This document shows, piece by piece, positions 1 to 64,000 of a DNA stretch of 64,000 nucleotides. How positions within the stretch are numbered: the first letter of the stretch is position 1; each line of letters starts with the position of its first letter. The stretch comes from Deferrisoma camini S3R1. Its GTDB lineage: Bacteria > Desulfobacterota > Deferrisomatia > Deferrisomatales > Deferrisomataceae. Below the pieces are notes generated by a model that made no database searches, was not told the origin of the DNA, and was given only the letters and a program-made list of their open reading frames with translations. The position numbers were made by a program, and so were the translations under genes. The stretch covers positions 268,824-332,823 of the forward strand of contig NZ_JAFN01000001.1 of NCBI RefSeq assembly GCF_000526155.1, in the 5' to 3' direction.

Positions 1-858
1 CACGGTAGCCTTCGCGTCCTGACCGGTATCCGTAGCGCTTACGTTGGCAGTGTCGAGTTCACCGGAGGCTGCGAGGAGGGTGATCGTAGCGTCATCGCCG
101 TACGCCGTGGTTTTCAGAATGAGTTTCCCACTCGACACAGTCGCAGATACGCCTGTGGAAGCCTTGTAAGCATTGATGACGGACGCGATGTTTTTCCCCG
201 CTGATCCCGTGATCGTCACACCGTTCAAGGTGAAAGTCGCGTTCGCCAAAAGGCCGCCCGATGTGCTAACACTGGCGAGGTCGGTCGAAATCGTGAATGA
301 CTTCACAGCTTGCTGGGCGATCTGGTCCAGCTTCACGGCGAACGTTCCGTCCATGCTCGCCACCACGTTGCTGCCACCGAAAGTGACGCTATCGATCTTG
401 TCAGTGGCGTACACGGTGGTAGTGTTTCCGAGGCTACCGTCCAGCAGTTTCTTGGTCCCGAACTGGGTGTAGCTGGCAATCCGGGTTACCGACTGGATCG
501 CCTCGTCCAGTTCGTCCTGGTTCGCTTTGCGCATGGCGTCGTCGTTCACGCCCAAGTTCAGGGTGTCAACCGTGAGTTGACGCATTTTGTCCAGGAGTTT
601 CTGCACCTGGTCGAGCGCCGCTTCGGCCGTCTGCACCATGTTGATGGCCTTCTCCGCGTTCTTGGCCGCGGCATCCAAACCCACGAGCTGGGCGCGCATC
701 TTCTCGCTGATCACCAGCCCGGCCGGGTCGTCGGCGGCGCGGTTGATCCGAAGACCGCTGGAGAGCTTCTCCATGGTCTTTGACATGCGAAAGTCGGTCT
801 GCTTGAGGTTTCGCCAGGCGTTCAGAGAGGTGATGTTGTTGTTGATGCTGAGGCTCAT
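1..858 (-). CDS. fliC: Flagellin, N-terminal part (3' end outside window)
   Basis: Structural subunit of the flagellar filament, exported by the flagellar type III apparatus. The frame is open for 286 residues with no stop before the window edge, so the C-terminal D0/D1 helices are missing here. The N-terminus (MSLSINNNITSLNAWRNL), the SSGLRINRAADDPAG block at about residues 33-47 and a MRQLTV variant of the usual MRELAV segment (about 92) mark it as flagellin. Residues about 150-286 are a Ser/Thr/Ala/Gly-rich variable domain including NAYKASTGV (229-237), likely the surface-exposed and glycosylated part. GGAGG lies 6 nt before the ATG. A sigma-28-type promoter about 220 nt upstream and an adjacent glycosylation locus support the call. 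Confidence 0.95.
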   Translation of the reverse strand, partial: MSLSINNNITSLNAWRNLKQTDFRMSKTMEKLSSGLRINRAADDPAGLVISEKMRAQLVGLDAAAKNAEKAINMVQTAEAALDQVQKLLDKMRQLTVDTLNLGVNDDAMRKANQDELDEAIQSVTRIASYTQFGTKKLLDGSLGNTTTVYATDKIDSVTFGGSNVVASMDGTFAVKLDQIAQQAVKSFTISTDLASVSTSGGLLANATFTLNGVTITGSAGKNIASVINAYKASTGVSATVSSGKLILKTTAYGDDATITLLAASGELDTANVSATDTGQDAKATV

Positions 859-1082
859 GACTTTCCTCCATGAAAGTTGGGGTTGGTTTCCGGCGTCCGT
901 GCCGTTGCCCAGCCGCCTTCAGGGGGGCGACGTTCCCCTGGGAGTCCCTCGGCCCCTCCCGCGGGCCGTCTGCTTCGTTCTTTCCCTCGTTTTTGTCCTC
1001 TGGGTTGCCTCCTTTCCCCCTTGCGGGGTGCGGGGCCGGGCCCTCCGTTGCCCGGCGGAGTTTTTCTTCCGTCTGCCCGGTC

Positions 1083-1110
1083 GAATCGGCAGGTTACGCC
1101 CTCATCTTTA
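1083..1110 (-). promoter_or_regulatory. Sigma-28 (FliA)-type promoter for flagellin
   Basis: Read on the minus strand, TAAAG at 1110-1106 and GCCGATTC at 1090-1083 match the FliA consensus TAAAGTTT-N11-GCCGATAA; the spacer is one base longer than consensus. The -35 TAAA includes the TAA stop of the upstream maf gene. The predicted start near 1076 gives a GC-rich leader of about 217 nt before the flagellin ATG. The only gene directly downstream is flagellin, as expected for a late flagellar promoter. Confidence 0.7.
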
Positions 1111-3582
1111 GCCCTCCGGAAAATTTTTCGCGTTTTCCTCCAGGCGGCGCAACCCCTCACTGGCTCGGGCGTTCCCAGGTGCGAGCCCGAGGGCCTGCAC
1201 GAAAGCGTCACGGGCCCCACCGGTTTCGCCGAGTGCTTCCTGGGCCTCGCCGGCGAGGCACCAAAGGAGCGGATCGCGGGGTGTCCGTTCCAAAAGGTCC
1301 ACGAGGGCTTTGAGGGCGAGGCCCGGGTGTCCGGCCCGGATCATCGTGGTGGCGAGCTCCGGCGCATCGGGGCCGCCCTCGGTGCACAGCGGGTACAAAA
1401 GTTCCGCGGCTTCCCTAGTTGCTCCACGGGCCAGTAGGAGTTTCGCCAGGCGCCGCTTGGCCTCTCGTCGAACCGGGACGTACTCGGTGGCGGAGGCTTG
1501 TTGGTAGTAGGAAACCGCAGCGTCACCATCTTCCCGGAGTTCCGCTTCGAGCCCGGCGGCGAGGGTGTCGATCGCGGCCGCCTCGACTTCGGGGCGTTGG
1601 CTGAGCGCCTCTCGGACCCGTTTCAGGGCCGCCGCGTTGCGATGGCGAAAGGCGTCCTGGGCCCGGCCCAGGGCCTCCCCGGCGTCGAAGTTCCCCTGGG
1701 GACTCACCTCTCGATCGCAGAGGGCCTCACGGCACGCCTCTTCCAGTTTGCTCCGCAGGGGTTCCCCCAGTTCCCCTAGCACCCGCTGGCGGGTGGACGG
1801 ATCGACGCAGTGCAACCGTAAAGGTTCTTTGCGCTCGAGCCATCCACGCACGAGCCGCTCGGGACAGGCCCGAGGGTCGAGCTCGAGGAGGCGGTGTTGT
1901 GCCTTGTCGCGGGCGATCCTGAGCATCCGCTCCAGATGAGGCACGGTGGCCATGTAAGCTTGGAGCAGTTGTTTGTCGTGTCGGATTTTCCCCTTGAGGT
2001 CGTCCGCCACCTTCTTGGTGTCGAAATAGGCGTAGAACAGATCGGGGAACAGCCGTTGGAGGCTGTCCAGGATGGGGCCGTGCCTTTTTTGGAGCTTCGT
2101 GCACAGCCCCCCGAACTCCTTTGCGACCTTGCCTCGTTTGGCGGCGGACGCCCCGGCGTACTCGCGGATCGTCCTCTCCCCCCGATGGGCCATGCGCCGG
2201 ATGTTGCGGCACTGCTCGATGAGTTCTTCGAGTTCCGCCACCAATGTTTGGAGTTGATTCTTGCGTTGTCCCGGTGTGGGGGGAGGAAGGGCGGTGGCAA
2301 CCCGTTCCGCCGCGGGTGCGCCACCTTGGGGAAGTTGGGCCTTTTCGGGGGGCACGAACGAAACCCCCGGGACTTTCGCGGCTCGGGCGGCCAGGTTCGC
2401 AACCTCGCTCCCCGCTTCGCGGGCGACCGTGGCAAGTTTCTCCAGCGAAGCAATCCCGGCCAGAAACGCGTAGTCGGTCTCCGCCTCCTCCCCGCCATAG
2501 GTCTGTACGGTTTTCACGTCTCTGCGGGTGGCGGAAACCTCGGCCTTTCCCGAACTTGCCGACTCATGAACCTTCCCCGCGGGGCCGTAGCAGAGGTCGA
2601 CGCCTGCCAAATAGATCCGGCGGAATCCCATGCGGATGGCTGCCCAAAGGGCCAGATGAGCCACCGTGGGGCCGTAGTTGAGGTCTTTCCGCGGTTCCCA
2701 TGGTAGTCGCGGTCCCGCGAAAAATTTTCGCCCCCGCCACTGAGATATAAGCCTCGGGTAGGCGTGGGTTTCGTAGATGAGAACGCGGTCCTCCGGGTAA
2801 ACAAGCATCTCCTTACTGATGTCGTAACTTGCCGGTTTGGGATCGATGGTGGCCACGATGTCGGGGAGGATCCCCTCATCCCCCAGTCGCTTTGCGATCC
2901 TCGAAACCGCGAACAAGGTGAAGCGCGGCCTGTTTTCCTGCACCCAGGGAAGAAGTTCGTCGAGGCTTGGCCCCGCCCCCAAAATAACGGCCGTTTCGCC
3001 CTCGAAAAGCCCGTCGAGTCGGTCCAAGGGAAGTTCGTGATCGGCAAGATTGCCCAACCGGGCCAGGATAAATGGCGCGTGGGCCGACGTGAGCAAAATG
3101 TTGAACCGCGCCATATCCAGGTGCTCGCGGAGTTTTTGCAACAACAGAGCGTGCGCGGTGTTCTCGCGTGTGGCGCAGACGGAGGGCACGAGGAAGACCG
3201 CGTTCCGGTAAAAGTGGTGCCGCACGTCGACGCGCTTCAACGTCTCCGGTAACTCCGAAAGCGTGCACAGGGCCAGGTTCTCTGCGCTTTCCGCGTGTTG
3301 TTCGAAGGGCACGAAGGGGGCGAGTTCGTCGGTCTCGACGAAAACGTAGAAAGAATCGTTGTCGGCGAAGTTCCGGGCGATATGGCGAATCAAGAGCCCT
3401 GAATCGGTGCCGCAGAGTACGAAAATGGCATTTTTCTGAGACAACAGCCGGTCATATTGGCGTTTGTATATCTCACTGGCTGGCTCGTCTTTAAAATCCG
3501 GCCCGTTGATATGGGTGAAATATTCATCTCCCCAGGTGTTTCTGGTTGAGTGGAAGAGAGGTTGCTCGGAGTTCCCGTTCAT
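1108..3582 (-). CDS. Motility-associated (Maf-type) flagellin glycosyltransferase, DUF115/MptE-like, with C-terminal TPRs
   Basis: Predicted cytoplasmic enzyme transferring a nonulosonic acid to flagellin before export. The 824-residue protein has an N-terminal Rossmann-like region, then the DUF115 core starting at LGAGPSLD (about 201-208) with VATIDPKP and DLCYGPAGK blocks typical of Maf/MptE-like proteins. A basic helical stretch follows, and residues about 640-824 look like TPR helices ending in PGNARASEGL. It lies directly between a CMP-nonulosonate synthetase and flagellin on the same strand. The Maf family glycosylates flagellin in Campylobacter and Aeromonas; the transferred sugar here is inferred from the neighbouring genes. 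Its TAA stop is the edge of the flagellin promoter. Confidence 0.88.
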   Translation of the reverse strand: MNGNSEQPLFHSTRNTWGDEYFTHINGPDFKDEPASEIYKRQYDRLLSQKNAIFVLCGTDSGLLIRHIARNFADNDSFYVFVETDELAPFVPFEQHAESAENLALCTLSELPETLKRVDVRHHFYRNAVFLVPSVCATRENTAHALLLQKLREHLDMARFNILLTSAHAPFILARLGNLADHELPLDRLDGLFEGETAVILGAGPSLDELLPWVQENRPRFTLFAVSRIAKRLGDEGILPDIVATIDPKPASYDISKEMLVYPEDRVLIYETHAYPRLISQWRGRKFFAGPRLPWEPRKDLNYGPTVAHLALWAAIRMGFRRIYLAGVDLCYGPAGKVHESASSGKAEVSATRRDVKTVQTYGGEEAETDYAFLAGIASLEKLATVAREAGSEVANLAARAAKVPGVSFVPPEKAQLPQGGAPAAERVATALPPPTPGQRKNQLQTLVAELEELIEQCRNIRRMAHRGERTIREYAGASAAKRGKVAKEFGGLCTKLQKRHGPILDSLQRLFPDLFYAYFDTKKVADDLKGKIRHDKQLLQAYMATVPHLERMLRIARDKAQHRLLELDPRACPERLVRGWLERKEPLRLHCVDPSTRQRVLGELGEPLRSKLEEACREALCDREVSPQGNFDAGEALGRAQDAFRHRNAAALKRVREALSQRPEVEAAAIDTLAAGLEAELREDGDAAVSYYQQASATEYVPVRREAKRRLAKLLLARGATREAAELLYPLCTEGGPDAPELATTMIRAGHPGLALKALVDLLERTPRDPLLWCLAGEAQEALGETGGARDAFVQALGLAPGNARASEGLRRLEENAKNFPEG

Positions 3583-3632
3583 CTTTCACCGCCGTTGGAG
3601 TTCCATCTGGGGGTGTGGTTGGAAATGGTGCG

Positions 3633-4838
3633 TCACGGAAGCGCTCGGATGTTCATTCTTTCTACCCGATTTTCGCGCGCTTCGATCAATGTATCGCAGA
3701 CATCCCGCACGGCGCCCGCCCCCCCGGGGAATGTCGAAACGTAGTCCACCGTCGCACGGACGTCAGAAACGGCGTCGGCAGGGCAGGCGCCGAATCCAAC
3801 CCGTTCCAAACAGGGCAGGTCGTTCAGGTCGTCTCCGATGTACGCAACTTCTTCCAGCGATAGGCCGAGTTCCGCCGCTAGTGATTCTAACACCGGGAGC
3901 TTCTCCCGTATGCCCAAGTGGCATCGCGTGATACCCAGTTTCCGTGCCCTCGCAGCCACAATAGGGCTCTTTTCCGAGGTGATAATGGCTACTTCGATTC
4001 CGCTTCGGCGAACGCGCTCGAGCCCCATGGCATCTCTCGTGTTGAACTTTTTCAGCGTGTCCCCCTGGGCGCTCCAATACATGCCGGCGTCGGTGAGCGT
4101 ACCGTCCACGTCGACGACCAGTAGGCCCACGCGGCCGATGCGCGCCGGAAGTATCTTCCGCCGGAGTAGGCTTTCCACTTTGGCCCAATCCTCTGGTTCG
4201 TCCAACTCCACGGCAGTTTCCGGCGGCATTTCGAAAACGAGGATCTTGCCGCCCAAGCGGCAACGTTCCGAAAGGAGCAACTCCCGTCGGGTATAATAGA
4301 AAGCCCCGTTTTCCATGACCGTGCCCCGAAATTGTTGCCGCATGGGGCGGTTTGCGGGGTTGTAGTTCAGCGGGGTGCCATCCGAAGTCCAGAAAAACCG
4401 CCTCACTCGGACGCCCGTCACAACGGAATCATAGTTTCCGTCCACCATCCGGCGAAATGCGTTGGCCAGATCCTTGCCTGTCGTAAGCGGGCTCGTCGCC
4501 TGGATCGTTGCAAGGTGGCTGAATTCGAAATGGTCGGCTGCATGGAGCATAACGGCCTCCGTGCTGGCCGTGTCAGTGGCCAACTCGGCAGGGCGCCGCA
4601 GAATACGGGTGTCCGGCGAGTGTTGGGCCACGACGGAGGCGATTTCCTCCGAATCCGTCGAGACGACCACCTCGGCAAAGATCCCGGCCGCATGGGCGGC
4701 TTCGAGTACCCACGCACAGAGCGGCCGACCCGCGATCGGTTTGATGTTCTTGCCGGGGATCCCCTTCGAACCTCCTCGGAGTGGAACTAGGGCGATCGCT
4801 CTCGGCACCTGGGAACCCAAGGGAGGTTGCAAACTCAT
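3633..4838 (-). CDS. neuA: Bifunctional acylneuraminate cytidylyltransferase / HAD-IIIA (KdsC-like) phosphatase
   Basis: Predicted to dephosphorylate a nonulosonate 9-phosphate and activate the sugar with CMP. The N-terminal domain carries RGGSKGIPGKN (about 22-32), the nucleotide-binding signature of CMP-sialic acid synthetases, plus ATSPLT. The C-terminal domain has intact HAD motifs: DVDGTLTD (about 233-240), IITSEKS and GDDLND (about 325-330). The ATG at 4838 is chosen because it overlaps the neuB stop as ATGA; an upstream in-frame extension lies inside neuB. Length 401 aa equals both domains combined. The same order of domains is known in vertebrate CMAS and in some Bacteroides enzymes. 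Whether the sugar is Kdn, Neu5Ac or another nonulosonate cannot be read from sequence. Confidence 0.88.
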   Translation of the reverse strand: MSLQPPLGSQVPRAIALVPLRGGSKGIPGKNIKPIAGRPLCAWVLEAAHAAGIFAEVVVSTDSEEIASVVAQHSPDTRILRRPAELATDTASTEAVMLHAADHFEFSHLATIQATSPLTTGKDLANAFRRMVDGNYDSVVTGVRVRRFFWTSDGTPLNYNPANRPMRQQFRGTVMENGAFYYTRRELLLSERCRLGGKILVFEMPPETAVELDEPEDWAKVESLLRRKILPARIGRVGLLVVDVDGTLTDAGMYWSAQGDTLKKFNTRDAMGLERVRRSGIEVAIITSEKSPIVAARARKLGITRCHLGIREKLPVLESLAAELGLSLEEVAYIGDDLNDLPCLERVGFGACPADAVSDVRATVDYVSTFPGGAGAVRDVCDTLIEARENRVERMNIRALP

Positions 4839-5746
4839 AGGTTCACCGCCTCCGGTTCGGCTTGTGCTGCGGCTTCGTCCAAGAGTTCTCGTGTTTTGAG
4901 CTTTCTCCGCTGGACCCACTCGACGGGTAGAATCTCTTCTCTCTTGTACGCCAGGGCCTTGGACACATTTCTGAGGTCTCGAGCGAGCCGACGTAACCCG
5001 TCAGGTTCCAGACTAGCCGCATGGTCGGTGCCTTTCCAGGTTCTGTTCAATGTAAAGTGGCGCTCGAAGAACTCGGCTCCCACTGCCAGACCCGCGACGT
5101 CTGCGGCAATCCCAAGGTGGTGACCAGAGAAGCCGATCGCATGTACCGAAGATCCATAGGTGTCTTTTAGTCTTTTGATTTCCAGTAGGCAAACGTCTTC
5201 AAAATCGACTGGATATCCTGAAGTGCAGGCGTAGAGCACAACATCTTTCAGCCTCCCTGCCTTGTCAAATAGATTTACAATAAACTCCTCCTCTTTTCTG
5301 GTAGTCATACCTAAAGAGATATGGATTTGTCCGTCAAAATTGTCAATAAGCCAGCTCAGCATGCGGAAATCCGTATTTGATGCGGATGGGATCTTTATCC
5401 ACTTTGGTTTCAAGCCGGCAATTTCCTTTGCCGAGGTCAATTCCCATGCAGAGCACGAGTATTCGATGCCCTCGGCTAGGCAAGTCTCATAGAGTTCCAT
5501 GTGTTGATCAATATTGAATTCCAGAAACTCCCGGTGCTCCCCGTAAGTTTTTCCGTATGAGTTGTGTGGCACCGGATGCGGAGCCATGTATTGTTGAGCT
5601 GTCAATAGTTCCTTCACGCATCGTTTCTGGAATTTTACGGCATCCGCTTCACAAAAATTCGCAGCGGTCTTGATCATCTTTTTTGCTATCTCGATGTCGC
5701 CCATGTGGTTGCAACCCACTTCAGCTATAATGATTGGTTTGATCAT
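4835..5746 (-). CDS. neuB: NeuB-family nonulosonate synthase lacking a SAF domain
   Basis: Condenses phosphoenolpyruvate with a hexose or N-acylhexosamine (or its 6-phosphate) to a nine-carbon nonulosonate. Hallmarks are IIAEVGCNHMGDIE at the N-terminus, VKFQKR, IPSASNTDF, GFSGHHLG and the ERHFTLNR..GTDHAASLEP segment near residues 238-256. It is 303 aa, while typical NeuB/SpsE proteins are about 335-350 aa with a C-terminal antifreeze-like (SAF) domain; this one stops where SAF should begin (after RRKLKTRE). An ideal AGGAGGT ribosome site lies 5 nt before the ATG. It overlaps the downstream synthetase by 4 bp, so the two are translationally coupled. Composition is less GC-rich than the rest of the window. 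Confidence 0.88.
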   Translation of the reverse strand: MIKPIIIAEVGCNHMGDIEIAKKMIKTAANFCEADAVKFQKRCVKELLTAQQYMAPHPVPHNSYGKTYGEHREFLEFNIDQHMELYETCLAEGIEYSCSAWELTSAKEIAGLKPKWIKIPSASNTDFRMLSWLIDNFDGQIHISLGMTTRKEEEFIVNLFDKAGRLKDVVLYACTSGYPVDFEDVCLLEIKRLKDTYGSSVHAIGFSGHHLGIAADVAGLAVGAEFFERHFTLNRTWKGTDHAASLEPDGLRRLARDLRNVSKALAYKREEILPVEWVQRRKLKTRELLDEAAAQAEPEAVNL

Positions 5747-5777
5747 TTTTGACCTCCTATTCCTTTATGCGTGTAGG

Positions 5778-6665
5778 TCATGAGTTCGTCGCCGTGGCAA
5801 TAAGAGAGTCGGTCTTGTCAAGTCGTGCAAGCAAGTTTGCATACGCAGAATCTAACATCGTGTCTCGCATAAAATGCCAAGTGGCGTGTCCCCCCGGCCC
5901 CCCCTTTGCGAGCCAGTGCAAGTGGTTTGCTAATGGGTAGCGTTGATGACCCTCTATTACTATGGAGGAAAAACCGGCCGCCTCAATGAATCTATAAAGA
6001 CTGGTGCGTGTGTGCAATATCAGGTGCTCGCTCCAGAAGGTAAATTTTTTGAAGTCCTCCAAATCAAAAAAAGATATAAGGATATCGTTGGCGTGTGGAA
6101 CCTCAATGATTAAGTGTCCTCCAGTGTTCATGTGTTTTTTTATGTTTTTAAGGAAGTGTATCGGGTTGTTGATGTGTTCGAAGACGTGGAAAAGGGTGAC
6201 CACGTCGAATCGTTTCTGTGCTGGGATTTCGCTTAAAGATGAGTAGACTTCGTACCCTGCGGCTCGTAATGCTGTCATTGCAGGGCGTTGAGGTTCGATG
6301 GCGACGGTTTCTGAGGCCAAAGGAGAAAATCGGTCTAAAACCCCTCCGGCACCAGCCCCAATATCCAACCAGGTTTTCCCAGAAATGATGCTTCGGAATT
6401 TATGGAATCTGGTTTCCGTGTCCTCGTATGTCGCCGAGACTGCGAGTCGCCTGCTGTTTGTGCCCCAATATTCAAAATCGTTTTTGTTTAAATAATGGAC
6501 TTCGTTGATATGATCTGCCCTAGATAGTACTATTGCCCCAGATTGTATGCACTTCTGTACGGAAATGTCATCTCTGTCACGCACGGTGGGGAAGAGATCC
6601 CGAAAGCTGTCCTTGCCGCTGATGCCGAGTTCTATTAATAGCCTTTTGATGGGGTGCGAGTTCAT
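5778..6665 (-). CDS. Class I SAM-dependent methyltransferase (Methyltransf_23-like)
   Basis: Residues 95-105 (TWLDIGAGAGG) form motif I of the SAM-binding fold, followed by an acidic VAIEPQ motif II and FDVVTLFHVFEHINNP, a post-II segment common in glycan or lipid methyltransferases. The 295-aa protein starts with a short nonconserved region and has no membrane segment. GAGG precedes the ATG. It is the first gene of the glycosylation cluster and 31 bp upstream of neuB, so a role in decorating the nonulosonate or another flagellin sugar is plausible but not proven. This gene and neuB have more A/T at third positions than the rest of the window, suggesting transfer with the cluster. Confidence 0.8.
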   Translation of the reverse strand: MNSHPIKRLLIELGISGKDSFRDLFPTVRDRDDISVQKCIQSGAIVLSRADHINEVHYLNKNDFEYWGTNSRRLAVSATYEDTETRFHKFRSIISGKTWLDIGAGAGGVLDRFSPLASETVAIEPQRPAMTALRAAGYEVYSSLSEIPAQKRFDVVTLFHVFEHINNPIHFLKNIKKHMNTGGHLIIEVPHANDILISFFDLEDFKKFTFWSEHLILHTRTSLYRFIEAAGFSSIVIEGHQRYPLANHLHWLAKGGPGGHATWHFMRDTMLDSAYANLLARLDKTDSLIATATNS

Positions 6666-7211
6666 GGCATTCCCTCAGACTAACTTGGAAAGAAGAGTCG
6701 CAGGCAAACGGGTATATTCGCCGTTTGTTCCCGCCGCCATGTCCATCGTACTGGCCCCAGGTGCTCCAACCAATCTGCCCCAATGGGTTTCCTTGGGGGG
6801 CAAGTTCCCCTGGGCCGGTGCTCGCACGGTCCAAGGCTGAGTTCGTTTCTCAACGGGGACAAACGGCGAATGCGCCCCTCGTCCCTGTGGGTAGTCTATT
6901 CTGGGAGGTGGCCGTCCTGCCATATTTTGATCGGTATATGTAGAAAAAGACTTTACCTCTGCCTCCATGCAACCGCGTGGATGACTCAGTCGACTTGGGT
7001 GGAAATCAAGATCCGTGCCAGGGGGCGCGTAGCGGGGGGAGGGCACAGGGATGGGGAAAGAAGGGAAAGCCCTCTCCCGGGGGCTCGTACTTGGGGGGTA
7101 TATCTGCACCTCCCCCGGGGCCGAAATCTCCCCAGGGGGTAAAGAGGGGGGGGGCCCAAGAGGGACCCGGCTTCGGCATGGGTGACCGGTGCCGGCTGAT
7201 CCGTGAGGTTT
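6666..7211. other. Noncoding intergenic region with a 17-bp inverted repeat and G-runs
   Basis: No convincing gene is seen; the longest open frames are low-complexity Pro/Gly/Arg and lack family features. Two near-perfect 17-bp inverted arms (TTCGCCGTTTGT-centred) lie at 6717-6733 and 6854-6870, 120 bp apart. A segment at about 6795-6812 (GGGGGGC..GTTCCCCTGGG) closely resembles 923-942 in the flagellin leader. A run of nine G lies at 7146-7154. Promoters for the glycosylation operon should lie here, but none is clear. Confidence 0.5.
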
Positions 7212-7254
7212 GACGCCCATCACCCGTCACGGGTCACTCGTCACCGAAGTTGCC
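7212..7254 (+). repeat. 7-bp-period GTCAC tandem tract ending in GAAGTTGCC
   Basis: TCAC recurs exactly every 7 bp at 7220, 7227, 7234 and 7241. The tract ends in CCGAAGTTGCC, the same tail (CGAAGTTAC) that closes the GACCG-type heptamer tracts elsewhere in the window. It lies just past the 3' end of the coiled-coil gene. Confidence 0.75.
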
Positions 7255-7269
7255 ACCCGTCACGGCATT

Positions 7270-7884
7270 TTACGGCAGCAGCTTGATGAGGCTTACGATG
7301 ACGGCGGCCTGGGCCACGAGAAGCCCCGTGACCCAACGGATGGTGGACCAGCGAACGTTCTCGATGCGCTCGCTCAGGTCCGTGCGGACCCTTTCGATCT
7401 CCACGCGGTTTCGTTCGATCTTCTCAACCAGCTCGGCCCGGACCTTCTGGATCTCGAGGCGGTTTTGATCGATTTTCTCGGAGAGTTCTGCACGGATGTG
7501 CTCGATCCTTTCGGAGAGCTCGGCCCGAACCTTTTGGATCTCGAGGCGGTTTCGCTCGATCTTCTCGGAGAATTCAGCACGGTTCTGCTCGATCTTCTCT
7601 GAGAGTTCGGCCCGGATGTGCTCGATTCTCTCGGAGAGGTCGGCGCGCAGTTGTTCAACGCGTTCCGTGTGCTCGATGCGGGCGTGCTCGATCCTCTCGG
7701 TCAGATCCGCCCGGAGTTGTTCGATCTCCTTCTGGAGCGCGAGTTTGGTGGTCTCCAGTTGGTCCGAGGTGGCCACGTTGCCGGGGATCCGGCGCTCCAA
7801 ACGGTCGAAGGCCTCGGCCAATACCCTGGCCTTGTGCTCGCCGTCGTCCTTGAAGGCCTGATAGACGTCGAGGGCGATGGACAT
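7270..7884 (-). CDS. Coiled-coil protein with C-terminal membrane helix (DUF1640/CCDC90-like)
   Basis: A 204-residue, highly charged helical protein. Residues about 55-175 are near-perfect repeats of an 11-residue helical unit (RAELSERIEHI, RAELSEKIEQN, RLEIQKV variants). A single hydrophobic segment near the C-terminus (RWVTGLLVAQAAVIVSLIKL) would anchor it with the coiled coil on one side of the membrane. The plan matches the DUF1640/CCDC90 superfamily, found widely in bacteria without a known role. The internal repeats make copy-number change between strains likely. It is a single-gene unit with no functional partner nearby. Confidence 0.7.
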   Translation of the reverse strand: MSIALDVYQAFKDDGEHKARVLAEAFDRLERRIPGNVATSDQLETTKLALQKEIEQLRADLTERIEHARIEHTERVEQLRADLSERIEHIRAELSEKIEQNRAEFSEKIERNRLEIQKVRAELSERIEHIRAELSEKIDQNRLEIQKVRAELVEKIERNRVEIERVRTDLSERIENVRWSTIRWVTGLLVAQAAVIVSLIKLLP

Positions 7885-7989
7885 CGGATCCTCACGGGAT
7901 ATCCAGGAGTCGTTTCGACATGTTAGCGGGGAGCAGGAAGATGCGCAAGCGGGAGGAGGACCGGAAGGGTTGAGCCCTGGGAAGACAGG

Positions 7990-8010
7990 ACGATAGCATG
8001 GCGCTATCGT
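7990..8010. promoter_or_regulatory. Perfect 8-bp palindrome (operator-like)
   Basis: ACGATAGC-ATGGC-GCTATCGT: two perfect 8-bp arms with a 5-bp spacer, 31 bp before the start of the TPR gene. It could be an operator or a short hairpin in the leader. No regulator is assigned. Confidence 0.35.
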
Positions 8011-8041
8011 TCGGACGGCATCGCGAGCGGGGGAGATTCCC

Positions 8042-8956
8042 GTGGATCAGCTCGATTTGTTCCGAGACGCTCCCAGGTACTACATCACGGCGGTGGAGCG
8101 GCTGGGCCGCCTGGATTGGGAAGGGGTGGAGCAGGCTCTGGACGCCCATGCCCGGGTCTTTCCGAGGGGGCCGGACCCCGAGCCGGTCAGACGGGCGGCC
8201 CGGTGGCTGCGGGATGCGGTGCCGCCTTTGGAGGTGCCCCGGCGCGGCGCGGATGCCCTGCAGGTGTGCAGAACGCTTCTCGAGGGACGCGTGCCGGATG
8301 CGTTCCTCCGGGAGAAACCGGATCTGCGTCGTCGTGTGGCGCGCACCGTGGCTTCTCTCTTTCTGCGGTCGGCACGAGCGGCCGGAATCCCGTTGTCGGA
8401 GCCCCTCGGCCAGGGGCTTCCGTGGGGGGTGTTCGGCCTTTGGACCGGGAGGGTGGACGAGGCTCGGGTGGCGTTGGAAGGGGCGGTTCGCGGCGACCCA
8501 GGGGCGGGTCTCGCCTGGCTGGCCCTGGGGGATGCGCTGACCCTTCAGGGCAGCGCGCCGGCCGCCCGGGCCGCCTATCGGGAGGGGTTCGGTCTGTTGC
8601 CCTGCGAGGACGGATGGCCCCTGGCAGATCCCCTTGTCGTCCGGGCCCGGGACGAGCTGCGGACCGAGGCGGTGTGGAGCGGTTCCTGGTGGGCCGTGGG
8701 TGCCTACGAGGAAGGGGTGTTTCCTCGGTATGCCCGCCTCACGCCCCAGGAGATCCAGGCCCGCGGCGAGCGTTTTTTCCGCCTGTGCCGGGAGGGTCGG
8801 CACCCTGAGGCGTTTTTTCAGGGGCTCGCGATCTCGGAGCGGAGTGCGTCCGTGGGCGTGGATTTGTGCGCGACGGTGCGCCGGAAAATGAGAAGCATGA
8901 ACCCGCAGGTATTTTCCCTGCATATGGAACGGATCCGGCGGGGGGATGCGTCCTGA
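8042..8956 (+). CDS. TPR-containing protein of unknown function
   Basis: A 304-residue soluble protein without signal peptide. It is alpha-helical throughout; residues about 140-185 (ARVALEGAVRGDPGAG then AWLALGDALTLQG) fit TPR helices. I do not recognise the family. The GTG start at 8042 is chosen because a GGGGAGA site lies 6 nt upstream and the N-terminus MDQLDLF is well formed. It stands alone between a membrane coiled-coil gene and the convergent ferredoxin gene. Confidence 0.65.
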   Translation: MDQLDLFRDAPRYYITAVERLGRLDWEGVEQALDAHARVFPRGPDPEPVRRAARWLRDAVPPLEVPRRGADALQVCRTLLEGRVPDAFLREKPDLRRRVARTVASLFLRSARAAGIPLSEPLGQGLPWGVFGLWTGRVDEARVALEGAVRGDPGAGLAWLALGDALTLQGSAPAARAAYREGFGLLPCEDGWPLADPLVVRARDELRTEAVWSGSWWAVGAYEEGVFPRYARLTPQEIQARGERFFRLCREGRHPEAFFQGLAISERSASVGVDLCATVRRKMRSMNPQVFSLHMERIRRGDAS

Positions 8957-9005
8957 CCGCACCGGGGTCGCCTGCGGACGGGGGCGTGCCTGCTTCGTCG
9001 CCGCC

Positions 9006-9470
9006 TCAGCGGTCGGGAGGGACCCCGGGCCCTTCCAGCCGGATGCACCGGGCCAGGCACACGCTGCCGGCGCAGGCCGGCTCAAGGCCCGCGTCCAGCC
9101 GGTGGTGGCACAGGTTGCACTTGACGGCCACGTTCCGGTGGGGGTCGAAGTCCACCGCCTCGTAGGGGCAGGCCTCCTCGCAGGCCCGACACCCGGTGCA
9201 GCGCTCCTCGTCCAGGACCACGACCCCGTCGGACCGCTGCGCGATCGCGCCCTCCGGGCAGGCCGCCGCGCACGCCGGGTCGTCGCAGTGGAGGCAGCGC
9301 GCCACCGTGAACCGGAACTCCCACCGGTCGCCGACCCGACGGGGGCCCTCCTCGAGCACCCGGATTCGCTTCACCCCGAACGGGGCCGGGTTCTCCTGTT
9401 TGCACGCGGCCTCGCACGCCTTGCAGCCCCAGCATCGCTCCTGGTCCACCGCCAGCCGAAACCGGTTCAC
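9006..9470 (-). CDS. Four-cluster ferredoxin subunit (DmsB/NrfC/PhsB type)
   Basis: Electron-transfer subunit with four Cys groups for [4Fe-4S] clusters: CWGCKACEAACKQ (13-25), CLHCDDPACAAACP (59-72), CTGCRACEEACP (about 91-102) and CNLCHH...CAGSVCLARC (about 119-142). The length (154 aa) and cysteine pattern are those of the NrfC/PhsB/DmsB family. The GTG start overlaps the stop of the molybdopterin subunit as GTGA, so the two are co-translated and probably form one complex. No membrane anchor gene or Tat signal is present, so the complex is probably cytoplasmic and uses a soluble donor or acceptor. Confidence 0.9.
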   Translation of the reverse strand: MNRFRLAVDQERCWGCKACEAACKQENPAPFGVKRIRVLEEGPRRVGDRWEFRFTVARCLHCDDPACAAACPEGAIAQRSDGVVVLDEERCTGCRACEEACPYEAVDFDPHRNVAVKCNLCHHRLDAGLEPACAGSVCLARCIRLEGPGVPPDR

Positions 9471-11632
9471 GGCCGCCCTCCTTCCTCCGCCCGGGCCGGG
9501 GCGATGCGGCACAGCAGGGTGCGCACGGGCGTGGCCCCCATGGCGGGGTCGCAGGCCTCGTAGTCGTTGTCGGTGAGCCGGTTCACGTTGGCCTCGGCCC
9601 ACCCGTGGTCGGGCTCGGGCCGCTCCGGGAACCACCACCCGTGCTGGGCCGCCACCACGTCCGGGGGCACCGCCTCGGTGAGCTTGGCCCGCTGCCGGCA
9701 CCGGCCCCGGGGGGACTCGATCACCACCCAGTCCCCCTCCCGGATCCCCTCCCTGGCGGCGGTGTCGGGGTGGATCTCCACCTGGGGGTGAGGGTGAAGT
9801 TCCCTCATGCCGGGCAGTTGCCGGTTCTCGGTGTGGAAGAACCCCGGCAGCCGGGCCCCGGTGATCAGCACGTAGGGGTACTCCCGGGCCCGGTCCGGCG
9901 CGCTCACCGGGCTCTCTGGCGGCTCCCGGTACCGGGGCAGGGGGTCGTAGCCCCACTTCTCGAGCAGGGTGGAGTAGAGCTCGAACTTCCGGGTGGGGGT
10001 GGAGAACCCGCCGCTCCGGTACTTGCGGTAGCGCACCTCCCCGCGAACGTGCCCCATGCGCAGGAACTCCTGGAACGTCACGCCCATGGGCTCCAGGATG
10101 TGGTCCAAGGCCTGCTCGAACGAGCCCCACCAGTGCTCCCCCAGCCCCACCCGGTGGGCCAGGTCGTTGAGCATCTCGTGGTCCGAGCGGCACTCGCCCA
10201 CCTGGATGGCCTTGCGCCGGGCCACCAGGTACCCGTGGCGCTTCCAGTAGTCGCCGATGTAGTCCATCTCGAGCCAGGTGGCCGCCGGCAGCACGATGTC
10301 GGCCAACTCGGCCGTGGGGGTGAGGAAGAAGTCGGCCACGGCCATGAACTCCACCGCCTCCAGGGCCCGGCGCACCTCGTCGGCGTTGGCCCGGGTCAGG
10401 AGGGGGTTGGAGCTGATGAAGAACAGCATCTTCACGGGGTAGGGCCGTTCGGTGAGCACGGCGTCCCACACCGCCTTGGGGTTGATGATGGCGAAGTGGT
10501 GGGCCAGCCGGAACCGGTCGCCGCCCAGGCGCTTGGCCCTCTGCTCGGGGGGCAGCATCCGGTGGGCCGAGAACTCGCTCACCGGCCGCACGGGCGGCGG
10601 ACGGAACAGCACCTGCCCTCCGGGCACGTCGATGTTGCCGGTGATGGCCATCAGGGCCATGAGGGCCCGGTTGTTGTCGGCGCAGGTGTTCTGCTGCTCG
10701 ATCGCCACCCCCCACTGGATGGCCGCGGGCTTGGTGGTGGCGAACAGGCGGGCCGCCTCCGCGATCTGCTCCCGGGGCACCCCGGTGATCCGCTCCACCC
10801 GGTCCACCGGGTACTCGCGCAGCCGCTCCACGAACGGCTTCCACCCGTGCACGTGGTTCTCCACGAACTCCCGATCGTACAGCGCCTCGTCCACGATCAC
10901 CCGGGCCATGCCCAGGGCCAGGGCGGCGTCCGTGCCCGGCCGCAGCCGCAGCCACAGGTCGGCCCGGGCCGCGGCCCGGGTGAGGCGGGGGTCCACCACG
11001 ATCAGCCGGGCTCCCGCGTCCAGGGCCCGGGAGAACGACTCGCCCTTGTACTCGTCGGGGTTCGAGATGACGATGTTGTTGCCCCAGAGCACCAGGCACC
11101 GGGGCCGGTTCTCGTAGTCCACCACGGGCACCCCGCCGCAGGTGATCAACCCCGTGGCGATGCGCGGTCCGTAGCAGAAGTGGCCGGCCGTGAGCACGTT
11201 GGGGGTGCCGAAGGTGTTGGCGAACCGGTAGATCACCGCCTCGTTCTCCCGGCCCGTGCCGTAGCCCAGCACCACCGACTCGGCGCCGTGGCGCTCCTTG
11301 TGCCGGAGCATCCGCTCGGCGATGGTGTCGAGCGCCTCGTCCCAGGAGATCCGCTCCCACCGGCCGCCGCCCTTGGGCCCCACCCGCCGCACCGGGTGGG
11401 TGAGCCGGTCCGGATGGTAGGCGAGCTGGATCGAGGCGATCCCCTTGCTGCAGACGGCGCCCCGGCTGATGGGGCAGTCCGGATCGCCCACGATCTTCTC
11501 GGCCCGTTCCCCCTTGCAGTAGACCAGGACCCCGCACCCGCCGTGGCACATGCGGCAGTGGGTGCGCACCACCCGGTCGTACCCGTACACCTCCATCTCC
11601 CGTTGCACCGAATGGGGCTCCGACCCACGCAT
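9467..11632 (-). CDS. Molybdopterin (Mo/W-bis-MGD) oxidoreductase, catalytic subunit
   Basis: DMSO-reductase superfamily enzyme of 721 aa. Near residue 25 it has a CRMCHGGCG...CSKG motif for an N-terminal [4Fe-4S] cluster, then bis-MGD binding blocks (GYGTGRENE, LWGNNIV, ADIVLPAATWLEMD, TGARLPGFFHTENRQLPG). A Cys in the GHFCYGPR segment is the likely metal ligand, as in thiosulfate/polysulfide reductases and acetylene hydratase-like enzymes. The substrate is unknown. The ATG at 11632 is preferred since AGGAGGT lies 5 nt before it. There is no twin-arginine signal, so it should be cytoplasmic. It is paired with the ferredoxin subunit, and an IclR regulator lies just upstream on the same strand. 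Confidence 0.88.
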   Translation of the reverse strand: MRGSEPHSVQREMEVYGYDRVVRTHCRMCHGGCGVLVYCKGERAEKIVGDPDCPISRGAVCSKGIASIQLAYHPDRLTHPVRRVGPKGGGRWERISWDEALDTIAERMLRHKERHGAESVVLGYGTGRENEAVIYRFANTFGTPNVLTAGHFCYGPRIATGLITCGGVPVVDYENRPRCLVLWGNNIVISNPDEYKGESFSRALDAGARLIVVDPRLTRAAARADLWLRLRPGTDAALALGMARVIVDEALYDREFVENHVHGWKPFVERLREYPVDRVERITGVPREQIAEAARLFATTKPAAIQWGVAIEQQNTCADNNRALMALMAITGNIDVPGGQVLFRPPPVRPVSEFSAHRMLPPEQRAKRLGGDRFRLAHHFAIINPKAVWDAVLTERPYPVKMLFFISSNPLLTRANADEVRRALEAVEFMAVADFFLTPTAELADIVLPAATWLEMDYIGDYWKRHGYLVARRKAIQVGECRSDHEMLNDLAHRVGLGEHWWGSFEQALDHILEPMGVTFQEFLRMGHVRGEVRYRKYRSGGFSTPTRKFELYSTLLEKWGYDPLPRYREPPESPVSAPDRAREYPYVLITGARLPGFFHTENRQLPGMRELHPHPQVEIHPDTAAREGIREGDWVVIESPRGRCRQRAKLTEAVPPDVVAAQHGWWFPERPEPDHGWAEANVNRLTDNDYEACDPAMGATPVRTLLCRIAPARAEEGGRP

Positions 11633-11648
11633 GGCGTACCTCCTAGTC

Positions 11649-11768
11649 GCTGGAAGGCTCAAAGGCTAGAAAGCTGGAACGCTAGAAGGCTGGAAAGCGA
11701 AAGACCGACCGACCCACAGAACCCCCAACCCCCAGTCTCTAGTTTCTAGTTTCTAGTCTCTAGTCTCT
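11649..11768 (-). repeat. Octamer and heptamer CTAG tandem tracts
   Basis: Positions 11649-11698 are 8-bp units of the type GCTRGAAN (six copies), and 11732-11768 are 7-bp units with CTAG exactly at 11739, 11746, 11753 and 11760. On the minus strand the heptamer tract comes first and the octamer tract lies directly before the ribosome site of the molybdopterin gene. The TAG stop of iclR is part of the heptamer tract. Confidence 0.85.
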
Positions 11769-12564
11769 GCCCCGCCCCATACACCCGCTCCAGGGTGGGG
11801 CCCAGCACCCGGCTCACCTCCCGGGCGGTCTCGGCCACGCGGGGGCCGTGGGCCTCGGCGCTCTCGGGTGGAAACGTGCCCACCACGATCACGCACCCGA
11901 TCGGGGTCTCACCCGCCCCGAATACCGGGGCCGCCACGGCCGAGACCCCGGGATGCACCCGCCCTGGATCCACCGCGAAGCCCTTGCGGCAGCACTCGTC
12001 GAGCTCCGCCTCCAGCGCCGGCCGGTCCACCTCGTCCCGGGCCTGGGCGCCGTGGAAGTGGAGCACGGGGAGCTCGAGGATCCGCGAGCGCTCCTCGGGC
12101 GGCGCGAACGCCGTCAGCACCTTGCCGTGGGCGCCCCAGGTCAGGGGGTACCCGTGGCCCACCCGGATCGTCACCCCGATGCCGGCGGGCGCCTCGGCCT
12201 TGGCCACCACGAACACCCGCTCGGCCGCCCGCAGCCCCAGGAACGCCGACCCCCCGGTGGCCCGGGCCAGCGGCTCCAGGTACGGGCCGGCCACCGCGCG
12301 CAGCTCGGAGTGGTCGAGCACGCTTCGCGACAGGGGCAACAGACCCGGGCCCAGGGTGTAGGTCTTGGACGAGTCGTTCCGGAGAACCAGGCCGTGGGCC
12401 GCCAGCGTGTTCAGGATGGCCAATCCCTTGCTCTTGTGGATGCCCACCCGCTTGCACAGCTCGGTCAGGGGCAGGCCGGGGTGCTGGGCCAGGCAGAGCA
12501 TCACGCGGACCGCCTGGTCCACGGCGGGCACGCGGCGCGTGTAGGAGGAGGAAGGAGGGCCCAT
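11746..12564 (-). CDS. IclR-family transcriptional regulator
   Basis: One-component regulator of about 272 aa: an N-terminal winged helix-turn-helix (VDQAVRVMLCLAQH...LTELCKRVGIHKSKGLAIL) followed by the IclR effector domain (GLRAAERVFVVAKAEAP, GYPLTWGAHGKVLTA, GFAVDPGRVHPGVSAVAAPVF). The ATG at 12564 is chosen over an upstream GTG because the extra 16 residues would come from an A/T-rich, operator-like stretch. The last residues (RLETRN) and the stop are encoded by CTAG heptamer repeats, so the C-terminus has been rewritten by the repeat. IclR proteins usually control catabolic genes; the flanking molybdoenzyme and Old Yellow Enzyme genes are the natural targets. Confidence 0.88.
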   Translation of the reverse strand: MGPPSSSYTRRVPAVDQAVRVMLCLAQHPGLPLTELCKRVGIHKSKGLAILNTLAAHGLVLRNDSSKTYTLGPGLLPLSRSVLDHSELRAVAGPYLEPLARATGGSAFLGLRAAERVFVVAKAEAPAGIGVTIRVGHGYPLTWGAHGKVLTAFAPPEERSRILELPVLHFHGAQARDEVDRPALEAELDECCRKGFAVDPGRVHPGVSAVAAPVFGAGETPIGCVIVVGTFPPESAEAHGPRVAETAREVSRVLGPTLERVYGAGQRLETRN

Positions 12565-12569
12565 GGCAT

Positions 12570-12585
12570 GTTCTGTATAGAAAAC
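12570..12585. promoter_or_regulatory. Imperfect palindrome upstream of iclR (possible autoregulatory operator)
   Basis: GTTCTGTATAGAAAAC is an imperfect palindrome (12 of 16 positions symmetric) in the only A/T-rich stretch (12565-12605) of this divergent intergenic region. A second TATAGAA lies at 12596-12602. The placement suits an IclR dimer site controlling both directions. Confidence 0.35.
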
Positions 12586-12680
12586 AAGGTTATGGATATA
12601 GAACGAACCCAAAAATGCCCGAGCACGGCTCCGGAGTCAAGGGCCTGGTTGCCAGGGGGCTGGACCGCGGGTAGCATCCG

Positions 12681-12789
12681 GGAAGCCCCATCAGGCCCTT
12701 GCAGGGCCGGGCAACGGGGAGGGACGTGACGAGTGACGGGTGACGAGTGACCGACGACCGACGACCGTCGACCGGAAGACCGAAGTTAC
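12681..12789 (+). repeat. Stem-loop plus GTGAC/GACCG heptamer tract ending in AAGTTAC
   Basis: GGAAGCCCCATCAG followed by the perfect hairpin GGCCCT-TGC-AGGGCC (12694-12708) is shared, with a compensatory base-pair change, with 34776-34804. Then come seven exact 7-bp units (GTGACGA, GTGACGG, GTGACCG, ACGACCG, TCGACCG; 12726-12774), one 8-bp unit and AAGTTAC (12783-12789). The tract ends 1 bp before the GAGGAG ribosome site of the next gene. Confidence 0.85.
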
Positions 12790-12799
12790 CGAGGAGCCC

Positions 12800-13780
12800 G
12801 TGCCCGAGCCGGCGTGGAACCGCACCGAAGGCTTCTACCGGGGAGAGGCCCCGAGCCTGTTCTGGGAGCTCACCGTGTGCCAGAGCCTGGCCGATCCGGC
12901 CGGCCCCTACGCGGCCGCCCTGGAGGAGCGGCAGCCCTACGGCGCCCTGGTGGCCCGGTACCTGCGGCAGGTCCTGGGGCCGGAACCGCCCGGCCACGTG
13001 GTGGAGGTGGGAGGCGGGTACGGCACCCTGATGGTCGGCCTGCGGAAGGCCTGGCCCCCCGGGCGGATCACCATGGTGGACCTGAGCCCCCGGTTCCTGG
13101 CCGAGCAGCGCCGGCGGCTGGGGGACGCGGTGCGGCTCGTGGAGGCCGACGCCTTGTCGTTTTTCCGGAAGGTCCGGGGGCCGGTGGATCTGGTCGTGGC
13201 CAACGAGATCGTGGGCGATCTGCCCACGGTGACCGACCTGCGCAGGGACGAGGTGCGGGTCGCCGCCCGGGGGGGAGAGGCCGATCCCCTCACCCGCCGG
13301 GTGGCAGACCGGGTGGCCCGGTACGGCATCGATCTATCGGACGCCCCCGAGGTGTTCGCGTTCAACCTGGGCGCGGTGGAGCTCCTGGAGGCCCTCGCGG
13401 GCAAGGCCCGGGCCGTGTTCCTGACCGAGCACAGCTCCGACGTGCGCCTGCCCGAGCGGTACCGGTTCCTGCCCCTGGACGCGGGAGACGGGTACCCCCG
13501 ACGAGTCCCCCTCAAGGACCACGACGAGTACACGATCCGGTTCGACCACCTGGAGGCCGCGGCCCGGGCTCTGGGGTTCCGGGTGCGCCGGTTCCACCTG
13601 GCCGAGGTGGTGGGGCTTCGCGCCGACGAGGGGATCCGGTTCATGGCCCGCACCGGCGTGACGCTGTCCGAAACCGCGGAGGCGGTCTGCGAGTTCTGCC
13701 ACCACATCGCCGAGTACCAGGGGCTGGTGCTCACCGAAGGGGAGCGGTGTGAGGCCCACAACCCCGAATCCAGGAGTTGA
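12800..13780 (+). CDS. Class I SAM-dependent methyltransferase (MidA-like?)
   Basis: Motif I is HVVEVGGGYGTLM near residues 53-65, followed by ITMVDLSPRFLAEQ (motif II, Asp binding the SAM ribose) and VVANEIVGDLP, which recalls the NE..DALP segment of MidA/NDUFAF7-type protein arginine methyltransferases. The 326-aa protein has no signal peptide. The GTG at 12800 is preferred because GAGGAG lies 3 nt upstream; a longer reading would begin inside the heptamer repeat. It ends 3 bp before the Old Yellow Enzyme gene, so they form an operon divergent from iclR. Substrate unknown; the MidA link is tentative. Confidence 0.65.
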   Translation: MPEPAWNRTEGFYRGEAPSLFWELTVCQSLADPAGPYAAALEERQPYGALVARYLRQVLGPEPPGHVVEVGGGYGTLMVGLRKAWPPGRITMVDLSPRFLAEQRRRLGDAVRLVEADALSFFRKVRGPVDLVVANEIVGDLPTVTDLRRDEVRVAARGGEADPLTRRVADRVARYGIDLSDAPEVFAFNLGAVELLEALAGKARAVFLTEHSSDVRLPERYRFLPLDAGDGYPRRVPLKDHDEYTIRFDHLEAAARALGFRVRRFHLAEVVGLRADEGIRFMARTGVTLSETAEAVCEFCHHIAEYQGLVLTEGERCEAHNPESRS

Positions 13781-13783
13781 CCC

Positions 13784-14899
13784 ATGTACGCCGTGTTCGA
13801 ACCCGTTTCGATCGGGCCCCTGAAGGCCCGGAACCGCGTCGTCCGCTCGGCCACCTGGCTGGGGCTGGCCGACCCAGGGGGCAGGGTCACCGACGAGCAG
13901 GTGGAGCGGTACCGAGAGCTCGGTCAAGGGGGCGCCGGGGTGGTGATCACCGGGTATGCCGCGGTGAGCCCCGAGGGACGCCAGGCCCCCCGGATGCTGG
14001 GCGCCTGGGACGACGGCCACGTGGAGGGGCTGGCCCGGCTCGCCCGGGCGATCCGGGAGGGCGGCGCCCTGGCCGGGGTGCAGCTCGTACACGCCGGGGG
14101 CCAGACCCGGTCCGCCTGGACCGGGGGGCTCGCTCCCGTCGCGCCCTCGTTCGTGGACCATCCCCAGTTCCCCGAGATGCCCCGGGAGATGTCGGCCGAG
14201 CAGATCGCCCGGGTGGTGGCCGACTTCGGCCGGGCCGCCCGCCGGATGCGCGAGGCCGGGTTCGACTTCGTCCAGCTCCACGCGGCCCACGGGTACCTGA
14301 TCAACCAGTTCCTGTCGCCGGGCACCAACCAGCGCGCCGACGCCTACGGGGGCACGCTGCGGAACCGGTTCCGGTTCCTGGCCGAGGTGATGGCCGCGGT
14401 GCAGGCCACGGCCGGGCCGGACTTCCCCGTGGCCGTCAAGCTGAACGGATGCGACTTCGTACCCCAGGGTCTGGAGGAGGACGAGGCCGTGCAGGTGGCC
14501 GAGTGGCTGGCCCAGCGGGGCGTGGCGTTCGTCGAGGTGAGCGGCGGCACCCCCGCCTCGGGCGACCGGGGTCCGGCCCGGGCCGGCGTCAGGCCGGGGG
14601 AGGGCGAGGCGTACCTGCGCCACCTGGCCGCCGCGGTGAAACGGAGGGTGGGGTGTGCCGTGGCCACCGTGGGCGGGCTGCGGCGCATCGAGACCCTGGA
14701 GGACATCCTGATCGAGGGCACGGCCGACCTGTTCAGCCTGTCCCGGCCCCTGATCTGGGAGCCGGACCTGCCCGCCCGCTGGGCCTCGGGCGACCGGGCG
14801 CCGGCTCGGTGCGTGAGCTGCAACGGGTGCTTTGGGCCGGGGTGGAAGGGCGAGGGGGTGCGATGCGTCGTGAAGGAGGAGGAAGAAAAGGGGGGGTGA
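13784..14899 (+). CDS. Old Yellow Enzyme-family NADH:flavin oxidoreductase
   Basis: FMN-dependent ene-reductase of the OYE TIM-barrel family, 371 aa. Signatures are FEPVSIGPLKARNRVV at the start, GVQLVHAGGQ, and QLHAAHGYLINQFLSPGTNQ (about 165-184) followed by DAYGG. CVSCNGCF near the C-terminus is compatible with an extra metal or cluster site but has no Cys-rich cluster domain after it, so this is the single-domain class, not the 2,4-dienoyl-CoA reductase class. AGGAG precedes the ATG. It shares an operon with the methyltransferase and is divergent from the IclR/molybdoenzyme unit. The natural substrate is not determinable. Confidence 0.9.
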   Translation: MYAVFEPVSIGPLKARNRVVRSATWLGLADPGGRVTDEQVERYRELGQGGAGVVITGYAAVSPEGRQAPRMLGAWDDGHVEGLARLARAIREGGALAGVQLVHAGGQTRSAWTGGLAPVAPSFVDHPQFPEMPREMSAEQIARVVADFGRAARRMREAGFDFVQLHAAHGYLINQFLSPGTNQRADAYGGTLRNRFRFLAEVMAAVQATAGPDFPVAVKLNGCDFVPQGLEEDEAVQVAEWLAQRGVAFVEVSGGTPASGDRGPARAGVRPGEGEAYLRHLAAAVKRRVGCAVATVGGLRRIETLEDILIEGTADLFSLSRPLIWEPDLPARWASGDRAPARCVSCNGCFGPGWKGEGVRCVVKEEEEKGG

Positions 14900-15035
14900 A
14901 CCCATCCTGCAGCCTGGGACCCCGGGACGGGTTGGTCAAGGGTCATCGATCCGGCGGCGAAACAAGCGCGTCTTGTCGGTGCGGGAGGCAGGGGCCCTGG
15001 ACCGGGGGAACGAGTGCCTTTGGCTCTCCGCCCTT

Positions 15036-15440
15036 TCAGCAAGCAGCGGTGTGGCCCCCCGGCCGGGATCGAAAGGGTACGTACAAGACGGAGCCGTCGG
15101 ATGCCCGCTCCGCCCGCAGGAGCTCCATGTGCCGGAGGGTGGCGAAGGCCCGGTCCACCTCCCGCTCCCCGGCCCCCAAAAGCTTCGGTGCATCGTCCTT
15201 CTGCACCGCACCGCGCTCCTGCACCAGATCGTAGAGCCTCTTCTCGAGCCCCCGGAGGGCCCGGACCGCCTCGGCCCCGGATCCCATCGAACTCCGGGCA
15301 TGGCGCACGGCCCAGGGGTCGCAGGCCTTGGCTGGCCTCATCTCGTCCATCAGGCAGTCCTCGCACAGCACCCGGGAGCCCTGCCGCACCGCATCCTCCG
15401 GGCTCACCTCCCGCCCGCATCGCGCACAGATCACCATCAC
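15036..15440 (-). CDS. Small zinc-ribbon / winged-helix protein
   Basis: A 134-aa protein with an N-terminal zinc ribbon (CARCGREV then CEDC, residues 5-29) and a C-terminal helical part (LLGAGEREVDRAFATLRHMELL) that resembles a winged-helix DNA-binding fold. This suggests a small regulator or nucleic-acid-binding protein. No named family is recognised. An alternative ATG one codon downstream cannot be excluded. Confidence 0.6.
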   Translation of the reverse strand: MMVICARCGREVSPEDAVRQGSRVLCEDCLMDEMRPAKACDPWAVRHARSSMGSGAEAVRALRGLEKRLYDLVQERGAVQKDDAPKLLGAGEREVDRAFATLRHMELLRAERASDGSVLYVPFRSRPGGHTAAC

Positions 15441-15654
15441 GCCCTCCTTTCCCGCCTCCCCGCCGAGGGGGTCGGCCCGGCAGCAGGGAAGCGCACGTCT
15501 TCACCCCACGGGAACGTGCCGATTGCTCCAGCGGGTCTCAAGAGCTGGTCGTGGAAAGGATCCGACCAGCCTTGTTTTTTGATGGATCCGGAGCCCGGCG
15601 CTGTCAAGCCCGATCCCGGGCTAGTCCAGACCCCGGCAGCACTTCTGGGCGGGA

Positions 15655-15948
15655 TCAGCCGGAGGGGTTTTTCTTGCGGAACAGGGCGTCGAGCTGGGCC
15701 TTCACCTTGGCCTTTGCGTCCTCTTCCCCTGGGGTGGGATCGGTGGCCGGCTCGAACCAGTCGCAAAAGTTGGCCCGGTCCTTGTCCAGGACCCGCTCGG
15801 CCCGGGGTTCCCGGCAGTCGTTGTAGAGCCCGGGGGCGTAGAACCGACACTGGACGCAGGCGTGCAGGTCGGCCCCGCACCGGGGGCAGGCGTCCCTGCG
15901 GCCGGGGCGGTCGAGGCCGGTGGGGGCGTTGCAGGCCCGGCAGATCAT
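15655..15948 (-). CDS. Small cysteine-rich zinc-binding protein
   Basis: The ATG at 15948 overlaps the upstream stop as ATGA, giving 97 residues. Two zinc-ribbon knuckles (CRACNAP...CPRCGADL) are followed by CVQCRFY and a NFCDWFEP segment, then a charged tail with KVKAQLDALFRKK. This Cys arrangement recurs in short uncharacterised deltaproteobacterial proteins; I assign no function. It is the last gene of the ilvE operon. Confidence 0.65.
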   Translation of the reverse strand: MICRACNAPTGLDRPGRRDACPRCGADLHACVQCRFYAPGLYNDCREPRAERVLDKDRANFCDWFEPATDPTPGEEDAKAKVKAQLDALFRKKNPSG

Positions 15949-16274
15949 CGGGGAGCTCCGAAGGGGATCACCTTGGGGACCTTCCGCTCCTGGTGGGCCC
16001 GAAATCGTTCGGGAAACTCCGGCCGGAACAGGTAGGGCAGCAGGTTCCGGCGGCACCGCTCCACCATCTGCCCCACGGCCCGGTCCGCCTCGTCCTCGGT
16101 GACCCCCAGCCGGCTCAGCTCGTATCGGAAGGGGGCGGATGCCCCGGGCACCCTGGCCAGCAGGGTCACCCGCAGCTCCAGCAGGTTCTCGAACCCATAG
16201 GGCCGGCGGGCCGCCCGGATCTCAGCCACCACCCCGTTGGGCCCCTGGATCGTCTCGACGGGCCTTTCGGTCAT
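15945..16274 (-). CDS. Hypothetical protein in the ilvE operon
   Basis: A 109-residue soluble protein with no recognised domain. It joins both neighbours by 4-bp overlaps (start 16274 on the ilvE stop, stop 15945 on the zinc-protein start), so the three are translated together. The central region (ELRVTLLARVPGASAPFRYE) looks like a beta-rich fold, and the C-terminal half is basic and helical. Confidence 0.6.
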   Translation of the reverse strand: MTERPVETIQGPNGVVAEIRAARRPYGFENLLELRVTLLARVPGASAPFRYELSRLGVTEDEADRAVGQMVERCRRNLLPYLFRPEFPERFRAHQERKVPKVIPFGAPR

Positions 16275-17299
16275 CCCTCTTCCGGAATGATCTCGGTCCA
16301 CCCGTAGGGGTCCTCGGCCTCCCCCCACTGGATGGCCGTGAGCCGCTTGTAGAGCTCGGTGGTCACCGGGCCGGCCTCGCCCCGCTTGCCGTACACGTAC
16401 TCCGTGCCCCGGTAGGTGATGGACTCCACCGGCGTGATCACCGCGGCGGTGCCCAGGCATCCCGCCTCCTCGAAGGTGCCGAGCTCGTCCACCGATACCG
16501 GCCGCTGCTCCACCGCAAGCCCCATGTCCCGGGCGAGCTGGCGCACGCTCATGTTGGTGATGCTGGGCAGGATGGAGGGGCTGGAGGGGGTGATGTACGT
16601 GTTGTCGCGGACGGCGTAGAAGTTGGAAGAGCCCGACTCGTCGATGTACTTCTTCTCCCGGGCGTCCAGGTACAGCACCTCGGAGTACCCCTTGTCCTTG
16701 GCGCCCACGGTGGCCCGCAGGCCGGCGGCGTAGTTCCCGCCGCACTTCACGTCGCCCACCCCGCCGGGGGCGGCCCGGTCGATCTCCTCCTCCACCACCA
16801 GCCGCACCGGCTCGAACCCGGCCTTGTAGTAGGGCCCCACCGGGGTCACGAACACCAGGAACAGGTACTCCCGGCTCGGTTTCACGCCCACCTCGGCGCT
16901 GGCCCCCAGGAGCAGGGGGCGCACGTACAGGCTCGCCCCGCTCCCGTAGGGCGGCACGAACCGCCGGTTGGCCCGGACCACCCGGTGCACGGCCTCCCGG
17001 AACAGATCCTCGGGCACCGGCTCCATCAGCAGCTTGCGGGCCGACCGCTGGAACCGTTTCGCGTTCTCGCCGAGCCGGAAGGTCTGGATCCGGCCGTCGG
17101 GCCGCTCGAACACCTTCAGGCCCTCGAAGATCTCCTGCCCGTAGTGCAGACAGGTGGAGGCCATGTGGAGGGTGATGGTCTCGTCCGAGGTGAGTTCCCC
17201 TTCGGTCCACGCGCCGTCCCGGAACCAGTAGCGGATGTTGGCGTCGGTCGTGCGGTAGGCAAAGGGAAGGTGGGCGAAATCCAGGTCGGCTCGTTCCAT
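16271..17299 (-). CDS. ilvE: Branched-chain amino acid aminotransferase
   Basis: PLP-dependent class IV aminotransferase interconverting Leu/Ile/Val and their 2-oxo acids. Motifs: HYGQEIFEGLK, the GDVKCGGNYAAGLRA region with the PLP lysine, EVLYLDA...YIDESGSSNFYAV and GTAAVITPV. The sequence resembles the longer (eukaryote/Bacillus-like, group II) BCATs; 342 aa is normal for them. The ATG at 17299 has GAGGTG 3 nt upstream; a GTG two codons earlier is the alternative. It heads a three-gene operon with two small proteins. Confidence 0.95.
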   Translation of the reverse strand: MERADLDFAHLPFAYRTTDANIRYWFRDGAWTEGELTSDETITLHMASTCLHYGQEIFEGLKVFERPDGRIQTFRLGENAKRFQRSARKLLMEPVPEDLFREAVHRVVRANRRFVPPYGSGASLYVRPLLLGASAEVGVKPSREYLFLVFVTPVGPYYKAGFEPVRLVVEEEIDRAAPGGVGDVKCGGNYAAGLRATVGAKDKGYSEVLYLDAREKKYIDESGSSNFYAVRDNTYITPSSPSILPSITNMSVRQLARDMGLAVEQRPVSVDELGTFEEAGCLGTAAVITPVESITYRGTEYVYGKRGEAGPVTTELYKRLTAIQWGEAEDPYGWTEIIPEEG

Positions 17300-17406
17300 G
17301 ATCACCTCGTTCGTGTTTGGTCGAGTGAAAACGAGTTTGACGCCGAATCATAGCCCCGGACAGGGCCTCGGGGCAAGACGGGGCCGGCCCCCGCAAAAGC
17401 CTTTTG

Positions 17407-18507
17407 TCACCCCCCTCCGCCGGCGCCGTCGGCCGGCAGCTTCTTCAGCAGGGGCAGGGTCCGGCGCATCTCGTCGAAAATGAGGGCCGAGCTCATGGTG
17501 GCCTTGGACACGGCGTCCACCTTGGGATCGAACGGCAGGGAGGCCATGTTCCGGCCTTTGACCCGTTTTTCGAAGAACCGCCAGTCGCGCTCGTCCCACT
17601 CCTCGTTGCCGTACTTGGTCACGTGAATCGGCTCGAACCCCAGGATCCGGCCGTCGCGGTCGAACGCGAACAGGAAGTGGACCGCTTCGCACACCTCGCA
17701 CACGGGCCGGCGGCTCGCCACCTTGGCGAACACGGGCAGGCGGCGGCCCTTGGACACGGCCTGATACACGGAGGTTCCGTCTCCCAGCTTCACCACGGCC
17801 ACGTCCGCGGACGGGTCGCCCGTGGCCCGCTGGATCAGGGTCCGGGCCTTCGCCCGCACCCCGGCCGCATCGAGCGGCAGCACCAGCGGCGTGGGATCCA
17901 CCGGCAGCCCGGTGGCGTTGGCCAGGGCTTCCTCGGGTTTGGCCAGCAGGGTGAGGGCGTGGCCCAGGAGCTCCTGCTTCCACTGCACCCCGAAGGAGTA
18001 CCGGGCCAGGCGCCAGGTGCCGTCCCGCCGCACCAGGAACAGGGTGAAGGGGGTGCGGCCGGGGTCGCCGATGCGGCGCCACTGGTCGAACTGGGGGTCG
18101 GCCGTGATCGGGTAGGTGAGCTTCCTGCGCTTCCGGTACCTGCCCAGGTACTTGGGATTGTTGCCGGCTGCGATGGCGAGCAGCCGAATCCGCTCCAGCA
18201 GGCCCCGCCGCCCCAACTCCTGGTAGAACGCCTCCACCTCCCGCACCTGCCGCTGACACGGCACGCACGACTTGTTGAAGAACTCCAGAACCAGCACGTC
18301 CCCGGGGATCTCGGACAGCCGCACCGGGCCCTCCGAACGGTCCAGCCCCAGCTTGGCGTAGTCGGTGGGGGCCAGAAGGCCGTAGAACTCCAGGTCGGGA
18401 AACGCATCGGCCGGGGCCAGGTAGACCGAGCTGGCCGGCGGGGTCCCGGCCGCCACCGGCCCGGCCAGGAGGATCGCGAGGAGGAGTGGGAGGATGCGTC
18501 GAGTCAT
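17407..18507 (-). CDS. Exported thioredoxin-fold (TlpA/AhpC-like) protein with FMN_bind-like C-terminal domain
   Basis: A signal peptide (residues 1-20, RRILPLLLAILLAGPVAA) is followed by a thioredoxin-like domain with redox motif CVPC in LEFFNKSCVPCQRQV (about 75-90). The C-terminal part (about 245-350) has a CEVCEAVHF CXXC, then FAFDRDGRILGFEPI and VDAVSKATMSS. This last element matches the D-x-x-[ST]-G-A-T flavinylation motif of FMN_bind domains (RnfG/NqrC/NosR) except that Gly is Lys. The 366-aa protein should act in the periplasm, perhaps passing electrons between thiols and flavin. It is monocistronic. A thiol-redox role is inferred; the flavin is uncertain because of the changed motif. 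Confidence 0.75.
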   Translation of the reverse strand: MTRRILPLLLAILLAGPVAAGTPPASSVYLAPADAFPDLEFYGLLAPTDYAKLGLDRSEGPVRLSEIPGDVLVLEFFNKSCVPCQRQVREVEAFYQELGRRGLLERIRLLAIAAGNNPKYLGRYRKRRKLTYPITADPQFDQWRRIGDPGRTPFTLFLVRRDGTWRLARYSFGVQWKQELLGHALTLLAKPEEALANATGLPVDPTPLVLPLDAAGVRAKARTLIQRATGDPSADVAVVKLGDGTSVYQAVSKGRRLPVFAKVASRRPVCEVCEAVHFLFAFDRDGRILGFEPIHVTKYGNEEWDERDWRFFEKRVKGRNMASLPFDPKVDAVSKATMSSALIFDEMRRTLPLLKKLPADGAGGGG

Positions 18508-18679
18508 TGGGATTCCGCAAAGCCCGTGGGCCGATTCTCCGTGAAAGTCCGGCTAAACTACCTTTCGGTCGGTTGGCAAGTCAAACCGAGCGGGGCATCC
18601 CGGCCGGTGTGCGCCGGTTGATCGGCCGGCGGCCCTCCGGTACACTCCGCCCGATTGCCCCACGCGGAGACGAAACCCC

Positions 18680-19204
18680 ATGGCTGTGTTGGAAATCCTG
18701 ACGTTCCCCCATCCGGTGTTGCGGCAGCGGGCCCGGAAGGTGGAGCGGATCGACGAGACGATCCACCGCTTGGTGGAGGACATGACCGAGACCATGTACC
18801 GGGCCCCGGGCATCGGTCTGGCCGCGAATCAGGTGGGCGTTCCCCAGCGGGTCATCGTGGTGGACCTGTCGGCCGGCGAACGGCCGGACGAGCGGCTGGT
18901 GGTGATCAACCCCGAGATCGTGTGCCGGGAGGGCCGGCTGCGCATGGAGGAGGGCTGCCTGTCGGTGCCCGATCTGCGCGACCAGGTCACCCGGTGCAGC
19001 CGGGTGGTGGTGCGGGGGCTCGATCTGGGGGGCCGCGAGGTGGAGATCGAGGCCGAGGATCTGCTGGCCGTGGCGTTTCAGCACGAGATCGACCACCTGG
19101 ACGGCATCCTGTTCATCGATCACCTGAGCCAGCTCAAACGAAGCCGCTACGTGGCGCGGCGGAAGAAGATGCTCCAGGAGGCCCGGGCCGGAGGGGGGGC
19201 GTGA
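18680..19204 (+). CDS. def: Peptide deformylase
   Basis: Removes the N-formyl group from nascent proteins. All three metal/catalytic motifs are intact: GIGLAANQ (44-51), EGCLSVP (91-97, Cys ligand) and QHEIDHL (134-140, two His ligands and catalytic Glu). The length, 174 aa, is standard. The GTG start of fmt overlaps its stop (GTGA), the usual def-fmt pairing. Confidence 0.97.
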   Translation: MAVLEILTFPHPVLRQRARKVERIDETIHRLVEDMTETMYRAPGIGLAANQVGVPQRVIVVDLSAGERPDERLVVINPEIVCREGRLRMEEGCLSVPDLRDQVTRCSRVVVRGLDLGGREVEIEAEDLLAVAFQHEIDHLDGILFIDHLSQLKRSRYVARRKKMLQEARAGGGA

Positions 19205-20151
19205 GCGGCTCGCGGGGCCCCGTGGTGTTCCTGGGTACCTCGGCGTTCGCCCTGCCGTGCCTCGAGGCCCTGGTGGCGGCGGGGGAGCGGGTGGACCTGG
19301 TGGTGACCCAGCCCGACCGGCCCCGGGGCCGGGGTCGGCGGCTGGAGCCCCCCCCGGTCAAGCGCCTGGCCTTGGAGCGGGCCCTTGAGGTGGCCCAGCC
19401 CGAACGGGTGAACGATCCCGAGGTTCTGGAGCGGATCCGGGGCCTGGGCCCGGAGTTCCTGGTGGTGGTGGCCTACGGGCAGATCCTGGGCCGGCCGCTC
19501 TTGGACCTGCCGGCCCGGGGTGCGGTGAACGTGCACCCGAGCCTGCTGCCCCGGCATCGGGGGCCTTCGCCGGTGGTGTGGACGATCCTGGAGGGGGACG
19601 ACCGGGCCGGGGTGTCCACCATGTTGGTGGACGAGCGCATGGACGCCGGGCCGGTGCTCCTGCAGCGGTCGTTTCCCCTGCTTCCCTCGACGACGTGTGG
19701 GGAGCTGGAGGAGCATCTGGCCCGGGCCGGGGCGGACCTGCTGGTGAAGACCCTGGAGGGGCTCCGGGACGGCCGGGTCCGGCCCGAGCCCCAGGACGAG
19801 ACCCGGGCCACCTACAGCCGCCGGATCGACCGGGAGCTCCGGGAGATTCGGTGGGACGAGCCGGCCCGCCGGGTCCGGGCCCGGATCCACGCCCTGTCGC
19901 CCCGGCCGGGGGCGGTGACCTCCCGGGCCGGGGTGGGCGTCAAGGTCCTGCGGGTCGTGGAGAGGGACGACGAGGGTCCGCCGGGCACCGTGGTGCGGCT
20001 GGACCGGGACGGGCCGGTGGTGGCGTGCGGCCGGGGCGCCGTGGTGCTGCTGGAGGTGCAGCCCGAGGGCCGCCGGGCCATGGGGGGGGCCGACTGGGCC
20101 CGGGGCGGCGGCCCGCGGGAGGGAGAGGTCCTGGGAGGGACGCGAGAGTGA
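19201..20151 (+). CDS. fmt: Methionyl-tRNA formyltransferase
   Basis: Formylates initiator Met-tRNA using 10-formyl-THF. It has VVFLGTSAFALPCLEAL at the N-terminus, the HPSLLPRHRG signature (112-121) with the catalytic Asn/His region, and a C-terminal OB-like domain (PGAVTSRAGVGVKVL). The GTG start at 19201 is fixed by the overlap with def. Length 316 aa is typical. It overlaps the next gene (DUF116) by 4 bp. Confidence 0.96.
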   Translation: MSGSRGPVVFLGTSAFALPCLEALVAAGERVDLVVTQPDRPRGRGRRLEPPPVKRLALERALEVAQPERVNDPEVLERIRGLGPEFLVVVAYGQILGRPLLDLPARGAVNVHPSLLPRHRGPSPVVWTILEGDDRAGVSTMLVDERMDAGPVLLQRSFPLLPSTTCGELEEHLARAGADLLVKTLEGLRDGRVRPEPQDETRATYSRRIDRELREIRWDEPARRVRARIHALSPRPGAVTSRAGVGVKVLRVVERDDEGPPGTVVRLDRDGPVVACGRGAVVLLEVQPEGRRAMGGADWARGGGPREGEVLGGTRE

Positions 20152-20939
20152 CCCGGGGCGAGGGAAAGCGGCTGTTCCTGGGGTTGCTGCTGGCCCTGGC
20201 CCTGGTGCTGGGGCTCTTGGGCGTCGGCGTGTGGCTGGGGCCCAGGTGGTTCTCGGGGGCCGAGACCGTTTTCCTGACCGCGTTCGGGGTGCTGTTCGGC
20301 ACGGTGGCCCTGGTGGCCCTGGCCGGGATCGCGGTGCTGGCGTTCGCGATCGTGTTCGAGCGCGACCTGCCCGGCACCCGGCGGCTGCGGGGGCTCGTGG
20401 TGAAGGGGGCGTTCCCGGTGCTCATCGTGCTGGGCCGCCTGGTGGGGGTCTCGAAGGAGCGGCTGGAGCGGTCGTTCATCGCGGTGAACAACCAGCTGGT
20501 GATCCGGTCCGGCCGCCGGGCCCGGCCCGGGCGCCTGCTGATCCTGCTGCCCCACTGCCTCCAGGTGGACACCTGCGGGCTCCGGATCACCAGCGACATC
20601 CACAACTGCAAGGGCTGCGGCCGCTGCCCGATCGCGGGTCTGGTGGAGATCGGCGAGCGCCACGGCGTCAGCCTGAGCGTCGCCACCGGGGGCACCATCG
20701 CCCGGAGAACCATCGTGGAGAAACGGCCCGACCTGATCGTGGCCGTGGCGTGCGAGCGGGACCTGGCCAGCGGCATCCAGGACGCCTATCCCTTGCCGGT
20801 GTACGGCATTTTGAACCGACGGCCCGAGGGGCCGTGCCGGAACACGCTCGTGGACCTGGCGGAGGTGGAGCGGGCCGTGGAGTTCCTGCTTGCCTCCGGT
20901 TCGGCCGGCCAGGACCGCGCCGCGGCCGGCGCCGGATGA
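20148..20939 (+). CDS. DUF116 membrane protein
   Basis: A 263-aa protein with two N-terminal membrane helices (residues about 10-32 and 44-66) and a C-terminal DUF116 domain: LLPHCLQ (129-135), NCKGCGRCPIAGL with conserved Cys, VATGGTIARR, VAVACERDL and YGILNRRPEGPC. The Cys set suggests metal or cluster binding, but the function of DUF116 is unknown. Starting on the fmt stop (GTGA), it is translationally coupled to def-fmt, a neighbourhood conserved in several deltaproteobacteria. Confidence 0.85.
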   Translation: MTRGEGKRLFLGLLLALALVLGLLGVGVWLGPRWFSGAETVFLTAFGVLFGTVALVALAGIAVLAFAIVFERDLPGTRRLRGLVVKGAFPVLIVLGRLVGVSKERLERSFIAVNNQLVIRSGRRARPGRLLILLPHCLQVDTCGLRITSDIHNCKGCGRCPIAGLVEIGERHGVSLSVATGGTIARRTIVEKRPDLIVAVACERDLASGIQDAYPLPVYGILNRRPEGPCRNTLVDLAEVERAVEFLLASGSAGQDRAAAGAG

Positions 20940-20965
20940 AGGGGCCAGACTTCAGCCCCCCCGAG

Positions 20966-21022
20966 GCCTTCTAGCCTTCTAGCTTCCTAGCCTTCTAGCT
21001 TTTTATCTTCCCAGCCTTCCAA
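20966..21022 (+). repeat. 8-bp-period GCCTTCTA tandem tract
   Basis: CTAG recurs exactly every 8 bp at 20971, 20979, 20987 and 20995; degenerate units follow (TTTA at about 21103-equivalent phase, CCAG at 21011). The tract ends in AACGGG, 33 bp before the polyprenyl synthase start. It is the complement-sense version of the octamers at 11649-11698. Confidence 0.85.
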
Positions 21023-21054
21023 CGGGAAGTCGTCGGGATGGAGGACACAGCGGA

Positions 21055-22080
21055 ATGACCAGACCTGCCGCGCAGACCGAGGACTCCGCCGCTCCGGGCC
21101 AGACCATGGACATGGCGGCCGTGGTGCGGATGATGGAGGCCGAACTGGCCGCCGTGGAGCGCCAGTTCGAGCGAAATCTGGACTCTCGGGTGCCCCTGAT
21201 CCAGACCGTGGGCCGGTACGTGCTCACGAGCGGCGGCAAACGGATCCGGCCGCTCCTGCTCCTGCTGTCCGCGCGGCTGTGCGGGTACCGGGGAGACCGG
21301 GCCGTGCCGCTGGCCTCGATCGTGGAGTTCATCCACACGGCCACCCTGCTCCACGACGACGTGGTGGACGACGCGGATCTTCGGCGCGGCCAGAAGTCGG
21401 CCAACACCGTGTGGGGCAACGAGGCCACCGTGCTGGTGGGCGACTTCCTGTTCAGCAAGTCGTTCTCCCTGATGGTGGGCGACGGCGACCTGCGGGTGCT
21501 CCGGGCCATGGCCGACGCCACCACGGCCCTGGCCGAGGGCGAGATCCTCGAGCTGCTGAAGACCTGCGACCTGGACGTGACGGTGGAGGAGTACCTCGAC
21601 GTGATCCGCAACAAGACCGCGGTGCTGATCGCCGCCGCCTGCGAGGTGGGGGCCCTGCTGGGCGTCGCGGACGAGGGGCGGGTGGCGGCCCTGAAGGGAT
21701 ACGGCATGGACGTGGGCATCGCGTTCCAGCTGGTGGACGACTGCCTGGACTTCGTGGGGGACCGGGAGCGGTTCGGCAAGCCGGTGGGCGCGGACCTGGA
21801 GGAGGGCAAGATCACCCTGCCCGTGATCCACGCCCTCGGCGCTGCAACGGACGAGGAACGGGACCGGGTGGCCCGGCTGGTGGAGCAGGACGCGTTCTCC
21901 GACGACGACCGGGCCTGGGTCCGTGAGTTCGTGGTCCGGCGGGGGGGGGTCGACGCGGCCCTGGGCATGGCCCGGGACCGGGTGGAGCAGGCCAAGGCCC
22001 GCCTCGCGGCGTTCCCGGCCTGCCCCGAGCGGGAGGCCCTGGGGGTGGTGGCCGACTACGTGGTGGCCCGGGACCGATAG
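21055..22080 (+). CDS. ispB: Polyprenyl (octaprenyl-type) diphosphate synthase
   Basis: Trans-prenyl chain elongation for the side chain of respiratory quinones. First Asp-rich motif: LLHDDVVDDADLRRG (residues 99-113). Second: LVDDCLDFVGD (about 226-236). GGKRIRP, the substrate-binding Lys/Arg motif, is at about 60-66. Length 341 aa is normal for long-chain synthases; the first 18 residues are poorly conserved, so translation might begin at the Met near residue 18. It lies after an octamer repeat tract and is probably its own transcription unit. The exact chain length cannot be predicted. Confidence 0.93.
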   Translation: MTRPAAQTEDSAAPGQTMDMAAVVRMMEAELAAVERQFERNLDSRVPLIQTVGRYVLTSGGKRIRPLLLLLSARLCGYRGDRAVPLASIVEFIHTATLLHDDVVDDADLRRGQKSANTVWGNEATVLVGDFLFSKSFSLMVGDGDLRVLRAMADATTALAEGEILELLKTCDLDVTVEEYLDVIRNKTAVLIAAACEVGALLGVADEGRVAALKGYGMDVGIAFQLVDDCLDFVGDRERFGKPVGADLEEGKITLPVIHALGAATDEERDRVARLVEQDAFSDDDRAWVREFVVRRGGVDAALGMARDRVEQAKARLAAFPACPEREALGVVADYVVARDR

Positions 22081-22141
22081 GGGGGAGATCCGGATCCCGG
22101 GAGGGCCTTACTGTAACCCGGCGACGATAGAGGCGTGTCAC

Positions 22142-22343
22142 CTCGGAGGGTGGGGCAAGGGACCTGCCTCCGGCCGGGCACGAAGCCGGGCATGAGATTC
22201 GCCGCGCAGGCACGGGACCGAAGAGCAGGTTTCATGACAACTCGGTGGAATCCGAACCATTTCGCGATCCGATCGTCGGAGGCGCTGCGCGGCGAGCTAA
22301 GGGGCCGCGCCCGGCTCTCCGGCAGGTCCCTTGCCCCTCCGAG
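22142..22343 (+). mobile_element. MITE-like element, copy 1
   Basis: About 200 bp bounded by inverted arms: GGGGCAAGGGACCTGCC (22152-22168) and its perfect complement at 22321-22337, extended outward by CTCGGAGG/CCTCCGAG. The interior (CGAAGCCGGGCAT, TTCGCCGCGCAGGCACGG, GGCGCTGCGCGGCGAG) is shared with the copy at 26642-26825. It has no coding capacity. A 21-bp direct repeat (AACCCGGCGACGATAGAGGCG) lies outside it at 22115-22135 and 22381-22401. Confidence 0.7.
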
Positions 22344-22621
22344 CAGGGAGCGATAGCGTCTGTTTATCCGCCGGGTCAATAACCCGGCGACGATAGAGGC
22401 GCGCAGGTGGTCGCAGGGGCCTGGGATTTAGGAGCCAGAGGTCAGAAGACAGGAGTTCGGGCAGATTCTCTCCTGTCCACTGCCCTCTGAATTCTGGTCC
22501 CTGAAACCCATGTCCCCCGAGCTTTGGCGCGGTTCGAGAGCCGCCTCGCTGCCCAGCCGCCCGGCGGGCCGAAGGCCCCAGACCGGCGGCCGTTGACCGT
22601 GGGCCGACGACCGAAGTTACC
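22344..22621 (+). repeat. CAG/CTG heptamer arms and composite octamer-hairpin-heptamer repeat
   Basis: CAG recurs at 22436, 22443 and 22450, and the complementary CTG at 22473, 22480, 22487, 22494 and 22501, all exactly 7 bp apart, forming inverted arms. Then CCCGAGCTTTGGCGCGG, octamers GCCGCCTC/GCTGCCCA/GCCGCCCG (22540-22563), the stem-loop GGGCC-GAA-GGCCC (22566-22578), five GACCG-type heptamers and AAGTTAC (22614-22620). No gene lies between 22081 and 22750; the rpsF promoter must be within or after this repeat. Confidence 0.85.
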
Positions 22622-22750
22622 GGAAAGAACATCCTTGCCACGGGGGGAGGGCTTCGGGTATAAGTCGCGGTTCGCGCCGGCGGCAGGGAGCCGCCGGGCT
22701 CACCCTCCTTGCCCCCGCTTCCGGGGGATAGACAGCCGAAAGGAGAGACC

Positions 22751-23194
22751 ATGGCCGAGTTGTGGAACCGTTACGAGAGCCTGATCCTCTTCGACCCCGA
22801 CCTCGGGGAGGAGGCCCGCACCGAGCTGATCGGGCGGGTCAAGGAGTACATCACCAACGCATCGGGTCGGATCCTCAAGACCGACCACTGGGGCCTGCGT
22901 GACCTGGCCTTCGTGATGAAGGGCCGGTCCAAGGCCTACTACCTGCTCGTGGAGTTCGCCGGCCCAGCGCCGGTGTCCACCGAGCTGGCCCGCCGCCTGA
23001 ACCTCCTCGACACGGTCCTGAAGTTCCAGACCATCAAGCTCGAAGACCGGGTGGACCCCGCCGAGCTTCCGGAGTCCGAGGAGGAGTCCGGGGTGCCCGC
23101 CGCCGAGGAGAAACCGGCCGAGGAGGCGCCGGCCGAAGAGGCCGCGGCGGCCCAGGCAGGAGACGCCGGCGAAGCCGAGAAGACCGAAGAGTAA
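22751..23194 (+). CDS. rpsF: 30S ribosomal protein S6
   Basis: Binds 16S rRNA with S18 in the small-subunit platform. The S6 fold spans residues 1-100 (YESLILFDPDL, DHWGLRDLAF, YYLLVEF). Residues 100-147 are an acidic Ala/Glu/Pro tail (EEKPAEEAPAEE) longer than in E. coli but common in deltaproteobacteria. The ATG at 22751 has AGGAG 5 nt upstream. It is the first gene of rpsF-rpsR-DUF2232-rplI. Confidence 0.96.
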   Translation: MAELWNRYESLILFDPDLGEEARTELIGRVKEYITNASGRILKTDHWGLRDLAFVMKGRSKAYYLLVEFAGPAPVSTELARRLNLLDTVLKFQTIKLEDRVDPAELPESEEESGVPAAEEKPAEEAPAEEAAAAQAGDAGEAEKTEE

Positions 23195-23206
23195 AAGGAG
23201 CGAACG

Positions 23207-23440
23207 ATGGCTCATCCGTACCGACGCCGCGGCCGCCGCAAGGTGTGCCGGTTCTGTGTGGACCCCAGTCTTCCCCTGAACTACAAGCACCCCGAGGTAC
23301 TCCGGCAGTTCCTGTCGGAGCGGGCCAAGATCGTGCCCCGCCGGATCTCGGGGAACTGCTCGTACCACCAACGGCTCCTGACCCGGGAGATCAAGCGGGC
23401 CCGCAACGTGGCCCTGTTGCCGTTTACGGAGCTGCCCTGA
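23207..23440 (+). CDS. rpsR: 30S ribosomal protein S18
   Basis: 77-aa primary partner of S6. It has a basic N-terminus with CRFC (15-18), one half of the Cys-containing variant, then [21 protein letters not shown] and [20 protein letters not shown], the classic S18 core. The gene is 12 bp after rpsF with a good ribosome site (AAGGAG). Confidence 0.97.
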
Positions 23441-23447
23441 GGCCGCC

Positions 23448-24389
23448 GTGACCCGCAAGACGGCCGGCCGCCCCCCTGTGGTGGAGAACGCCGCGGCCGG
23501 GGTCGCGTCGGCGGCGTTGTTCCTGCTGTCCCTCTGGGCCCCGGCCGTGGGGTTCGGCCTGGCCCTGATGAGTCCGCTGCCGTTGGCGTGGGCGGCCTGG
23601 AAGCGGGGGCCCACGGCCGGGCTCGTGGCCCTGGCCGTGGCCGGGGGCGCCGCCGTGCTGGTGGCGGGCCCGGCCGCCACGGCCCTGTACGTGGCCCAGT
23701 TCGGCGGCCCCGGCGTGGCCTTGGGGTTCTTCGAGGGGGCCCGCCGGCCCGCCCACCAGGTGGTGGGGGTGTACGTGTTCCTGGCCGCCACCGGCAGTGC
23801 GGTGGCCGTGACCGGGTTGGCGTGGGCCGGCGGCACCACGCCGGCCGCCTGGTTGACGGCCACGGTGGCCGAGACCCGGGAGACCCTGGCCCGCTTGCTG
23901 GAGGGGTCGGCCACCGACCCGGCCGCGGCCGCGGCCCTGGCCGAGGGTCTCGACCGGACCGCGGAGCTTCTGCGCCGGCTGTTCCCGGGGCTGTTCGTGA
24001 TGGTCTCGGTGCTCACCGGCTGGATGAACGGGGTGGCCCTGCGGAGGATGGCCAAGGACCCCTCGGCCGCGTCCTGGATCGAGTGGCGGGCGCCGGCTGG
24101 CTGGATCTGGGGGTTGCTGGCCGCCGGGTTTGCCGCCGTGCTGGGCACGGGTCCGGTCCGGACGGTGGGCTGGAACGTGTTCCTGGTGCTCGGGGCCGTG
24201 TACTTCCTGCAGGGGATCGCGGTGGTGCAGCACCTGTTCGTGACCCGCGGGTTTCCCGTGTTCGTGCGGGCGCTCGCTTACGTGATCGTGTTCGTACAGT
24301 TTCCGGTGATGGTCCTCGTGGCCGGGATCGGGGCGTTCGACCTGTGGTTCGACTTCCGGGCCCGGTGGGCCCGCACGCCCCAGGCCTGA
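23448..24389 (+). CDS. DUF2232 (YybS-like) polytopic membrane protein
   Basis: A 313-aa protein with about eight hydrophobic segments and a GTG start at 23448, 7 bp after rpsR. The position between rpsR and rplI and the topology match YybS/DUF2232, a membrane protein of unknown function conserved in this ribosomal cluster in Firmicutes and deltaproteobacteria. The N-terminal half resembles an ECF-transporter-like S-component fold; that is inference. Confidence 0.75.
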   Translation: MTRKTAGRPPVVENAAAGVASAALFLLSLWAPAVGFGLALMSPLPLAWAAWKRGPTAGLVALAVAGGAAVLVAGPAATALYVAQFGGPGVALGFFEGARRPAHQVVGVYVFLAATGSAVAVTGLAWAGGTTPAAWLTATVAETRETLARLLEGSATDPAAAAALAEGLDRTAELLRRLFPGLFVMVSVLTGWMNGVALRRMAKDPSAASWIEWRAPAGWIWGLLAAGFAAVLGTGPVRTVGWNVFLVLGAVYFLQGIAVVQHLFVTRGFPVFVRALAYVIVFVQFPVMVLVAGIGAFDLWFDFRARWARTPQA

Positions 24390-24422
24390 AGCCCCGGCCG
24401 GCCCGACGGAAGGAGGCTACCG

Positions 24423-24878
24423 ATGAAGGTGATCCTGAAGGAGACGGTCCCCAACCTGGGCACCGTCGGCGACGTGGTGACCGTGCGGGACGGCTACGCC
24501 CGGAACTACCTCATCCCCAAGGGTTTGGCCGCCCTGGCCGATCCCCGCAACGTGAAGGCGATCGAGCACCAGAGGCGGGCCCTGGAGAAGAAGCGCCTGC
24601 GCGAGATCGCCAAGGCCGAGGAGCTGGCCAAGGCCCTGGACGGGCAGCGGCTGGTGTTCCGGCGCAAGGCCTCGGACCAGCAGCACCTGTTCGGGTCGGT
24701 CACGACCATCGACATCGAGCGGGCGCTGCAGGAGAAGGGGTTCTCCATCACCCGCAAGCAGGTCCTGCTGGACCAGCCCCTGAAGTCGGTGGGCGAGTTC
24801 CCGGTGGGGATCAAGCTCCACGGCGGGGTTCGCACCCAGGTGGTCGCGGTGGTCGAGGCCGAGGCGGCCGAGGCCTAG
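24423..24878 (+). CDS. rplI: 50S ribosomal protein L9
   Basis: Binds 23S rRNA near the L1 stalk. It begins MKVILKETVPNLG, with the DGYARNYLIPKGLA signature (about 24-37), a long connecting helix (EHQRRALEKKRLREIAKAEE) and a C-terminal domain. The length, 151 aa, is normal. An AAGGAGG ribosome site precedes the ATG. A strong terminator follows. Confidence 0.97.
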   Translation: MKVILKETVPNLGTVGDVVTVRDGYARNYLIPKGLAALADPRNVKAIEHQRRALEKKRLREIAKAEELAKALDGQRLVFRRKASDQQHLFGSVTTIDIERALQEKGFSITRKQVLLDQPLKSVGEFPVGIKLHGGVRTQVVAVVEAEAAEA

Positions 24879-24924
24879 CCCGGCGACCGGGGCATCCGCC
24901 CCTGCCGAGCCGATCGACCCGTAC

Positions 24925-24972
24925 CCGGCCCCGCCCCCGACCGCGAAGGGGTGCGGGGCCGGTCTTGTTTTT
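24925..24972 (+). terminator. Intrinsic terminator after rplI
   Basis: A 10-bp stem CCGGCCCCGC (24925-24934) / GCGGGGCCGG (24953-24962), with a nested CCCC/GGGG pairing in the loop, is followed by TCTTGTTTTT. It ends the ribosomal operon and separates it from dnaB. Confidence 0.85.
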
Positions 24973-25001
24973 CCCCCCGACCGCCCCGACGAGTGCGTTC
25001 C

Positions 25002-26354
25002 ATGCCCGTGTCCCAGCCGACGGCGCTGCCTTCCAAGGTTCCCCCCCACAGCCTCGAGGCCGAGGTGGGGGTGTTGGGCGCGGTGCTGCTGCAGAACGAC
25101 GTGCTGGCCCAGGTGGCCGAACTGATCGACCGGGACGACTTCTACCGCACGGGCCACCGGCTGATCTTCGAGGCCATGCTCGACCTGTCGGAGCGGGGCG
25201 CCCCGATCGACCTGGTCACGATCACCGAGGAGCTGCGCAAGAAGGGGGTGCTCGAAAAGGCGGGGGGCGCGGCCTACATCGGCGGCCTCACCGACCAGGT
25301 GCCCTCGGCCAGCAACGCCGAGCACTACGCCCGCATCGTGCGCGAGCGGGCCATCCAGCGAAAGCTGATCTGGGTGGCCACCGAGATCGCCAGCGAGGGG
25401 TACGACCCCGACGCGGACGTGGAGGAGTACCTGGACCGGGCCGAGCAGGAGATCTTCAAGATCACCCAGCGGAAGATCTCGCCGTCGTTCGTGCGGCTGC
25501 GCGACGTGCTCAAGGACGCGTTCGCCAAGATCGAGGAGCTCTACGAGCGCAAGGAGCTGGTGACCGGGGTGCCCACGGGGTTCCACGAGCTCGACCAGCT
25601 CACCGCTGGGCTGCAGCCCTCGGACCTGATCATCGTGGCGGGCCGGCCGGGCATGGGCAAGACCTCGTTCGTGCTGAACATCGCCCACTACGCCTCGGTG
25701 CACGAGGGGCTGCCGGTGGGGTTCTTCAGCCTCGAGATGAGCCGCGAGCAGCTCGCGGTGCGGCTGCTGTGCGCCGAGGCCCGCATCGACTCCCACCGGC
25801 TCCGGCGGGGCATGCTCAAGGACTCGGACTTCCCCAAGCTGAGCCGTGCCGCGGGCGTGCTGGCGGAGGCCCCGTTCTTCATCGACGACACCCCGGGCAT
25901 CTCCACCCTGGAGCTGCGGGCCAAGGCCCGGCGGCTCAAGGCCGAGGCCGGCCTCGAGCTGGTGATCGTGGACTACCTGCAGCTCATGCGGGCCCGGGGC
26001 AGCTACGACGTGCGCGAGCAGGAAATCAGCGAGATCTCCCGGTCCCTCAAGGCCCTGGCCAAGGAGCTGCACCTGCCGGTGATCGCCCTGTCCCAGCTCA
26101 ACCGGGGGGTGGAGAGCCGAAGCGACAAGCGGCCGCTGCTGTCGGACCTGCGGGAGTCCGGGGCCATCGAGCAGGACGCGGACGTGATCATGTTCATTTA
26201 CCGGGACGAGGTGTACAACAGCGACTCCCCCGACAAGGGCGTGGCCGAGATCATCGTGGGCAAGCAGCGCCAGGGCCCCACCGGCACCGTGAAGCTCGCG
26301 TTCCTGAACGAGTACACCGCGTTCGAGAACCTGGCCCGGGGGTATGGAGAGTAG
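25002..26354 (+). CDS. dnaB: Replicative DNA helicase DnaB
   Basis: Hexameric 5'-3' helicase at the replication fork. The N-terminal DnaG-interacting domain (SLEAEVGVLGAVLL, DFYRTGHRLIFEAM) is followed by a RecA-like domain with Walker A AGRPGMGKTSF, H1a-type FFSLEMSREQL, Walker B VIVDYLQLM and the LSQLNRGVE and RESGAIEQDADV motifs. The ATG at 25002 gives 450 aa, the normal size; a longer in-frame reading starts inside the upstream terminator. No intein is present. A 653-bp repeat-rich gap follows. Confidence 0.97.
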   Translation: MPVSQPTALPSKVPPHSLEAEVGVLGAVLLQNDVLAQVAELIDRDDFYRTGHRLIFEAMLDLSERGAPIDLVTITEELRKKGVLEKAGGAAYIGGLTDQVPSASNAEHYARIVRERAIQRKLIWVATEIASEGYDPDADVEEYLDRAEQEIFKITQRKISPSFVRLRDVLKDAFAKIEELYERKELVTGVPTGFHELDQLTAGLQPSDLIIVAGRPGMGKTSFVLNIAHYASVHEGLPVGFFSLEMSREQLAVRLLCAEARIDSHRLRRGMLKDSDFPKLSRAAGVLAEAPFFIDDTPGISTLELRAKARRLKAEAGLELVIVDYLQLMRARGSYDVREQEISEISRSLKALAKELHLPVIALSQLNRGVESRSDKRPLLSDLRESGAIEQDADVIMFIYRDEVYNSDSPDKGVAEIIVGKQRQGPTGTVKLAFLNEYTAFENLARGYGE

Positions 26355-26417
26355 CGCCGAGTGGATGTGGGAATCGTGCTTCGCAGATCCAGAAGCTCGA
26401 GTAGGCCACGGAAACCA

Positions 26418-26561
26418 CGCCCGGCGCTCCACCAGGCCCCATGCACCCGGAGAGTTGGGCGATCACTCGGAAGCCGCCCGGCCGCCTGGCTGCCCAGCCG
26501 CCCAGCGGGCCGAAGGCCCCAGACCGGCGACCGTTGACCGTAGACCGACGACCGAAGTTAC
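26418..26561 (+). repeat. MITE end fragment plus composite octamer-hairpin-heptamer repeat
   Basis: Positions 26418-26446 (CCACGCCCGGCGCTCCACCA) match the right end of the 45414-45623 element. Then octamers GCCGCCCG, GCCGCCTG, GCTGCCCA and GCCGCCCA (26473-26504), GCGGGCCGAAGGCCC (26505-26519), heptamers CAGACCG, GCGACCG, TTGACCG, TAGACCG, ACGACCG, and AAGTTAC (26555-26561). Confidence 0.85.
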
Positions 26562-26641
26562 ATGGAAGCCCCCATCGGCCGCTGCGCGACCCTACAACGG
26601 AGAAGGGAAACTTGCGTTGGTCCGGGGCCATTGCTGGCGGA

Positions 26642-26825
26642 GGGCATGGGGCCTGCTTCCGGCCGCGCGCGAAGCCGGGCATCGGGATTCGCCGCGCAGG
26701 CACGGGGCACCGGCGGTGGCTTCGTGACAGAGCGGCCGACACGAACGATTTCACGGTGCGCGCGGTGGAGGCGCTGCGCGGCGAGCCAAGGAGCCGCGCG
26801 CGGCTCTCCAGCAGACCCCATGCCC
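26642..26825 (+). mobile_element. MITE-like element, copy 2
   Basis: Inverted ends GGGCATGGGGCCTGCT (26642-26657) and AGCAGACCCCATGCCC (26810-26825), one mismatch. The interior is colinear with copy 1 at 22142-22343, sharing CGAAGCCGGGCAT, TTCGCCGCGCAGGCACGG and GGCGCTGCGCGGCGAGC. Divergence between the copies is high in the middle, so both are old. Confidence 0.65.
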
Positions 26826-26906
26826 CCGAGCTTTGGCGCGGTTCGAGAGCCGCCCAGCGGGCCGAAGGCCCCAGACCGGCGACCGATGACCGGAGACCGA
26901 AGTTAC
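26826..26906 (+). repeat. Composite octamer-hairpin-heptamer repeat (second copy in this gap)
   Basis: CCCGAGCTTTGGCGCGG (26826-26842), one octamer GCCGCCCA (26849), GCGGGCCGAAGGCCC (26857-26871), four GACCG heptamers and AAGTTAC (26900-26906). It is the second such unit within 350 bp, so the dnaB-tatA gap carries a partial duplication of the repeat cassette. No gene is seen in 26355-27007. Confidence 0.85.
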
Positions 26907-27007
26907 GCGGAAGTCCGGTAGTGTCCAGACCCCGGCCGTGGTAGAGTACCGCCCCGGCGCGGTCCGGTGAGAACGACGAAAACCCCTTGCGATCGGAGGA
27001 ATGGCCC

Positions 27008-27238
27008 ATGTTCGGAATGCCCGGGGGCTCGGAGTGGCTGATCATCCTGCTCATCGTGCTGGTGATCTTCGGGGGCAAGAAGATCCCGGAGCTCATGGGG
27101 GGGCTGGGCAAGGGGATCAAGAGCTTCAAGAAGGCCATGAACGAGCCCGACGCCATCGACGTGACGCCTGAGAAGAAGGAGGAGATCCCCCACGAGGCGG
27201 CCAAGGAGGACGAGGGGGAGAAGAAGACTCAGGCCTGA
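27008..27238 (+). CDS. tatA: Sec-independent translocase subunit TatA/E
   Basis: A 76-aa membrane protein: a short periplasmic N-terminus ([10 protein letters not shown]), one membrane helix ([19 protein letters not shown]), the FGGKKIPEL hinge and an amphipathic helix ([13 protein letters not shown]), then an acidic/basic tail. This is the pore-forming TatA plan. The CGGAGGA ribosome site 7 nt before 27008 decides the start over an out-of-frame ATG at 27001. No tatB or tatC is adjacent. Confidence 0.93.
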
Positions 27239-27969
27239 TCGCCTTCCCTTCTCCAGGCCAGGATCCGAAGGGCTCCGTCCCGCACCGCGGGGTGGAGCCC
27301 TTTGTCTTGGGCCACCTCCTCCAGCAGGGGGCGGGGCTGGCCGAGCAGAAGGGGCCGAACGAGCCGGGGCGGGGCAAAGGGGTTGCGGACCACGGCCCGC
27401 TGCACGGCCGGCCGGACGATCCATGCCTCGGCCCGGGCGAGGTGGCCGAACACGGCCTGCCGGGCCGGCCGGCGGCTGGCCAGGGCCACCACCTCGGCCT
27501 CGCGCAGCCTGGGGTTGCGCAGGAGCTCCCGCACCACCCGGGGGTCGGGGTCGGTGAGGAGCCGCTCGAGCAGAGGGGTCCGAAGCCCCCGGGCGGCCGC
27601 CTTGCGAAGGCCCAGGGTGTGGGCCTCCACGGCCGGGTCGGGCGGCAGGCCCAGCTCCCCGGAACGGACCGGCCTCCCGGGAAACTCCAGCAGGAACATC
27701 GCGCCGTCCAGGTCGAGGCGGCGGGCGGCGTCCAGGACCTGGGCGAGGCGGCCGGGCCCGGCCCGTCGGGAGAGGTCGTCCAGGTCGAGCAGGGCCAGCA
27801 CGGCCGCAAGCCCGGCCGGCTCCCGCCGGGCGGCCGCTCGCACGGCCGCGTCCAGGTTTCGGGCCGTTTCGGGGGGCGACTCCGAGCGGATCGCCTCGGC
27901 CCACAGGGCCCGGCGGACCTCCAGGCCCGCCAGGGCCGCGATCCGGCGGTAACAGGGTCCCGGGCTCAT
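27229..27969 (-). CDS. HEAT/leucine-rich-variant repeat protein, unknown function
   Basis: The ATG at 27969 overlaps the ABC-F stop (ATGA), giving 246 aa. The sequence is helical, with LRV/HEAT-like repeats such as [21 protein letters not shown] and its neighbours (about 135-205). No catalytic motif is seen. It runs convergently into tatA with a 10-bp overlap, and tatA's terminator hairpin lies in its 3' coding end. Downstream gene of the ABC-F operon. Confidence 0.65.
27268..27308 (+). terminator. tatA terminator hairpin inside the convergent gene
   Basis: A 9-bp perfect stem AAGGGCTCC (27268-27276) / GGAGCCCTT (27294-27302) encloses an inner CCCGC-ACC-GCGGG stem and is followed by TTTGTCTT. 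It lies 30 bp after the tatA stop, within the coding sequence of the convergent repeat protein. Confidence 0.65.
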
Positions 27970-29915
27970 CCGGCCTCGGCCTCCGCCTCCCTCGTCACCC
28001 GCTCGAGCTCCTCCGCCGCCAGCTCCCACCGAGCGGTCAGGGTCTCCACCTCTTGGGCCAGCTCCGCCCGTTCCCGGGCCAGGCCGGCGGCCCGGTCCGG
28101 GTCGGAGTAGGTATCGGGCCGGGCGAGCTCGGCCTCCACCTCGGCCAGCCGGGCCTCGGCCCGGGTGATCGCGTCCTCCAGCTCCTCCACCCGTCGGCGC
28201 AGGGGCGCGGTGCGCTCCCGGAGCGCCAGGCGGCGCTCGGCCTCGCGGCGCCGGAGGTCCTTGCGGCTCGGCCGGCCGGCCCCCGGGGCCGGAGCCGGTC
28301 CGGCCGGGGCCGGTTCGTCAGCGGCCCGCACCCGCACGAAGTCGTCGTAGTTGCCGGGGTGGGAGTCCACGCGGCCGTCCTCCACGTACAGCACCCGGCT
28401 GGCCACCCGGTTGATCAGGTCCCGGTCGTGGGTGATGAGGCACACGGTGCCGGTGAAGGACGCCATGGCCTCCTTGAGCACGGCGCAGGCCTGGATGTCC
28501 AGGTGGTTGGTGGGCTCGTCCAGGAGGAGGAAGTTCCCGGGCGCCGCCAGCAGGCGGGCCAGCACGAGCCGGCTCTTCTCGCCCCCGGAGAGCACCTCCA
28601 CGCGCTTGTCCACGGCGTCGTCCGAGAAGAGGAACCCGCCGAGCAGGGTGCGCGCCTCGAGCTCGCCCGCCACGGTGGGTAGGCGCAGGATCTCCTCCAG
28701 CACGGTGCGGCCGGGCTCCAGCTGGTCCAGGTGGTGCTGGGCGAAGTACCCCACGGTCACGTTGTGTCCGTAGCGGATGCGGCCCCGGGTGGGGGGCAGC
28801 ACCCCGGCCAGGAGCTTGAGCAGGGTGGACTTGCCCGCGCCGTTGGGGCCGATGAGGGCCACCTTCTCGCCCCGGTCGATCCTCAGGTCGAGGCCCCGGT
28901 ACACGGGCCGGCCGCCGTAGCCGGCCTCCACGCCCTCCAGCTCCACCACGGTGCGGCCGCTGCGCAGGGGCTGGGGAAACCGGAACGTGAGCCCGGCCGA
29001 GCGGGGCGGAGGCGGGGGGGGAGGCGGCTCCTTCTCCAATTGCTTGAGCCGCGACTGGACCTGGCGGGCCTTGGTGGCCTTGGCCCGAAACCGCTCCACG
29101 AACCGTTCGGTCTGGGCCCGGCGCCGCAGGTAGCTCTCGTAGGCGGCCCGGGCCGCCGCCTCCCGCTGGGCCCGCTCGTGTTCGTACCGGGTGTAGTCGC
29201 CCCGGCACACCACGGCCCCTCCGCCCTCCAGGGCGATCACCCCCCGGACGACCCGGTCGAGGAACGCCACGTCGTGGCTGACCAGAAGGAACGCGCTGGG
29301 GCTCTCGGCCAGGAACCCCTCCAGCCACTCCAGGGACACGATGTCCAGGTGGTTGGTGGGCTCGTCCAGCAGGATCAGGTCGGGCTCACGCAGCAGGATC
29401 CGGGCCATGGCGGCCCGCATGCGCCACCCGCCGGAGAACGTGGGCAGGGGCCGGTCCAGGTCGTCGGCCGAGAACCCCAGGCCGTGGAGGATCCGCTCGG
29501 CCCGGGCCCGCAGCCGGTACCCGCCCAGGTGCTCGAACCGGGTCTGGAGCCAGCCGTACCGGTCCAGGAGCTCCGGATCGTCCCCGCCCCGTGCCAGCCG
29601 GGCTTCGGCCTCCCGGAGCTCGGACTCCACGGCCCGCAGGTCTTCGGCCACGTCCTCGACGTAGGCGAGCAGCGAGGCCTCCGGGGGGGCCGGGATCTCC
29701 TGGGGCAGGTACCCGACGGCCAGCCCCCTGCGGCGCAGCAGCCGGCCGCCGTCGGGGGGCTCGCGGCCGGCCAGGATGCGCAGGATGGTGGTCTTGCCCG
29801 AGCCGTTGGGCCCAACCAGGGCCCAGCGCTCCCCCTCGGCGATCCGGAACGACACCCCGGCCAGGACCTCGCGGCCGCCGTAGACCTTGCGGACGCCCCG
29901 GGCCTCGACCAGCAC
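27966..29915 (-). CDS. ABC-F family ATPase (YheS/Uup type)
   Basis: Soluble duplicated ATPase that acts on ribosomes rather than in transport. Two nucleotide-binding domains: Walker A GPNGSGKTT and GPNGAGKST, signatures FSGGWRMRAAMARIL and LSGGEKSRLVLARLL, and DEPTNHLDI twice. The linker between the domains is charged and helical, and the C-terminal about 110 residues form a coiled coil (RREAERRLALRE...). The 649-aa length is that of YheS/Uup. There is no membrane domain. The GTG start lies 3 bp after the hydrolase stop, and the downstream gene overlaps by 4 bp. Confidence 0.92.
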   Translation of the reverse strand: MLVEARGVRKVYGGREVLAGVSFRIAEGERWALVGPNGSGKTTILRILAGREPPDGGRLLRRRGLAVGYLPQEIPAPPEASLLAYVEDVAEDLRAVESELREAEARLARGGDDPELLDRYGWLQTRFEHLGGYRLRARAERILHGLGFSADDLDRPLPTFSGGWRMRAAMARILLREPDLILLDEPTNHLDIVSLEWLEGFLAESPSAFLLVSHDVAFLDRVVRGVIALEGGGAVVCRGDYTRYEHERAQREAAARAAYESYLRRRAQTERFVERFRAKATKARQVQSRLKQLEKEPPPPPPPPRSAGLTFRFPQPLRSGRTVVELEGVEAGYGGRPVYRGLDLRIDRGEKVALIGPNGAGKSTLLKLLAGVLPPTRGRIRYGHNVTVGYFAQHHLDQLEPGRTVLEEILRLPTVAGELEARTLLGGFLFSDDAVDKRVEVLSGGEKSRLVLARLLAAPGNFLLLDEPTNHLDIQACAVLKEAMASFTGTVCLITHDRDLINRVASRVLYVEDGRVDSHPGNYDDFVRVRAADEPAPAGPAPAPGAGRPSRKDLRRREAERRLALRERTAPLRRRVEELEDAITRAEARLAEVEAELARPDTYSDPDRAAGLARERAELAQEVETLTARWELAAEELERVTREAEAEAG

Positions 29916-29918
29916 GGG

Positions 29919-30686
29919 TCAGCTCCCGCCCGCGCCGGCCCACACCTCGTCGACGGACCGGTACAGCAGCCCGAGGCCGGTCGGGTCGGACAGGCGGTGG
30001 TCGCCCCCCTTCACCAGGATCACCCGTGCGTCCGGGGTGGCCAGGGCTTCGGCCAGGCGCACCGAGAGCGTCCAGGGCACCTGGTCGTCGGCCAGGCCGT
30101 GCAGGAGCCGGGCGGGGCCGTCGAGGGGGATCGGGCCGTCCAGGACCCGCCGGGCCCGGCCGTCGTCCAGGAGCTGCCGGGTGATGACGGTGGGCTCGGG
30201 GCCGTAGGGGTTGGGGACGAGAATCCGGCCCGCGCGACGGAGCCGCTCCCGGGCATCGGGATCGAGATGGGGCTCCACCAGCTCGGCCGTGAAGTCGGGC
30301 GCGGCCGCCACCGTGACCAGGCCCCGCACGCGGTCCGGCCGCTCCCGGATCACCAGGGAGGCGACCCATCCCCCCATGCTGGATCCCACCAGCACCACGG
30401 GGCCTCGGGCCACCCGGTCGAGCACGGCCAGGGCGTCCCGGGTCCACGAGCCCACGGTCTGGTCCTCGAACCGCCCCCCCGAGGCGCCGTGGCCGGCGTA
30501 GTCGAACCGCACGTACGCCGTGCCCCGCCGCCGGCAGTGGGCCTCCAGCGCGGTGGCCTTGGTGCCGTCCATGGTCGAGGTGAACCCCCCGCAGAACACC
30601 ACCCACGGGAGCCGGCCGGCCACGGCCCGATAGGCCAGGGGCGGCCGGCCGGGGCGCTCGAGGACGCCGGGGTGCTCAGAGCTCAT
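29919..30686 (-). CDS. Alpha/beta hydrolase
   Basis: A 255-aa serine hydrolase. It has an oxyanion segment WVVFCGGFTSTMDG, FDYAGHGASGG, the nucleophile elbow VLVGSSMGGW (Ser near 104), Asp in HGLADDQVPW and His in KGGDHRLSDP, the complete catalytic triad. The pattern is close to ABHD10/YqiA-like esterases and thioesterases. The first codons overlap the end of the FmdB-like gene by 11 bp. Substrate unknown. Confidence 0.85.
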   Translation of the reverse strand: MSSEHPGVLERPGRPPLAYRAVAGRLPWVVFCGGFTSTMDGTKATALEAHCRRRGTAYVRFDYAGHGASGGRFEDQTVGSWTRDALAVLDRVARGPVVLVGSSMGGWVASLVIRERPDRVRGLVTVAAAPDFTAELVEPHLDPDARERLRRAGRILVPNPYGPEPTVITRQLLDDGRARRVLDGPIPLDGPARLLHGLADDQVPWTLSVRLAEALATPDARVILVKGGDHRLSDPTGLGLLYRSVDEVWAGAGGS

Positions 30687-31185
30687 AGAGGGTGTCGTCC
30701 ACTTCGGGCGGGAGCAGGCGGCGCTTCAGGGCCTTCCACCGGGGGCCGGCGCCGGCCGCCCCGGTGAACGGGTCCTCCTCCTCGAGCACGTCGCCCATCT
30801 CCTCCTCGATCCGGTCGGGGTCCTCGCCCGCCTCCATCCGGCGGATCGCCTCCTCCATGCCGGGGCCCAGGTTCATGCCGGTGGCGTCGTAGAGCTTGCG
30901 CATCAGCCGGGCCACCTGGCGCGGGTCGTCCTCGTCGATGGAGTCGGCCTCGGCCGCCAGGCTCTCCATGGCCTGCTCCAAGCGGGTCTCGTCGATGTCG
31001 GGCAGGTCGTCCTCGCCGCCGCCGTCGTCCTTGCGGCCCTTGGAGATGGCGAACAGCGAGACCCGGCGCTCGAGGTCCTCGCGGCCGCACCGGGGGCAGT
31101 CCGGCCGACGGTCGGCGCCGGGCCGGCGGGCCAGGAAGTTGAAGATCACGTGGCAGTCGGGGCAGTAGAACTCGTACACCGGCAT
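30676..31185 (-). CDS. FmdB-type zinc-ribbon protein with acidic C-terminal region
   Basis: The N-terminal 45 residues are the FmdB/CxxC_CxxC regulatory zinc ribbon (MPVYEFYCPDCHVIF, then CPRCG). The rest of the 169-aa protein is acidic and helical (DETRLEQAMESLAAEAD, MEEAIRRMEAGEDPDRIEEE), longer than simple FmdB proteins of about 80-110 aa. CAGGAGGAG precedes the ATG. It is first in the operon with the hydrolase and ABC-F gene. Confidence 0.8.
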   Translation of the reverse strand: MPVYEFYCPDCHVIFNFLARRPGADRRPDCPRCGREDLERRVSLFAISKGRKDDGGGEDDLPDIDETRLEQAMESLAAEADSIDEDDPRQVARLMRKLYDATGMNLGPGMEEAIRRMEAGEDPDRIEEEMGDVLEEEDPFTGAAGAGPRWKALKRRLLPPEVDDTLYEL

Positions 31186-31247
31186 GATCGACTCCTCCTG
31201 CCGTGGGGTTCCGGAACGCCGAATAATGGGCCCGGCCGGCCGAAAGG

Positions 31248-33581
31248 TCAACCGCTGCGCTTCCTGCCTCCCCATCCCAGGGGGCCGGCTGCGGCCGCCA
31301 CGAGGTAGGCGGCCGCAGCCAGGCCGAGCACGGCCCGCCGGCCCTGCTCGGCCGTGAGGAACCCGGCCAGGGCCGCTCCCCACACCGACGCAAACCCGTT
31401 GACCCCCCAGGCCCAGGGGACCCGCTCGGGGTCGTGGCGGGCCACGGCCGAGAGCCCGGAGGGAAACGGCCGGCCCAGGGCCCAGCCCGTCGCGGCCACC
31501 ACGGCGGCCGCGGCCGCGAACCGAAGCGCGCCTCCCGTCCCCTCGACGGCCAGGCGAAGGGGGCCCAGGCCGAGCCCCAGGCCGGCGGCCGCGGCCGCGC
31601 AGGCGAGGGCGCTTTGGCGGGGAGACGCGCCGCGGCTGCGTGCCGCCCCAGCCCCGGCGGCCGCCAGGAGCCCGGCCAGGGCCAGGCCCGCCCCGGCCGT
31701 GGGATCGCCGAGCACCCGGCCCAGGGTCTCCACCAAAGCCACCTCGCAGCCCATGAACCCCACCCCGATTCCGCCGAAGTACCAGCCGGAGCGTCCGGCT
31801 CCCCGGAGCCCCTGGCGGGCCAGGGGGACGAGGATCGTCAGGCCGCCGAACACGACCGCGAGCCCGATTGCGGCGGCCTGGACCAAGGGCTCGCCCTCCA
31901 CCAACCCGGCCCCGCCCATCCGCCGGGCCCCCAGCCATTCGGAAAGCCGGCCCCATCGCAGGGTACGCCCCAGGCCGGGGCGGTCGTCGGTGACCGCCCC
32001 GATGCGGAAGGGGTACCGGCTCTCGAACCCCTGCCGGTCCCCCTTCAGGATCTCCCGGGCGGCTTCGAAGAACCACGGCCGGTCGAGGCGGTGCCAGCGG
32101 TTGGCCCAGGCCGGGTCCATGCCCGGGACCCACACCAGGTCGAACCCGGCCCGGTCGCACAGGGCCCGGACGCGGCCGATGTCGCGGTCGGTGAAGCCGT
32201 CCGGGGCCGCCAAGATCTGGACCGCCCCCCACGACCGCACGAAGACCACGCACCGAGCGGGGGGCGCCCGGCCGACCCGTTCCAGGGCCGCGGCCAAGGT
32301 GGACAGCACCTGCAGGCACGTCCTGGGCGGGACCTCGGCCCCGGCCGAAACCGACAGGAGGCCCCCCTCGGTCAGCCGCCCCAGGGCAAGGGTCGTCCCC
32401 TCGACCGTGATCAGGTCCGCAGGGGGGCCGGCCCGGCGGAACGGGCCGGGCGCCGCCACGTCGATCACGTCGAACCGGTCCCGGGTTCGGGCCAGGAACC
32501 CCCGGGGATCCGCCCACACCCACCGGATCGCTCCCCCGGTTCGGGGCACGCCGGCCGGGAGCCGGACGGGTTCCACCGCGGCCACCTTTGCCGCGCCCAG
32601 CCAGAGGGCGGCCCCGGGCCGGAACCCGAGCCCTGCCTCGAGCACCAGGGCCGAGGCTCCGGGCCTCAGGCGGTAGGCCAAGGCCCAGGGCAGGCAGGCC
32701 GCGGCCGCCCATCGGCGTTCGGGAAACGGCACGGCATCCAGGAACTCGCCGCCGAGGAACGCGGCCGCGGACGGCGGCGGGTCGTCGGGGCAGGTCAGGC
32801 TGAGCCCCGGCGCGTGGCGCAGGGGCACCCGGTCCGATGCCACGACGGTCATCCGGCCCCACGCGGTCCAGCGGTCGGCCAGGGCCCGCGCGCCCTGGCC
32901 CGCCAGGGCCTGGGACACGGGCTTGTACGGAGAGATCGCAGGCTCCAGCATCCGGGCCGGCCACAGGCCGGCCGTAAGGACTCCCATCGCCACCAGCACC
33001 CCGGCCGGCCGCCGGGCCGGGGCCGCCAGGGCGGCCGCTGCGAACCCCAGGGCCATCACCCCCCGGAGCCCCGCGCCCGGAGGGGCCACGTGCACGAACC
33101 CCACCGCCAGGGCCGCCCCCAGGGCCGCGCCGGCCAGATCCCACCCGTACACGCGGCCGGCTCGGCGGCCGTGAAGCCGGTACACCAGGCCCAGCCCGAA
33201 CGCGGCCAGAAAGAACGGCACGGCCAGCACCAGGTAGACGCCGGTGAGGCCGATCCACGGTTCCAGGGACCAGGGTAGCTCCAGGGGGTTGACCGGAACG
33301 GCCTCGGCCACGGCAAAGGCCGCGGGGGCGGCGAGCCCGAACCCGCAGGCCGCGCCCGGGTAGAGCCGGCCGAACCGGGGCACGGCCCGGCGCTGCACCA
33401 GCGCCAGGGTCGTGCCGGCCGCGCCGTAGCCCAGCAGGGCCAGGCTGATCACCGCGCCGGTGACCGGCGCCCACAGCTTGAGGGGAAGCAGCCGCAGGAG
33501 AAGGAGCTCGTATCCCAGCACCGCGGCCGACAGCGCCGCCACCGATGCGAGCAGGGGGAGGGGGATCCGCTGCCGCTCCAT
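31248..33581 (-). CDS. Spermidine synthase-like polytopic membrane protein
   Basis: A 777-aa protein with an N-terminal block of about seven membrane helices, a central soluble domain resembling the spermidine synthase/SAM fold (ASALVLEAGLGFRPGAALW, KVAAVEPVR, DRFDVIDVAAPG, LITVEGTTLALGRLTEGGLL) and a C-terminal block of membrane helices. This organisation is known as membrane-embedded SpeE-like proteins of unknown substrate. The SAM glycine motif is degenerate (EAGLGFRPG), so catalytic activity is doubtful. It starts 11 bp upstream of nothing else on this strand and is followed by the FmdB-like gene. Confidence 0.75.
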   Translation of the reverse strand: MERQRIPLPLLASVAALSAAVLGYELLLLRLLPLKLWAPVTGAVISLALLGYGAAGTTLALVQRRAVPRFGRLYPGAACGFGLAAPAAFAVAEAVPVNPLELPWSLEPWIGLTGVYLVLAVPFFLAAFGLGLVYRLHGRRAGRVYGWDLAGAALGAALAVGFVHVAPPGAGLRGVMALGFAAAALAAPARRPAGVLVAMGVLTAGLWPARMLEPAISPYKPVSQALAGQGARALADRWTAWGRMTVVASDRVPLRHAPGLSLTCPDDPPPSAAAFLGGEFLDAVPFPERRWAAAACLPWALAYRLRPGASALVLEAGLGFRPGAALWLGAAKVAAVEPVRLPAGVPRTGGAIRWVWADPRGFLARTRDRFDVIDVAAPGPFRRAGPPADLITVEGTTLALGRLTEGGLLSVSAGAEVPPRTCLQVLSTLAAALERVGRAPPARCVVFVRSWGAVQILAAPDGFTDRDIGRVRALCDRAGFDLVWVPGMDPAWANRWHRLDRPWFFEAAREILKGDRQGFESRYPFRIGAVTDDRPGLGRTLRWGRLSEWLGARRMGGAGLVEGEPLVQAAAIGLAVVFGGLTILVPLARQGLRGAGRSGWYFGGIGVGFMGCEVALVETLGRVLGDPTAGAGLALAGLLAAAGAGAARSRGASPRQSALACAAAAAGLGLGLGPLRLAVEGTGGALRFAAAAAVVAATGWALGRPFPSGLSAVARHDPERVPWAWGVNGFASVWGAALAGFLTAEQGRRAVLGLAAAAYLVAAAAGPLGWGGRKRSG

Positions 33582-33591
33582 GGCGGCGCGG

Positions 33592-34323
33592 TCACAGCCG
33601 GCCGCCGCCGGTGAGGGGCACGAACCGCACGGGAAGGACCTCCCGGCTCGAGACCCGTCCGTCCGCGGCCTTCTCGACCACCGTGAGGGTCTGCACCCGG
33701 AACGCCCCGCCCACCGGGATCACCATTCGGCCGCCGGGTCTGAGCTGGCGGACCAGGGGCGGGGGCACGTGGTCGGCCGCGGCCGTGACCAGGATGGCGT
33801 CGAACGGCGCGTGCTCGGGCCACCCGTAGTAGCCGTCGCCCAGGCGCACCCGCACCCGGTCGTAGCCCAAACGGCGGAGCCGCCGGCGGGCCGCCTCGGC
33901 CAGGGCCGGGATGATCTCCACCGTGAACACCCGGCACCCCAGGGCCGCCAGCACGGCGGCCTGGTACCCCGACCCCGTGCCCACCTCGAGCACCCGGTCC
34001 CCCGGCCCGACCCCGGCCAGGTCGGTCATGAGGGCCACGATGTAGGGCTGGGAGATGGTCTGGCCGTACCCGATGGGCAGCGGGCGGTTCTCGTAGGCCC
34101 GGTCCTTCCACTCGGGCGGCACGAACTCGTGGCGCGGCACCCGGGCCAGGGCCTCCATCACCGCCGGGGCGAGCCGGTCCCGGCCGATCCGGGCCCGGGT
34201 GGCCGCCACGTCCGCCTCCACGGCCCGGATCATTCTCGCCCGCGCCCGGGCGTAGGGGTCGCCGGCCCGGGCGGTCCCCGCCGCGACCAGGAGCACTAAG
34301 GCGCCCCCCAGGAGGCGTCTCAT
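33592..34323 (-). CDS. pcm: Exported protein-L-isoaspartate O-methyltransferase
   Basis: Repairs isoaspartyl residues by SAM-dependent methylation. It has RVPRHEFVPPEWKDRAYEN, YGQTISQPYIVALM (the PCMT signature) and the SAM motif VLEVGTGSGYQAAVL. Starting at 34323 it has a signal peptide (MRRLLGGALVLLVAAGTARA), so unlike the usual cytosolic enzyme it would be exported; SAM supply outside the cytoplasm is then a puzzle. The ATGA overlap with the upstream DUF2784 gene fixes the start. Length 243 aa includes the signal. Confidence 0.85.
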   Translation of the reverse strand: MRRLLGGALVLLVAAGTARAGDPYARARARMIRAVEADVAATRARIGRDRLAPAVMEALARVPRHEFVPPEWKDRAYENRPLPIGYGQTISQPYIVALMTDLAGVGPGDRVLEVGTGSGYQAAVLAALGCRVFTVEIIPALAEAARRRLRRLGYDRVRVRLGDGYYGWPEHAPFDAILVTAAADHVPPPLVRQLRPGGRMVIPVGGAFRVQTLTVVEKAADGRVSSREVLPVRFVPLTGGGRL

Positions 34324-34679
34324 GCCGCCCCCCTCCTTCGCCAGGCACATGCGTACACCACCAGGCTCACCCCCACCACCGCCAGATAGCCCACCAGAAC
34401 CCACGACCGGGGCAGGGGGGCGTACACCACCTGCTCGGCCAGGCGACCGAAAAAGGTTTCAGCGGGCCGCGCCGGGCCCCCTGGATTCCTCAAGGAGTGC
34501 TCGAGGAGGGTCAGGGGGCACAGCCGGCCTCCCAGGACGATCCAGGCGGCGAACGCGAGCCCCGCCAGGTGGGCCCACCGGACCCACGGCCACCGCCACC
34601 CCGGGATCGCTCCGAGCACCAGGAACCCCACCCATCCCAGGTGGACCCAGGTCACCGCGTCGGCGAGCCATGCAGCCAT
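34320..34679 (-). CDS. DUF2784 membrane protein
   Basis: A 119-aa protein with three or four membrane helices and the family core (VTWVHLGWVGFLVLG, GGRLCPLTLLE, AEQVVYAPLP). DUF2784 proteins are small membrane proteins of unknown role. It is translationally coupled to the exported pcm gene by a 4-bp overlap. Confidence 0.85.
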   Translation of the reverse strand: MAAWLADAVTWVHLGWVGFLVLGAIPGWRWPWVRWAHLAGLAFAAWIVLGGRLCPLTLLEHSLRNPGGPARPAETFFGRLAEQVVYAPLPRSWVLVGYLAVVGVSLVVYACAWRRRGAA

Positions 34680-34775
34680 CGGAGCCCTCCGCGCCCGGTT
34701 GGGAATACGCGCCGGGCCGCCGACACGAAGGAGGCCCAGGCGCCTCCGTCCAGTCTACCGTGCCGCAGCTCCCTG

Positions 34776-34955
34776 GGAAGCCCCATCAGGCCCCTGCGGG
34801 GCCGTATGGAGACTAGAGACTAGAAACTAGAGACTGGAGACTAGAAAAACCCCCGCGGTGATGCCAAAGAGGCGTGGCCGTGCTTGTAACGCTGGGAGAT
34901 CACGGATGTTTTTTTGGCTTCCTAGCCTTCTAGCCTCCAAAGCCTTCCAGCTTCC
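34776..34955 (+). repeat. Stem-loop, CTAG heptamer tract and CTAG octamer tract
   Basis: GGAAGCCCCATCAG and the hairpin GGCCCC-TGC-GGGGCC (34789-34803) are followed by a heptamer tract with CTAG/CTGG exactly at 34813, 34820, 34827, 34834 and 34841. A unique spacer comes next, then an 8-bp tract (CTAG at 34922 and 34930, degenerate to 34955). The same hairpin-heptamer-spacer-octamer order flanks the IS element at 43.3-44.9 kb. Nothing else is seen between the two convergent-looking units here. Confidence 0.85.
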
Positions 34956-34957
34956 TC

Positions 34958-35458
34958 TCAACGCCGTCGTAGGCGGCGGCGGATGTGGTCGCGCTGCCGG
35001 GGGGTGAGGTCGCGCCACCGCCGCAGCATGTCGAGGGTGCGGCGTCGCTCCGCCGGGGGCATCCGCATCAGGCGGTCGAGCCGACGGCGGTACTCCCGCC
35101 GTTTCTCCGGGGGTAGGCTCTGCCACCGTCGGAGCCGGCGGGCCAGGGCCCGGCGCTCCTCCGGCGACATGGCCCGGATCTTGTCGAGGTTGCGCCGGAT
35201 GAAGGCCCGCTGCTCCGGGCTCAGGGCCTTCCACCTCTTGTACCGGCGACGGATGCGCTTGCGTTCCTCGGGGCTGAGGCTCTTCCACCGGCGGTAGTTC
35301 CGAAGGGCCCGGGCCTTCTGCTCCGGGGTCAGGGCGTCCCACCGGGCCTTGAGGGGGGGCTCGGCCCCTGGCGCGGGCCGGGGCCGGACCAGCACCAGTC
35401 CGCCCAGGGCCGCCAGCCGGGCCAGGGCCTCCCGCCGCCCGATCCGTTCAGTCGCCAT
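34958..35458 (-). CDS. DUF3106 repeat protein, probably exported
   Basis: A 166-aa, extremely basic protein. A Tat-like or uncleaved N-terminal segment (RRE ALARLAALGGLVLV) precedes five tandem copies of a helical motif of about 20 residues with the consensus LSPEERRRIRRRYRRW. This is the DUF3106 pattern, related in style to the LTxxQ repeats of CpxP/Spy periplasmic chaperones. It is the last gene of an ECF sigma/anti-sigma unit, overlapping the small acidic gene by 11 bp, so it is likely the stress-induced output. Confidence 0.8.
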   Translation of the reverse strand: MATERIGRREALARLAALGGLVLVRPRPAPGAEPPLKARWDALTPEQKARALRNYRRWKSLSPEERKRIRRRYKRWKALSPEQRAFIRRNLDKIRAMSPEERRALARRLRRWQSLPPEKRREYRRRLDRLMRMPPAERRRTLDMLRRWRDLTPRQRDHIRRRLRRR

Positions 35459-35597
35459 CGGTCTCCTCCGCGTCGTCGGCCGCCTCCAGGGGCACGGCCT
35501 CGGCCTCGTCCATGGCCAGAAAGAAGTCCAGGTCCTTGAGGATCTCCTCGAGTTCCTCCGGCGTGGGCTCGGGGGAAGGGGTCGGGCTATCCGGCAT
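35448..35597 (-). CDS. Small acidic protein in the sigma-factor operon
   Basis: A 49-aa, strongly acidic protein (TPEELEEILKDLDFFLAMDE). It starts at 35597 inside the 3' end of the anti-sigma gene and ends inside the start of the DUF3106 gene, so it is translationally coupled to both. The C-terminal tail of the anti-sigma protein has the same kind of acidic Leu/Asp repeats, suggesting interaction with the Arg-rich DUF3106 protein. No family is recognised. Confidence 0.6.
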   Translation of the reverse strand: MPDSPTPSPEPTPEELEEILKDLDFFLAMDEAEAVPLEAADDAEETDGD

Positions 35598-36042
35598 CGT
35601 CCAGGGCCTCCAGGGCGTCGAGGACCTCGAGCAGGTCCAGGTTCTCGGCGAGGTCCAGGTTCTCCAGCACCTCCAGGTCCACCTCCGCGAAGTCGATCCC
35701 GGAGTCCTCGGGAAGGGCGGGTGGGGTTGGCCGCCGGAGCACCAGGAACGCCGCCCCTGCCGCGGCCACGGCACCCCCGGCCCAGGCCCAGGCCGCCCGT
35801 CGGGCCGGGATCCGACGGGTGGTCCGGGCGAACACCTCCTCGGCCAGCCCCCTGCGGGCGCGGTCCGGAACGGGTTCCGCCATCGCGGCGACCCGTCGGG
35901 AGAACGCCCGCGCCCCCTCCCACGCCTCCCGGCACCGGGGGCATTGCGCGAGATGCGCCTTCCACCCGGGATCCTCCCGGTCGCCCCACACCGCCTCGGT
36001 CAGGGCGTCCACATACTCGGGGCACGGTTGTGGTCGGCTCAT
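35587..36042 (-). CDS. Zinc-finger anti-sigma factor (zf-HC2-like)
   Basis: A 151-aa protein with an N-terminal Cys/His zinc finger (CPEYVDAL...HLAQCPRCREAWEG; His30, Cys34 and Cys37 of the HxxxCxxC motif), one membrane helix at about 88-103 (AWAGGAVAAAGAAFLV) and an acidic periplasmic tail with repeated LENLDLAENLDLLEVLDALEAL-type units. This is the layout of anti-sigma factors that hold ECF sigma factors. Its ATG overlaps the sigma stop (ATGA). Confidence 0.88.
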   Translation of the reverse strand: MSRPQPCPEYVDALTEAVWGDREDPGWKAHLAQCPRCREAWEGARAFSRRVAAMAEPVPDRARRGLAEEVFARTTRRIPARRAAWAWAGGAVAAAGAAFLVLRRPTPPALPEDSGIDFAEVDLEVLENLDLAENLDLLEVLDALEALDDAG

Positions 36043-36587
36043 CGGAACCCCTCGCTCCACTCGGCCAGTTGCTTCTGCAGGGCCTGGGTGGCCCGGAACA
36101 GGTGCGCCTTGACGGCCCCGGCGCTGATGCCTAGGGCCGCGGCTGTCTCCGCCACCGAGAGGCCGGCCAGGGCCCGCAGCCGGAACACCTCCTGCTGCCG
36201 GGCCGGCAGGGTCTTCAGCGCCCGAAGCAGGGCCCGGCGGAACGCTCCCTGCTGGGCCTCGTGCTCGGGCGAGGGGTCCGGTGCGGGCGCCTGGAGTTCG
36301 GGCGGTTCGTCCGGGTCCCCCTCGTCTTCCCGGCCGCGCCAGGGCAGCAGGAACGAGCGCACCTTGCGCCGCCGGAGCCGGTCCCGGCAGTGGTTCGTCA
36401 GGATGGGGTAGAACCACGTGGCCGGGTCCGCCTCGCCCCGGAAGGTGTGTCTGCGGCGGTACGCCTTGACCAGGGCCTCCTGCACGGCGTCCCGGGCCTC
36501 GTCCCAGTCGCCGAGGAACCCGTGGGCGAGCCGCAGGGCCTTGTCCTGCACCTCCAGGACCAATCGTTCGAACCGGGCGTCGTCCAT
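36039..36587 (-). CDS. ECF-family RNA polymerase sigma factor
   Basis: A 182-aa sigma-70 family group IV protein: region 2 (DWDEARDAVQEALVKAYRR...ATWFYPILTNHCRDRLRRRK) and region 4 (LKTLPARQQEVFRLRALAGLSVAETAAALGISAGAVKAHLFRA), with no region 3. The ATG at 36587 is preferred to a GTG six codons upstream. It is the first gene of a four-gene operon with its anti-sigma factor, a small acidic protein and a DUF3106 protein, which suggests an envelope or metal stress response. Confidence 0.95.
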   Translation of the reverse strand: MDDARFERLVLEVQDKALRLAHGFLGDWDEARDAVQEALVKAYRRRHTFRGEADPATWFYPILTNHCRDRLRRRKVRSFLLPWRGREDEGDPDEPPELQAPAPDPSPEHEAQQGAFRRALLRALKTLPARQQEVFRLRALAGLSVAETAAALGISAGAVKAHLFRATQALQKQLAEWSEGFR

Positions 36588-36682
36588 GCGTCGTCCGTGA
36601 TGCACCGGGAAGGGGCGGGCTTCCGGCCCATGCTATCCCTTGAGACGGACTTGGACCAGGAGGGGTTTACGTGTGCGGGGGT

Positions 36683-37043
36683 CAGAACTCAGTGGACAGC
36701 AGCCAGCCCCGGGTAGTCCGCGAGACAGCTTCAAGGTCCATCGGCGATGGGAGCATCGGCTGAGACCGAGTTGCATTCAAATTGGCCCCCTGCCCGGAGG
36801 GGCAAGGGGCCTGTCGGAGAGCCGGGCGCGGCCGTATCAGGGGCCAGAGTTCAGAAGGCGGTAAACAGGAGAACTGCAGGAGCGGTTCCCCCTGTCTTCT
36901 GTCCACCGACTCCTGATTCCTGAAAGGCAGATCCCTTGCCCCGCCCCCGGATCCGTATACGTATGGATGGCAACTTGGTATGAGTGCCGGATGCGGCGAC
37001 TGTCGGAGCCACGCCCGGCGCTCCACCAGCCCCCATGCCCCGC
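36683..37043 (+). repeat. Heptamer tracts inside an inverted MITE-like pair
   Basis: CAG at 36683, 36690, 36697 and 36704 (7-bp period). An inverted pair of MITE ends: GGAGGGGCAAGGGGCC (from 36796) and the complementary-type end at about 37005-37043 (GGAGCCACGCCCGGCGCTCC...CATGCCCCGCC). Between them are CAG units at 36845, 36852, 36866 and CTG units at 36892, 36899, 36913, 36920, all in one 7-bp phase per arm. Only repeats are seen between the sigma gene and 37068; the sigma operon promoter must lie within them. Confidence 0.75.
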
Positions 37044-37067
37044 CGAGGGTTGGGCGACAACTCGGAA

Positions 37068-37125
37068 GCCGCCCAACGGGCCGAAGGCCCCAAAACCAAC
37101 GACCAGCGACCAACGACCGAAGTTC
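37068..37125 (+). repeat. Composite octamer-hairpin-heptamer repeat at the 3' end of the HD gene
   Basis: GCCGCCCA (37068-37075), ACGGGCCGAAGGCCC with the same stem-loop (to 37090), heptamers CAAAACC, AACGACC, AGCGACC, AACGACC, then GAAGTTC (37119-37125). The TGA stop of the convergent nuclease gene overlaps the conserved tail. Confidence 0.8.
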
Positions 37126-38254
37126 AGAACAGGGTGGTCTGACGGGCGGACTTGGGGGAAGGCGCGGTCGGCCCGGCCTCGGCCTCCTCGGTGGGCTCGT
37201 CCTGGTCGTTCGATGCCCGGAGCATCTGTTGCTCGATCTCCTGCATCGACGGTACCGCCGGGGGCTGGGTCTCGAAGGCTGGGGTCCGTTGGAGCTGGGT
37301 TTCCCCGCCCCGCCAGAACCCGGTCCACTGACCGGGCGCGACCCCCTCCTGATCGATCCAGGACAGGGCGCCGCCCACCCGCGCATCCAGCAGGTCGAGG
37401 TGGTGGAGAACCAGGGCCTCCAGGGTCTGGGGCTTCACCGGCGAGCCCCAGTCCGCCCGCTCGTGGTGGGCCAGCACAAGGTGCATGAGGTGGAGCCTCA
37501 GATCCTCGGGAAACCCCGGGATCTCCCGGGTGCGTCGGTCGATCTCGGCCACGCCAAGGCCGATGTGACCCACCAGCCGGCCCGCGTCCGTGTACTCGCC
37601 GCTCACGTCCTCGAACTCGTGGATCTTGGCCACGTCGTGGAGAAACGCACCGGCCACCAGCAGGTCGCGGTTCAGCCCGGCGCCGTACACCCCGGCCACC
37701 GCCCGGACCAGATCGAGCACGGTGGCCGTGTGCTCCAGGAGCCCCCCGGCGTACGCGTGATGCATGGACTTGGCGGCGCGCGACTCCTCGAACACCCTGC
37801 GGAACGCCGGGTCATCCAGATAGGCCCGGACCAGCTGCCGCAGGGCCGGGTGGCCGATCTCGGCCACGGCCGCCTCCACCCGCTTCCAGCAGGCTGCCAC
37901 GGTGTCGCGGTCCAGACCGGGCCGGAGGTCGGCCATGTCCACCTGCGCCCGCTCGTCCTCGTCCAGGCGCCGGAGCCACGTGACGTGGAGCTGGGGCCGG
38001 CCCCGATGGGTCCGGAGCCGGGCGCTCACCTCCACCACGTCTCCGGGGGTGGCCGCCTTCTCGTAGAGCTCCACGTCCTGCCACACGAACCCCTCGATGG
38101 CGCCGGTGCGGTCCTCGAGGGTGAGGCGCAGGTACCGGTCGCCCCGCGAGCTCACCGCGCTCGACAGGGCTCCCAGCCGGAACAGGTCCACGAACTCCAC
38201 CTCCGAGTCCCGGTGCTGGCGGAGGCTCTTCACGGTGCGGTTCTTCTGGGGCAA
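37124..38254 (-). CDS. HD-domain 3'-5' exoribonuclease (YhaM-like: OB fold + HD)
   Basis: Residues 15-110 form an OB-fold nucleic-acid-binding domain (DRYLRLTLEDRTGAIEGFVW). Residues 160-300 form an HD domain: His in KSMHHAYAGGLLEHT, HD in GAFLHDVAKIHEF, then HIGLG and HLVLAHHERADWGSPVKP. OB plus HD in this order is YhaM. A TTG start at 38254 is chosen since GGAGGAG lies 5 nt before it; no ATG fits. The protein is 376 aa. The C-terminal about 60 residues are acidic and disordered, and the last codons run into the repeat. Confidence 0.85.
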   Translation of the reverse strand: MPQKNRTVKSLRQHRDSEVEFVDLFRLGALSSAVSSRGDRYLRLTLEDRTGAIEGFVWQDVELYEKAATPGDVVEVSARLRTHRGRPQLHVTWLRRLDEDERAQVDMADLRPGLDRDTVAACWKRVEAAVAEIGHPALRQLVRAYLDDPAFRRVFEESRAAKSMHHAYAGGLLEHTATVLDLVRAVAGVYGAGLNRDLLVAGAFLHDVAKIHEFEDVSGEYTDAGRLVGHIGLGVAEIDRRTREIPGFPEDLRLHLMHLVLAHHERADWGSPVKPQTLEALVLHHLDLLDARVGGALSWIDQEGVAPGQWTGFWRGGETQLQRTPAFETQPPAVPSMQEIEQQMLRASNDQDEPTEEAEAGPTAPSPKSARQTTLF

Positions 38255-38363
38255 CGGATCTCCTCCTCGGCAGGCTGCCGCCCCCCTCACACACGGCCGA
38301 GGGGCCAAGCGTAGCAGGGGAGCCGGGCCCGATGCCAGGCCCCCGCGACAGCCGGCAGCGGCA

Positions 38364-38393
38364 AAGAAAAAAGGAGGGCCGAAGCCCTCCTTT
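38364..38393 (-). terminator. Intrinsic terminator of the tetraheme cytochrome gene
   Basis: On the minus strand, GGAGGGC-TTCG-GCCCTCC followed by TTTTTTCTTT, about 30 bp after the cytochrome stop. A textbook rho-independent terminator. Confidence 0.92.
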
Positions 38394-38423
38394 GGGGTGC
38401 CATGCTTTCCGGTCGGGCCGGGT

Positions 38424-38909
38424 CTACTTTTTCTTGGACGGGGCCTTGGCGAAGGCGCCCTTGTCCACCTTGTCGCCGTGGCAGATGGCGCAGAACTTGC
38501 CCAGCTCGCTGCCCTTGGCCACGGTGCCCCTCAGGTACTTGTAGTTGGGGTTCGAGGGGTGGGGGTTGTGGCAGCTGGTGCACCCCAGGGTGCCGTCCTT
38601 GCGGAGGAGATCGGCCGGCACCTTCACCTTCTTGGGCTTCATGCCCACGGGGTGGGTCTGGGCCAGGTGGATCGGGATGATACCCTCGTCCTCGTTGTGG
38701 CAGCCGAGGCACAGGGCGGCGTCGTCCGCGGCGTTCTTGCCGGTGGCAGGGTTCTTCTCCGCCGTATTGGGGGCCACGGCCAGGATCGCCCGGCCCTTGG
38801 CGTAGTGGATGGAGTGGCACTCCACGCAGTTCGGGTCGTGGGGACCGTAGGCCCAGGCAGCCGGAGCGGCCAGAACCACGGCGACAGCGGCGACGAGCAG
38901 CTTTCTCAT
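38424..38909 (-). CDS. Periplasmic tetraheme cytochrome c (doubled-CXXCH type)
   Basis: A 161-aa protein with a signal peptide (MRKLLVAAVAVVLAAPAAWA) and four CXXCH sites: CVECH, CLGCH, CTSCH and CAICH. Distal His are available in HDPNCVECHSIH, THPVG and HNPHPSNP. It resembles the doubled-CXXCH cytochromes and would carry electrons in the periplasm. GAGGAG precedes the ATG. Monocistronic, with its own terminator. A possible soluble partner of the large cytochrome locus 11 kb away. Confidence 0.92.
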   Translation of the reverse strand: MRKLLVAAVAVVLAAPAAWAYGPHDPNCVECHSIHYAKGRAILAVAPNTAEKNPATGKNAADDAALCLGCHNEDEGIIPIHLAQTHPVGMKPKKVKVPADLLRKDGTLGCTSCHNPHPSNPNYKYLRGTVAKGSELGKFCAICHGDKVDKGAFAKAPSKKK

Positions 38910-39229
38910 GGCTTCTCCTCCTTTTGTGGGGATCGCGGCAGGCCCCATGGAAACGAACCACACGGAACACGCCCCCCAGGGCGGCCGGTACGCTACCCGA
39001 TCGATTCCCGAGGTGTCAAGCGAGAAAAGGCCTCCACCGAGGCGTCCTACGAAAACGCAGGCCCGAGGCTTCGGCCGCCTCGTCCCCAAGCCGCCCGTGC
39101 GATTGCCGACCCGCGTGACCACCCAGGTCCGGCCCCCTCCCGAAATCCGGCCGCCGCCTTTCGAGCAGGTGATGGAGCGGGCCTCTCTGTTTTCCTGTGG
39201 GCTTTCATGGACTTCGACTTGTCCGTCGC
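38910..39229. other. Intergenic region without recognised features
   Basis: Divergent spacer between the tetraheme cytochrome and the 123-aa membrane protein. GC-rich open frames here have no protein-like character. The promoter of the cytochrome should lie in 38925-39050, but I see no clear hexamers. Composition turns A/T-rich after about 39190. Confidence 0.4.
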
Positions 39230-39253
39230 TATGAAAAAAGACACGTTTTCATA
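39230..39253. promoter_or_regulatory. Perfect inverted repeat TATGAAAA-N8-TTTTCATA
   Basis: Two perfect 8-bp arms with 8-bp spacing, 41 bp upstream of the -35 hexamer of the promoter at 39295. It is in the most A/T-rich stretch of the window and is operator-like. No regulator is assigned. Confidence 0.45.
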
Positions 39254-39294
39254 AAAAAGTATCGTCTGCAATGAGGTTTTTTGTGTAATATCGC

Positions 39295-39322
39295 TTGACA
39301 GTTGCTGTTTGGGTGCTAGTAT
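39295..39322 (+). promoter_or_regulatory. Sigma-70-type promoter with extended -10
   Basis: TTGACA at 39295-39300, a 16-bp spacer, and TG-C-TAGTAT (39314-39322), an extended -10. It is preceded by an A/T-rich region, and transcription would start near 39329. It is the clearest housekeeping-type promoter in the window. Confidence 0.75.
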
Positions 39323-39346
39323 GTACGGCAGCATAGAGCCGATAAC

Positions 39347-39389
39347 GGGGAGACCTCGGGGAGCGTTGGTTCAGCGTCTCCCTTTTTTT
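39347..39389 (+). terminator. Intrinsic terminator in the leader (attenuator or end of a short RNA)
   Basis: GGGAGAC (39348-39354) pairs with GTCTCCC (39376-39382), followed by seven T. It lies about 20 nt after the predicted start and 90 nt before the next ATG. Either most transcripts end here as an RNA of about 60 nt, or the hairpin is a conditional attenuator. The leader has no match I recognise to a known riboswitch class. Confidence 0.7.
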
Positions 39390-39479
39390 GTGGCTGCACG
39401 AAGGGCGGCAGGCCGGCCTTTGCAGTCTTTGTTTTCTTGTTTGTTTCTGTCAACGACCACCCCGCCAGGAGGCGACCAA

Positions 39480-39851
39480 ATGGATTGGAAGGAAAACGAA
39501 CGAACTGATTGGAAGGGAAAGGCAAAGCTTTGTTTGTGGGGCGCCGTGGGTGGGGCGATCGCCGTGTCGATCATCGGCTTCGGGGTCGGTGGTTGGGTAA
39601 GGGGTGCAACCGCGGAGAAGATGGCCAGGGACATGGCCGACACCGCTGTTGCCGACAGCCTGGCGCCCATCTGCGTCGCCCAGTTCCTCCAGGACCCGGA
39701 CAAGGACGAGCGCCTCGAGGACATGAAGAAGTTGGAGCTGTGGGGAAGGGCCGAGTTCGTGAAGAATCAGGGGTGGGCCACCATGCCCGGTTCGGACGAG
39801 TCGTCCTACACCGTCGCGGACAAGTGCGCGAGGCTGCTCGCTCAGCTCTGA
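39480..39851 (+). CDS. Small single-pass membrane protein, unknown function
   Basis: A 123-aa protein. A charged N-terminus (DWKENERTDWKGKAK) is followed by one membrane helix (AVGGAIAVSIIGFGVGGWV) and a soluble domain with APICVAQFLQDPDKDERL and KNQGWATMPG. Similar unannotated proteins occur across Proteobacteria; I know no function. The ATG at 39480 is chosen for the AGGAGG ribosome site 6 nt upstream. It has its own strong promoter and a leader terminator, so its expression is likely conditional. Confidence 0.7.
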   Translation: MDWKENERTDWKGKAKLCLWGAVGGAIAVSIIGFGVGGWVRGATAEKMARDMADTAVADSLAPICVAQFLQDPDKDERLEDMKKLELWGRAEFVKNQGWATMPGSDESSYTVADKCARLLAQL

Positions 39852-39910
39852 GATCCTCCCCCCTTCCGCCAGCGCGGCCTCGCAGACGGGCGGCGGAGGT
39901 TCCCGGGCGA

Positions 39911-39942
39911 AAGAGAGGGCCCCGAAAGGGGCCCTCGTTGTG
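39911..39942. terminator. GAAA-tetraloop hairpin, probable terminator
   Basis: Perfect 9-bp stem GAGGGCCCC-GAAA-GGGGCCCTC (39915-39936). T-rich flanks are weak on the plus strand (GTTGTG) and better on the minus strand (TCTCTTTC). It could serve the small membrane protein gene or the minus-strand desaturase unit. Confidence 0.55.
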
Positions 39943-39966
39943 CCTGGAGTGTCTGCTGCACAGCGA

Positions 39967-40050
39967 TCACGCCCCTTCGAGCTCGTCCCAGGTGGTGTGA
40001 ACGGTGAAGTCCGTGGCCCCGTCTCCATCTTTGTCCACGAGCAGGTCCAC
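39967..40050 (-). pseudogene. Possible gene remnant with EF-hand-like DKDGDG motif
   Basis: One minus-strand frame encodes about 28 residues ending in TGA at 39967, with DKDGDGATDF (an EF-hand/dockerin-style calcium loop) and strongly GC-biased third positions. It begins near the stop of the desaturase gene and has no convincing start. It may be the tail of a decayed gene, or chance. Confidence 0.3.
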
Positions 40051-40057
40051 GAGCTTC

Positions 40058-41107
40058 CTACGCCCCCAGGTCGTCCAGTAGGGGCGGGAAGCCCACGAGC
40101 CGCTGGTGCTCCTCGTCCCAGAGCTTGAGCCGGGGAGTGCGGAGGCTGTCGCGGAGGGTCAGGGGTTTCTTGGAGCGCAGTTCCGGCACGGCCTCGTAGC
40201 AGGCCTTCAGGCGGTAGTTGGGGATGCGGGGCCGCAGGTGGTGGATGAAGTGGTAGCCGATGTTCCCGGAGAACCATCGGAGCACGGGCGGCAGGTCGTA
40301 GAACGAGCTCCCGTCGAACGCGGCCCGCAGGGGGTTCCAGTCGCGCCGCCGGGCCCAGTACACGCCCTCGAACTGGTGCTGCACGTAGAACAGCCACACC
40401 CCGCCCACCCCGGCGAGCCAAAGCACCGGCACCTGGATGAGCAGGTAGGTCCGAAGCCCGATCGTGGCCGCGGCCGCGGCCGCGATGCCGGCGATGAGGG
40501 CGTTGGTGATCCACACGCTGCGCCGGGCCCTGCGGCTCACGGCCCGGCTCGGCCAGCGCTGACGGACCAGGAAGTGGAACAGCGGTCCCACCCCGAACAG
40601 GATCAGGGGGTTGCGGTAGAGCCGGTACCGGAGCCGCGCGGCCCGGGGGGCGCTCCGATACTCCTCAAGGGTCAAGGTGGTGATGTCGCCCACGCCCCGG
40701 GCGTCGAGGTTGGCGTAGGTGCCGTGGTGCTTGAGGTGGGTGAACCGCCAGTCCTCCAGCGGGGTGAACGCCAGGGCGCCGCACACGTAGCCCAGCACCG
40801 TGTTGGCCGCCTTGGAGCCGAAGAACGAGTCGTGCGCGCAGTCGTGGAACAGGATGAACAGCCGCACCAGGAGCCCGGCCGTCGGCACGGCCAGCAGCAG
40901 GGTCACGACATAGGAGTAGCCCCCCTGGACGGAGCGGATCATCAGAGCCCACAGGGCCAGGTAGGGGATCAAGGTGTTGGCCACCTGCCACGTCGCGACC
41001 CAGGGGTCGGGCCGCTCGAACCGCTTGAGGGCGCGGTACCAGGGGGGCCACCGAAACGGGCCCGTGGAAGAAGGGGGCAGGGGCGTGGCTTGGTTCCGAC
41101 CGCTCAT
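40058..41107 (-). CDS. Membrane fatty acid desaturase (delta-12/omega-6-like)
   Basis: A di-iron, oxygen-dependent acyl desaturase, 349 aa. Three His boxes: HDCAHD (about 103-108), HLKHH (about 139-143) and HFIHH near residue 290. Four to six membrane helices surround them. AAGGAG lies 8 nt before the ATG at 41107. Its presence implies at least occasional oxygen exposure, of interest in an organism otherwise full of anaerobic enzymes. It is divergent from acetoacetyl-CoA synthetase across a 200-bp region. Confidence 0.92.
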   Translation of the reverse strand: MSGRNQATPLPPSSTGPFRWPPWYRALKRFERPDPWVATWQVANTLIPYLALWALMIRSVQGGYSYVVTLLLAVPTAGLLVRLFILFHDCAHDSFFGSKAANTVLGYVCGALAFTPLEDWRFTHLKHHGTYANLDARGVGDITTLTLEEYRSAPRAARLRYRLYRNPLILFGVGPLFHFLVRQRWPSRAVSRRARRSVWITNALIAGIAAAAAATIGLRTYLLIQVPVLWLAGVGGVWLFYVQHQFEGVYWARRRDWNPLRAAFDGSSFYDLPPVLRWFSGNIGYHFIHHLRPRIPNYRLKACYEAVPELRSKKPLTLRDSLRTPRLKLWDEEHQRLVGFPPLLDDLGA

Positions 41108-41308
41108 GCCGCATGCTCCTTCTTGCGTCCCAACGTGCCAGCCGTCCACTTCGATAGCGCCGGGCCGGAGCGTTGTCAACGGGAAGGCGCCGGGGGAGAT
41201 CCTTTCCCCCTTGCTACCGGCCGGGGGTTTGGTTATCGTCAAACTTCGTTTACCATGATCCGATCCTTCGGACCCTGATCCCTGCCCCCGAACAGGAGGA
41301 ACCCCGCC

Positions 41309-43261
41309 ATGGCAAAGCTGTTGTGGACCCCGTCTCCCGAGCGGATCGAGCAGGCCAACCTCACCCGGTTCATGCGGTGGGTGAACGAGCAGCACGGGCT
41401 GGACTGCAAGACCTACGACGACCTGTACGCGTGGTCCGTCCGCGATATCCCGGCGTTTTGGGAGAGCGTGTGGAAGTTCGTGGGCATCCGCCACTCCACC
41501 CCCTACGAGGCCGTGCTCGAAAACCCGGTGATGCCCGGGGCCAAGTGGTTCCGGGGCGCCCGGCTCAACTTCGCCGAGAACCTGCTGCGCCACCGGGACG
41601 ACCGGCCCGCCCTGGTGTTCGTGCGCGAGGGGGGCGAGGAGCACTCCCGCGTCACCTACGCCGAGCTGTACGGGATGGTGGCCCGCATGGCCCGGTTCCT
41701 GAGGGAGGCCGGGGTGCGGGAGGGGGACCGGGTGGCCGGGTTCATGCCGAACCGGATCGAGACCGTGGTGGCCATGCTGGCGGCCACCAGCATGGGCGCG
41801 ATCTGGTCCTCGTGCAGCCCGGACTTCGGGTTCAAGGGAGTGATGGACCGGTTCGGCCAGATCGAGCCCAAGGTGCTGGTGACCTGCGACGGGTACTTCT
41901 ACAACGGCAAGGCCTTCGACTCCCTGGCCCGGGTGGCCGAGGTGGCCCGGGAGATCCCGGCGGTGGAGAGGATCGTGGTGGTGCCGTTCGTGTCCGACAG
42001 TCCCGACCTCTCGGTTCTGGGCGGCAAGGGGGTGCTGTGGGCCGACGCGCTCGCCAACGACGCCGCCGACGTGGAGTTCGCCCAGCTTCCGTTCGACCAC
42101 CCCCTCTACATCATGTACTCCTCGGGCACCACGGGCGTGCCCAAGTGCATCGTGCACGGCGCGGGCGGCACCCTGCTCCAGCACGCCAAGGAGCATATCC
42201 TCCACACCGATCTCAAGCCCGGAGACGCCATCTTCTACTTCACCACCTGCGGGTGGATGATGTGGAACTGGTTGGTGAGCGCCCTGTTCGTGGGGGCCAA
42301 GGTCGTGCTCTACGACGGCAGCCCGGCCCACCCCGACATGAACGTGTTGTGGAAGATGGCCGAGGAGCAGGGGCTCTCGGTGTTCGGCACCAGCGCCAAG
42401 TACATCAGCCTGTGTCAGAAGTCCGACGTGCACCCGGGCCGGGATTTCGACCTGTCCGCCCTGCGCACGGTGTGCTCCACGGGCTCGCCCCTGTCCGAGG
42501 ACGGGTTCGAGTGGGTGTACGACGAGGTCAAGAAGGACCTCCAGCTCGCCTCGATCAGCGGCGGCACCGACATCATCTCGTGCTTCATGCTGGGCTCCCC
42601 CATCGACCCGGTGTACGCGGGCGAGATCCAGAAGCGGGGCCTGGGCATGAAGGTGGAGGCCTGGACCGACGAGGGCAAGCCGGTGGTGGGCGAGAAGGCC
42701 GAGCTGGTGTGCACGGCGCCGTTCCCCTCGATGCCGATCTACTTCTGGAACGACCCGGGCAACGAGAAGTACCTGGACGCCTACTTCCGGTACTTCCCCG
42801 GGGTGTGGCGCCACGGCGACTACATCGAGATCACGCCCCGGGGCGGGGTGATCGTGTACGGCCGCTCCGACGCCACCCTGAACCCGGGCGGGGTCCGGAT
42901 CGGCACCGCCGAGATCTACCGCCAGGTGGAGGCCCTAGACGAGGTGGTGGACTCCCTGGTCATCGGCCAGAACTGGGAGGACGACGTCCGGGTGATCCTG
43001 TTCGTGGTGCTCCGGCCCGGGCTCACCCTGGACGAGGCCCTGGTCAAGAAGATCAAGACCCAGATCCGCACCAACTGCACCCCGCGCCACGTGCCGGCCA
43101 AGGTGATCCAGGTGCCCGACATCCCCCGGACCCTGAACGGCAAGAAGGTGGAGATCGCGGTCACCAAGATCGTGCACGGCGAGGAGGTGAAGAACCGCGA
43201 CGCCCTGGCCAACCCCGAGGCCCTGGACTACTTCAAGGACCTGCCGGAGCTGCGCACGTGA
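41309..43261 (+). CDS. Acetoacetyl-CoA synthetase
   Basis: ANL-superfamily ligase activating acetoacetate with CoA and ATP, 650 aa. Motifs: MYSSGTTGVPKCIVHG (P-loop-like A3), TTCGWMMWNW, SGGTDIISCF, YGRSDATLNPGGVRIGTAEIY and the catalytic Lys in RTLNGKKVEIAV. TTCGWMMWNW and SGGTDI are characteristic of the AACS branch rather than acetyl-CoA synthetase. AGGAGG precedes the ATG. Monocistronic; a repeat hairpin follows its stop. A role in polyhydroxybutyrate or ketone metabolism is inferred. Confidence 0.93.
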   Translation: MAKLLWTPSPERIEQANLTRFMRWVNEQHGLDCKTYDDLYAWSVRDIPAFWESVWKFVGIRHSTPYEAVLENPVMPGAKWFRGARLNFAENLLRHRDDRPALVFVREGGEEHSRVTYAELYGMVARMARFLREAGVREGDRVAGFMPNRIETVVAMLAATSMGAIWSSCSPDFGFKGVMDRFGQIEPKVLVTCDGYFYNGKAFDSLARVAEVAREIPAVERIVVVPFVSDSPDLSVLGGKGVLWADALANDAADVEFAQLPFDHPLYIMYSSGTTGVPKCIVHGAGGTLLQHAKEHILHTDLKPGDAIFYFTTCGWMMWNWLVSALFVGAKVVLYDGSPAHPDMNVLWKMAEEQGLSVFGTSAKYISLCQKSDVHPGRDFDLSALRTVCSTGSPLSEDGFEWVYDEVKKDLQLASISGGTDIISCFMLGSPIDPVYAGEIQKRGLGMKVEAWTDEGKPVVGEKAELVCTAPFPSMPIYFWNDPGNEKYLDAYFRYFPGVWRHGDYIEITPRGGVIVYGRSDATLNPGGVRIGTAEIYRQVEALDEVVDSLVIGQNWEDDVRVILFVVLRPGLTLDEALVKKIKTQIRTNCTPRHVPAKVIQVPDIPRTLNGKKVEIAVTKIVHGEEVKNRDALANPEALDYFKDLPELRT

Positions 43262-43269
43262 GCGGGGAA

Positions 43270-43311
43270 GGCCCCTGCGGGGCCGGCTAGAGACTAGAAA
43301 CTGGAAACTAG
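43270..43311 (+). repeat. Stem-loop and CTAG heptamer tract flanking the IS
   Basis: GGCCCC-TGC-GGGGCC (43270-43284), then CTAG/CTGG exactly every 7 bp at 43287, 43294, 43301 and 43308. The last CTAG is the left copy of the IS target duplication. The stem-loop may also end acetoacetyl-CoA synthetase transcripts. Confidence 0.85.
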
Positions 43312-44851
43312 TTCTGCTTTGTCAGATTTTCATAACGCTTGGCTTTGATTGGCTTTTCTGGTGTGCGATGCCATCGCGGATGCCCTTCGCCGGTGACGTC
43401 GGGCCATCTGCGCCAAGGCGTCTTCCAGTGTCGCGTTCGCGCGCGGCAGCAAAACGCTGAGCACTTCCCGCACGTCGCGCGCGCTCAACAAGGGGAACGC
43501 ACCACGATGCTTTCGGCGTGCCTCCAACAAGAACAACAACGCCATCAGCACCATCGCCATGTGGTGATGCCACCCCTGCCACAACCGCACCTGATACTCG
43601 GCCATGCCCACTTCGCTCTTGGCCTCCTGCAGGCTTCGCTCCACCCAATAGCGCTGCCCCTGCATGTACGCCAATCGCCGCACCGACGTCTGCTCCGGCG
43701 CGTTGCTCAGCGTGTACTTGATCTCCCCCGGGTTGCGCACCGAGCGCCGCACAATCAGGTGCCAGCAGTGGGCCTTGGACTCCCGCCCGTCCCACACCCA
43801 CACTCTGCGGTGAAGCACCTCCACCCACAGTGGGCCCTTCGTGGAGTCCCGATACGACAAACGCCGCCAGGCCTCCCCCGGTTGGTTGCGCACCCACGCA
43901 TCCACCCGGATCGGTTCCGGCCCCTGCGCCCGAGGCCGTTGGGGCGCTCTCCCACGCGCACTGCGCCGCGGGGGTACCTGGGGCCGAGGATCCTCCAGGT
44001 AGATCCGCTGGGACGCCTTCACATCCACCACGAACACTTCCCCGTCGGCGTCCAACCCCCGCAGGAACTTCGGGTCGGCCCCGTAGAACGAATCTGCCCC
44101 CACCCAGGCGAACTCCACCCCCAGGCGCCGGGCGTGCCGAACCATCTCCAAGGCCAGTTCCGGTTTGGTGCGATACCCCCGCTCGGCTTCCGGAACCTTC
44201 GCCCGCTTGCACCGGGCCGAATCCTCGGCCCACGCCTTCGGCAGGTACAGCCGTGCATCGGTGAGCGTCACCTCCCCGTCGCGGGCCAGGGCGGCAAACA
44301 CGCCCACCTGGCAGTTCTCCACCTTGCCCAGGCGCCCACACCACTGGCGCGCAACGCCAACCGATCGGTCGCCCTTCTTGGGGAACCCACTTTCGTCCAC
44401 GATCAGACACGTGTTGGGGGAGCCTCCCAACAACCGGTCGGCGTCACGGGCCACATGGTCGATCACCTCGCGGTGATCCCACGGGGAGTACGACACAAAA
44501 TGCTGCAGGCGTTGGTCGTCGGCGTCCGGAACGACTTCTGCGATGCGCTCCATGTTTCGCTTCCGGGCTTGCGCCAAGCCGGCAAAATACGCCTCGGCGG
44601 CCTTCACGCACGAGCGGGTACGAGAGGTGAAATGCGATCGGTAGCGTGCTGTGAACCGATCCAGGTCGTGCTCCAACTCCGCGAGGGGGTGAGGGGAGCT
44701 GGCTAGATTAGAAGAATTATTACCTAGTCAGTTCCGATTTAGTAATCATTCTAATCCTCCTTTTATTTCAAAGTGTTACGATGAATCCCAGAGCTACTAT
44801 ACTTCCGGACCCGCTCTTTGCCAAGGCCTCGGCGAATCTGACAAAGTAGAA
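43312..44851 (-). mobile_element. IS701-family insertion sequence (1540 bp)
   Basis: The ends are inverted: TTCTGCTTTGTCAGATT at the left and the complement of TTCTACTTTGTCAGATT at the right (16 of 17 match). Direct repeats CTAG flank it (43308-43311 and 44852-44855), fitting the 4-bp YTAR target duplication known for IS701. It carries one transposase gene. An imperfect inverted repeat at 44707-44723/44742-44755, between the right end and the transposase, could block read-through transcription. The copy looks intact. Confidence 0.9.
43330..44676 (-). CDS. IS701-family DDE transposase
   Basis: A 448-aa transposase. The catalytic-core region has CLIVDESGFPKKGDRSVGVAR (first Asp), WVGADSFYGADPKFL (second Asp) and the Glu in YWVERSLQEAKSEVGMAEYQVR, a YREK-like signature of IS4/IS701-type enzymes. 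The start is probably TTG at 44676, as no in-frame ATG exists before an upstream TGA. The frame is uninterrupted, so the enzyme may be active. Confidence 0.92.
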   Translation of the reverse strand: MEHDLDRFTARYRSHFTSRTRSCVKAAEAYFAGLAQARKRNMERIAEVVPDADDQRLQHFVSYSPWDHREVIDHVARDADRLLGGSPNTCLIVDESGFPKKGDRSVGVARQWCGRLGKVENCQVGVFAALARDGEVTLTDARLYLPKAWAEDSARCKRAKVPEAERGYRTKPELALEMVRHARRLGVEFAWVGADSFYGADPKFLRGLDADGEVFVVDVKASQRIYLEDPRPQVPPRRSARGRAPQRPRAQGPEPIRVDAWVRNQPGEAWRRLSYRDSTKGPLWVEVLHRRVWVWDGRESKAHCWHLIVRRSVRNPGEIKYTLSNAPEQTSVRRLAYMQGQRYWVERSLQEAKSEVGMAEYQVRLWQGWHHHMAMVLMALLFLLEARRKHRGAFPLLSARDVREVLSVLLPRANATLEDALAQMARRHRRRASAMASHTRKANQSQAL

Positions 44852-44915
44852 CTAGCTTTCTAGCTTTTTCCAGCGGGCCGAAGGCCCTGACCGATGACCG
44901 ACGACCGAAGTTACC
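44852..44915 (+). repeat. CTAG octamers, hairpin and GACCG heptamers running into mutT
   Basis: CTAG at 44852 and 44860 (8-bp period), GCGGGCCGAAGGCCC (44873-44887), heptamers TGACCGA, TGACCGA and CGACCGA (44888-44908) and AGTTACC. The mutT ATG (44894-44896) lies inside the heptamers. The left half of this repeat is on the other side of the IS at 43270-43311. Confidence 0.85.
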
Positions 44916-45304
44916 CCTGGGTGCCCGTGGTCGCGGCCGTCCTTCGCCGGGGCGACGGGCACGTACTTCTGGCCCGCCGCCCCTCGGGCGCCCACCAGGG
45001 GCTCTGGGAATTCCCGGGAGGCAAGGTGGAGCCCGGGGAGGCGCCCGAGGCGGCCTTGGCCCGGGAGCTCCACGAGGAGCTGGGGATCAAGGTCGAGGTG
45101 GGCGAGGCTCTGCTCACGGTGAAGCACCGCTACCCCCACATCGCCGTCCGCATGACCGCCTACGCCTGCCGCCTGGTCTCGGGGGAGCCCCGGGGTCTCC
45201 ACGGCCAGCAGGTGCTTTGGGCCCGCCCGGACGAGCTCCTTTCGTTCCCCATGCCCGAGGCGGACGTGCCCATCGCCCGGAGGGTGCAACGGGACCGGGG
45301 GTAA
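44894..45304 (+). CDS. mutT: MutT-type Nudix hydrolase (8-oxo-dGTP diphosphatase)
   Basis: A 136-aa Nudix protein with the full box GKVEPGEAPEAALARELHEELG (shown in part: GX5EX7REXXEEXG, residues about 39-61) and the MutT-like start VAAVLRRGDGHVLLARRP. It sanitises oxidised nucleotides. The ATG at 44894 lies within the heptamer repeat, so the first eight residues (MTDDRSYP) are repeat-encoded; GTG at 44921 is the alternative start. The IS element sits 40 bp upstream and may have altered its promoter. Confidence 0.88.
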   Translation: MTDDRSYPWVPVVAAVLRRGDGHVLLARRPSGAHQGLWEFPGGKVEPGEAPEAALARELHEELGIKVEVGEALLTVKHRYPHIAVRMTAYACRLVSGEPRGLHGQQVLWARPDELLSFPMPEADVPIARRVQRDRG

Positions 45305-45413
45305 TGCCACGTTGCGCTGAAGGCCCTCGGACCCCTGAACCGATGGGGCCTGCCGGAGAGCCGGGCGCAGCCCCTTATACCAAGTTGCGTTCAAAGCAAG
45401 ATCCATCCGGGGG
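45305..45413 (+). repeat. MITE end fragment and spacer after mutT
   Basis: GATGGGGCCTGCCGGAGAGC (from 45341) followed by CGGGCGCAGCC is the reverse-oriented right end of the MITE-like family. The rest of the stretch holds nothing recognised. Confidence 0.55.
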
Positions 45414-45623
45414 GGCGGGGCAAGGGGCCTGGTTCCGGCCGTGCGTGAGTGCAGCATCCGACTTACGCCGCACCCGGCACTCAGCCCTATGCTCCTTGGG
45501 CGCTGGAAAAACGAACGTTGACAAGGCATGTTCGGGCTTGTCGCGAGGCAAACATCGGCTGAGTGCCGGGTGCAGCGACTGTAGGAGCCACGCCCGGCGC
45601 TCCACCAGGCCCCTTGCCCCGCC
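45414..45623 (+). mobile_element. MITE-like element, copy 3 (perfect 20-bp terminal inverted repeats)
   Basis: Ends: GGCGGGGCAAGGGGCCTGGT (45414-45433) and its exact complement at 45604-45623. An inner inverted pair (GCACCCGGCACTCAG, 45467-45484 against 45559-45576, one mismatch) makes a double-stem structure. It is 210 bp with no coding potential and is the best-preserved copy. Parts of the same sequence recur at 26.4, 36.8-37.0, 45.34 and 47.3 kb. From 45624 to the mscS start I see nothing else certain. Confidence 0.8.
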
Positions 45624-45746
45624 GGTTCAGGGGTCTGATGGCTTTGACCGCAACTCGGTATGAGTCGGGGGCTCCTGGACGTTGCGGCCGCTTTCCGGTA
45701 CAAATCTCCATTGGTCTCCCACCCCCCCCACCCCGGCCGGATCCCC

Positions 45747-46937
45747 ATGGACCTTTGGAGCACCACCGTTCTCGGAAACACCGTCAAAGACTACCTGGTC
45801 TCCGCCGGCCTGGTGATCGCAGCGGTCGTGGTGGGCCGCGTGGGCCGGTTCGTGCTCGAGCGCTACTTTGGCCGGTGGGCCGAGAAGAGCCGCACCCGGC
45901 TCGACGACCTGCTGGTGGGCCGGGTGCTCGCGCCGGCCGTGCACCTGGCGCTCCTGGGGGGGCTGTGGCTGGCCAAGTCGAACCTGGCCGTGGCCGAGCC
46001 GTTCTCCGGATGGATCGACCGGGGCCTGCTGGTGGTGGCCCTGGTGCTCTTCTTCGCGATCGCGATCCGGTTCGTGCAGGGCCTGGTGGAGCTGGGGGGG
46101 CGGGCCTACGTGGAACGGCTCGAGGCCCAGGCCGTGGACGACCTGGAGGAACGGCGTCGCACCGTGGTCCGGGTGGAGAAGCAAGTCCGCGAGATCTCCA
46201 CCATGGTCCTGTGGATCCTGGGTCTGCTCACGGTGCTCTCGAATCTGGGGGTGGACCTGAAGGCGATCTGGGCCAGCCTAGGCATCGGCGGCATCGCGCT
46301 GGTGGTGGCGGTCAAGGAGCCCCTGGCGAACCTGGTGGGGCGGCTGTACATCTATGGGACCGGCATCTTCGACGAGGGCCACTTCATCGCCTTCGGCCCG
46401 TGGTCGGGCACGGTGACGAAGATCGGGCTGTTCCGGACCTACCTGGAGCTCTTCTCCGACATGACCACCGTGTCCCTTCCCAACGCCGACTTCGTCAAGG
46501 GCGCGGTCAAGAACTACTTCGGCCGGACCAAGTTCATGTACAAGTGGGACCTGGACGTGCCCTACGACGTGGATCCGGAACGCCTCCAGGACCTGGTGGA
46601 GCGGCTGCGGGCCCACGTGCTGGGGCTGCCCGAGGTGAACCCCCAGATGTGCTGGATCTACCTGGATCGCCTGGACCGGTACTCCAAGGTGATCCGGGTG
46701 TGGTTCCAGGCCCACCTGCCCGACTGGGCCGCCTCGCTCCGGTACGGCAACCAGGTGCTCCACGGCATCCAGCGGGTGTTCGCCGAGGCCGGGGTGGAGT
46801 TCGCGTTTCCCACCCAGACGGTGTATCTGGCCACCGAGGAAAGGAGGGGCGCCGATGGGACGCGGGGTTCTGCTGGCGTGGGCGGTGTGGGTGTGGATGG
46901 CGGTCCCGGCTTGGGGCCAACCCCTGCGGGGTCTTGA
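45747..46937 (+). CDS. mscS: MscS-family mechanosensitive channel
   Basis: Membrane-tension-gated pore protecting against osmotic downshift. A 396-aa protein with four N-terminal membrane helices and the pore-lining helix and following beta domain (SLGIGGIALVVAVKEPLANLVG then RLYIYGTGIFDEGHFIAFG). An ATG at 45747 is chosen as the first Met in a good context; no strong ribosome site is seen. The last 27 codons overlap the next gene in another frame and form a Gly-rich tail unlikely to be important. Confidence 0.92.
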   Translation: MDLWSTTVLGNTVKDYLVSAGLVIAAVVVGRVGRFVLERYFGRWAEKSRTRLDDLLVGRVLAPAVHLALLGGLWLAKSNLAVAEPFSGWIDRGLLVVALVLFFAIAIRFVQGLVELGGRAYVERLEAQAVDDLEERRRTVVRVEKQVREISTMVLWILGLLTVLSNLGVDLKAIWASLGIGGIALVVAVKEPLANLVGRLYIYGTGIFDEGHFIAFGPWSGTVTKIGLFRTYLELFSDMTTVSLPNADFVKGAVKNYFGRTKFMYKWDLDVPYDVDPERLQDLVERLRAHVLGLPEVNPQMCWIYLDRLDRYSKVIRVWFQAHLPDWAASLRYGNQVLHGIQRVFAEAGVEFAFPTQTVYLATEERRGADGTRGSAGVGGVGVDGGPGLGPTPAGS

Positions 46938-47316
46938 ACCGCCCGGCGTGACCGCGGCCGAGGTTCCCGCTGCGCTGGCCCGACGGGGCCTCACGGAGGA
47001 GGCGTTGGCCCGGGCCGTGCGCGAGGAGATGGAGGCCGCCGGCATCCGGACCGGCACGGGTGCCGGGCCCGGGCTGGTGGCGCGGGTGTGGGCCACGGAG
47101 CTCAGGGGCGCAGGCATGTTCGCGTGCGCGGTGGAGCTGGCCCTGGAGGAGGAGGTGGGGTTGGCCCGGGGCGGCGCGTCGCGGGCCGCGACCTGGCGGC
47201 GCACGGCGGTGCTCGCCCAGATGAGCGGCCGGGCCCCCGACGCCGTGCTCCGGACGGTCCGGGACCTGGCCCGGGCCTTCGCCAACGAGTACCGGGCCGC
47301 AAACCCGGAAAGGTGA
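46855..47316 (+). CDS. Small exported protein, unknown function
   Basis: A 153-aa protein with a signal peptide (residues 1-21, ending AVPAWG) and an Ala/Arg-rich helical mature part (VTAAEVPAALARRGLTEEAL). No family is recognised. GAAAGGAGG lies 8 nt before the ATG. The start lies 83 bp inside mscS, one of the longest same-strand overlaps in the window. Translational coupling to mscS is likely, so it may act on or near the channel. Confidence 0.65.
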   Translation: MGRGVLLAWAVWVWMAVPAWGQPLRGLEPPGVTAAEVPAALARRGLTEEALARAVREEMEAAGIRTGTGAGPGLVARVWATELRGAGMFACAVELALEEEVGLARGGASRAATWRRTAVLAQMSGRAPDAVLRTVRDLARAFANEYRAANPER

Positions 47317-47622
47317 ACCGGAGCCGCACGCGGCTCTCCGGCAGACCCCATGCCCGCCGGACCTTTGCCGGCGGCGGGGCATGGGTTTCAGGGGCCAGAA
47401 TTCAGGGGACAGGAGCCAGAAGAAGGGCAAAGACACTGTGGCCAAAGCGGTGTCGTGGGACCACGACCCGTCCACTGACATCTGTCCTCTGACGCCTGCT
47501 CCTCATGCCCCCGAGCTTTGGCGCGGTCCGAGGGCCGCCTGGCCGCCCTGCTGCCCAGCCGCCCAGCGGGCCGAAGGCCCCAGACCGACGACCGTTGACC
47601 GTAGACCGACGACCGAAGTTAC
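47317..47622 (+). repeat. MITE end, CAG/CTG heptamers and composite repeat before the TrxB-like gene
   Basis: A MITE right end (47322-47352), then CAG at 47389, 47396, 47403, 47410 and 47417 and CTG at 47475, 47482, 47489 and 47496, each exactly 7 bp apart. Then CCCGAGCTTTGGCGCGG (47511), octamers (47534-47565), GCGGGCCGAAGGCCC (47566-47580), five GACCG heptamers and AAGTTAC (47616-47622). The whole gap is repeat; the next gene's GGAAGGG ribosome site begins 2 bp after it. Confidence 0.85.
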
Positions 47623-47633
47623 TGGAAGGGACC

Positions 47634-48566
47634 ATGAGTGCAGCGTACGACGCCATCGTGATCGGGGGAGGGCCGGGCGGGCTGACCGCCGGCATGTACC
47701 TGGCCCGGGCGGGCCGCAAGACCCTGCTGTTGGAGCAAGCGCTCCTGGGGGGCCAGATCGCCCAGACCTCCCACGTGGAGAACTACCCGGGGTTTCCCGA
47801 CGGCCTGAGCGGCCGGGACCTGATCGACCGCATGGAGCAGCAGGCCCGGAAGTTCGGGCTGGAGATCCAGTTCGGCCGGGTCGAGGCGCTTCGGGTGGAC
47901 CGCGACGGGGCCAAGGAGGTGGTGGTGTCCGGGTTCCCGTTCCAGGCCCGGGTCGTGGTGGTGGCCACCGGGCTGGTCCAGCGCCTGGGCATCCCGGGCG
48001 AGGAGGAGTACCTGGGCCGGGGCGTGTCCTACTGCGCCACCTGCGACGGCGCCCTGTACCGGGGCCGGCCCGTGGCCCTGGTGGGCGCGAGCGACTGGGC
48101 CATGGAGGAGGCCCATTTCCTGAGCCGGTTCGCAGAGCCCCTGTACCTGGTGATCCCCGGCGCCGAGCTGAAGCCCACCAGCGACCTGCGTCGGGAGCTG
48201 CTGGCGCACCCCCACGTGGAGGTGGTGACCCGGGCCCGGCCCGTGGAGGTGCTGGCCGACGAGCAAGGGGTCACGGGCCTTCGGATCGAGGATCGCTCGA
48301 GCGGCCGGATGCGCGACCTCGCGGTGGACGGGGTGTTCATCTTCTCGGGCCGCAAGCGGCCGGGCACGGACTTCCTGCAGGGGGTGGTGGACCTGGACGA
48401 CCAGGGTTACGTGGTGGTGGGGGAGGACTGCGAGACCAGCGTGCCCGGGGTGTACGCGGTGGGCGACGTGCGGCGCCGCCGGTTCCACCAGGTGGCCACG
48501 GCCGTGGGGGACGGGGCGGTGGCCGGCATGGACGCCCTGCGGCATCTGAAGGGGGAGCCTGGGTGA
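47634..48566 (+). CDS. Thioredoxin reductase-like flavoprotein
   Basis: A 310-aa FAD/NAD(P)H oxidoreductase: FAD motif AIVIGGGPGGLTAGMYLARAG, GGQIAQTSHVENYPGFP, active-site CATCDG (about 131-136), an NADPH-binding segment (PVALVGASDWAMEEA, with GASDWA replacing the usual GGGDSA) and a C-terminal FAD block (GVYAVGDVR). The changed NADPH motif leaves open another electron donor, so trxB is not assigned with confidence. GGAAGGG precedes the ATG. It overlaps the phosphoesterase gene by 4 bp. Confidence 0.85.
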   Translation: MSAAYDAIVIGGGPGGLTAGMYLARAGRKTLLLEQALLGGQIAQTSHVENYPGFPDGLSGRDLIDRMEQQARKFGLEIQFGRVEALRVDRDGAKEVVVSGFPFQARVVVVATGLVQRLGIPGEEEYLGRGVSYCATCDGALYRGRPVALVGASDWAMEEAHFLSRFAEPLYLVIPGAELKPTSDLRRELLAHPHVEVVTRARPVEVLADEQGVTGLRIEDRSSGRMRDLAVDGVFIFSGRKRPGTDFLQGVVDLDDQGYVVVGEDCETSVPGVYAVGDVRRRRFHQVATAVGDGAVAGMDALRHLKGEPG

Positions 48567-49123
48567 GGATCGCGGTCCTGGCGGACCTCCACGGCGACCT
48601 CGGGGCCCTCGATGCGATCCTGGACGATGCGGCCCGCCGGGGCGCCGAGGCCGTGTTCCTGCTGGGCGACGCCCTGGGCGGCCCCGACGACGCGGCCCTC
48701 GTCGCCCGCCTGGGCGAGGCCGGTGTGGTGGCCGTGCGGGGAGAGGCCGACGAGCCCTTGGCCGACGCCCCGGCCGAGGTCCGTTCCTACGCGGAGAAAC
48801 TTCCGGCGTGGATCCAGGTACAAGACGGGGACACGCGCCTGGCGTTCTGCCACGCCGACCCCCGGAGCCCTGCCTGGCAACCCCTGGACGGGGCGACGCC
48901 GGAGGAGCAGCTGCAGGCGGCGTTCGAGGTTGTGGAGGCCGACGTGCTCCTGGTGGGGCACACCCACGAACCCCTGGCCCGCCGGATCGGGGACCGGGCG
49001 CTTCTGAACCCGGGCCGTGCGGGGGGCGGGGATGCGGCCCGATATCTGTTGGTGGACACCGAAGGGGGCCTGACGGCGGCCCATGTACGCGTTGGGGTGG
49101 GGAGGGACGCGCGCAGAGCTTGA
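48563..49123 (+). CDS. YfcE/MJ0936-type metallophosphoesterase
   Basis: A 186-aa two-metal phosphoesterase. Motifs: ADLHGD (DxH), GDALGGPDD (GDxx), RGEAD in place of GNHD/E, and GHTHEP. The substitution in the third motif (Asn lost) is notable, since that Asn normally binds metal. The GTG start at 48563 is fixed by the GTGA overlap with the TrxB-like gene. Substrate unknown; the family acts on phosphodiesters. Confidence 0.82.
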   Translation: MRIAVLADLHGDLGALDAILDDAARRGAEAVFLLGDALGGPDDAALVARLGEAGVVAVRGEADEPLADAPAEVRSYAEKLPAWIQVQDGDTRLAFCHADPRSPAWQPLDGATPEEQLQAAFEVVEADVLLVGHTHEPLARRIGDRALLNPGRAGGGDAARYLLVDTEGGLTAAHVRVGVGRDARRA

Positions 49124-49192
49124 AACGGAAGGGACGTTGTGGTTAGAATCCGCCTTCCGGCGTTCGCCGGAGACGACGGTGAGCGGAAGCGT

Positions 49193-49269
49193 CGGGACGT
49201 GGCGCAGTCTGGTAGCGCGTCTGCTTCGGGAGCAGAAGGTCGCTGGTTCGAATCCAGTCGTCCCGACCA
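49193..49269 (+). tRNA. tRNA-Pro (anticodon CGG)
   Basis: A complete cloverleaf of 77 nt with encoded CCA. The acceptor stem CGGGACG/CGTCCCG (49193-49199 / 49259-49265) is perfect, the anticodon arm TCTGC-TTCGGGA-GCAGA gives CGG, and the T arm CTGG-TTCGAAT-CCAG is canonical. Confidence 0.97.
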
Positions 49270-49350
49270 TTCTTCCCTCGCCGATTCTTGTTTCGGGACC
49301 CGAGGCCAGGGGCGACGGCGGACGTTCCCTCCCGTGAGGAACCGCGCCGG

Positions 49351-50691
49351 ATGAGAACGCTCCTGGCCGTCGTGTGTCTGGCTGTCGCCTGCTGGTCGCC
49401 CGCCCGGGCCGGGCCGGTGTCGTACCGCCTGGTGGAGCCCTCCGATCCGGCCCACGACCTGCTGCCCAAGACCTGCCGGGTGTGCCACAAGGACGAGAAC
49501 TTCCGGTTCTTCGTGGTGGTGTCGCCCGACGACGAGGGGTTGGAGGCGGCGCGCTCCCGGCTGGAGGCCGGCGCCCCCGCCGCCGTGGCCGAGCGGCCCA
49601 AGAACCCCCACACCGGTATCGCCTGCCTGTTCTGCCACCTCCAGGACCCCAACCAAACCCCGCCCGAGGCCATGACCTTCCGCACGCTGGACGGCGGCGC
49701 GGTGGGCCGCGGCGAGGTTGCGTCGGCCTGCGGCCTGTGCCACCCGGAGGCTGCCGTGCGCCACCCCACCGTGCTGGCCGAGGCCGCGGACGCGACGGCG
49801 GACTTCGAATCCGCCGGCCTGCCCTTGGTGGACGGGGAGGCCACCTGCGCCACCTGCCACGACATGCACGAACAGGACGTGGGGCCGGCCGTGGTGCGGA
49901 AGGCCTACCTCGTCTTCGCCGCCAAGAGCCGGGCGAGCTTCGTCCACGGCAACCGGGCCGGCTGCCGGGCCTGCCACCCGGGCGAGCCCGAGCCCGAAAC
50001 GGAGGTGGTGTTCCTGGACCCCGACGCCACGGCCCGGTGCGTGCGGTGCCACACCGGCGGCCACGAGGAGATCCACCCCGTGGGGGTGGCGTCGTCCGAG
50101 CGCACCTTTCCCATGGACTTCCAGGACTTCCCGCTGGACGACAAGGGGCGGCTGACCTGCTCCACGTGCCACGACGAAGTGTGCGGCGGGGACATCGACC
50201 CCAAGAACCCCCGGTTCCTCCGGGGCGGCCCCTACGTGACCCCCACCGACTTCTGCTACCGGTGCCATCCCCGGGCCGGGGAGGGGGCCCTGAACCCCCA
50301 CGACCAGGTCACCGACGACGGCCGGCTGGTGAGCACGAGCTGCGTGTTCTGCCACCGCCGCCGCCCCGGCGAGGAGGGGCCGGGAACCCTCGAGTTCCTG
50401 CACTCGCCGGTGGAGCTGTGCATGGGGTGCCACGACCCCGGCTCCCACCCCACCGTCAACCACCTGGTGGAGATGCCCGAGCCCATGCTCAAGAAGCTGC
50501 GGGCGTACGAGGAGCGTCACCGGGTGCGGCTGCCCCTCCATGAGGACCAGGTGGTGTGCACCACCTGCCACAATCCCCACGAGAAGGGGGCGGTGAAGGG
50601 CGAGGCCGCCCTGGGGGCCGGGGAGGAGAAGGGGTGGCGGGTGCCCAGCTTCGCCGAGCTGTGTACCCCGTGCCACGCACGGTACGACTGA
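49351..50691 (+). CDS. Exported 12-heme cytochrome c
   Basis: A 446-aa protein with a signal peptide (MRTLLAVVCLAVACWSPARA) and 12 CXXCH heme sites (CRVCH, CLFCH, CGLCH, CATCH, CRACH, CVRCH, CSTCH, CYRCH, CVFCH, CMGCH, CTTCH, CTPCH), about one per 37 residues. Several sites have the doubled-CXXCH form CHDMH/CHNPH. No lipobox or membrane anchor, so it is periplasmic or secreted. The ATG at 49351 gives a clean signal peptide. It precedes the TonB/cytochrome run on the same strand. Likely a role in electron transfer to or across the outer membrane. Confidence 0.93.
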   Translation: MRTLLAVVCLAVACWSPARAGPVSYRLVEPSDPAHDLLPKTCRVCHKDENFRFFVVVSPDDEGLEAARSRLEAGAPAAVAERPKNPHTGIACLFCHLQDPNQTPPEAMTFRTLDGGAVGRGEVASACGLCHPEAAVRHPTVLAEAADATADFESAGLPLVDGEATCATCHDMHEQDVGPAVVRKAYLVFAAKSRASFVHGNRAGCRACHPGEPEPETEVVFLDPDATARCVRCHTGGHEEIHPVGVASSERTFPMDFQDFPLDDKGRLTCSTCHDEVCGGDIDPKNPRFLRGGPYVTPTDFCYRCHPRAGEGALNPHDQVTDDGRLVSTSCVFCHRRRPGEEGPGTLEFLHSPVELCMGCHDPGSHPTVNHLVEMPEPMLKKLRAYEERHRVRLPLHEDQVVCTTCHNPHEKGAVKGEAALGAGEEKGWRVPSFAELCTPCHARYD

Positions 50692-50695
50692 AAGA

Positions 50696-50926
50696 GGCTA
50701 GGCGGCTAGGCGGCTAGGCGGCTGGGCGGCTGGGCGGGGACACCTGCGAGGGTAAGCCCCCCGGGGCTGGGGCCTGCGGGAGCGGCGTGCCCGCCGCGAT
50801 CCGGGCCGGAGGCCCGCCAGGAGAGGTGTCGCGGCCTGGAGGCCGCTCCCACAGGCTGGCCCGGACGGTGACGCTGGAATCCCGAAGATTTTCAGCCGCC
50901 TCGCTGCCAAGCCGCCCAGCCGTCTC
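50696..50926. repeat. Inverted octamer tracts enclosing a REP-like inverted pair
   Basis: Five octamers GGCTAGGC/GGCTGGGC (50696-50735) and four octamers GCCGCCTC, GCTGCCAA, GCCGCCCA, GCCGTCTC (50895-50926) face each other. Between them are two REP-like units in inverted orientation: CCTGCGGGAGCGGC..GCCGCGAT (50773-50800) and the complement of CCTGTGGGAGCGGC..GCCGCGACA (50827-50855). The GTGGGAGCGGC head and small GC stem are those of GTRG-type REP sequences of pseudomonads and xanthomonads. The octamers end 1 bp before the GAGAGGAGAG ribosome site of exbB. Confidence 0.8.
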
Positions 50927-50944
50927 GAGAGGAGAGATCCTTAC

Positions 50945-51607
50945 ATGTGGGAACTGTTCCAAAAAGGCGGACCGACCATGTGGGTGCTCGTCGCCCTGTC
51001 GGTGGCGGGGCTCGCCGTGATCGTGGAGCGGCTGCTCGTGCTGTACCGGGCCCGGACCGACACCGAGGCGTTCACGGCGCGGATCGCGGCGGCGCTGGAG
51101 GCGCAGCGGTACGAGGAGGCCCTCGAGATGGCCCGGCGGGGCACGGGGGCCATGGCCCGGATCCTGGCCGCGGGCCTCGAGCGGATCCGGCGGGGCCGGA
51201 CCGAGGTGGAGAAGGCGATCGAGGCCCGGGGGAACCTGGAGGTGTCCAAGCTGGAGCGGGGGCTGGTGTTCCTTCAGGCCGTGGCCAAGACGGCTCCGCT
51301 GGTGGGGTTCTTCGGAACGGTCTCCGGCATGATCAAGGCGTTCGAGGCCATGGGCCGGGCCGGGCTGGGCAACCCCGCCAACGTGGCCCTGGGCATCTCC
51401 GAGGCCCTGATCACCACGGCCGCCGGCCTGGCGGTGGCGATCCCGGCCTTCTTCTGTCACGCCCTGTTCGTGGGCAAGGTGAACCGGTTCGTGATGGAGC
51501 TGGAGGAAGGGTCGATCCGGTTCCTCGAGGCGCTGGAGGAGGCCGAGGAGCGGCAGGCCAAGAGCCTGGCCCGCTACGAGATCGGAGGGGAGTACCTTGA
51601 GATTTAA
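50945..51607 (+). CDS. exbB: ExbB/TolQ/MotA-family proton channel protein
   Basis: A 220-aa inner-membrane protein with three helices (residues about 12-32, 115-140, 155-180). The signature APLVGFFGTVSGMIKAFEAM (114-133) and the helix VALGISEALITTAAGLAVAIP (conserved Thr/Gly for proton passage) define ExbB/TolQ. With ExbD it converts proton motive force into TonB movement. GGAGAG precedes the ATG. It is first of exbB-exbD-tonB, which runs directly into the cytochrome genes. Confidence 0.93.
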   Translation: MWELFQKGGPTMWVLVALSVAGLAVIVERLLVLYRARTDTEAFTARIAAALEAQRYEEALEMARRGTGAMARILAAGLERIRRGRTEVEKAIEARGNLEVSKLERGLVFLQAVAKTAPLVGFFGTVSGMIKAFEAMGRAGLGNPANVALGISEALITTAAGLAVAIPAFFCHALFVGKVNRFVMELEEGSIRFLEALEEAEERQAKSLARYEIGGEYLEI

Positions 51608-52013
51608 GCGCCGTCTCCCCCCGGACGACGAGGGCGTCCCCATGGCCTCCATGGCCGACATCGCGTTCCTGCTGATCATCTTCTTCATGCTGACCACGGT
51701 GTTCAGCGTGGACCGGGGGCTCCTCATCGAGCTGCCCGAGACCGAGGTGGGGGAGCCGGTGGAGGTGCGGGAGATGGTGATCACGATCCCGGCCGAGGGG
51801 CCGGTGCACCTGGACGGCGAGCCGGTGGAGCTCCAGGACCTGGGGCCGCGGGTCAAGGAGGCCCGCCGCCGGAACCCCCGACGACCCGTGGTGGTCCGGA
51901 GCGACCGGCGGGTACCCTACGGCCGGGTGGCGGACGTGATGGACGAGCTGATCCAGGCCGGCGTCACCGACGTGGCGCTGCCCACGGTGCCCGAGAAGGG
52001 GGACGGTGGGTGA
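51597..52013 (+). CDS. exbD: ExbD/TolR-family protein
   Basis: A 138-aa protein with a TTG start inside the exbB end (11-bp overlap, AGGGGAG upstream). One N-terminal membrane helix holds the essential Asp in PMASMADIAFLLIIFFMLTT; the periplasmic domain (VVVRSDRRVPYGRVADVMDELIQAGV) is typical. It pairs with ExbB. The stop overlaps the tonB start as GTGA. Confidence 0.93.
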   Translation: MRFKRRLPPDDEGVPMASMADIAFLLIIFFMLTTVFSVDRGLLIELPETEVGEPVEVREMVITIPAEGPVHLDGEPVELQDLGPRVKEARRRNPRRPVVVRSDRRVPYGRVADVMDELIQAGVTDVALPTVPEKGDGG

Positions 52014-52924
52014 GGCACGGGTCGGGCGCCGATCCCCGGGACGCCCGGCTGCACCGGTTCGGGATCGCCCTGGGGCTGGTGCTGGCGCTGGGGGTGCACG
52101 CCCTGCTGCTGTGGGGGCCCGATGTGTCGTACCGGCCCGTGCTCGAGAGGGCTCGGATCCGCCGGGTCATGCGGGTCCGGCCCTACGTGCCGCCTCCGCC
52201 CCGGCCCGAGCCCCCGCCCAGGCCGGGCACGGGGGCGGCCAAGCCCGCACCGGCCCCGCGGCCCGCGCCGACGCCGGCGCGGGCCGCCCCGGCGCCCGCG
52301 GCGTCCCTGCCGGCGCCCGCCCCTGGGCCGCCGGCAGGGGTGCAGCCCCGGCCGGGCCTTCCCGAGCCCCAGGTCCGACGGCCCGGGGCTCCGGTGGCCG
52401 AGAGCCGGGCCGAGCCCCGGCCCCCGGCTCCGCCGCGGCCGGCGCAGGTGGCGCCCGAGCCCCAGCCGGACGAGTGGTCCGCCGTGCTGGCCGAGCTGGA
52501 GGCCCGGCGCAGGGCCCTGGGCGCGGACCAGGGGGCGGCATCCGGGGAGCAGGAGGCCGTGGGAGCGGGCCCGGGCGGTGCCGGGGCCGGCCCGGGGGAG
52601 GAGGGATACCTGGATCCCCGCATCCGGGTCACCGTGGTCTCGTATCCGCCCACCTCCATCGAGGAGCTTCACCCCCCCATCTCGTACCCGGACCTGCGGT
52701 TCCACCGCCGGGAGCTGCAGAAGGGGATCTGCCGGGTGTGGTACCGGGTGTGGACCGACCGGACGGGACGGATCGTGAAGACCCAGCTCAAGGCGCCGGC
52801 CAGCCGGGAGGAACAGGAACTCTATGCCCCGTTCGTGGACGCGGTGGTGAAGAGTGTGGAGTCGTGGCCGTTCGAACGCCGTGAGGCGGAGATCCATGTG
52901 GACGTTCTGTTCGAGATCGAGTAG
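52010..52924 (+). CDS. tonB: TonB-family energy transducer
   Basis: A 304-aa protein with one N-terminal membrane helix (IALGLVLALGVHALLLWG), a long Pro/Ala/Arg-rich spacer to span the periplasm (residues about 55-150) and a C-terminal TonB-like domain (YRVWTDRTGRIVKTQLKAPA then VVKSVESWPF). The GTG start is set by the GTGA overlap with exbD. It transmits energy to an outer-membrane receptor, but none is encoded in the window. The next cytochrome gene starts within its last 29 bp, tying the systems together. Confidence 0.9.
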   Translation: MRHGSGADPRDARLHRFGIALGLVLALGVHALLLWGPDVSYRPVLERARIRRVMRVRPYVPPPPRPEPPPRPGTGAAKPAPAPRPAPTPARAAPAPAASLPAPAPGPPAGVQPRPGLPEPQVRRPGAPVAESRAEPRPPAPPRPAQVAPEPQPDEWSAVLAELEARRRALGADQGAASGEQEAVGAGPGGAGAGPGEEGYLDPRIRVTVVSYPPTSIEELHPPISYPDLRFHRRELQKGICRVWYRVWTDRTGRIVKTQLKAPASREEQELYAPFVDAVVKSVESWPFERREAEIHVDVLFEIE

Positions 52925-53642
52925 GGCGTGGCGGCTTGGGGGCCTGGTGGGGATCGCGCTGGCGGCGTGGGCCGTGGCCGCGGTCGCCGCAGGGCCCGAC
53001 CCGTGCCTCGAGTGCCACGGCGTGCCCGGGTTCGGCACGGCCGGCCGGCCCCGGTGGGTCCTTCCCGAGGCCTACCGGGCCGGGGTCCACGGCCGCCTGG
53101 CCTGCGGCGACTGCCACAAGGGGGCCGAGGTGTTCCCCCACCCGGAGCCCAAGGTGCGCTGTGACCTGCCGTGTCACGTGCCCGACGCGAGCCACGCCGA
53201 GCTGGCGGCCTCCGAGGCCTCGGGTGCCCACGCACGGATCGCCGATCCCCCCTGCCTGGCGTGCCACGGCGGGGCGGCCAGGCCCGAGAACCCGGACGAT
53301 CCCTGCCTGGGGTGCCATGCAGAGGTGGAGGCCCCGGTGGTCAGATACCCCGACACGCCGGGCGCCTTCGGCGCCCGGGCCCACCGGGAGGCCGGGTCCC
53401 GGGCGCCGGGGTGCACGGACTGCCACGGGGTGCACGGGGTGGCCGCCGGCGAGGAGGCCCGGGCCGCCTGTGCCGCGGCGGCCTGCCACCCCGGCGCGCC
53501 CCCCGGGTTCTCGGCCCTGTTCGACCACCGCCGCGACCCGGCGGCGCCGGTGTGGGGAGGGGCGCGGCCCGCCCTGGCGTGGGCGGGGCTGGCCGTGGGT
53601 CTGGTGCTCGTCCTGCACGCCCTGGGAGGGAGAAGGCCGTGA
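52896..53642 (+). CDS. Multiheme cytochrome c with atypical heme sites and C-terminal anchor
   Basis: A 248-aa protein with an N-terminal membrane/signal segment (LVGIALAAWAVAAVAAG) and a C-terminal helix (LAWAGLAVGLVLVLHALG). It has five CXXCH sites (CLECH, CGDCH, CLACH, CLGCH, CTDCH) and two extended ones: CDLPCH (CX3CH) and CAAAACH (CX4CH), giving up to seven hemes. The ATG at 52896 lies in tonB with GGAG 6 nt upstream. It overlaps the cytochrome b gene by 4 bp, so it is the likely periplasmic partner that takes electrons from the quinol-oxidising subunit. Confidence 0.85.
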   Translation: MWTFCSRSSRAWRLGGLVGIALAAWAVAAVAAGPDPCLECHGVPGFGTAGRPRWVLPEAYRAGVHGRLACGDCHKGAEVFPHPEPKVRCDLPCHVPDASHAELAASEASGAHARIADPPCLACHGGAARPENPDDPCLGCHAEVEAPVVRYPDTPGAFGARAHREAGSRAPGCTDCHGVHGVAAGEEARAACAAAACHPGAPPGFSALFDHRRDPAAPVWGGARPALAWAGLAVGLVLVLHALGGRRP

Positions 53643-54568
53643 CCCCCCGCCCCCGCACCGTGGAGGTTCTCGACCCGGTGGACCGGTGGCTCCACCTGGG
53701 CGCCATCGCCGGCATGGCCGGGGCGCTGGCCACCGGCCCCGCCCTGGAGACCCCGGCCTTGGCGAAGATGCTCGGGCCCCTGGACCCCAGTTTGGTCCAC
53801 GGCGCCTCGGCCGCGGTGCTGGTGCTCGTGGCCGCCCTCCATGGGGTGCGGGTGTGCCTGGGGTGGCTCGAGGGAAGAAACCCCTGGGGGCTGCTGCCCC
53901 GGCCGGGGGACCTGGCGAGCCTGCTCCGGGCGCTCGCTCCGTTCGGGCCGCCGGAGCGGCGGGGCCGGTACTCCCACCGGGAGCGGTTGGCGTACCTGGG
54001 GTTCGCGGTGGTCGTGCCGGCGTTGCTGGTGACCGGCTGGGCCGAGGCCCACCCGACCTGGGCGGTCCGGTGGCTCGGCCCCGGCGGGCTGGTGGCGGCG
54101 GCGCGGGTCCACTCCGCCCTGGGGCTGGCCGCTCTCATCCCCCTGGGGTGGCACCTGTTCTTCGCGCTGCTGGCCCCGGAGAAGCTCCCCTGGAACCCCG
54201 CGTGGTTGACCGGCCGGGTACCCCTGACGCTTGCCGAACGGGCGTGGCCGGCCTGGGTCGAGGAGGCCGAAGCTCCGGAAGCCGTCGCAGAGGCGGCACC
54301 TCCCTCGGTGGAGGACCTCCTCGAGGCCGGAAACGCCGCGGCCCGGGCCCAGGACTGGGACGCGGCCGTGGCCGCCTACCGGGAGGCCCTGAGCCTGTAC
54401 CCGGGGTACTCCCAGGCCCTGTTCAACCTGGGCCTCGTGTGCTGGAAGGCCGGCCGCAAGGAGGAGTGCCGCGGGGCCCTGGGGCGGTTCCTGGAGCAGG
54501 ACCCGTTCAGCCCGGTGGCGCCGCGGGCCCGGGAGATCCTGGCCCGGCTGGAGGACGACCGTGGCTAG
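53639..54568 (+). CDS. Membrane cytochrome b561-like subunit fused to TPRs
   Basis: A 309-aa protein with four membrane helices in residues about 20-185. His in DRWLHLG, LVHGASAAV..ALHGVRV, YSHRERLAY and RVHSALGLAALIPLGWHLFF could bind two b hemes, as in formate dehydrogenase/hydrogenase cytochrome b subunits. The C-terminal 90 residues are soluble with two TPRs (AAYREALSLYPGYSQALFNLG). The GTG start overlaps the preceding cytochrome gene (GTGA). It is the probable quinone-interacting subunit; the TPR domain would recruit another component. This fusion is unusual. Confidence 0.8.
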   Translation: MTPRPRTVEVLDPVDRWLHLGAIAGMAGALATGPALETPALAKMLGPLDPSLVHGASAAVLVLVAALHGVRVCLGWLEGRNPWGLLPRPGDLASLLRALAPFGPPERRGRYSHRERLAYLGFAVVVPALLVTGWAEAHPTWAVRWLGPGGLVAAARVHSALGLAALIPLGWHLFFALLAPEKLPWNPAWLTGRVPLTLAERAWPAWVEEAEAPEAVAEAAPPSVEDLLEAGNAAARAQDWDAAVAAYREALSLYPGYSQALFNLGLVCWKAGRKEECRGALGRFLEQDPFSPVAPRAREILARLEDDRG

Positions 54569-55106
54569 CGGGTGGGTCCGACGGCTCGGTTCGGTGGTGG
54601 CCGTGGGGCTCCTGGCCGCCGCGGGGTGGGGATACGCGCGGCTTCCCGGGTCGGCCGGGCCGGCGGGGCCGCCTCCGAGGGCCGAGGTGCCGCGGCCCGA
54701 GCCGTTCCACGCGTACGACCGCGGCCGCCTGGCGGAGCCCGGTGGGTACTGCACCTCCTGCCACCCGGCCGCCGCCCATCTGCGGGATCCGGTCCTTCGC
54801 GCGTTCCGGAACCTGCACTGGGTGGGGCTGGACTGCGGGGTCTGCCACCTGGCCGGGCCCCGGCTCACGGTGCGGCGGTTCCCGGACCGGGGAAACCGGC
54901 TGTTTGCCGCACGAAGGACCCCGGAGGGGTGGCAGGCCGTGGACCGGCCGGGCGCGGGCGCCCGGTTCCGAGCCCAGGGGCTCGCCTGCCGGCAGTGCCA
55001 CCGCAGGGGCAGCCCGTGGCTGAACGGGCCCGGGCTGTTCGACGCCTACCGTCGCCGGCTCCTGGAGGACCTCGCGGTGCTGCGGCGGCTGGAGGGGGTG
55101 CGGTGA
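54561..55106 (+). CDS. Triheme cytochrome c, membrane-anchored or exported
   Basis: A 181-aa protein with an N-terminal hydrophobic segment (VVAVGLLAAAGWGYA) and three CXXCH sites: CTSCH, CGVCH and CRQCH. A Pro-rich linker follows the anchor. The GTG start at 54561 overlaps the cytochrome b stop by 8 bp, and its own stop overlaps the beta-propeller gene by 4 bp. Likely a relay between membrane and periplasm. Confidence 0.85.
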   Translation: MASGWVRRLGSVVAVGLLAAAGWGYARLPGSAGPAGPPPRAEVPRPEPFHAYDRGRLAEPGGYCTSCHPAAAHLRDPVLRAFRNLHWVGLDCGVCHLAGPRLTVRRFPDRGNRLFAARRTPEGWQAVDRPGAGARFRAQGLACRQCHRRGSPWLNGPGLFDAYRRRLLEDLAVLRRLEGVR

Positions 55107-55969
55107 GGGGCTCCGGAGGGGTGGGCAACGGTACGGGGGGATGGGGCGGGGCCGCGGTCCTGGTCCTCCTCCTGTGGGCCTGGGGGGCGTGGGCCGGGGG
55201 CCCCCGGCCGTTTCGGGTGCCCCTGCCCGCCATGAACCAGCCCCGGTCGTTCGCGGTGGACCGCGACGGGAGGGTGTGGTGGGTGGAGGACCTGTCGGGC
55301 CGGGTTCTGCGCGGCCGGCCGGGGGGGCGGGCGGCCGAGGTGCCGGGGGTGCCCCGGCCGGCCGCGGTGGCCGCGGCGCCGGAGGGCGCCGTGCTGGTCC
55401 TCCATTCCGGCGCCGGGGGGTTCCGGCTCGCCCTGTGGGCCGGGGGGGAGCGCCGGAGCGTTCCCCTGATCGCGGAGCCGCCCCTCGGCGATCCGGCGGG
55501 CATGGCCGCCCGGGACGGGATCGTCTGGGTGGTGGACCGTCGCCCCAGGCGGGTGGTGCTGTTCGCCTACGACGGCTCGGCCCTGGCGTGGACCGACCTG
55601 TCCGAGCGGGCCCGGGCCCCGTTCTCGGTGGCCCTGGGGCCGGCAGGCGAAGGATACGTGACCGACCCGGCCGGGCCGGCCGTGCTGGCGTTCAACCCGT
55701 CGGGCGCGTATCTGGGCACCCTCGACGTCGGCGGCACGGGCCTGACCCGCCCCACCGGCGTGACGGTGGACGGGAAGGGCCGGGTCTGGGTGTCGGACGG
55801 GGTGACGGGCGTGCTGGTGCTTCTGGACCCGGCGAGGGGCGGCACGACGGTGCGGGCGAACGGACGGGCGATCCGCTTCGCCGATCCGTTGCGCCTGCGG
55901 TGGCGGAAAAGAGTCTGGGTGCTCGACGCAGCACCGGGCCGGATGTGGACCGTGGAGGAACCGCCGTGA
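55103..55969 (+). CDS. Exported beta-propeller (NHL-like) protein
   Basis: A 288-aa protein with a signal peptide or anchor (AAVLVLLLWAWGAWAGG). The mature part has six or so repeats of the form SFAVDRDGRVWWVEDLSGRV, GVTVDGKGRVWVSDG, i.e. NHL/SMP-30-like propeller blades. No catalytic site or heme is seen. NHL proteins often accompany multiheme cytochromes in metal reducers, where they may scaffold the complex. GTGA overlaps at both ends place it in the same transcript. Confidence 0.8.
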   Translation: MRGSGGVGNGTGGWGGAAVLVLLLWAWGAWAGGPRPFRVPLPAMNQPRSFAVDRDGRVWWVEDLSGRVLRGRPGGRAAEVPGVPRPAAVAAAPEGAVLVLHSGAGGFRLALWAGGERRSVPLIAEPPLGDPAGMAARDGIVWVVDRRPRRVVLFAYDGSALAWTDLSERARAPFSVALGPAGEGYVTDPAGPAVLAFNPSGAYLGTLDVGGTGLTRPTGVTVDGKGRVWVSDGVTGVLVLLDPARGGTTVRANGRAIRFADPLRLRWRKRVWVLDAAPGRMWTVEEPP

Positions 55970-56175
55970 GCCGAAAATGGGAGTACGGGCAGATCTTCGT
56001 GCCCAACCCCGAGCCGTTCGGGGGGTTGCCCAAGGAGGCCCTCGACCTGGGTCGGGTCAAGCGGGCCGGGGAGGAGGGGTGGGAGCTGGTGACCACCATC
56101 CCCTACACCACCCCCCAGGGGGAGGTCCGCGGGGCCTTCTTCATCTTCAAGCGGGAGGCCCCGGCCGACGAATGA
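55966..56175 (+). CDS. DUF4177-like small protein
   Basis: A 69-aa soluble protein with KWEYGQIFV at the start and RVKRAGEEGWELVTTIPYTT, the GWELV core of DUF4177, ending FFIFKRE. DUF4177 proteins are small cytoplasmic proteins of unknown role. The GTG start and the TGA stop overlap both neighbours by 4 bp. It is odd to find it between two exported proteins. Confidence 0.75.
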   Translation: MSRKWEYGQIFVPNPEPFGGLPKEALDLGRVKRAGEEGWELVTTIPYTTPQGEVRGAFFIFKREAPADE

Positions 56176-58985
56176 TCTGGCTCGTGCTGCTCGGCCTCCT
56201 CCTGTGGTGCCCGCCGGCGCGGGCCGCGGCCGTGGACGACTGGCCCTGCGTGACCTGCCACCCCTCGCGGGACCGGGCCGCCTTCGACCTGCTGCGGGAG
56301 GACCGCACCGTGATCCTGGGGGACGAGGCGGCCCAGGAGCGGGTGTGCCGGTCCTGCCACAACGGGTCGGTGGTGGACAGCCGGCGCATCCTGGCCCGGG
56401 GCTCCCAGCACCCGTCCGGCGTGGCCGCGGCCCGGCCGCCCCCCGAGCCGTTCGCCCTGTACGGGGGCCGGATCGAGTGCGGCACCTGCCACTCCCCCCA
56501 CGCCGGGGGCGAAGCCGGCCGGCGCTGGCTCCGGGTGCTGCCCCGGGGAAACGAGCCCTGCGCGTCGTGTCACCCGGGCCGAGCCGACCGGCACCTGGGC
56601 ATGGAGTTGAGCCCGGAGGCGCGCGAGAGGATCTCGGCCCTGGGCGGCCGGACCGAGGGGGACACGGTGGTGTGCGCCACCTGCCACCGCCTCCACGGCG
56701 CCTCGGGCCGGGCCTTGCTGGTGGCGCCGTACGGGGACCGGGAGGACGGGCTGTGCCGGGTGTGCCACGCCCGGCTCCCGGCACCGCCCTCCCACCAGAA
56801 GGCGGGGTGCGGGTCGTGCCACCGGCCCCACCGGTCCGAGCCCCTCTTGGCCGAGGGGCGGCCGTGCCTGACGTGCCATCCCGACACCCAGACCCCGAGC
56901 GATCACCCGGCTGCGAGCCCCGTCTGCACCGACTGCCACGCCGTCCACAACCCGGTCCGACCCGAGGGAAGCCCCAAGGGCCTGCTCCGGATGCCCACCG
57001 ACCGGAACCTGCTGTGCGGATCGTGCCACGCGGCCGAAGGAGCCGGGCCCCACGGCCGGGCCGTGCCGGTGGCCGCGGATCCGAAGAGCCTGGCCAGGCG
57101 GGGCATGGGGCTTGATGCGGGGGGCAACCTGGTGTGCACCACGTGTCACCGGGCCCACGGGGCGGCGGTTGCCCCCCTGCTGGTGGGCAGCCCGGGGGTC
57201 CGGTGCCTGTACTGCCATCCCGGCCAGAACCCGTTCGTGCCCGCCAACACTGGGGCCCACCCCGTGGCCGTGCCCCTGCCCGGGGGCCGGGTGCTCGGAT
57301 GCTCCACCTGCCACGCGGCCCATCGGGCGAAGGCCGGTCCTGCGGACTGTCAGGGCTGCCACCCGATGGCCGAGGGGGGCCGCGGCCACGGCGGTCGGCC
57401 CGGGTGCGGCGCCTGCCACGACATCCACGGCACCGGTGCGCCCGCGGCCCGGTGCGCCGGGTGCCACGACGAGGGCCAGGTCCACCTGGGCGTCGCGTCG
57501 GAGGCCCGGCCGGGGCTGCCGGTGTTCGGGGGGACCGGCCGCCCGGCCCCCGAGGGGGAGGTGGGGTGCCCCACCTGCCACGACCCCCACCGGCCGGGGG
57601 CCCCGGTCCGCGGGGGGCAGAGGGCGTGCCTCGGGTGCCATCCGGACAAGCGCGAGGCGACCCGGGCCCCCCACGGGGGGGTATCGGGGTGTTTCTCGTG
57701 CCACCCGGGCCACGGGGACGAGGAGTCCCGGCCGGCAGAGGACCGGTGCCGGGCGTGCCACGGCCCGGACACGGTGAGCCTGGCGGCCCACACCCCGAAG
57801 GGAGCGCCGGCCTGGAAGGGCCTGGGGGAGCGGCTTCCCCTGTTCGACCGGGCCGGCCGGCGCAACCCCTTCGGGTTCATGACCTGCCCCACCTGCCACG
57901 ACGTGCACCGGCCCGACGGGTTCCGGATGGAACCCCGCGATCCCCCCCGGCTGTGTCTGACCTGCCACGGCGACAAGGCGTCGCTGCTGGGTAGCCCACA
58001 CGACCCCCGCTCGGGCGGGGCGGGGGCGGCCTGCGATGTGTGCCATCCCCAGCACTGCCGTGAGGGGGAGCCCCCCCTCTGGAGCCTGCGAGCCGAGGCC
58101 ACCGGCACCTGGAACGACCGGAAGTGCACCGGCTGCCACGGCCCTTCTTCGGGCGGGCCGTGGCCCCACACCGGCCCCCGGTCCCACCCCGTGGACGTGG
58201 TGGTGCCCGAGTCCATGGAGGCCGGCGACCTGCCCCTGTACGACCCCCTCGGCGGGCGGGTGGGGCGCGTGCTGGCCTGCACCACCTGCCACGACCTCCA
58301 CGGCGCGTGGAACCGGGAAGGCGAGCGGATCCCCTGGTTCCTGCGGATGCCGCCGGCCGACGGGGCCCTCTGCCAGCAGTGCCACCCCGCCGAGGCGGCG
58401 GTGCGGGGCACGGCCCACGACGTGCGCACGGACCCGCCCGACCCCCTGGGCCCCTGCGGACCCTGCCACCGCACCCACGGCGCGGTGGACCGGGCCCTGT
58501 GGGCCCTGGAGCCCGCGGCCGGGGACTACGCGCCGAACCGGCTGTGCCGGTCGTGCCACGGGCAGGAGGGGCCCCTGCCCGGGGAGCGGCCCCTCCTGCA
58601 GCACCACATGAAGGACGCCGAGCCCCTCCGGACGCCGCGGGGCACGATCTACCTCCAGCGGCCCATGCTCCTCACCGACACCTGGGCCCTCAAGACCGGG
58701 GAGGAGCCGCTGATTCCCTTGTACGACCGGCAGGGCAACGCCGGGCCCTCGGGGAACCTCCAGTGCGTCAGTTGCCACGACCCCCATCGGTGGAGCCCGT
58801 TCGGCAGCTTCGTGAAGCCGGGGTTCGGGGCCCTGGGGCCCAACGTGGTCACCCGGTTCCTGCGGCTGCGGGACCCCCAGCAGGCGGCTCGCAGCGTGTG
58901 TGCGGTGTGCCACCCAAAGGATGCGCCGGAGCGCTACCTCAAGTACCATCGGGCATGGACCGATGTGGGCGCGGAGTTTCGGTAG
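56172..58985 (+). CDS. Giant exported cytochrome c with 30 CXXCH motifs
   Basis: A 937-aa protein with a signal peptide (MIWLVLLGLLLWCPPARAAA) and 30 CXXCH sites, about one heme per 31 residues. Many are doubled-CXXCH units in which CXXCH is followed by a second His (CHRLH, CHRPH, CHAVH, CHRAH, CHDIH, CHDPH, CHDVH, CHDLH, CHRTH), giving the distal ligand. The motifs are spread over the full length with no other domain, and there is no lipobox or anchor. It overlaps the DUF4177 gene by ATGA. The pattern matches large outer-surface or nanowire-type cytochromes of metal reducers; direct function is inferred. Confidence 0.93.
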   Translation: MIWLVLLGLLLWCPPARAAAVDDWPCVTCHPSRDRAAFDLLREDRTVILGDEAAQERVCRSCHNGSVVDSRRILARGSQHPSGVAAARPPPEPFALYGGRIECGTCHSPHAGGEAGRRWLRVLPRGNEPCASCHPGRADRHLGMELSPEARERISALGGRTEGDTVVCATCHRLHGASGRALLVAPYGDREDGLCRVCHARLPAPPSHQKAGCGSCHRPHRSEPLLAEGRPCLTCHPDTQTPSDHPAASPVCTDCHAVHNPVRPEGSPKGLLRMPTDRNLLCGSCHAAEGAGPHGRAVPVAADPKSLARRGMGLDAGGNLVCTTCHRAHGAAVAPLLVGSPGVRCLYCHPGQNPFVPANTGAHPVAVPLPGGRVLGCSTCHAAHRAKAGPADCQGCHPMAEGGRGHGGRPGCGACHDIHGTGAPAARCAGCHDEGQVHLGVASEARPGLPVFGGTGRPAPEGEVGCPTCHDPHRPGAPVRGGQRACLGCHPDKREATRAPHGGVSGCFSCHPGHGDEESRPAEDRCRACHGPDTVSLAAHTPKGAPAWKGLGERLPLFDRAGRRNPFGFMTCPTCHDVHRPDGFRMEPRDPPRLCLTCHGDKASLLGSPHDPRSGGAGAACDVCHPQHCREGEPPLWSLRAEATGTWNDRKCTGCHGPSSGGPWPHTGPRSHPVDVVVPESMEAGDLPLYDPLGGRVGRVLACTTCHDLHGAWNREGERIPWFLRMPPADGALCQQCHPAEAAVRGTAHDVRTDPPDPLGPCGPCHRTHGAVDRALWALEPAAGDYAPNRLCRSCHGQEGPLPGERPLLQHHMKDAEPLRTPRGTIYLQRPMLLTDTWALKTGEEPLIPLYDRQGNAGPSGNLQCVSCHDPHRWSPFGSFVKPGFGALGPNVVTRFLRLRDPQQAARSVCAVCHPKDAPERYLKYHRAWTDVGAEFR

Positions 58986-58997
58986 GAAAGGATCGGG

Positions 58998-60281
58998 ATG
59001 GGCTGGATCGGATGGATCGTGTGGGTGGTGCTCGCGGCCACGGCCGCGGGGGCCGGGGACCTGGCCTCCCTCAAGGCCGACCTCACCGGGCCGGACGGAA
59101 ACGCCCGCCGGAAGGCGGCGGAGGCCCTGGGCGAGATGGGGGGGGCGGAGGCGGTGGACCTGCTGGCCGCCGCCTACCGGGCGGAGGCCGAGGACGCCTT
59201 CGGGGTCAAGGCGGCCTGCGCTGTGGCCCTGGGCCGCACGGGCCGGCCCGAGGCCGCCGGGCCCCTGGCCGAGATGCTCGGGGACCGGGACTACTGGGTG
59301 CGCCGCAAGGCGGTCGAGGCCCTGGAATCGATCCCCGGCCCGGAGGCGGAACGCGCCTTGGCCCGGGCCGTGGGCGACGACGACCCCCGGGTGCGGGCCG
59401 CGGCGCTGGAGGCGCTGGGCCGCCGGGGCGGAGCGACCGACCTCCTGCGCGCGGGGTTGGACGACGACGACCCCCGGGTGCGGGCCGCGGCGCTCTCGGC
59501 CCTGGTGCAGGCCGGGGTGCCCGACTCGGACCGGCTGCTGGCCGAGGCGCTGGGGGAGGAGTCGTGGAGGGTTCGGCTGCGGGCCGCCGCGCTGCTCGCG
59601 GCCCGGGGCGACGCCCGGGGCCGCGAGGTGTTGGCCGGGGCGGTGCGCCAGGGGCGCCACGCCGGCACCGCGGTGCGCGAGTGGAGCTGCCTGGGCGCCG
59701 AGGCGGTGCCCGACCTGGCCGCCCTGTGGGCCGACCCCGAGGTGGCCCCACCCGAGAAGGGCCGGATCCTGGAGGTGCTGGAGCGCCTCGACTGCCGCGC
59801 CTCGACCCGCTTCTTCCTGTCGTTGGCCACCGACCCGGGGGCAGCGGCCGGGGACCGGGTCCGGGCCGTGATGGTGCTGTTCGACCGCAGGGGCCGGCTG
59901 GGGGCTGGGGACGTCCGGGCCGTGGCGGGGCTCCTGGACGAACCCGACCCGAACCTCAAGGCCGTGGCGCTACAGATCCTGCTGGACCGGGGGGGGCCGG
60001 AGTTCCTGGCCCAGATCGCCCCCCTGGCCGAGCACCCCAACCCGGTGGTGCGCCACTTCGCCCTGCAGAACCTGGCGGCCCACGGCGGCCCCGAGCACGA
60101 GGCGGTGTTCGTGCGGGCCCTGCAGGACCCCAAGGCCACCAACGTGCGCCTGGCCATGGAGACGCTGGGCCGCATCGGATCCCCGGCCGCCATCCGCGCG
60201 CTGGAGCCGTTCCTCGGTCAGCGCAAGTACCGCCGCTACGCCCAGGCCGCCATCGACGCGATTCGGGAGCGGTCCCCATAG
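58998..60281 (+). CDS. Exported HEAT-repeat protein
   Basis: A 427-aa protein with a signal peptide (WIGWIVWVVLAATAAGAG) and about ten HEAT repeats, e.g. DPRVRAAALEALGRRGG and DDDDPRVRAAALSALVQAG. GGAT spacing of 12 bp after the 30-heme gene and an AAAGGA site place it in the same operon. HEAT repeats of this kind bind other proteins; it may scaffold or assemble the cytochromes in the periplasm. No catalytic residues are seen. Confidence 0.82.
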   Translation: MGWIGWIVWVVLAATAAGAGDLASLKADLTGPDGNARRKAAEALGEMGGAEAVDLLAAAYRAEAEDAFGVKAACAVALGRTGRPEAAGPLAEMLGDRDYWVRRKAVEALESIPGPEAERALARAVGDDDPRVRAAALEALGRRGGATDLLRAGLDDDDPRVRAAALSALVQAGVPDSDRLLAEALGEESWRVRLRAAALLAARGDARGREVLAGAVRQGRHAGTAVREWSCLGAEAVPDLAALWADPEVAPPEKGRILEVLERLDCRASTRFFLSLATDPGAAAGDRVRAVMVLFDRRGRLGAGDVRAVAGLLDEPDPNLKAVALQILLDRGGPEFLAQIAPLAEHPNPVVRHFALQNLAAHGGPEHEAVFVRALQDPKATNVRLAMETLGRIGSPAAIRALEPFLGQRKYRRYAQAAIDAIRERSP

Positions 60282-60318
60282 GGGCCCGGCCCCTGGCTCG
60301 TTCGCTGTCGGGCGGGGG

Positions 60319-60342
60319 GCGCCCCCGGCTGGGCCGGGGGCG
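60319..60342. terminator. GC-rich hairpin between convergent operons
   Basis: CGCCCCCGGC-TGG-GCCGGGGGCG (60320-60342), a perfect 10-bp stem with a 3-nt loop, lies 40 bp after the HEAT gene and just before the convergent RND gene ends. There is no T run, so it may need Rho or act as a transcript-end stabiliser. Confidence 0.5.
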
Positions 60343-60351
60343 TGCCCCGCG

Positions 60352-63300
60352 CTAGCCCGCGGCCTCCCTCACCTTGGCCCGGCCCATCAGGAGCGAGCCC
60401 ATCACCGGCACGATGCCCAGGGTCACCAGGGTGCTCACCAGCAAGCCCCCGATCACGGCGATGCCCAGGGGGTTCCACATCTCGTGCCCGGTCTGGCGCG
60501 ACAGGGCCATGGGCAGCATGCCGAACGCGGTGGTGAGCGTGGTCATGAGCACGGGCCGGAGCCGGGTGCGGCCCGCCCTCAGCAGGGCCTCCTTGAGCTC
60601 CAGGCCCCTGGCCCGGAGCTGGATGGCGTAGTCCACGAGCACGATCGCGTTGTTCACCACGATGCCCACCAGCATGATGATGCCGATGAAGCTCATGAGC
60701 GACAGCGGCGTGCCCGTGGCCGCCAGGCCCAGGAACGCGCCGGTCAGGGCGAACGGCACCGAGAAGAAGATCACGAACGGGACCACCAGGCTCTCGAACT
60801 GGGCCGCCATCACCATGAACACGAGGACCATGCCGAGGGCCAGGAGCTGAAGCAGGTCGCGGAAGGCATCGGCCTTCTCCTTGACGTCGCCGCCGAACCG
60901 CACCGTGATCCCCTCGGGCAGGTCCATGCCGGCCAGGACCTTCTCCAGATCGGCCGTGACCTCCCCCAGGCTCCGGCCCACCACGTCGGCCGACACCGAG
61001 ATCATGCGCTGCTGGTTCTTGCGGTCGATCTGCAGCGGGATCTCCCCCTCGGTGATCCGGGCCACGTCCTTCAGACGCACCATCCGGCCCGTGAGGGTCT
61101 TGAGCCGCAGGTCCTCCAGTTCGGCCCGGCCGGCCCGGTCCTGGGGCCGCAACCGTACGGTGATGTCGTAGTCGTCGCCGGCGTCCCGGAACTGGGTGTA
61201 GTCGGTGCCGAACACGGCCGTGCGCACGTCCCGGGCCAGCACGGCCAGGGGCAGGCCTAGCCGGCCCGCCTTCTCCCGGTCCACCTCCACCAGCCACTCG
61301 GTCTTCACGGGCTTGAGCGACCAGGAGGCGTCGCGCACCCCGGGCACCCGGCGCATCTTCTCCAGGATCGTGCCGGCCGTGGACCGCAGCCGCTCCCAGT
61401 CGTTGCCCAGCACCTCCACCACCAGGGGCTTGGCCCCGGCCCCGAAGAAGATCTTCTGGGCCGCCCCCACCGTGCGCACGCTGAGCTTCTCGATGTCGGG
61501 CACCTGGCGGTAGCGCCGCCGCAGGGCCTCGGCGATCTCGGTCACCGACCTCTGGCGCTCGGACCGGTCCACCAGCTTGGCCCCGATCCGCACCACCTGG
61601 TTGCCCTCCTCGAACCCCACGGCCGTGGCGATGCCCTGGCGGCTCTGGCCGGTCAGGGCGTACAGGGCCCGGACCTCGGGCACCTCTTCGTAGAAGATCT
61701 TCATGAGCCGCTCCACCACCCGGGTGGCCTCCTCGATGCGCACGTCCACGGGCAGCTCGGCGTTGACCTCGATCTCGCCGGTGTCGGTCTGGGGCATGAA
61801 CTCCGAGCCGGTGCGCCGGGCGGCGCCGACCCCCAGGGCCAGGACCCCGGCGGCCACCACCAGGGTCGCGGCCCGGTGCCGGAGCATCCAGCCGAGCAGC
61901 CCGGCATAGGCGCGCTCGAGGCCGTCGAGCACGGCCTCGGTGGCCCGGAACAGCGCGCCGGTGAGGCCCCGGCGGCCGGCCTGGGGCTTGAGCAGCTTGC
62001 TCGCGGCCATGGGGGTGAGGGTCAGGCTCACCAGCAGGCTCGCCAGCAGGGTCAGGGTCACCAGGAACCCGAGCTGCTTGAACAGGATGCCCGCGATGCC
62101 CCCCAGGAACACCAGGGGCAGGAACACCGCGATGGTGGTCAGGGTGGAGGCCGACACGGCCAGGCCCACCTCGGAGGCTCCGTCCACGGCCGCCCGGGCC
62201 GGGGAGGCCTCGCCCTCCTCCAGGTGGCGGGTGATGTTCTCCAGCACCACGATGGCGTTGTCCACCACCATGCCGATGGCGATGGTCAGGCTCATGATGC
62301 TGATCAGGTTCAGGGTGAACCCGAACAGGTACATGGCGAAGAAGGTCACGATCATCGAGAACGGGATCGTGAGCGCCACCACCAGGCTCGGCCGCAGCCG
62401 CCGCAGGAACACGAAGGTGACCACCACCACCAGGAGCCCGCCCAGGTACAGGCTGGACTTCAGGTTGTTCACCATGTTCTCGATGTCCTCGGCCGAGTCC
62501 ATGATGGTGCCCAGCTTCACGTCGGCCGGGAGGTTGCGCTCGATCTCGGGCAGCCGCCGCCGGATCTCGCGCACCACGTTCACGGTGTTGGCCCCGGACT
62601 GCTTCTGGATCATCAGCAGGATGCCGGTGCGGCCGTTGGTGAAGATCTCCTCGTACTTGTCCTTGAACGCGTCGTCCACCCGGGCCACGTCCCCCAGCCG
62701 CACTACCCGGCCCCGGCGCACGGCCACCGGCACGGCGGCCAGCTCCCGGGGCGACCGGAACCGGCCCGGCACCCGCACCGGCACGGCCCGCTTGCCGATC
62801 TTCACCTCGCCGGCCGGCATGTCCAGGTTCTCGCGCTTCAGGGCCTGCCCCAGGTCGTCCAGCGACAGCCCGTAGGCGGCGAGCCGGTCGTTGTCCACCT
62901 CGACCCGGATCTCCCGCTCGAGCCCGCCCCGGATGATCACCGCGCCCACGCCGGGGATGCGCTTCAGAACCGTTGCGATCTGCTTGTCCACGATCTGGTA
63001 CAGGGCCCGGTACGACTCGGTGGCCTCCACCGACAGGAACAGGATCGGGAAGTTGGCCGACGAGAACTTGAACAGCAGGGGGTTCTCGATGTCCTTGGGC
63101 AGGTAGAACTTCGCGATGTCGAGCTTCTCGCGCACGTCGTTGGCGGCCTCGCCCAGGTCCGAGCCCCACTTGAACGTGCAGGTCACCACCGAGAGGCTGT
63201 CCTTGGAGATCGAGGTGATCCGGTCCAGGTTCGACACGATGCTGAGCCGGTCCTCGATCACCTTGGTGACGTTCGACTCCACGTCCCGGGCGTTGGCCCC

Positions 63301-63456
63301 CGGGTAGTAGGTGATGACCGAGATGGCCGGCGGGTCGATCCGGGGCAGCAGGTCGATGTCGAGCCGGGGCAGGCTCCACAGGCCGAACAGCAGCAGGGCC
63401 AGCAGGCCCATGAGCACGGCCACGGGCCGCCGGACGGAAAGGGATGGCAGGTTCAT
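60352..63456 (-). CDS. RND-family (HAE1) inner-membrane efflux pump
   Basis: A 1034-aa proton-driven transporter with the duplicated plan of 12 helices and two large periplasmic loops. Motifs: LSVRRPVAVLMGLLAL at the start, GANARDVESNVTKVIED, SIMSLTIAIGMVVDNAIVVLENI (TM4, with the Asp for proton relay) and MLVGIVVNNAIVLVDYA (TM10, with Asn/Asp). GGIAGILFKQLGF and PMALSRQTGHEMWNPLG match the HAE1/AcrB branch rather than CusA. The adaptor gene ends 7 bp upstream. Substrate unknown (drugs, lipids or metabolites). Confidence 0.94.
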   Translation of the reverse strand: MNLPSLSVRRPVAVLMGLLALLLFGLWSLPRLDIDLLPRIDPPAISVITYYPGANARDVESNVTKVIEDRLSIVSNLDRITSISKDSLSVVTCTFKWGSDLGEAANDVREKLDIAKFYLPKDIENPLLFKFSSANFPILFLSVEATESYRALYQIVDKQIATVLKRIPGVGAVIIRGGLEREIRVEVDNDRLAAYGLSLDDLGQALKRENLDMPAGEVKIGKRAVPVRVPGRFRSPRELAAVPVAVRRGRVVRLGDVARVDDAFKDKYEEIFTNGRTGILLMIQKQSGANTVNVVREIRRRLPEIERNLPADVKLGTIMDSAEDIENMVNNLKSSLYLGGLLVVVVTFVFLRRLRPSLVVALTIPFSMIVTFFAMYLFGFTLNLISIMSLTIAIGMVVDNAIVVLENITRHLEEGEASPARAAVDGASEVGLAVSASTLTTIAVFLPLVFLGGIAGILFKQLGFLVTLTLLASLLVSLTLTPMAASKLLKPQAGRRGLTGALFRATEAVLDGLERAYAGLLGWMLRHRAATLVVAAGVLALGVGAARRTGSEFMPQTDTGEIEVNAELPVDVRIEEATRVVERLMKIFYEEVPEVRALYALTGQSRQGIATAVGFEEGNQVVRIGAKLVDRSERQRSVTEIAEALRRRYRQVPDIEKLSVRTVGAAQKIFFGAGAKPLVVEVLGNDWERLRSTAGTILEKMRRVPGVRDASWSLKPVKTEWLVEVDREKAGRLGLPLAVLARDVRTAVFGTDYTQFRDAGDDYDITVRLRPQDRAGRAELEDLRLKTLTGRMVRLKDVARITEGEIPLQIDRKNQQRMISVSADVVGRSLGEVTADLEKVLAGMDLPEGITVRFGGDVKEKADAFRDLLQLLALGMVLVFMVMAAQFESLVVPFVIFFSVPFALTGAFLGLAATGTPLSLMSFIGIIMLVGIVVNNAIVLVDYAIQLRARGLELKEALLRAGRTRLRPVLMTTLTTAFGMLPMALSRQTGHEMWNPLGIAVIGGLLVSTLVTLGIVPVMGSLLMGRAKVREAAG

Positions 63457-63463
63457 GGCCGCC

Positions 63464-64000
63464 TCACTCGCCCACGCGCTCGGTCACCCGCACCGCCGCG
63501 CCGGTGCGCACCACGCCCTCGCCCCGCACCACCACGTCCTCGCCCGCCTCGACCCCGGAGAGGATCTCCACCCGGTCCCCCAGGGCCACGCCGGGCTCCA
63601 CGTCCCGGCGCTCGGCCCGCCTTTGGGGCGTGACCACGTACACGAACCACACCCCGCTGCCGGGCACCTTGCGCAGCGCGTCCCGGGGCACGGTCACCCC
63701 CTGGTGGGCGCCCACCTCGATCCGAACCCGGGCGAACATGCCGGGCCTGAGCGGCGTGCCCTTGGCCGGGAGAAGGATCTCCACTTCGCCGGTGTGGGTC
63801 ACCGGGTCGAGCCGGGGCAGCACCCGGGCCACCCGGGCGTCGAACCACCGGTCGCCCAGGGCGTCCACGGCCACCCGGGCCCTCTGGCCCCGCCGCACCC
63901 GGGGAACGTCGGCCTCGGCCACCTGGGCCCGGAGCTTGAGCCGGTCGAGCCGGGCCAGGGTGAGCACGGGCCGGCCCCCGGCAGTGTCGCCCGGGTCCAC
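63464..64000 (-). CDS. RND periplasmic adaptor (HlyD/MFP), C-terminal part
   Basis: 178 residues are visible; the N-terminus is outside the window. The sequence begins within the lipoyl/beta-barrel region (VDPGDTAG..PVLTLARLDRLKLRAQVAE) and includes RRGQRARVAVDALGDRWFDARVARVLPRLDPVTHT (in part) and PGMFARVRIEV, TVPRDALRK, the typical beta-barrel and membrane-proximal domains. It connects the RND pump to an outer-membrane channel. The gap to the pump gene is 7 bp. Confidence 0.92.
   Translation of the reverse strand: MDPGDTAGGRPVLTLARLDRLKLRAQVAEADVPRVRRGQRARVAVDALGDRWFDARVARVLPRLDPVTHTGEVEILLPAKGTPLRPGMFARVRIEVGAHQGVTVPRDALRKVPGSGVWFVYVVTPQRRAERRDVEPGVALGDRVEILSGVEAGEDVVVRGEGVVRTGAAVRVTERVGE

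Follow-up and report, generated by a model that had tools for sequence, protein, structure and literature searches.

A conserved operon of Deferrisomatales combines a multiheme cytochrome chain with an ExbB-ExbD-TonB-like motor

Introduction

Extracellular electron transfer is usually viewed as a relay in which electrons run passively downhill, and TonB is usually viewed as a motor for nutrient receptors. The closest described systems to the locus reported here are Shewanella MtrCAB, the porin-cytochrome and Ext systems of Geobacter, and the Geobacter cytochromes CbcL, CbcBA and ImcH, which are quinol-linked membrane proteins feeding multiheme relays. In Deferribacter, a 19-gene multiheme cluster including a cytochrome b561 occurs in Fe(III) reducers, and the accessible part of its report (PMC13186404) mentions no TonB. 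A possibly related cytochrome cluster of Geoalkalibacter is presented without a TonB link in the accessible part of PMC12016550. Both clusters are likened to the present locus by their descriptions and not by their sequences.

In this study, we analyzed a stretch of 64,000 nucleotides (the window) from the genome (4.24 Mb, one contig) of Deferrisoma camini S3R1, a deep-branching and probably iron-reducing bacterium. Deferrisoma is a genus of the order Deferrisomatales and includes a described Fe(III) reducer, as cited in PMC10052568. The window contains a multiheme chain together with its own TonB motor in one conserved operon, a pairing which is not found in the open-access literature searched. 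The same open-access searches returned no matching Deferrisomatales cytochromes and no TonB-cytochrome-NHL cluster.

Results

Gene content and organization of the operon

The operon contains ten genes on the forward (+) strand, in the order c12, exbB, exbD, tonB, c5, b561-TPR, c3, NHL, DUF4177 and c30. The first gene, c12 (49351..50691), encodes an exported 12-heme c-type cytochrome of 446 aa with a signal peptide and 12 CXXCH motifs. It is followed by exbB (50945..51607), encoding a MotA/TolQ/ExbB proton-channel subunit of 220 aa (PF01618, E 9.5e-32), exbD (51597..52013), which starts with TTG and encodes an ExbD/TolR subunit of 138 aa (PF02472, E 1.4e-28), and a tonB-like gene (52010..52924), whose product of 304 aa has one transmembrane anchor, a Pro-rich linker and a predicted C-terminal TonB-type domain. 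Next come c5 (52896..53642), a membrane-anchored 7-heme cytochrome of 248 aa with five CXXCH motifs plus one CX3CH and one CX4CH, and a b561-type cytochrome b fused to C-terminal TPR repeats (53639..54568; 309 aa; PF01292, E 5.5e-8, and TPR families). The last four genes encode c3, an exported or membrane-anchored 3-heme cytochrome (54561..55106; 181 aa; 3 CXXCH), an exported NHL-type beta-propeller (55103..55969; 288 aa; PF01436, E 8e-10), a DUF4177-like small protein without signal peptide (55966..56175; 69 aa; PF13783, E 2e-4, below the cut-off) and c30, an exported 30-heme cytochrome of 937 aa with 30 CXXCH motifs in MtrA/DmsE-like repeats (56172..58985).

The preliminary description of this interval had listed the b561, NHL, DUF4177-like and HEAT-like genes, and all of them are present, the DUF4177 assignment lying below the Pfam cut-off and the HEAT assignment being based on that description and on the repeat pattern. 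Absent from it were exbB, exbD, the tonB-like gene and the fusion of b561 to TPR. It had also described 4-bp overlaps joining the genes from 51597 through 58985, which has to be corrected, since the joints include overlaps of 29 and 8 bp too. The overlaps are 11 bp between exbB and exbD, 4 bp between exbD and tonB, 29 bp between tonB and c5, 4 bp between c5 and b561, 8 bp between b561 and c3, and 4 bp at every joint thereafter up to c30. The overlaps tying exbD, tonB and c5 together are found in many operon genomes. The gap between c12 and exbB is 253 bp in the window (50692-50944). Of 11 relatives measured, eight have a gap of 12-33 bp and three have one of 99-188 bp. In the window this spacer carries short tandem repeats (ggcggcta/ggcggctg).

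A gene for an exported, accessory HEAT-type repeat protein (58998..60281, +; 427 aa) starts 12 bp downstream of c30. It adjoins the operon in G200, G151, G285, G265 and G223. We considered it as a core part and rejected it, as it is not beside the operon in family f2 or in the distant families. As for the surroundings, a tRNA-Pro (CGG) lies immediately upstream of c12 (49193-49269), and a gene that looks by eye like an RND-type efflux pump (60355-63456, -) is convergent with the end of the operon. A small exported cytochrome with 4 CXXCH motifs, whose start codon is uncertain, is encoded outside the operon (38427-39122, -).

Heme motifs and electron-transfer proteins

The recount of CXXCH motifs in the four exported proteins (12, 5 plus two atypical, 3 and 30) agreed exactly with the preliminary description. 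These numbers are far above the means of shuffled proteins, which are 0.08 (c12), 0.05 (c5), 0.005 (c3) and 0.25 (c30). Every heme motif of c12 is invariant across 13 sequences, and nearly all heme columns of c30 are invariant across 14. The CX3CH and CX4CH of c5 are invariant in ten sequences, which indicates that c5 is a 7-heme protein and brings the operon to about 52 c-hemes. The first heme motif of c3 is CX4CH in some relatives and is missing in two.

The b561-TPR protein has five invariant histidines (19, 54, 68, 158 and 172), and its family suggests quinol as the electron donor. The c5 protein has an N-terminal signal and a C-terminal transmembrane segment. In G021, G095 and G123 (family f2), c5 and b561 are fused as one protein, and in the related modules described below c3 is fused to b561 (once as c5-b561-c3), so c5, b561 and c3 likely form one complex.

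For c30, the closest solved relative in PDB is 6r2q_A, matched in four stretches (E 1.5e-21), which we take to be MtrA of MtrCAB. The list of solved structures labels this decaheme MtrA-like chain differently, as 'Cystathionine beta-synthase'. All 14 c30 members match TIGR03508, the window's c30 with 99 of 192 bits, which is below the cut-off of this DmsE family; thus c30 is MtrA-like with related repeats and is not a member of DmsE/MtrA. The AlphaFold model of c30 had a mean pLDDT of 37 and was discarded as useless. The c12 protein matches the Mtrc-MtrF domain with E 2e-12, a value that may reflect the common CXXCH motifs.

The locus has no gene for an outer-membrane protein or barrel, and there is no PF11854 match (MtrB/PioB-type porin) in the organism's own genome. 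This extends to the whole genome the earlier remark that an MtrB-type porin is absent, and it weakens the complete quinol-to-surface conduit proposed there, in which surface exposure of any of the cytochromes is putative. What stands of that proposal is that a b-type quinol module would hand electrons to multiheme relays, which fits the gene anatomy and the fusions in relatives. Besides, the genome and the order contain many further multiheme cytochromes, so this operon need not be the main conduit.

With no porin in sight, the proteins might instead form an ordinary periplasmic respiratory complex that passes electrons from quinol to a soluble acceptor or exchanges them within the periplasm, with nothing getting as far as the surface. 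The operon cytochromes indeed give weak matches to the periplasmic Hmc, Nrf and DmsE families. We regard such a complex as unlikely, however, because the 30 MtrA-like hemes and the TonB module point to the outer membrane, and because the extra cysteines of c12, c5, c3 and c30 form no CXXCK-type catalytic heme motif.

The ExbB-ExbD-TonB-like motor

In ExbB, the Thr of GTV and the Thr-Ala of both channel motifs are invariant, and so is the channel Asp of ExbD. Both proteins score under the NCBIfam equivalog cut-offs (exbB/tolQ and exbD/tolR). A histidine in the transmembrane segment is typical of TonB and TolA, and His30 in the transmembrane segment of the TonB-like protein is invariant. Pfam gave no match in any of the 13 members of this family. 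A search of its profile against PDB sequences returned Pro-rich chance matches only and was given up in favor of a fold search. In the AlphaFold model, most of residues 240-304, in the C-terminal domain, have pLDDT of about 80-96, and Foldseek places TonB C-terminal domains at the top of the PDB matches to this domain (probability up to 0.99). The E-values are modest (about 0.02) and concern one predicted domain.

To what does this motor belong? The operon encodes no TonB-dependent receptor. The window's own genome has six Plug-domain matches, and the operon TonB may share a receptor role there. The HMM searches, run on draft genomes that are 91-100% complete, found no Plug domain in 5 of the 15 operon genomes (G021, which is 100% complete, G244, G095, G123 and G060), and no match to the TonB-dependent receptor beta-barrel family in G021, G244, G095 and G123. 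The lack of a recognisable TonB-dependent receptor in these five genomes suggests that the motor serves the cytochrome system itself. The opposite view is that the motor serves TonB-dependent uptake of iron or vitamins in general and has no more than a promoter in common with the cytochrome genes. This view gains from the six receptors of the host, which need a motor. It seems quite improbable in face of the five receptor-less genomes and of the other ExbBD sets that the operon genomes also carry. In the ExbD tree, a single branch (support 99/99) separates all 12 operon copies from the remaining ExbDs of these genomes; this separate clade, always found in a cytochrome-operon context, argues against a general motor as well. 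In G095, a genome without detectable TonB-dependent receptors, a second ExbB-ExbD pair (locus L120), besides that of the operon, falls outside the TolR-like clade, indicating that non-receptor uses of ExbBD are not limited to the operon.

Another explanation is assimilatory, with, for example, ferric iron reduced at the outer membrane and then imported, TonB powering a putative channel. The sharing of one operon by redox proteins and TonB, and the reduction of Fe(III) by relatives, would suit it. We give it a slim chance, since the operon has no permease, ferrous transporter or receptor and about 52 hemes are far beyond the needs of uptake.

As to where TonB might act, a conserved hydrophobic stretch ('VSYRLVEPSD' in the window) directly follows the signal peptide of c12, and this is a candidate TonB-contact strand.

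Distribution of the operon

The b561-TPR gene was found in 11 of 12 Deferrisomatales genomes, and the twelfth (81% complete) carries the 12-heme gene in full length close to the end of a contig. Where contigs span the locus, these relatives keep the ten genes in one order with nearly identical heme numbers. The same ten-gene order is present in G203 and G027 of a distant family, with 28-37% identity for the cytochromes alignable by BLAST. In G022 and G060 of a third family the set is split, c12 to NHL being on one contig and DUF4177 plus c30 on another. In G022 (L066:3071-6757), c30 is broken into ORFs of 18 and 10 hemes, by a frameshift, an assembly error or a real split.

The DUF4177-like protein is the most conserved of the set (60-82% identity across families), and its profile matches exactly these 15 operon genomes among the 395 of the phylum sample. 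Matches to c12 over its full length (E below 1e-170) cover the same set of genomes, except that G176 is added and G244, with a contig that begins inside the operon, is missing. The NHL gene is conserved across operons. In the plasmid collection, the 12-heme protein had one weak partial match only, in Geoalkalibacter.

Related modules without a motor

The c12 profile also has matches ranking below the operon genomes, which form a wider family, and ten such loci were analyzed. Eight of them (L105-L110, L113 and L114), from other families of the phylum, contain a simpler module, which consists of a 6-7 heme c-type cytochrome, b561 fused to a 3-heme cytochrome, NHL, a 16-25 heme cytochrome and an 8-22 heme cytochrome. 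Homologous c5, b561, c3, NHL, c30-like and c12-like proteins are thus clustered in both types of locus. The simpler module differs in that c3 is mostly fused to b561, the heme numbers are other, and no exbB, exbD, tonB, DUF4177 or TPR was found in the eight loci. It follows that the core does not depend on the motor, and that the TonB operon represents one separate version of a more widespread multiheme module. In G240 and G195 (L106 and L107), the module adjoins a trio of a 9-heme cytochrome, a 440-aa protein that looks barrel-like by eye and a 7-heme cytochrome, and this neighborhood speaks further against a purely periplasmic complex.

Discussion

On balance, we lean towards one respiratory machine, in which a multiheme conduit oxidises quinol and has its own device for coupling to the proton motive force. 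In such a machine, b561 and the anchored 7-heme and 3-heme cytochromes would form an inner-membrane quinol:cytochrome c oxidoreductase. Electrons would then pass to the exported 30-heme cytochrome, which is MtrA-like and might be wire-like, and to the 12-heme cytochrome, with the NHL propeller as a possible scaffold, and would travel on towards the outer membrane and towards acceptors outside the cell, for example Fe(III). ExbB-ExbD-TonB may draw on the proton motive force to exert a push or a pull on some partner of the chain in the periplasm or outer membrane, in assembly, docking or gating, and this partner would not be a classical TonB-dependent receptor. Which way the electrons flow, which extracellular acceptor they reach and what TonB targets are our inferences. 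That the TonB motor acts directly on the multiheme chain, outside receptor-mediated transport, is a more tentative idea, which we hold as possible at somewhat less than even chances; it might dock or extend the 30-heme wire, or open a putative outer-membrane gate.

With both in one conserved operon, it can be tested directly whether proton motive force is invested by the cell in running or building an electron conduit. The operon also offers a TonB system without a recognised target, kept even where no receptor was found. Besides, the combination of DUF4177, the full-length 12-heme protein and the tonB family is a signature to locate the operon elsewhere.

Compared with known systems, the gene order, which the preliminary description did not recognise, matches no Geobacter cluster in the papers compared by keyword look-ups rather than by sequence, and the words TonB and NHL are both absent from the Geobacter Ext paper. 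The MtrA-type multiheme repeats of Shewanella MtrCAB and the Geobacter porin-cytochrome and Ext systems recur in c30, for which a role in trans-envelope electron flow is presumed. In contrast to MtrCAB and Ext, the operon lacks a porin, has 30 hemes in this protein instead of about 10, and includes both a quinol module and a TonB motor. Like CbcL, CbcBA and ImcH, its quinol-linked membrane cytochrome would feed multiheme relays, whereas b561-TPR and the separate anchored 7-heme and 3-heme subunits set it apart from them, by descriptions and not by sequence. With TonB-ExbB-ExbD systems it has in common the ExbB and ExbD families, the channel residues, the transmembrane histidine and the predicted TonB-type C-terminal fold, while it differs from the usual ones in being set in a cytochrome operon and kept in genomes without a recognised TonB-dependent receptor. 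In conclusion, the locus is a variant of multiheme electron-transfer systems, and it is the ExbB-ExbD-TonB set that makes it unusual.

Follow-up and report, generated by a model that had tools for sequence, protein, structure and literature searches.

Known Multiheme Cytochromes

Geobacter carries a 27-heme cytochrome, GSU2210, which, together with the 12-heme GSU1996, belongs to the periplasmic "nanowires of hemes" of this genus and has been proposed to act as a wire or capacitor (PMC10138318). GSU1996 consists of triheme c7 domains with one His–Met heme each. The filament-forming cytochromes OmcS and OmcE feature six and four hemes per subunit, respectively, and an interfacial heme is ligated by a His residue of the neighboring subunit (PMC12954529). 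The helical rise of OmcS, OmcE, and OmcZ amounts to 47, 34, and 58 Å per subunit of six, four, and eight hemes, respectively (PMC12954529, PMC10138318). The OetABI and OmcKL conduits of syntrophic sulfate reducers involve large multiheme cytochromes of Desulfobacterota encoded in electron-transfer gene clusters; the OetABI conduit comprises a porin of the outer membrane together with an extracellular cytochrome that is a lipoprotein (PMC10553843). Further relevant systems are the MtrA/DmsE decahemes and HmcA, a large soluble periplasmic protein with 16 hemes. A protein with 113 hemes was reported for Methanoperedenaceae, and as many as 50 multiheme cytochromes in a single genome for Deferrisomataceae—spelt "Defferisomataceae" there (PMC7327174).

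The c30 Locus

The window is the whole stretch of DNA analyzed here, 64,000 nucleotides from Deferrisoma camini S3R1 (NZ_JAFN01000001.1, positions 268,824 to 332,823). It carries the gene of a 30-CXXCH cytochrome, here termed c30, within the following set of genes:

49351..50691, forward strand: c12, exported 12-heme cytochrome (12 CXXCH motifs in 11 of the 11 loci with the gene present)
50945..51607, forward strand: ExbB/TolQ-type proton-channel protein (PF01618, 9.5e-32)
51597..52013, forward strand: ExbD/TolR-type protein (PF02472, 1.4e-28)
52010..52924, forward strand: TonB-like protein, assigned solely from its position and layout (a single N-terminal TM segment, a Pro/Gly-rich linker, and a conserved C-terminal domain of ~100 aa)
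52896..53642, forward strand: c5, membrane cytochrome (five CXXCH and two CX3-4CH motifs, hydrophobic segments at both ends; putative start, placed from the sequence)
53639..54568, forward strand: cytochrome b561-type membrane domain fused to TPR repeats (PF01292, 5.5e-8)
54561..55106, forward strand: small membrane-anchored cytochrome (three CXXCH motifs here, two to three in relatives)
55103..55969, forward strand: exported NHL-repeat propeller protein (PF01436, 8.2e-10; putative start codon)
55966..56175, forward strand: DUF4177-like protein of 69 aa without signal peptide, its stop codon overlapping the c30 start (ATGA)
56172..58985, forward strand: c30, exported 30-CXXCH cytochrome of 937 aa (odd-numbered hemes 3–29 CXXCHxxH; 28 further His residues conserved in the order)
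58998..60281, forward strand: exported HEAT-repeat protein (PF13646), which adjoins c30 in only part of the order and hence is not a core gene

The ten genes from c12 to c30 form a conserved set in the succession listed, with c30 as the last core gene. The same gene order is found throughout the taxonomic order, to the extent covered by the contigs, and also in the distant family f30 (f4, f25, and f30 being the family labels used in the genome search). No operon that lies complete on its contig lacks the ExbB/ExbD/TonB-like trio, and the motif pattern of c5 is constant wherever c5 is complete. In lineage f25, c30 and the DUF4177 gene stand together, and the other operon genes are not nearby. 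The C-terminal domain of the TonB-like protein gives no significant match in Pfam and, as a 10-sequence profile, none in the PDB; the layout of this protein and its ExbB/ExbD neighbors fit a TonB energy transducer. The operon contains neither an outer-membrane barrel gene nor a dedicated secretion gene, and at E ≤ 0.001 the window's genome gives no match to MtrB/PioB (PF11854), with one weak match among the 13 genomes searched. A search of the open-access literature returned no description of this operon. A separate exported cytochrome with four CXXCH motifs lies approximately 10 kb upstream on the opposite strand (38424–39122).

The DUF4177 gene lies directly upstream of c30 in the loci examined. 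Of the 395 genomes sampled in the phylum, 15 encode relatives of its product at E ≤ 1e-12, and these are exactly the 15 genomes that encode the 30-heme protein. They fall into three lineages, and the co-occurrence therefore represents far fewer than 15 independent events; it has no exception in this sample. The DUF4177 protein is better conserved than c30, with an identity of 57–99%. In the open-access literature, no paper was found that joins DUF4177 with multiheme cytochromes.

Sequence Features and Export of c30

The open reading frame of c30 starts with an ATG at 56172 and ends with its stop codon at 58985. A direct recount bore out the coordinates given in the initial annotation of this DNA as well as its count: CXXCH occurs exactly 30 times without overlap. 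In 1000 composition shuffles, such motifs number 0.265 on average and three at most, which rules out a chance origin. Of 62 Cys residues, 60 are located inside the motifs; the remaining two are C13 in the signal peptide and C629. The spacing between motifs varies from 16 to 73 residues, so that the near-constant heme density described initially is only roughly right. Pfam assigns cytochrome families alone to c30, in line with the claim that no other domain is present; the doubled-CXXCH family PF09699 scores 150.8 bits against a cut-off of 20.6 and covers eight stretches. Judged by this profile, c30 belongs to the multiheme c-type cytochromes of the doubled-CXXCH type.

The N-terminus features a Sec-type signal peptide with a predicted cleavage near ARA/AAVDD, as read by eye. 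Inspection of the sequence found neither a lipobox nor a C-terminal anchor, as had been noted before. C13 is preceded by LLW, and LLWC is not a lipobox; moreover, this position is a Ser in an ortholog of 94% identity, which rules out a lipoprotein. A decaying gene is ruled out as well, with a dN/dS of about 0.17 between the window and the nearest ortholog, and with intact orthologs. BLAST self-comparison detects no significant internal repeat, whether the motifs are masked or unmasked. AlphaFold2 models were unusable both for mature c30 submitted together with three further sequences (mean pLDDT 29) and for a six-heme segment of c30 aligned with other repeat segments (pLDDT 43).

Heme Motifs and Putative His Ligands

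The motifs of c30 alternate along the chain. From heme 3 to heme 29, every odd-numbered heme—14 in total—carries a CXXCHxxH motif, and no even-numbered heme does; the latter have CXXCH with a remote His. This alternation is exact in 15 of 17 orthologs, with small departures in the other two. Hemes 2–5 and 7–30 are followed by a further His before the next motif in the 17 orthologs, with one exception in one sequence. The pattern fits bis-His hemes arranged in a two-heme repeat and is unlike the triheme c7 repeat of GSU1996.

Within the order, 28 non-motif His residues are conserved for the 30 hemes—27 in 11 of 11 sequences and the remaining one in 10 of 11. Among the members of the order, no conserved His follows heme 1 or heme 6, and at least two hemes may therefore not be bis-His. 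In 15 of 17 orthologs, heme 1 has no following His; for heme 6, such a residue is present in the distant lineages as well as in the genus to which the window belongs.

Orthologs and Conservation of the Heme Sites

A first search of 59 relatives of the window's genome found full-length c30 orthologs in all eight members of the order outside the family. Within the family, the only further genus has an ortholog, as does one of the two congeners; the genome of the second congener is 81% complete. The identities of these orthologs are 40–94%. When the search was widened to 395 genomes of the phylum, c30 was additionally found in two distant families, to which two more members were later added. The initial annotation had proposed a search for orthologs of the same heme count. 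In an alignment of 17 orthologs from three lineages of one phylum (28–94% identity), all 30 motifs occupy the same columns. Of the 30 sites, 28 are retained in all 17 orthologs. Each of the remaining two is missing from a single sequence: heme 14 from one ortholog (Cys lost, CLDGH) and heme 30 from another. Apparent 29-heme orthologs are accounted for by these two losses and by four sequences that use CX4CH at heme 24.

The distant orthologs are only 28–31% identical to the window's protein. In six of them, 539 of 540 C, C, and H residues of the motifs match the window, compared with 16.9% of the other residues. The heme sites are thus maintained under selection while the rest of the protein diverged. 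As far as sequence can answer, this result also speaks to the objection, raised at the outset, that many of the sites might not be hemylated.

The overall length of c30 is not fixed, since one ortholog from the order carries a four-heme insertion and long insertions without hemes are present in two of the distant orthologs. The former (L006, genome G007) has gained a four-heme module after heme 4, resulting in 34 hemes, and is the sole heme gain seen in the family. Relatives outside the ortholog group share N- and C-terminal modules with c30 and feature between 15 and 49 hemes; hence, a fixed heme number is not a rule in the wider family. No relative of c30 was found in viral contigs.

Two further observations concern individual orthologs. 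In all five f4 orthologs (L007–L011), a shared ATC codon, preceded by a purine-rich GGGAG-like stretch, marks the start of the signal peptide. L007 has no ATG, GTG, or TTG between the upstream stop codon and the first heme, and the sole such positions in L010 and L011 are inside the signal peptide. This suggests a conserved AUC start codon in the f4 orthologs. The f25 ortholog at L092:3053–6760 contains one in-frame TAA, yet the sequences before and after it together contain all 30 sites; the codon may represent a sequencing error, readthrough, or a broken gene.

The window's genome, one contig of 4.24 Mb, encodes three further CXXCH-rich frames with 35, 24, and 24 motifs. These frames and the published 113-heme protein (PMC7327174) show that the initial statement that cytochromes with more than 20 hemes are very rare was overstated. 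The 35-motif frame (L066:3170–6253, genome C1, about 3354169–3357252) encodes 1027 aa with near-regular doubled motifs. Two frames of genome G245 are related to c30: one of 2093 aa with 49 motifs (L088:4656–10937) and one of at least 1799 aa with 41 motifs (L089:1–5399). By the alignments above, c30 constitutes a new family of giant multiheme cytochromes with a fixed heme number, of a kind that is itself already known, and its conservation deserves more attention than its size. The two most informative facts about it, neither of which the initial annotation mentions, are the heme number and register, fixed even in distant orthologs, and the conserved ten-gene operon.

Comparison With Known Systems

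The profile of c30 finds its best match in the PDB in MtrA of entry 6r2q (4e-14), in three stretches. The 16-heme HMW cytochrome 2e84 (6e-9), OmcE of entry 7tfs (3.7e-6), and, weakly, OmcS (0.014) are matched as well, and the C-terminal module is matched by 9yuq, a cytochrome entry of 16 chains. The closest of these structures by profile, namely MtrA, the 16-heme cytochrome, and OmcE, are all heme-wire or heme-relay proteins that each match only part of c30. The best view of c30 is therefore that of a long heme relay within a single chain.

MtrA and DmsE share with c30 the alternation of CXXCHxxH and CXXCH along the match. However, c30 has three times the hemes of these decahemes, and its genome yields no MtrB/PioB; the MtrA/DmsE family TIGR03508 scores 99.1 bits on c30, below its cut-off of 192.2. 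HmcA resembles c30 as a large soluble periplasmic multiheme protein with a partial profile match, but differs in heme number and operon, and its NCBIfam model scores 19.8 on c30 against 400. GSU2210 and GSU1996 are, like c30, exported single-chain proteins with very many hemes and no anchor. According to their published descriptions, they are nevertheless set apart from c30: GSU1996 by its c7 domains with a His–Met heme each, in contrast to the strict two-heme repeat and the 28 conserved non-motif His residues of c30. OetABI and OmcKL are similar in being large Desulfobacterota cytochromes in electron-transfer gene clusters; compared by published description, the c30 operon lacks both the porin and the extracellular lipoprotein cytochrome of OetABI. 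In OmcE and OmcS filaments, few hemes per subunit are combined with intersubunit His ligation, whereas c30 holds 30 hemes in one chain.

Proposed Function of c30

We consider c30 to be a single-chain, quinol-fed multiheme electron wire or reservoir of the cell envelope, the location being predicted from the signal sequence, and assign this reading a probability of about one half. c30 would be exported by the Sec pathway and matured with presumably all 30 c-type hemes, which would form an unbroken and probably linear chain of heme pairs. Electrons would originate from a putative quinol-oxidizing inner-membrane module of the same operon. They would pass, in a tentative order, from the b561/TPR protein and the 5+2-heme and 2–3-heme membrane cytochromes to the 12-heme cytochrome and on to c30. 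The latter, if periplasmic as predicted, would pass them across the periplasm to outer-membrane or extracellular acceptors or store them. The sequence data establish the presence of the 30 sites, the selection on them and their common register, as well as the export signal and the conserved operon. In favor of the reading are also the alternating motifs with their further His residues, the constant heme content of the membrane cytochromes in the operon, the profile matches to heme-wire proteins, and the lack of an anchor. As nothing encoded nearby shows where the electrons go—the operon has no barrel gene, and the genome yielded no MtrB/PioB—an envelope wire or store is the best explanation. 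The unusable structural models, hemes 1 and 6, the variable overall length, and f25 with its absence of nearby operon partners count against it.

Alternatively, c30 could belong to a conduit as its outer-membrane or surface component, possibly energized or positioned by the ExbB/ExbD/TonB-like system; the barrel of this conduit would be unrecognizable or encoded elsewhere. MtrA as the best profile match and the presence of the trio in every contig-complete operon are consistent with such a conduit, as are six plug-domain receptors encoded elsewhere in the genome and NHL proteins that also adjoin related large cytochromes. It is rather unlikely, however, given that MtrB/PioB was not found in the genome, that the window's operon has no barrel gene, and that the DmsE/MtrA score remains under the family cut-off.

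The initial annotation read c30 as a very large electron-transfer cytochrome without anchor, which stands, and as secreted past the outer membrane, which is not supported: a Sec signal without lipobox only places c30 outside the inner membrane, and neither an operon barrel nor MtrB/PioB was found. Its suggestion of a polymeric nanowire is possible but not favored. An exported c30 that polymerizes into an extracellular cytochrome filament or decorates one would agree with a soluble, anchor-free protein, the partial profile matches to OmcE and OmcS, and the match of the 16-chain entry 9yuq to the C-terminal module. On the other hand, MtrA is closer by profile, and the operon has no dedicated secretion or barrel gene. 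In addition, the conserved non-motif His residues are fewer than the hemes, so that c30 has no extra conserved His with which to ligate a heme of its neighbor as in OmcS and OmcE, making polymerization less likely. Taken together, we regard a c30 filament as quite improbable.

A terminal reductase with heme 1 or 6 as an open catalytic heme for a soluble or mineral substrate, fed by the other hemes, would suit the 28 conserved His residues for 30 hemes in the order and the missing His after heme 1 in 15 of 17 orthologs, but is very improbable, as heme 6 has its His in the distant lineages and the window's genus, Met, another residue, or a partner could ligate heme 1, and c30 bears no recognized catalytic signature.

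Returning to the envelope wire or store, 30 hemes at the rise of OmcS, OmcE, or OmcZ would span about 22–26 nm, if straight. Usual periplasm widths are close to this range. In a more far-reaching form, to which we give little credence, the constant count of 30 would itself serve the function: the stacked hemes would make c30 a heme-counted wire that bridges both membranes alone, with the ExbB/ExbD/TonB-like motor positioning or gating it. If this were true, the proton-motive force would control electron transfer across the envelope.

Large multiheme cytochromes usually vary in heme number among relatives, whereas c30 keeps its 30 hemes in register. Such constancy calls for a physical cause, for example a defined length of the molecule, closure of the chain, or a constant capacity for electrons, and makes this cause testable. 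The ExbB/ExbD/TonB-like motor and the small DUF4177 protein are new handles on the making and control of such cytochromes.
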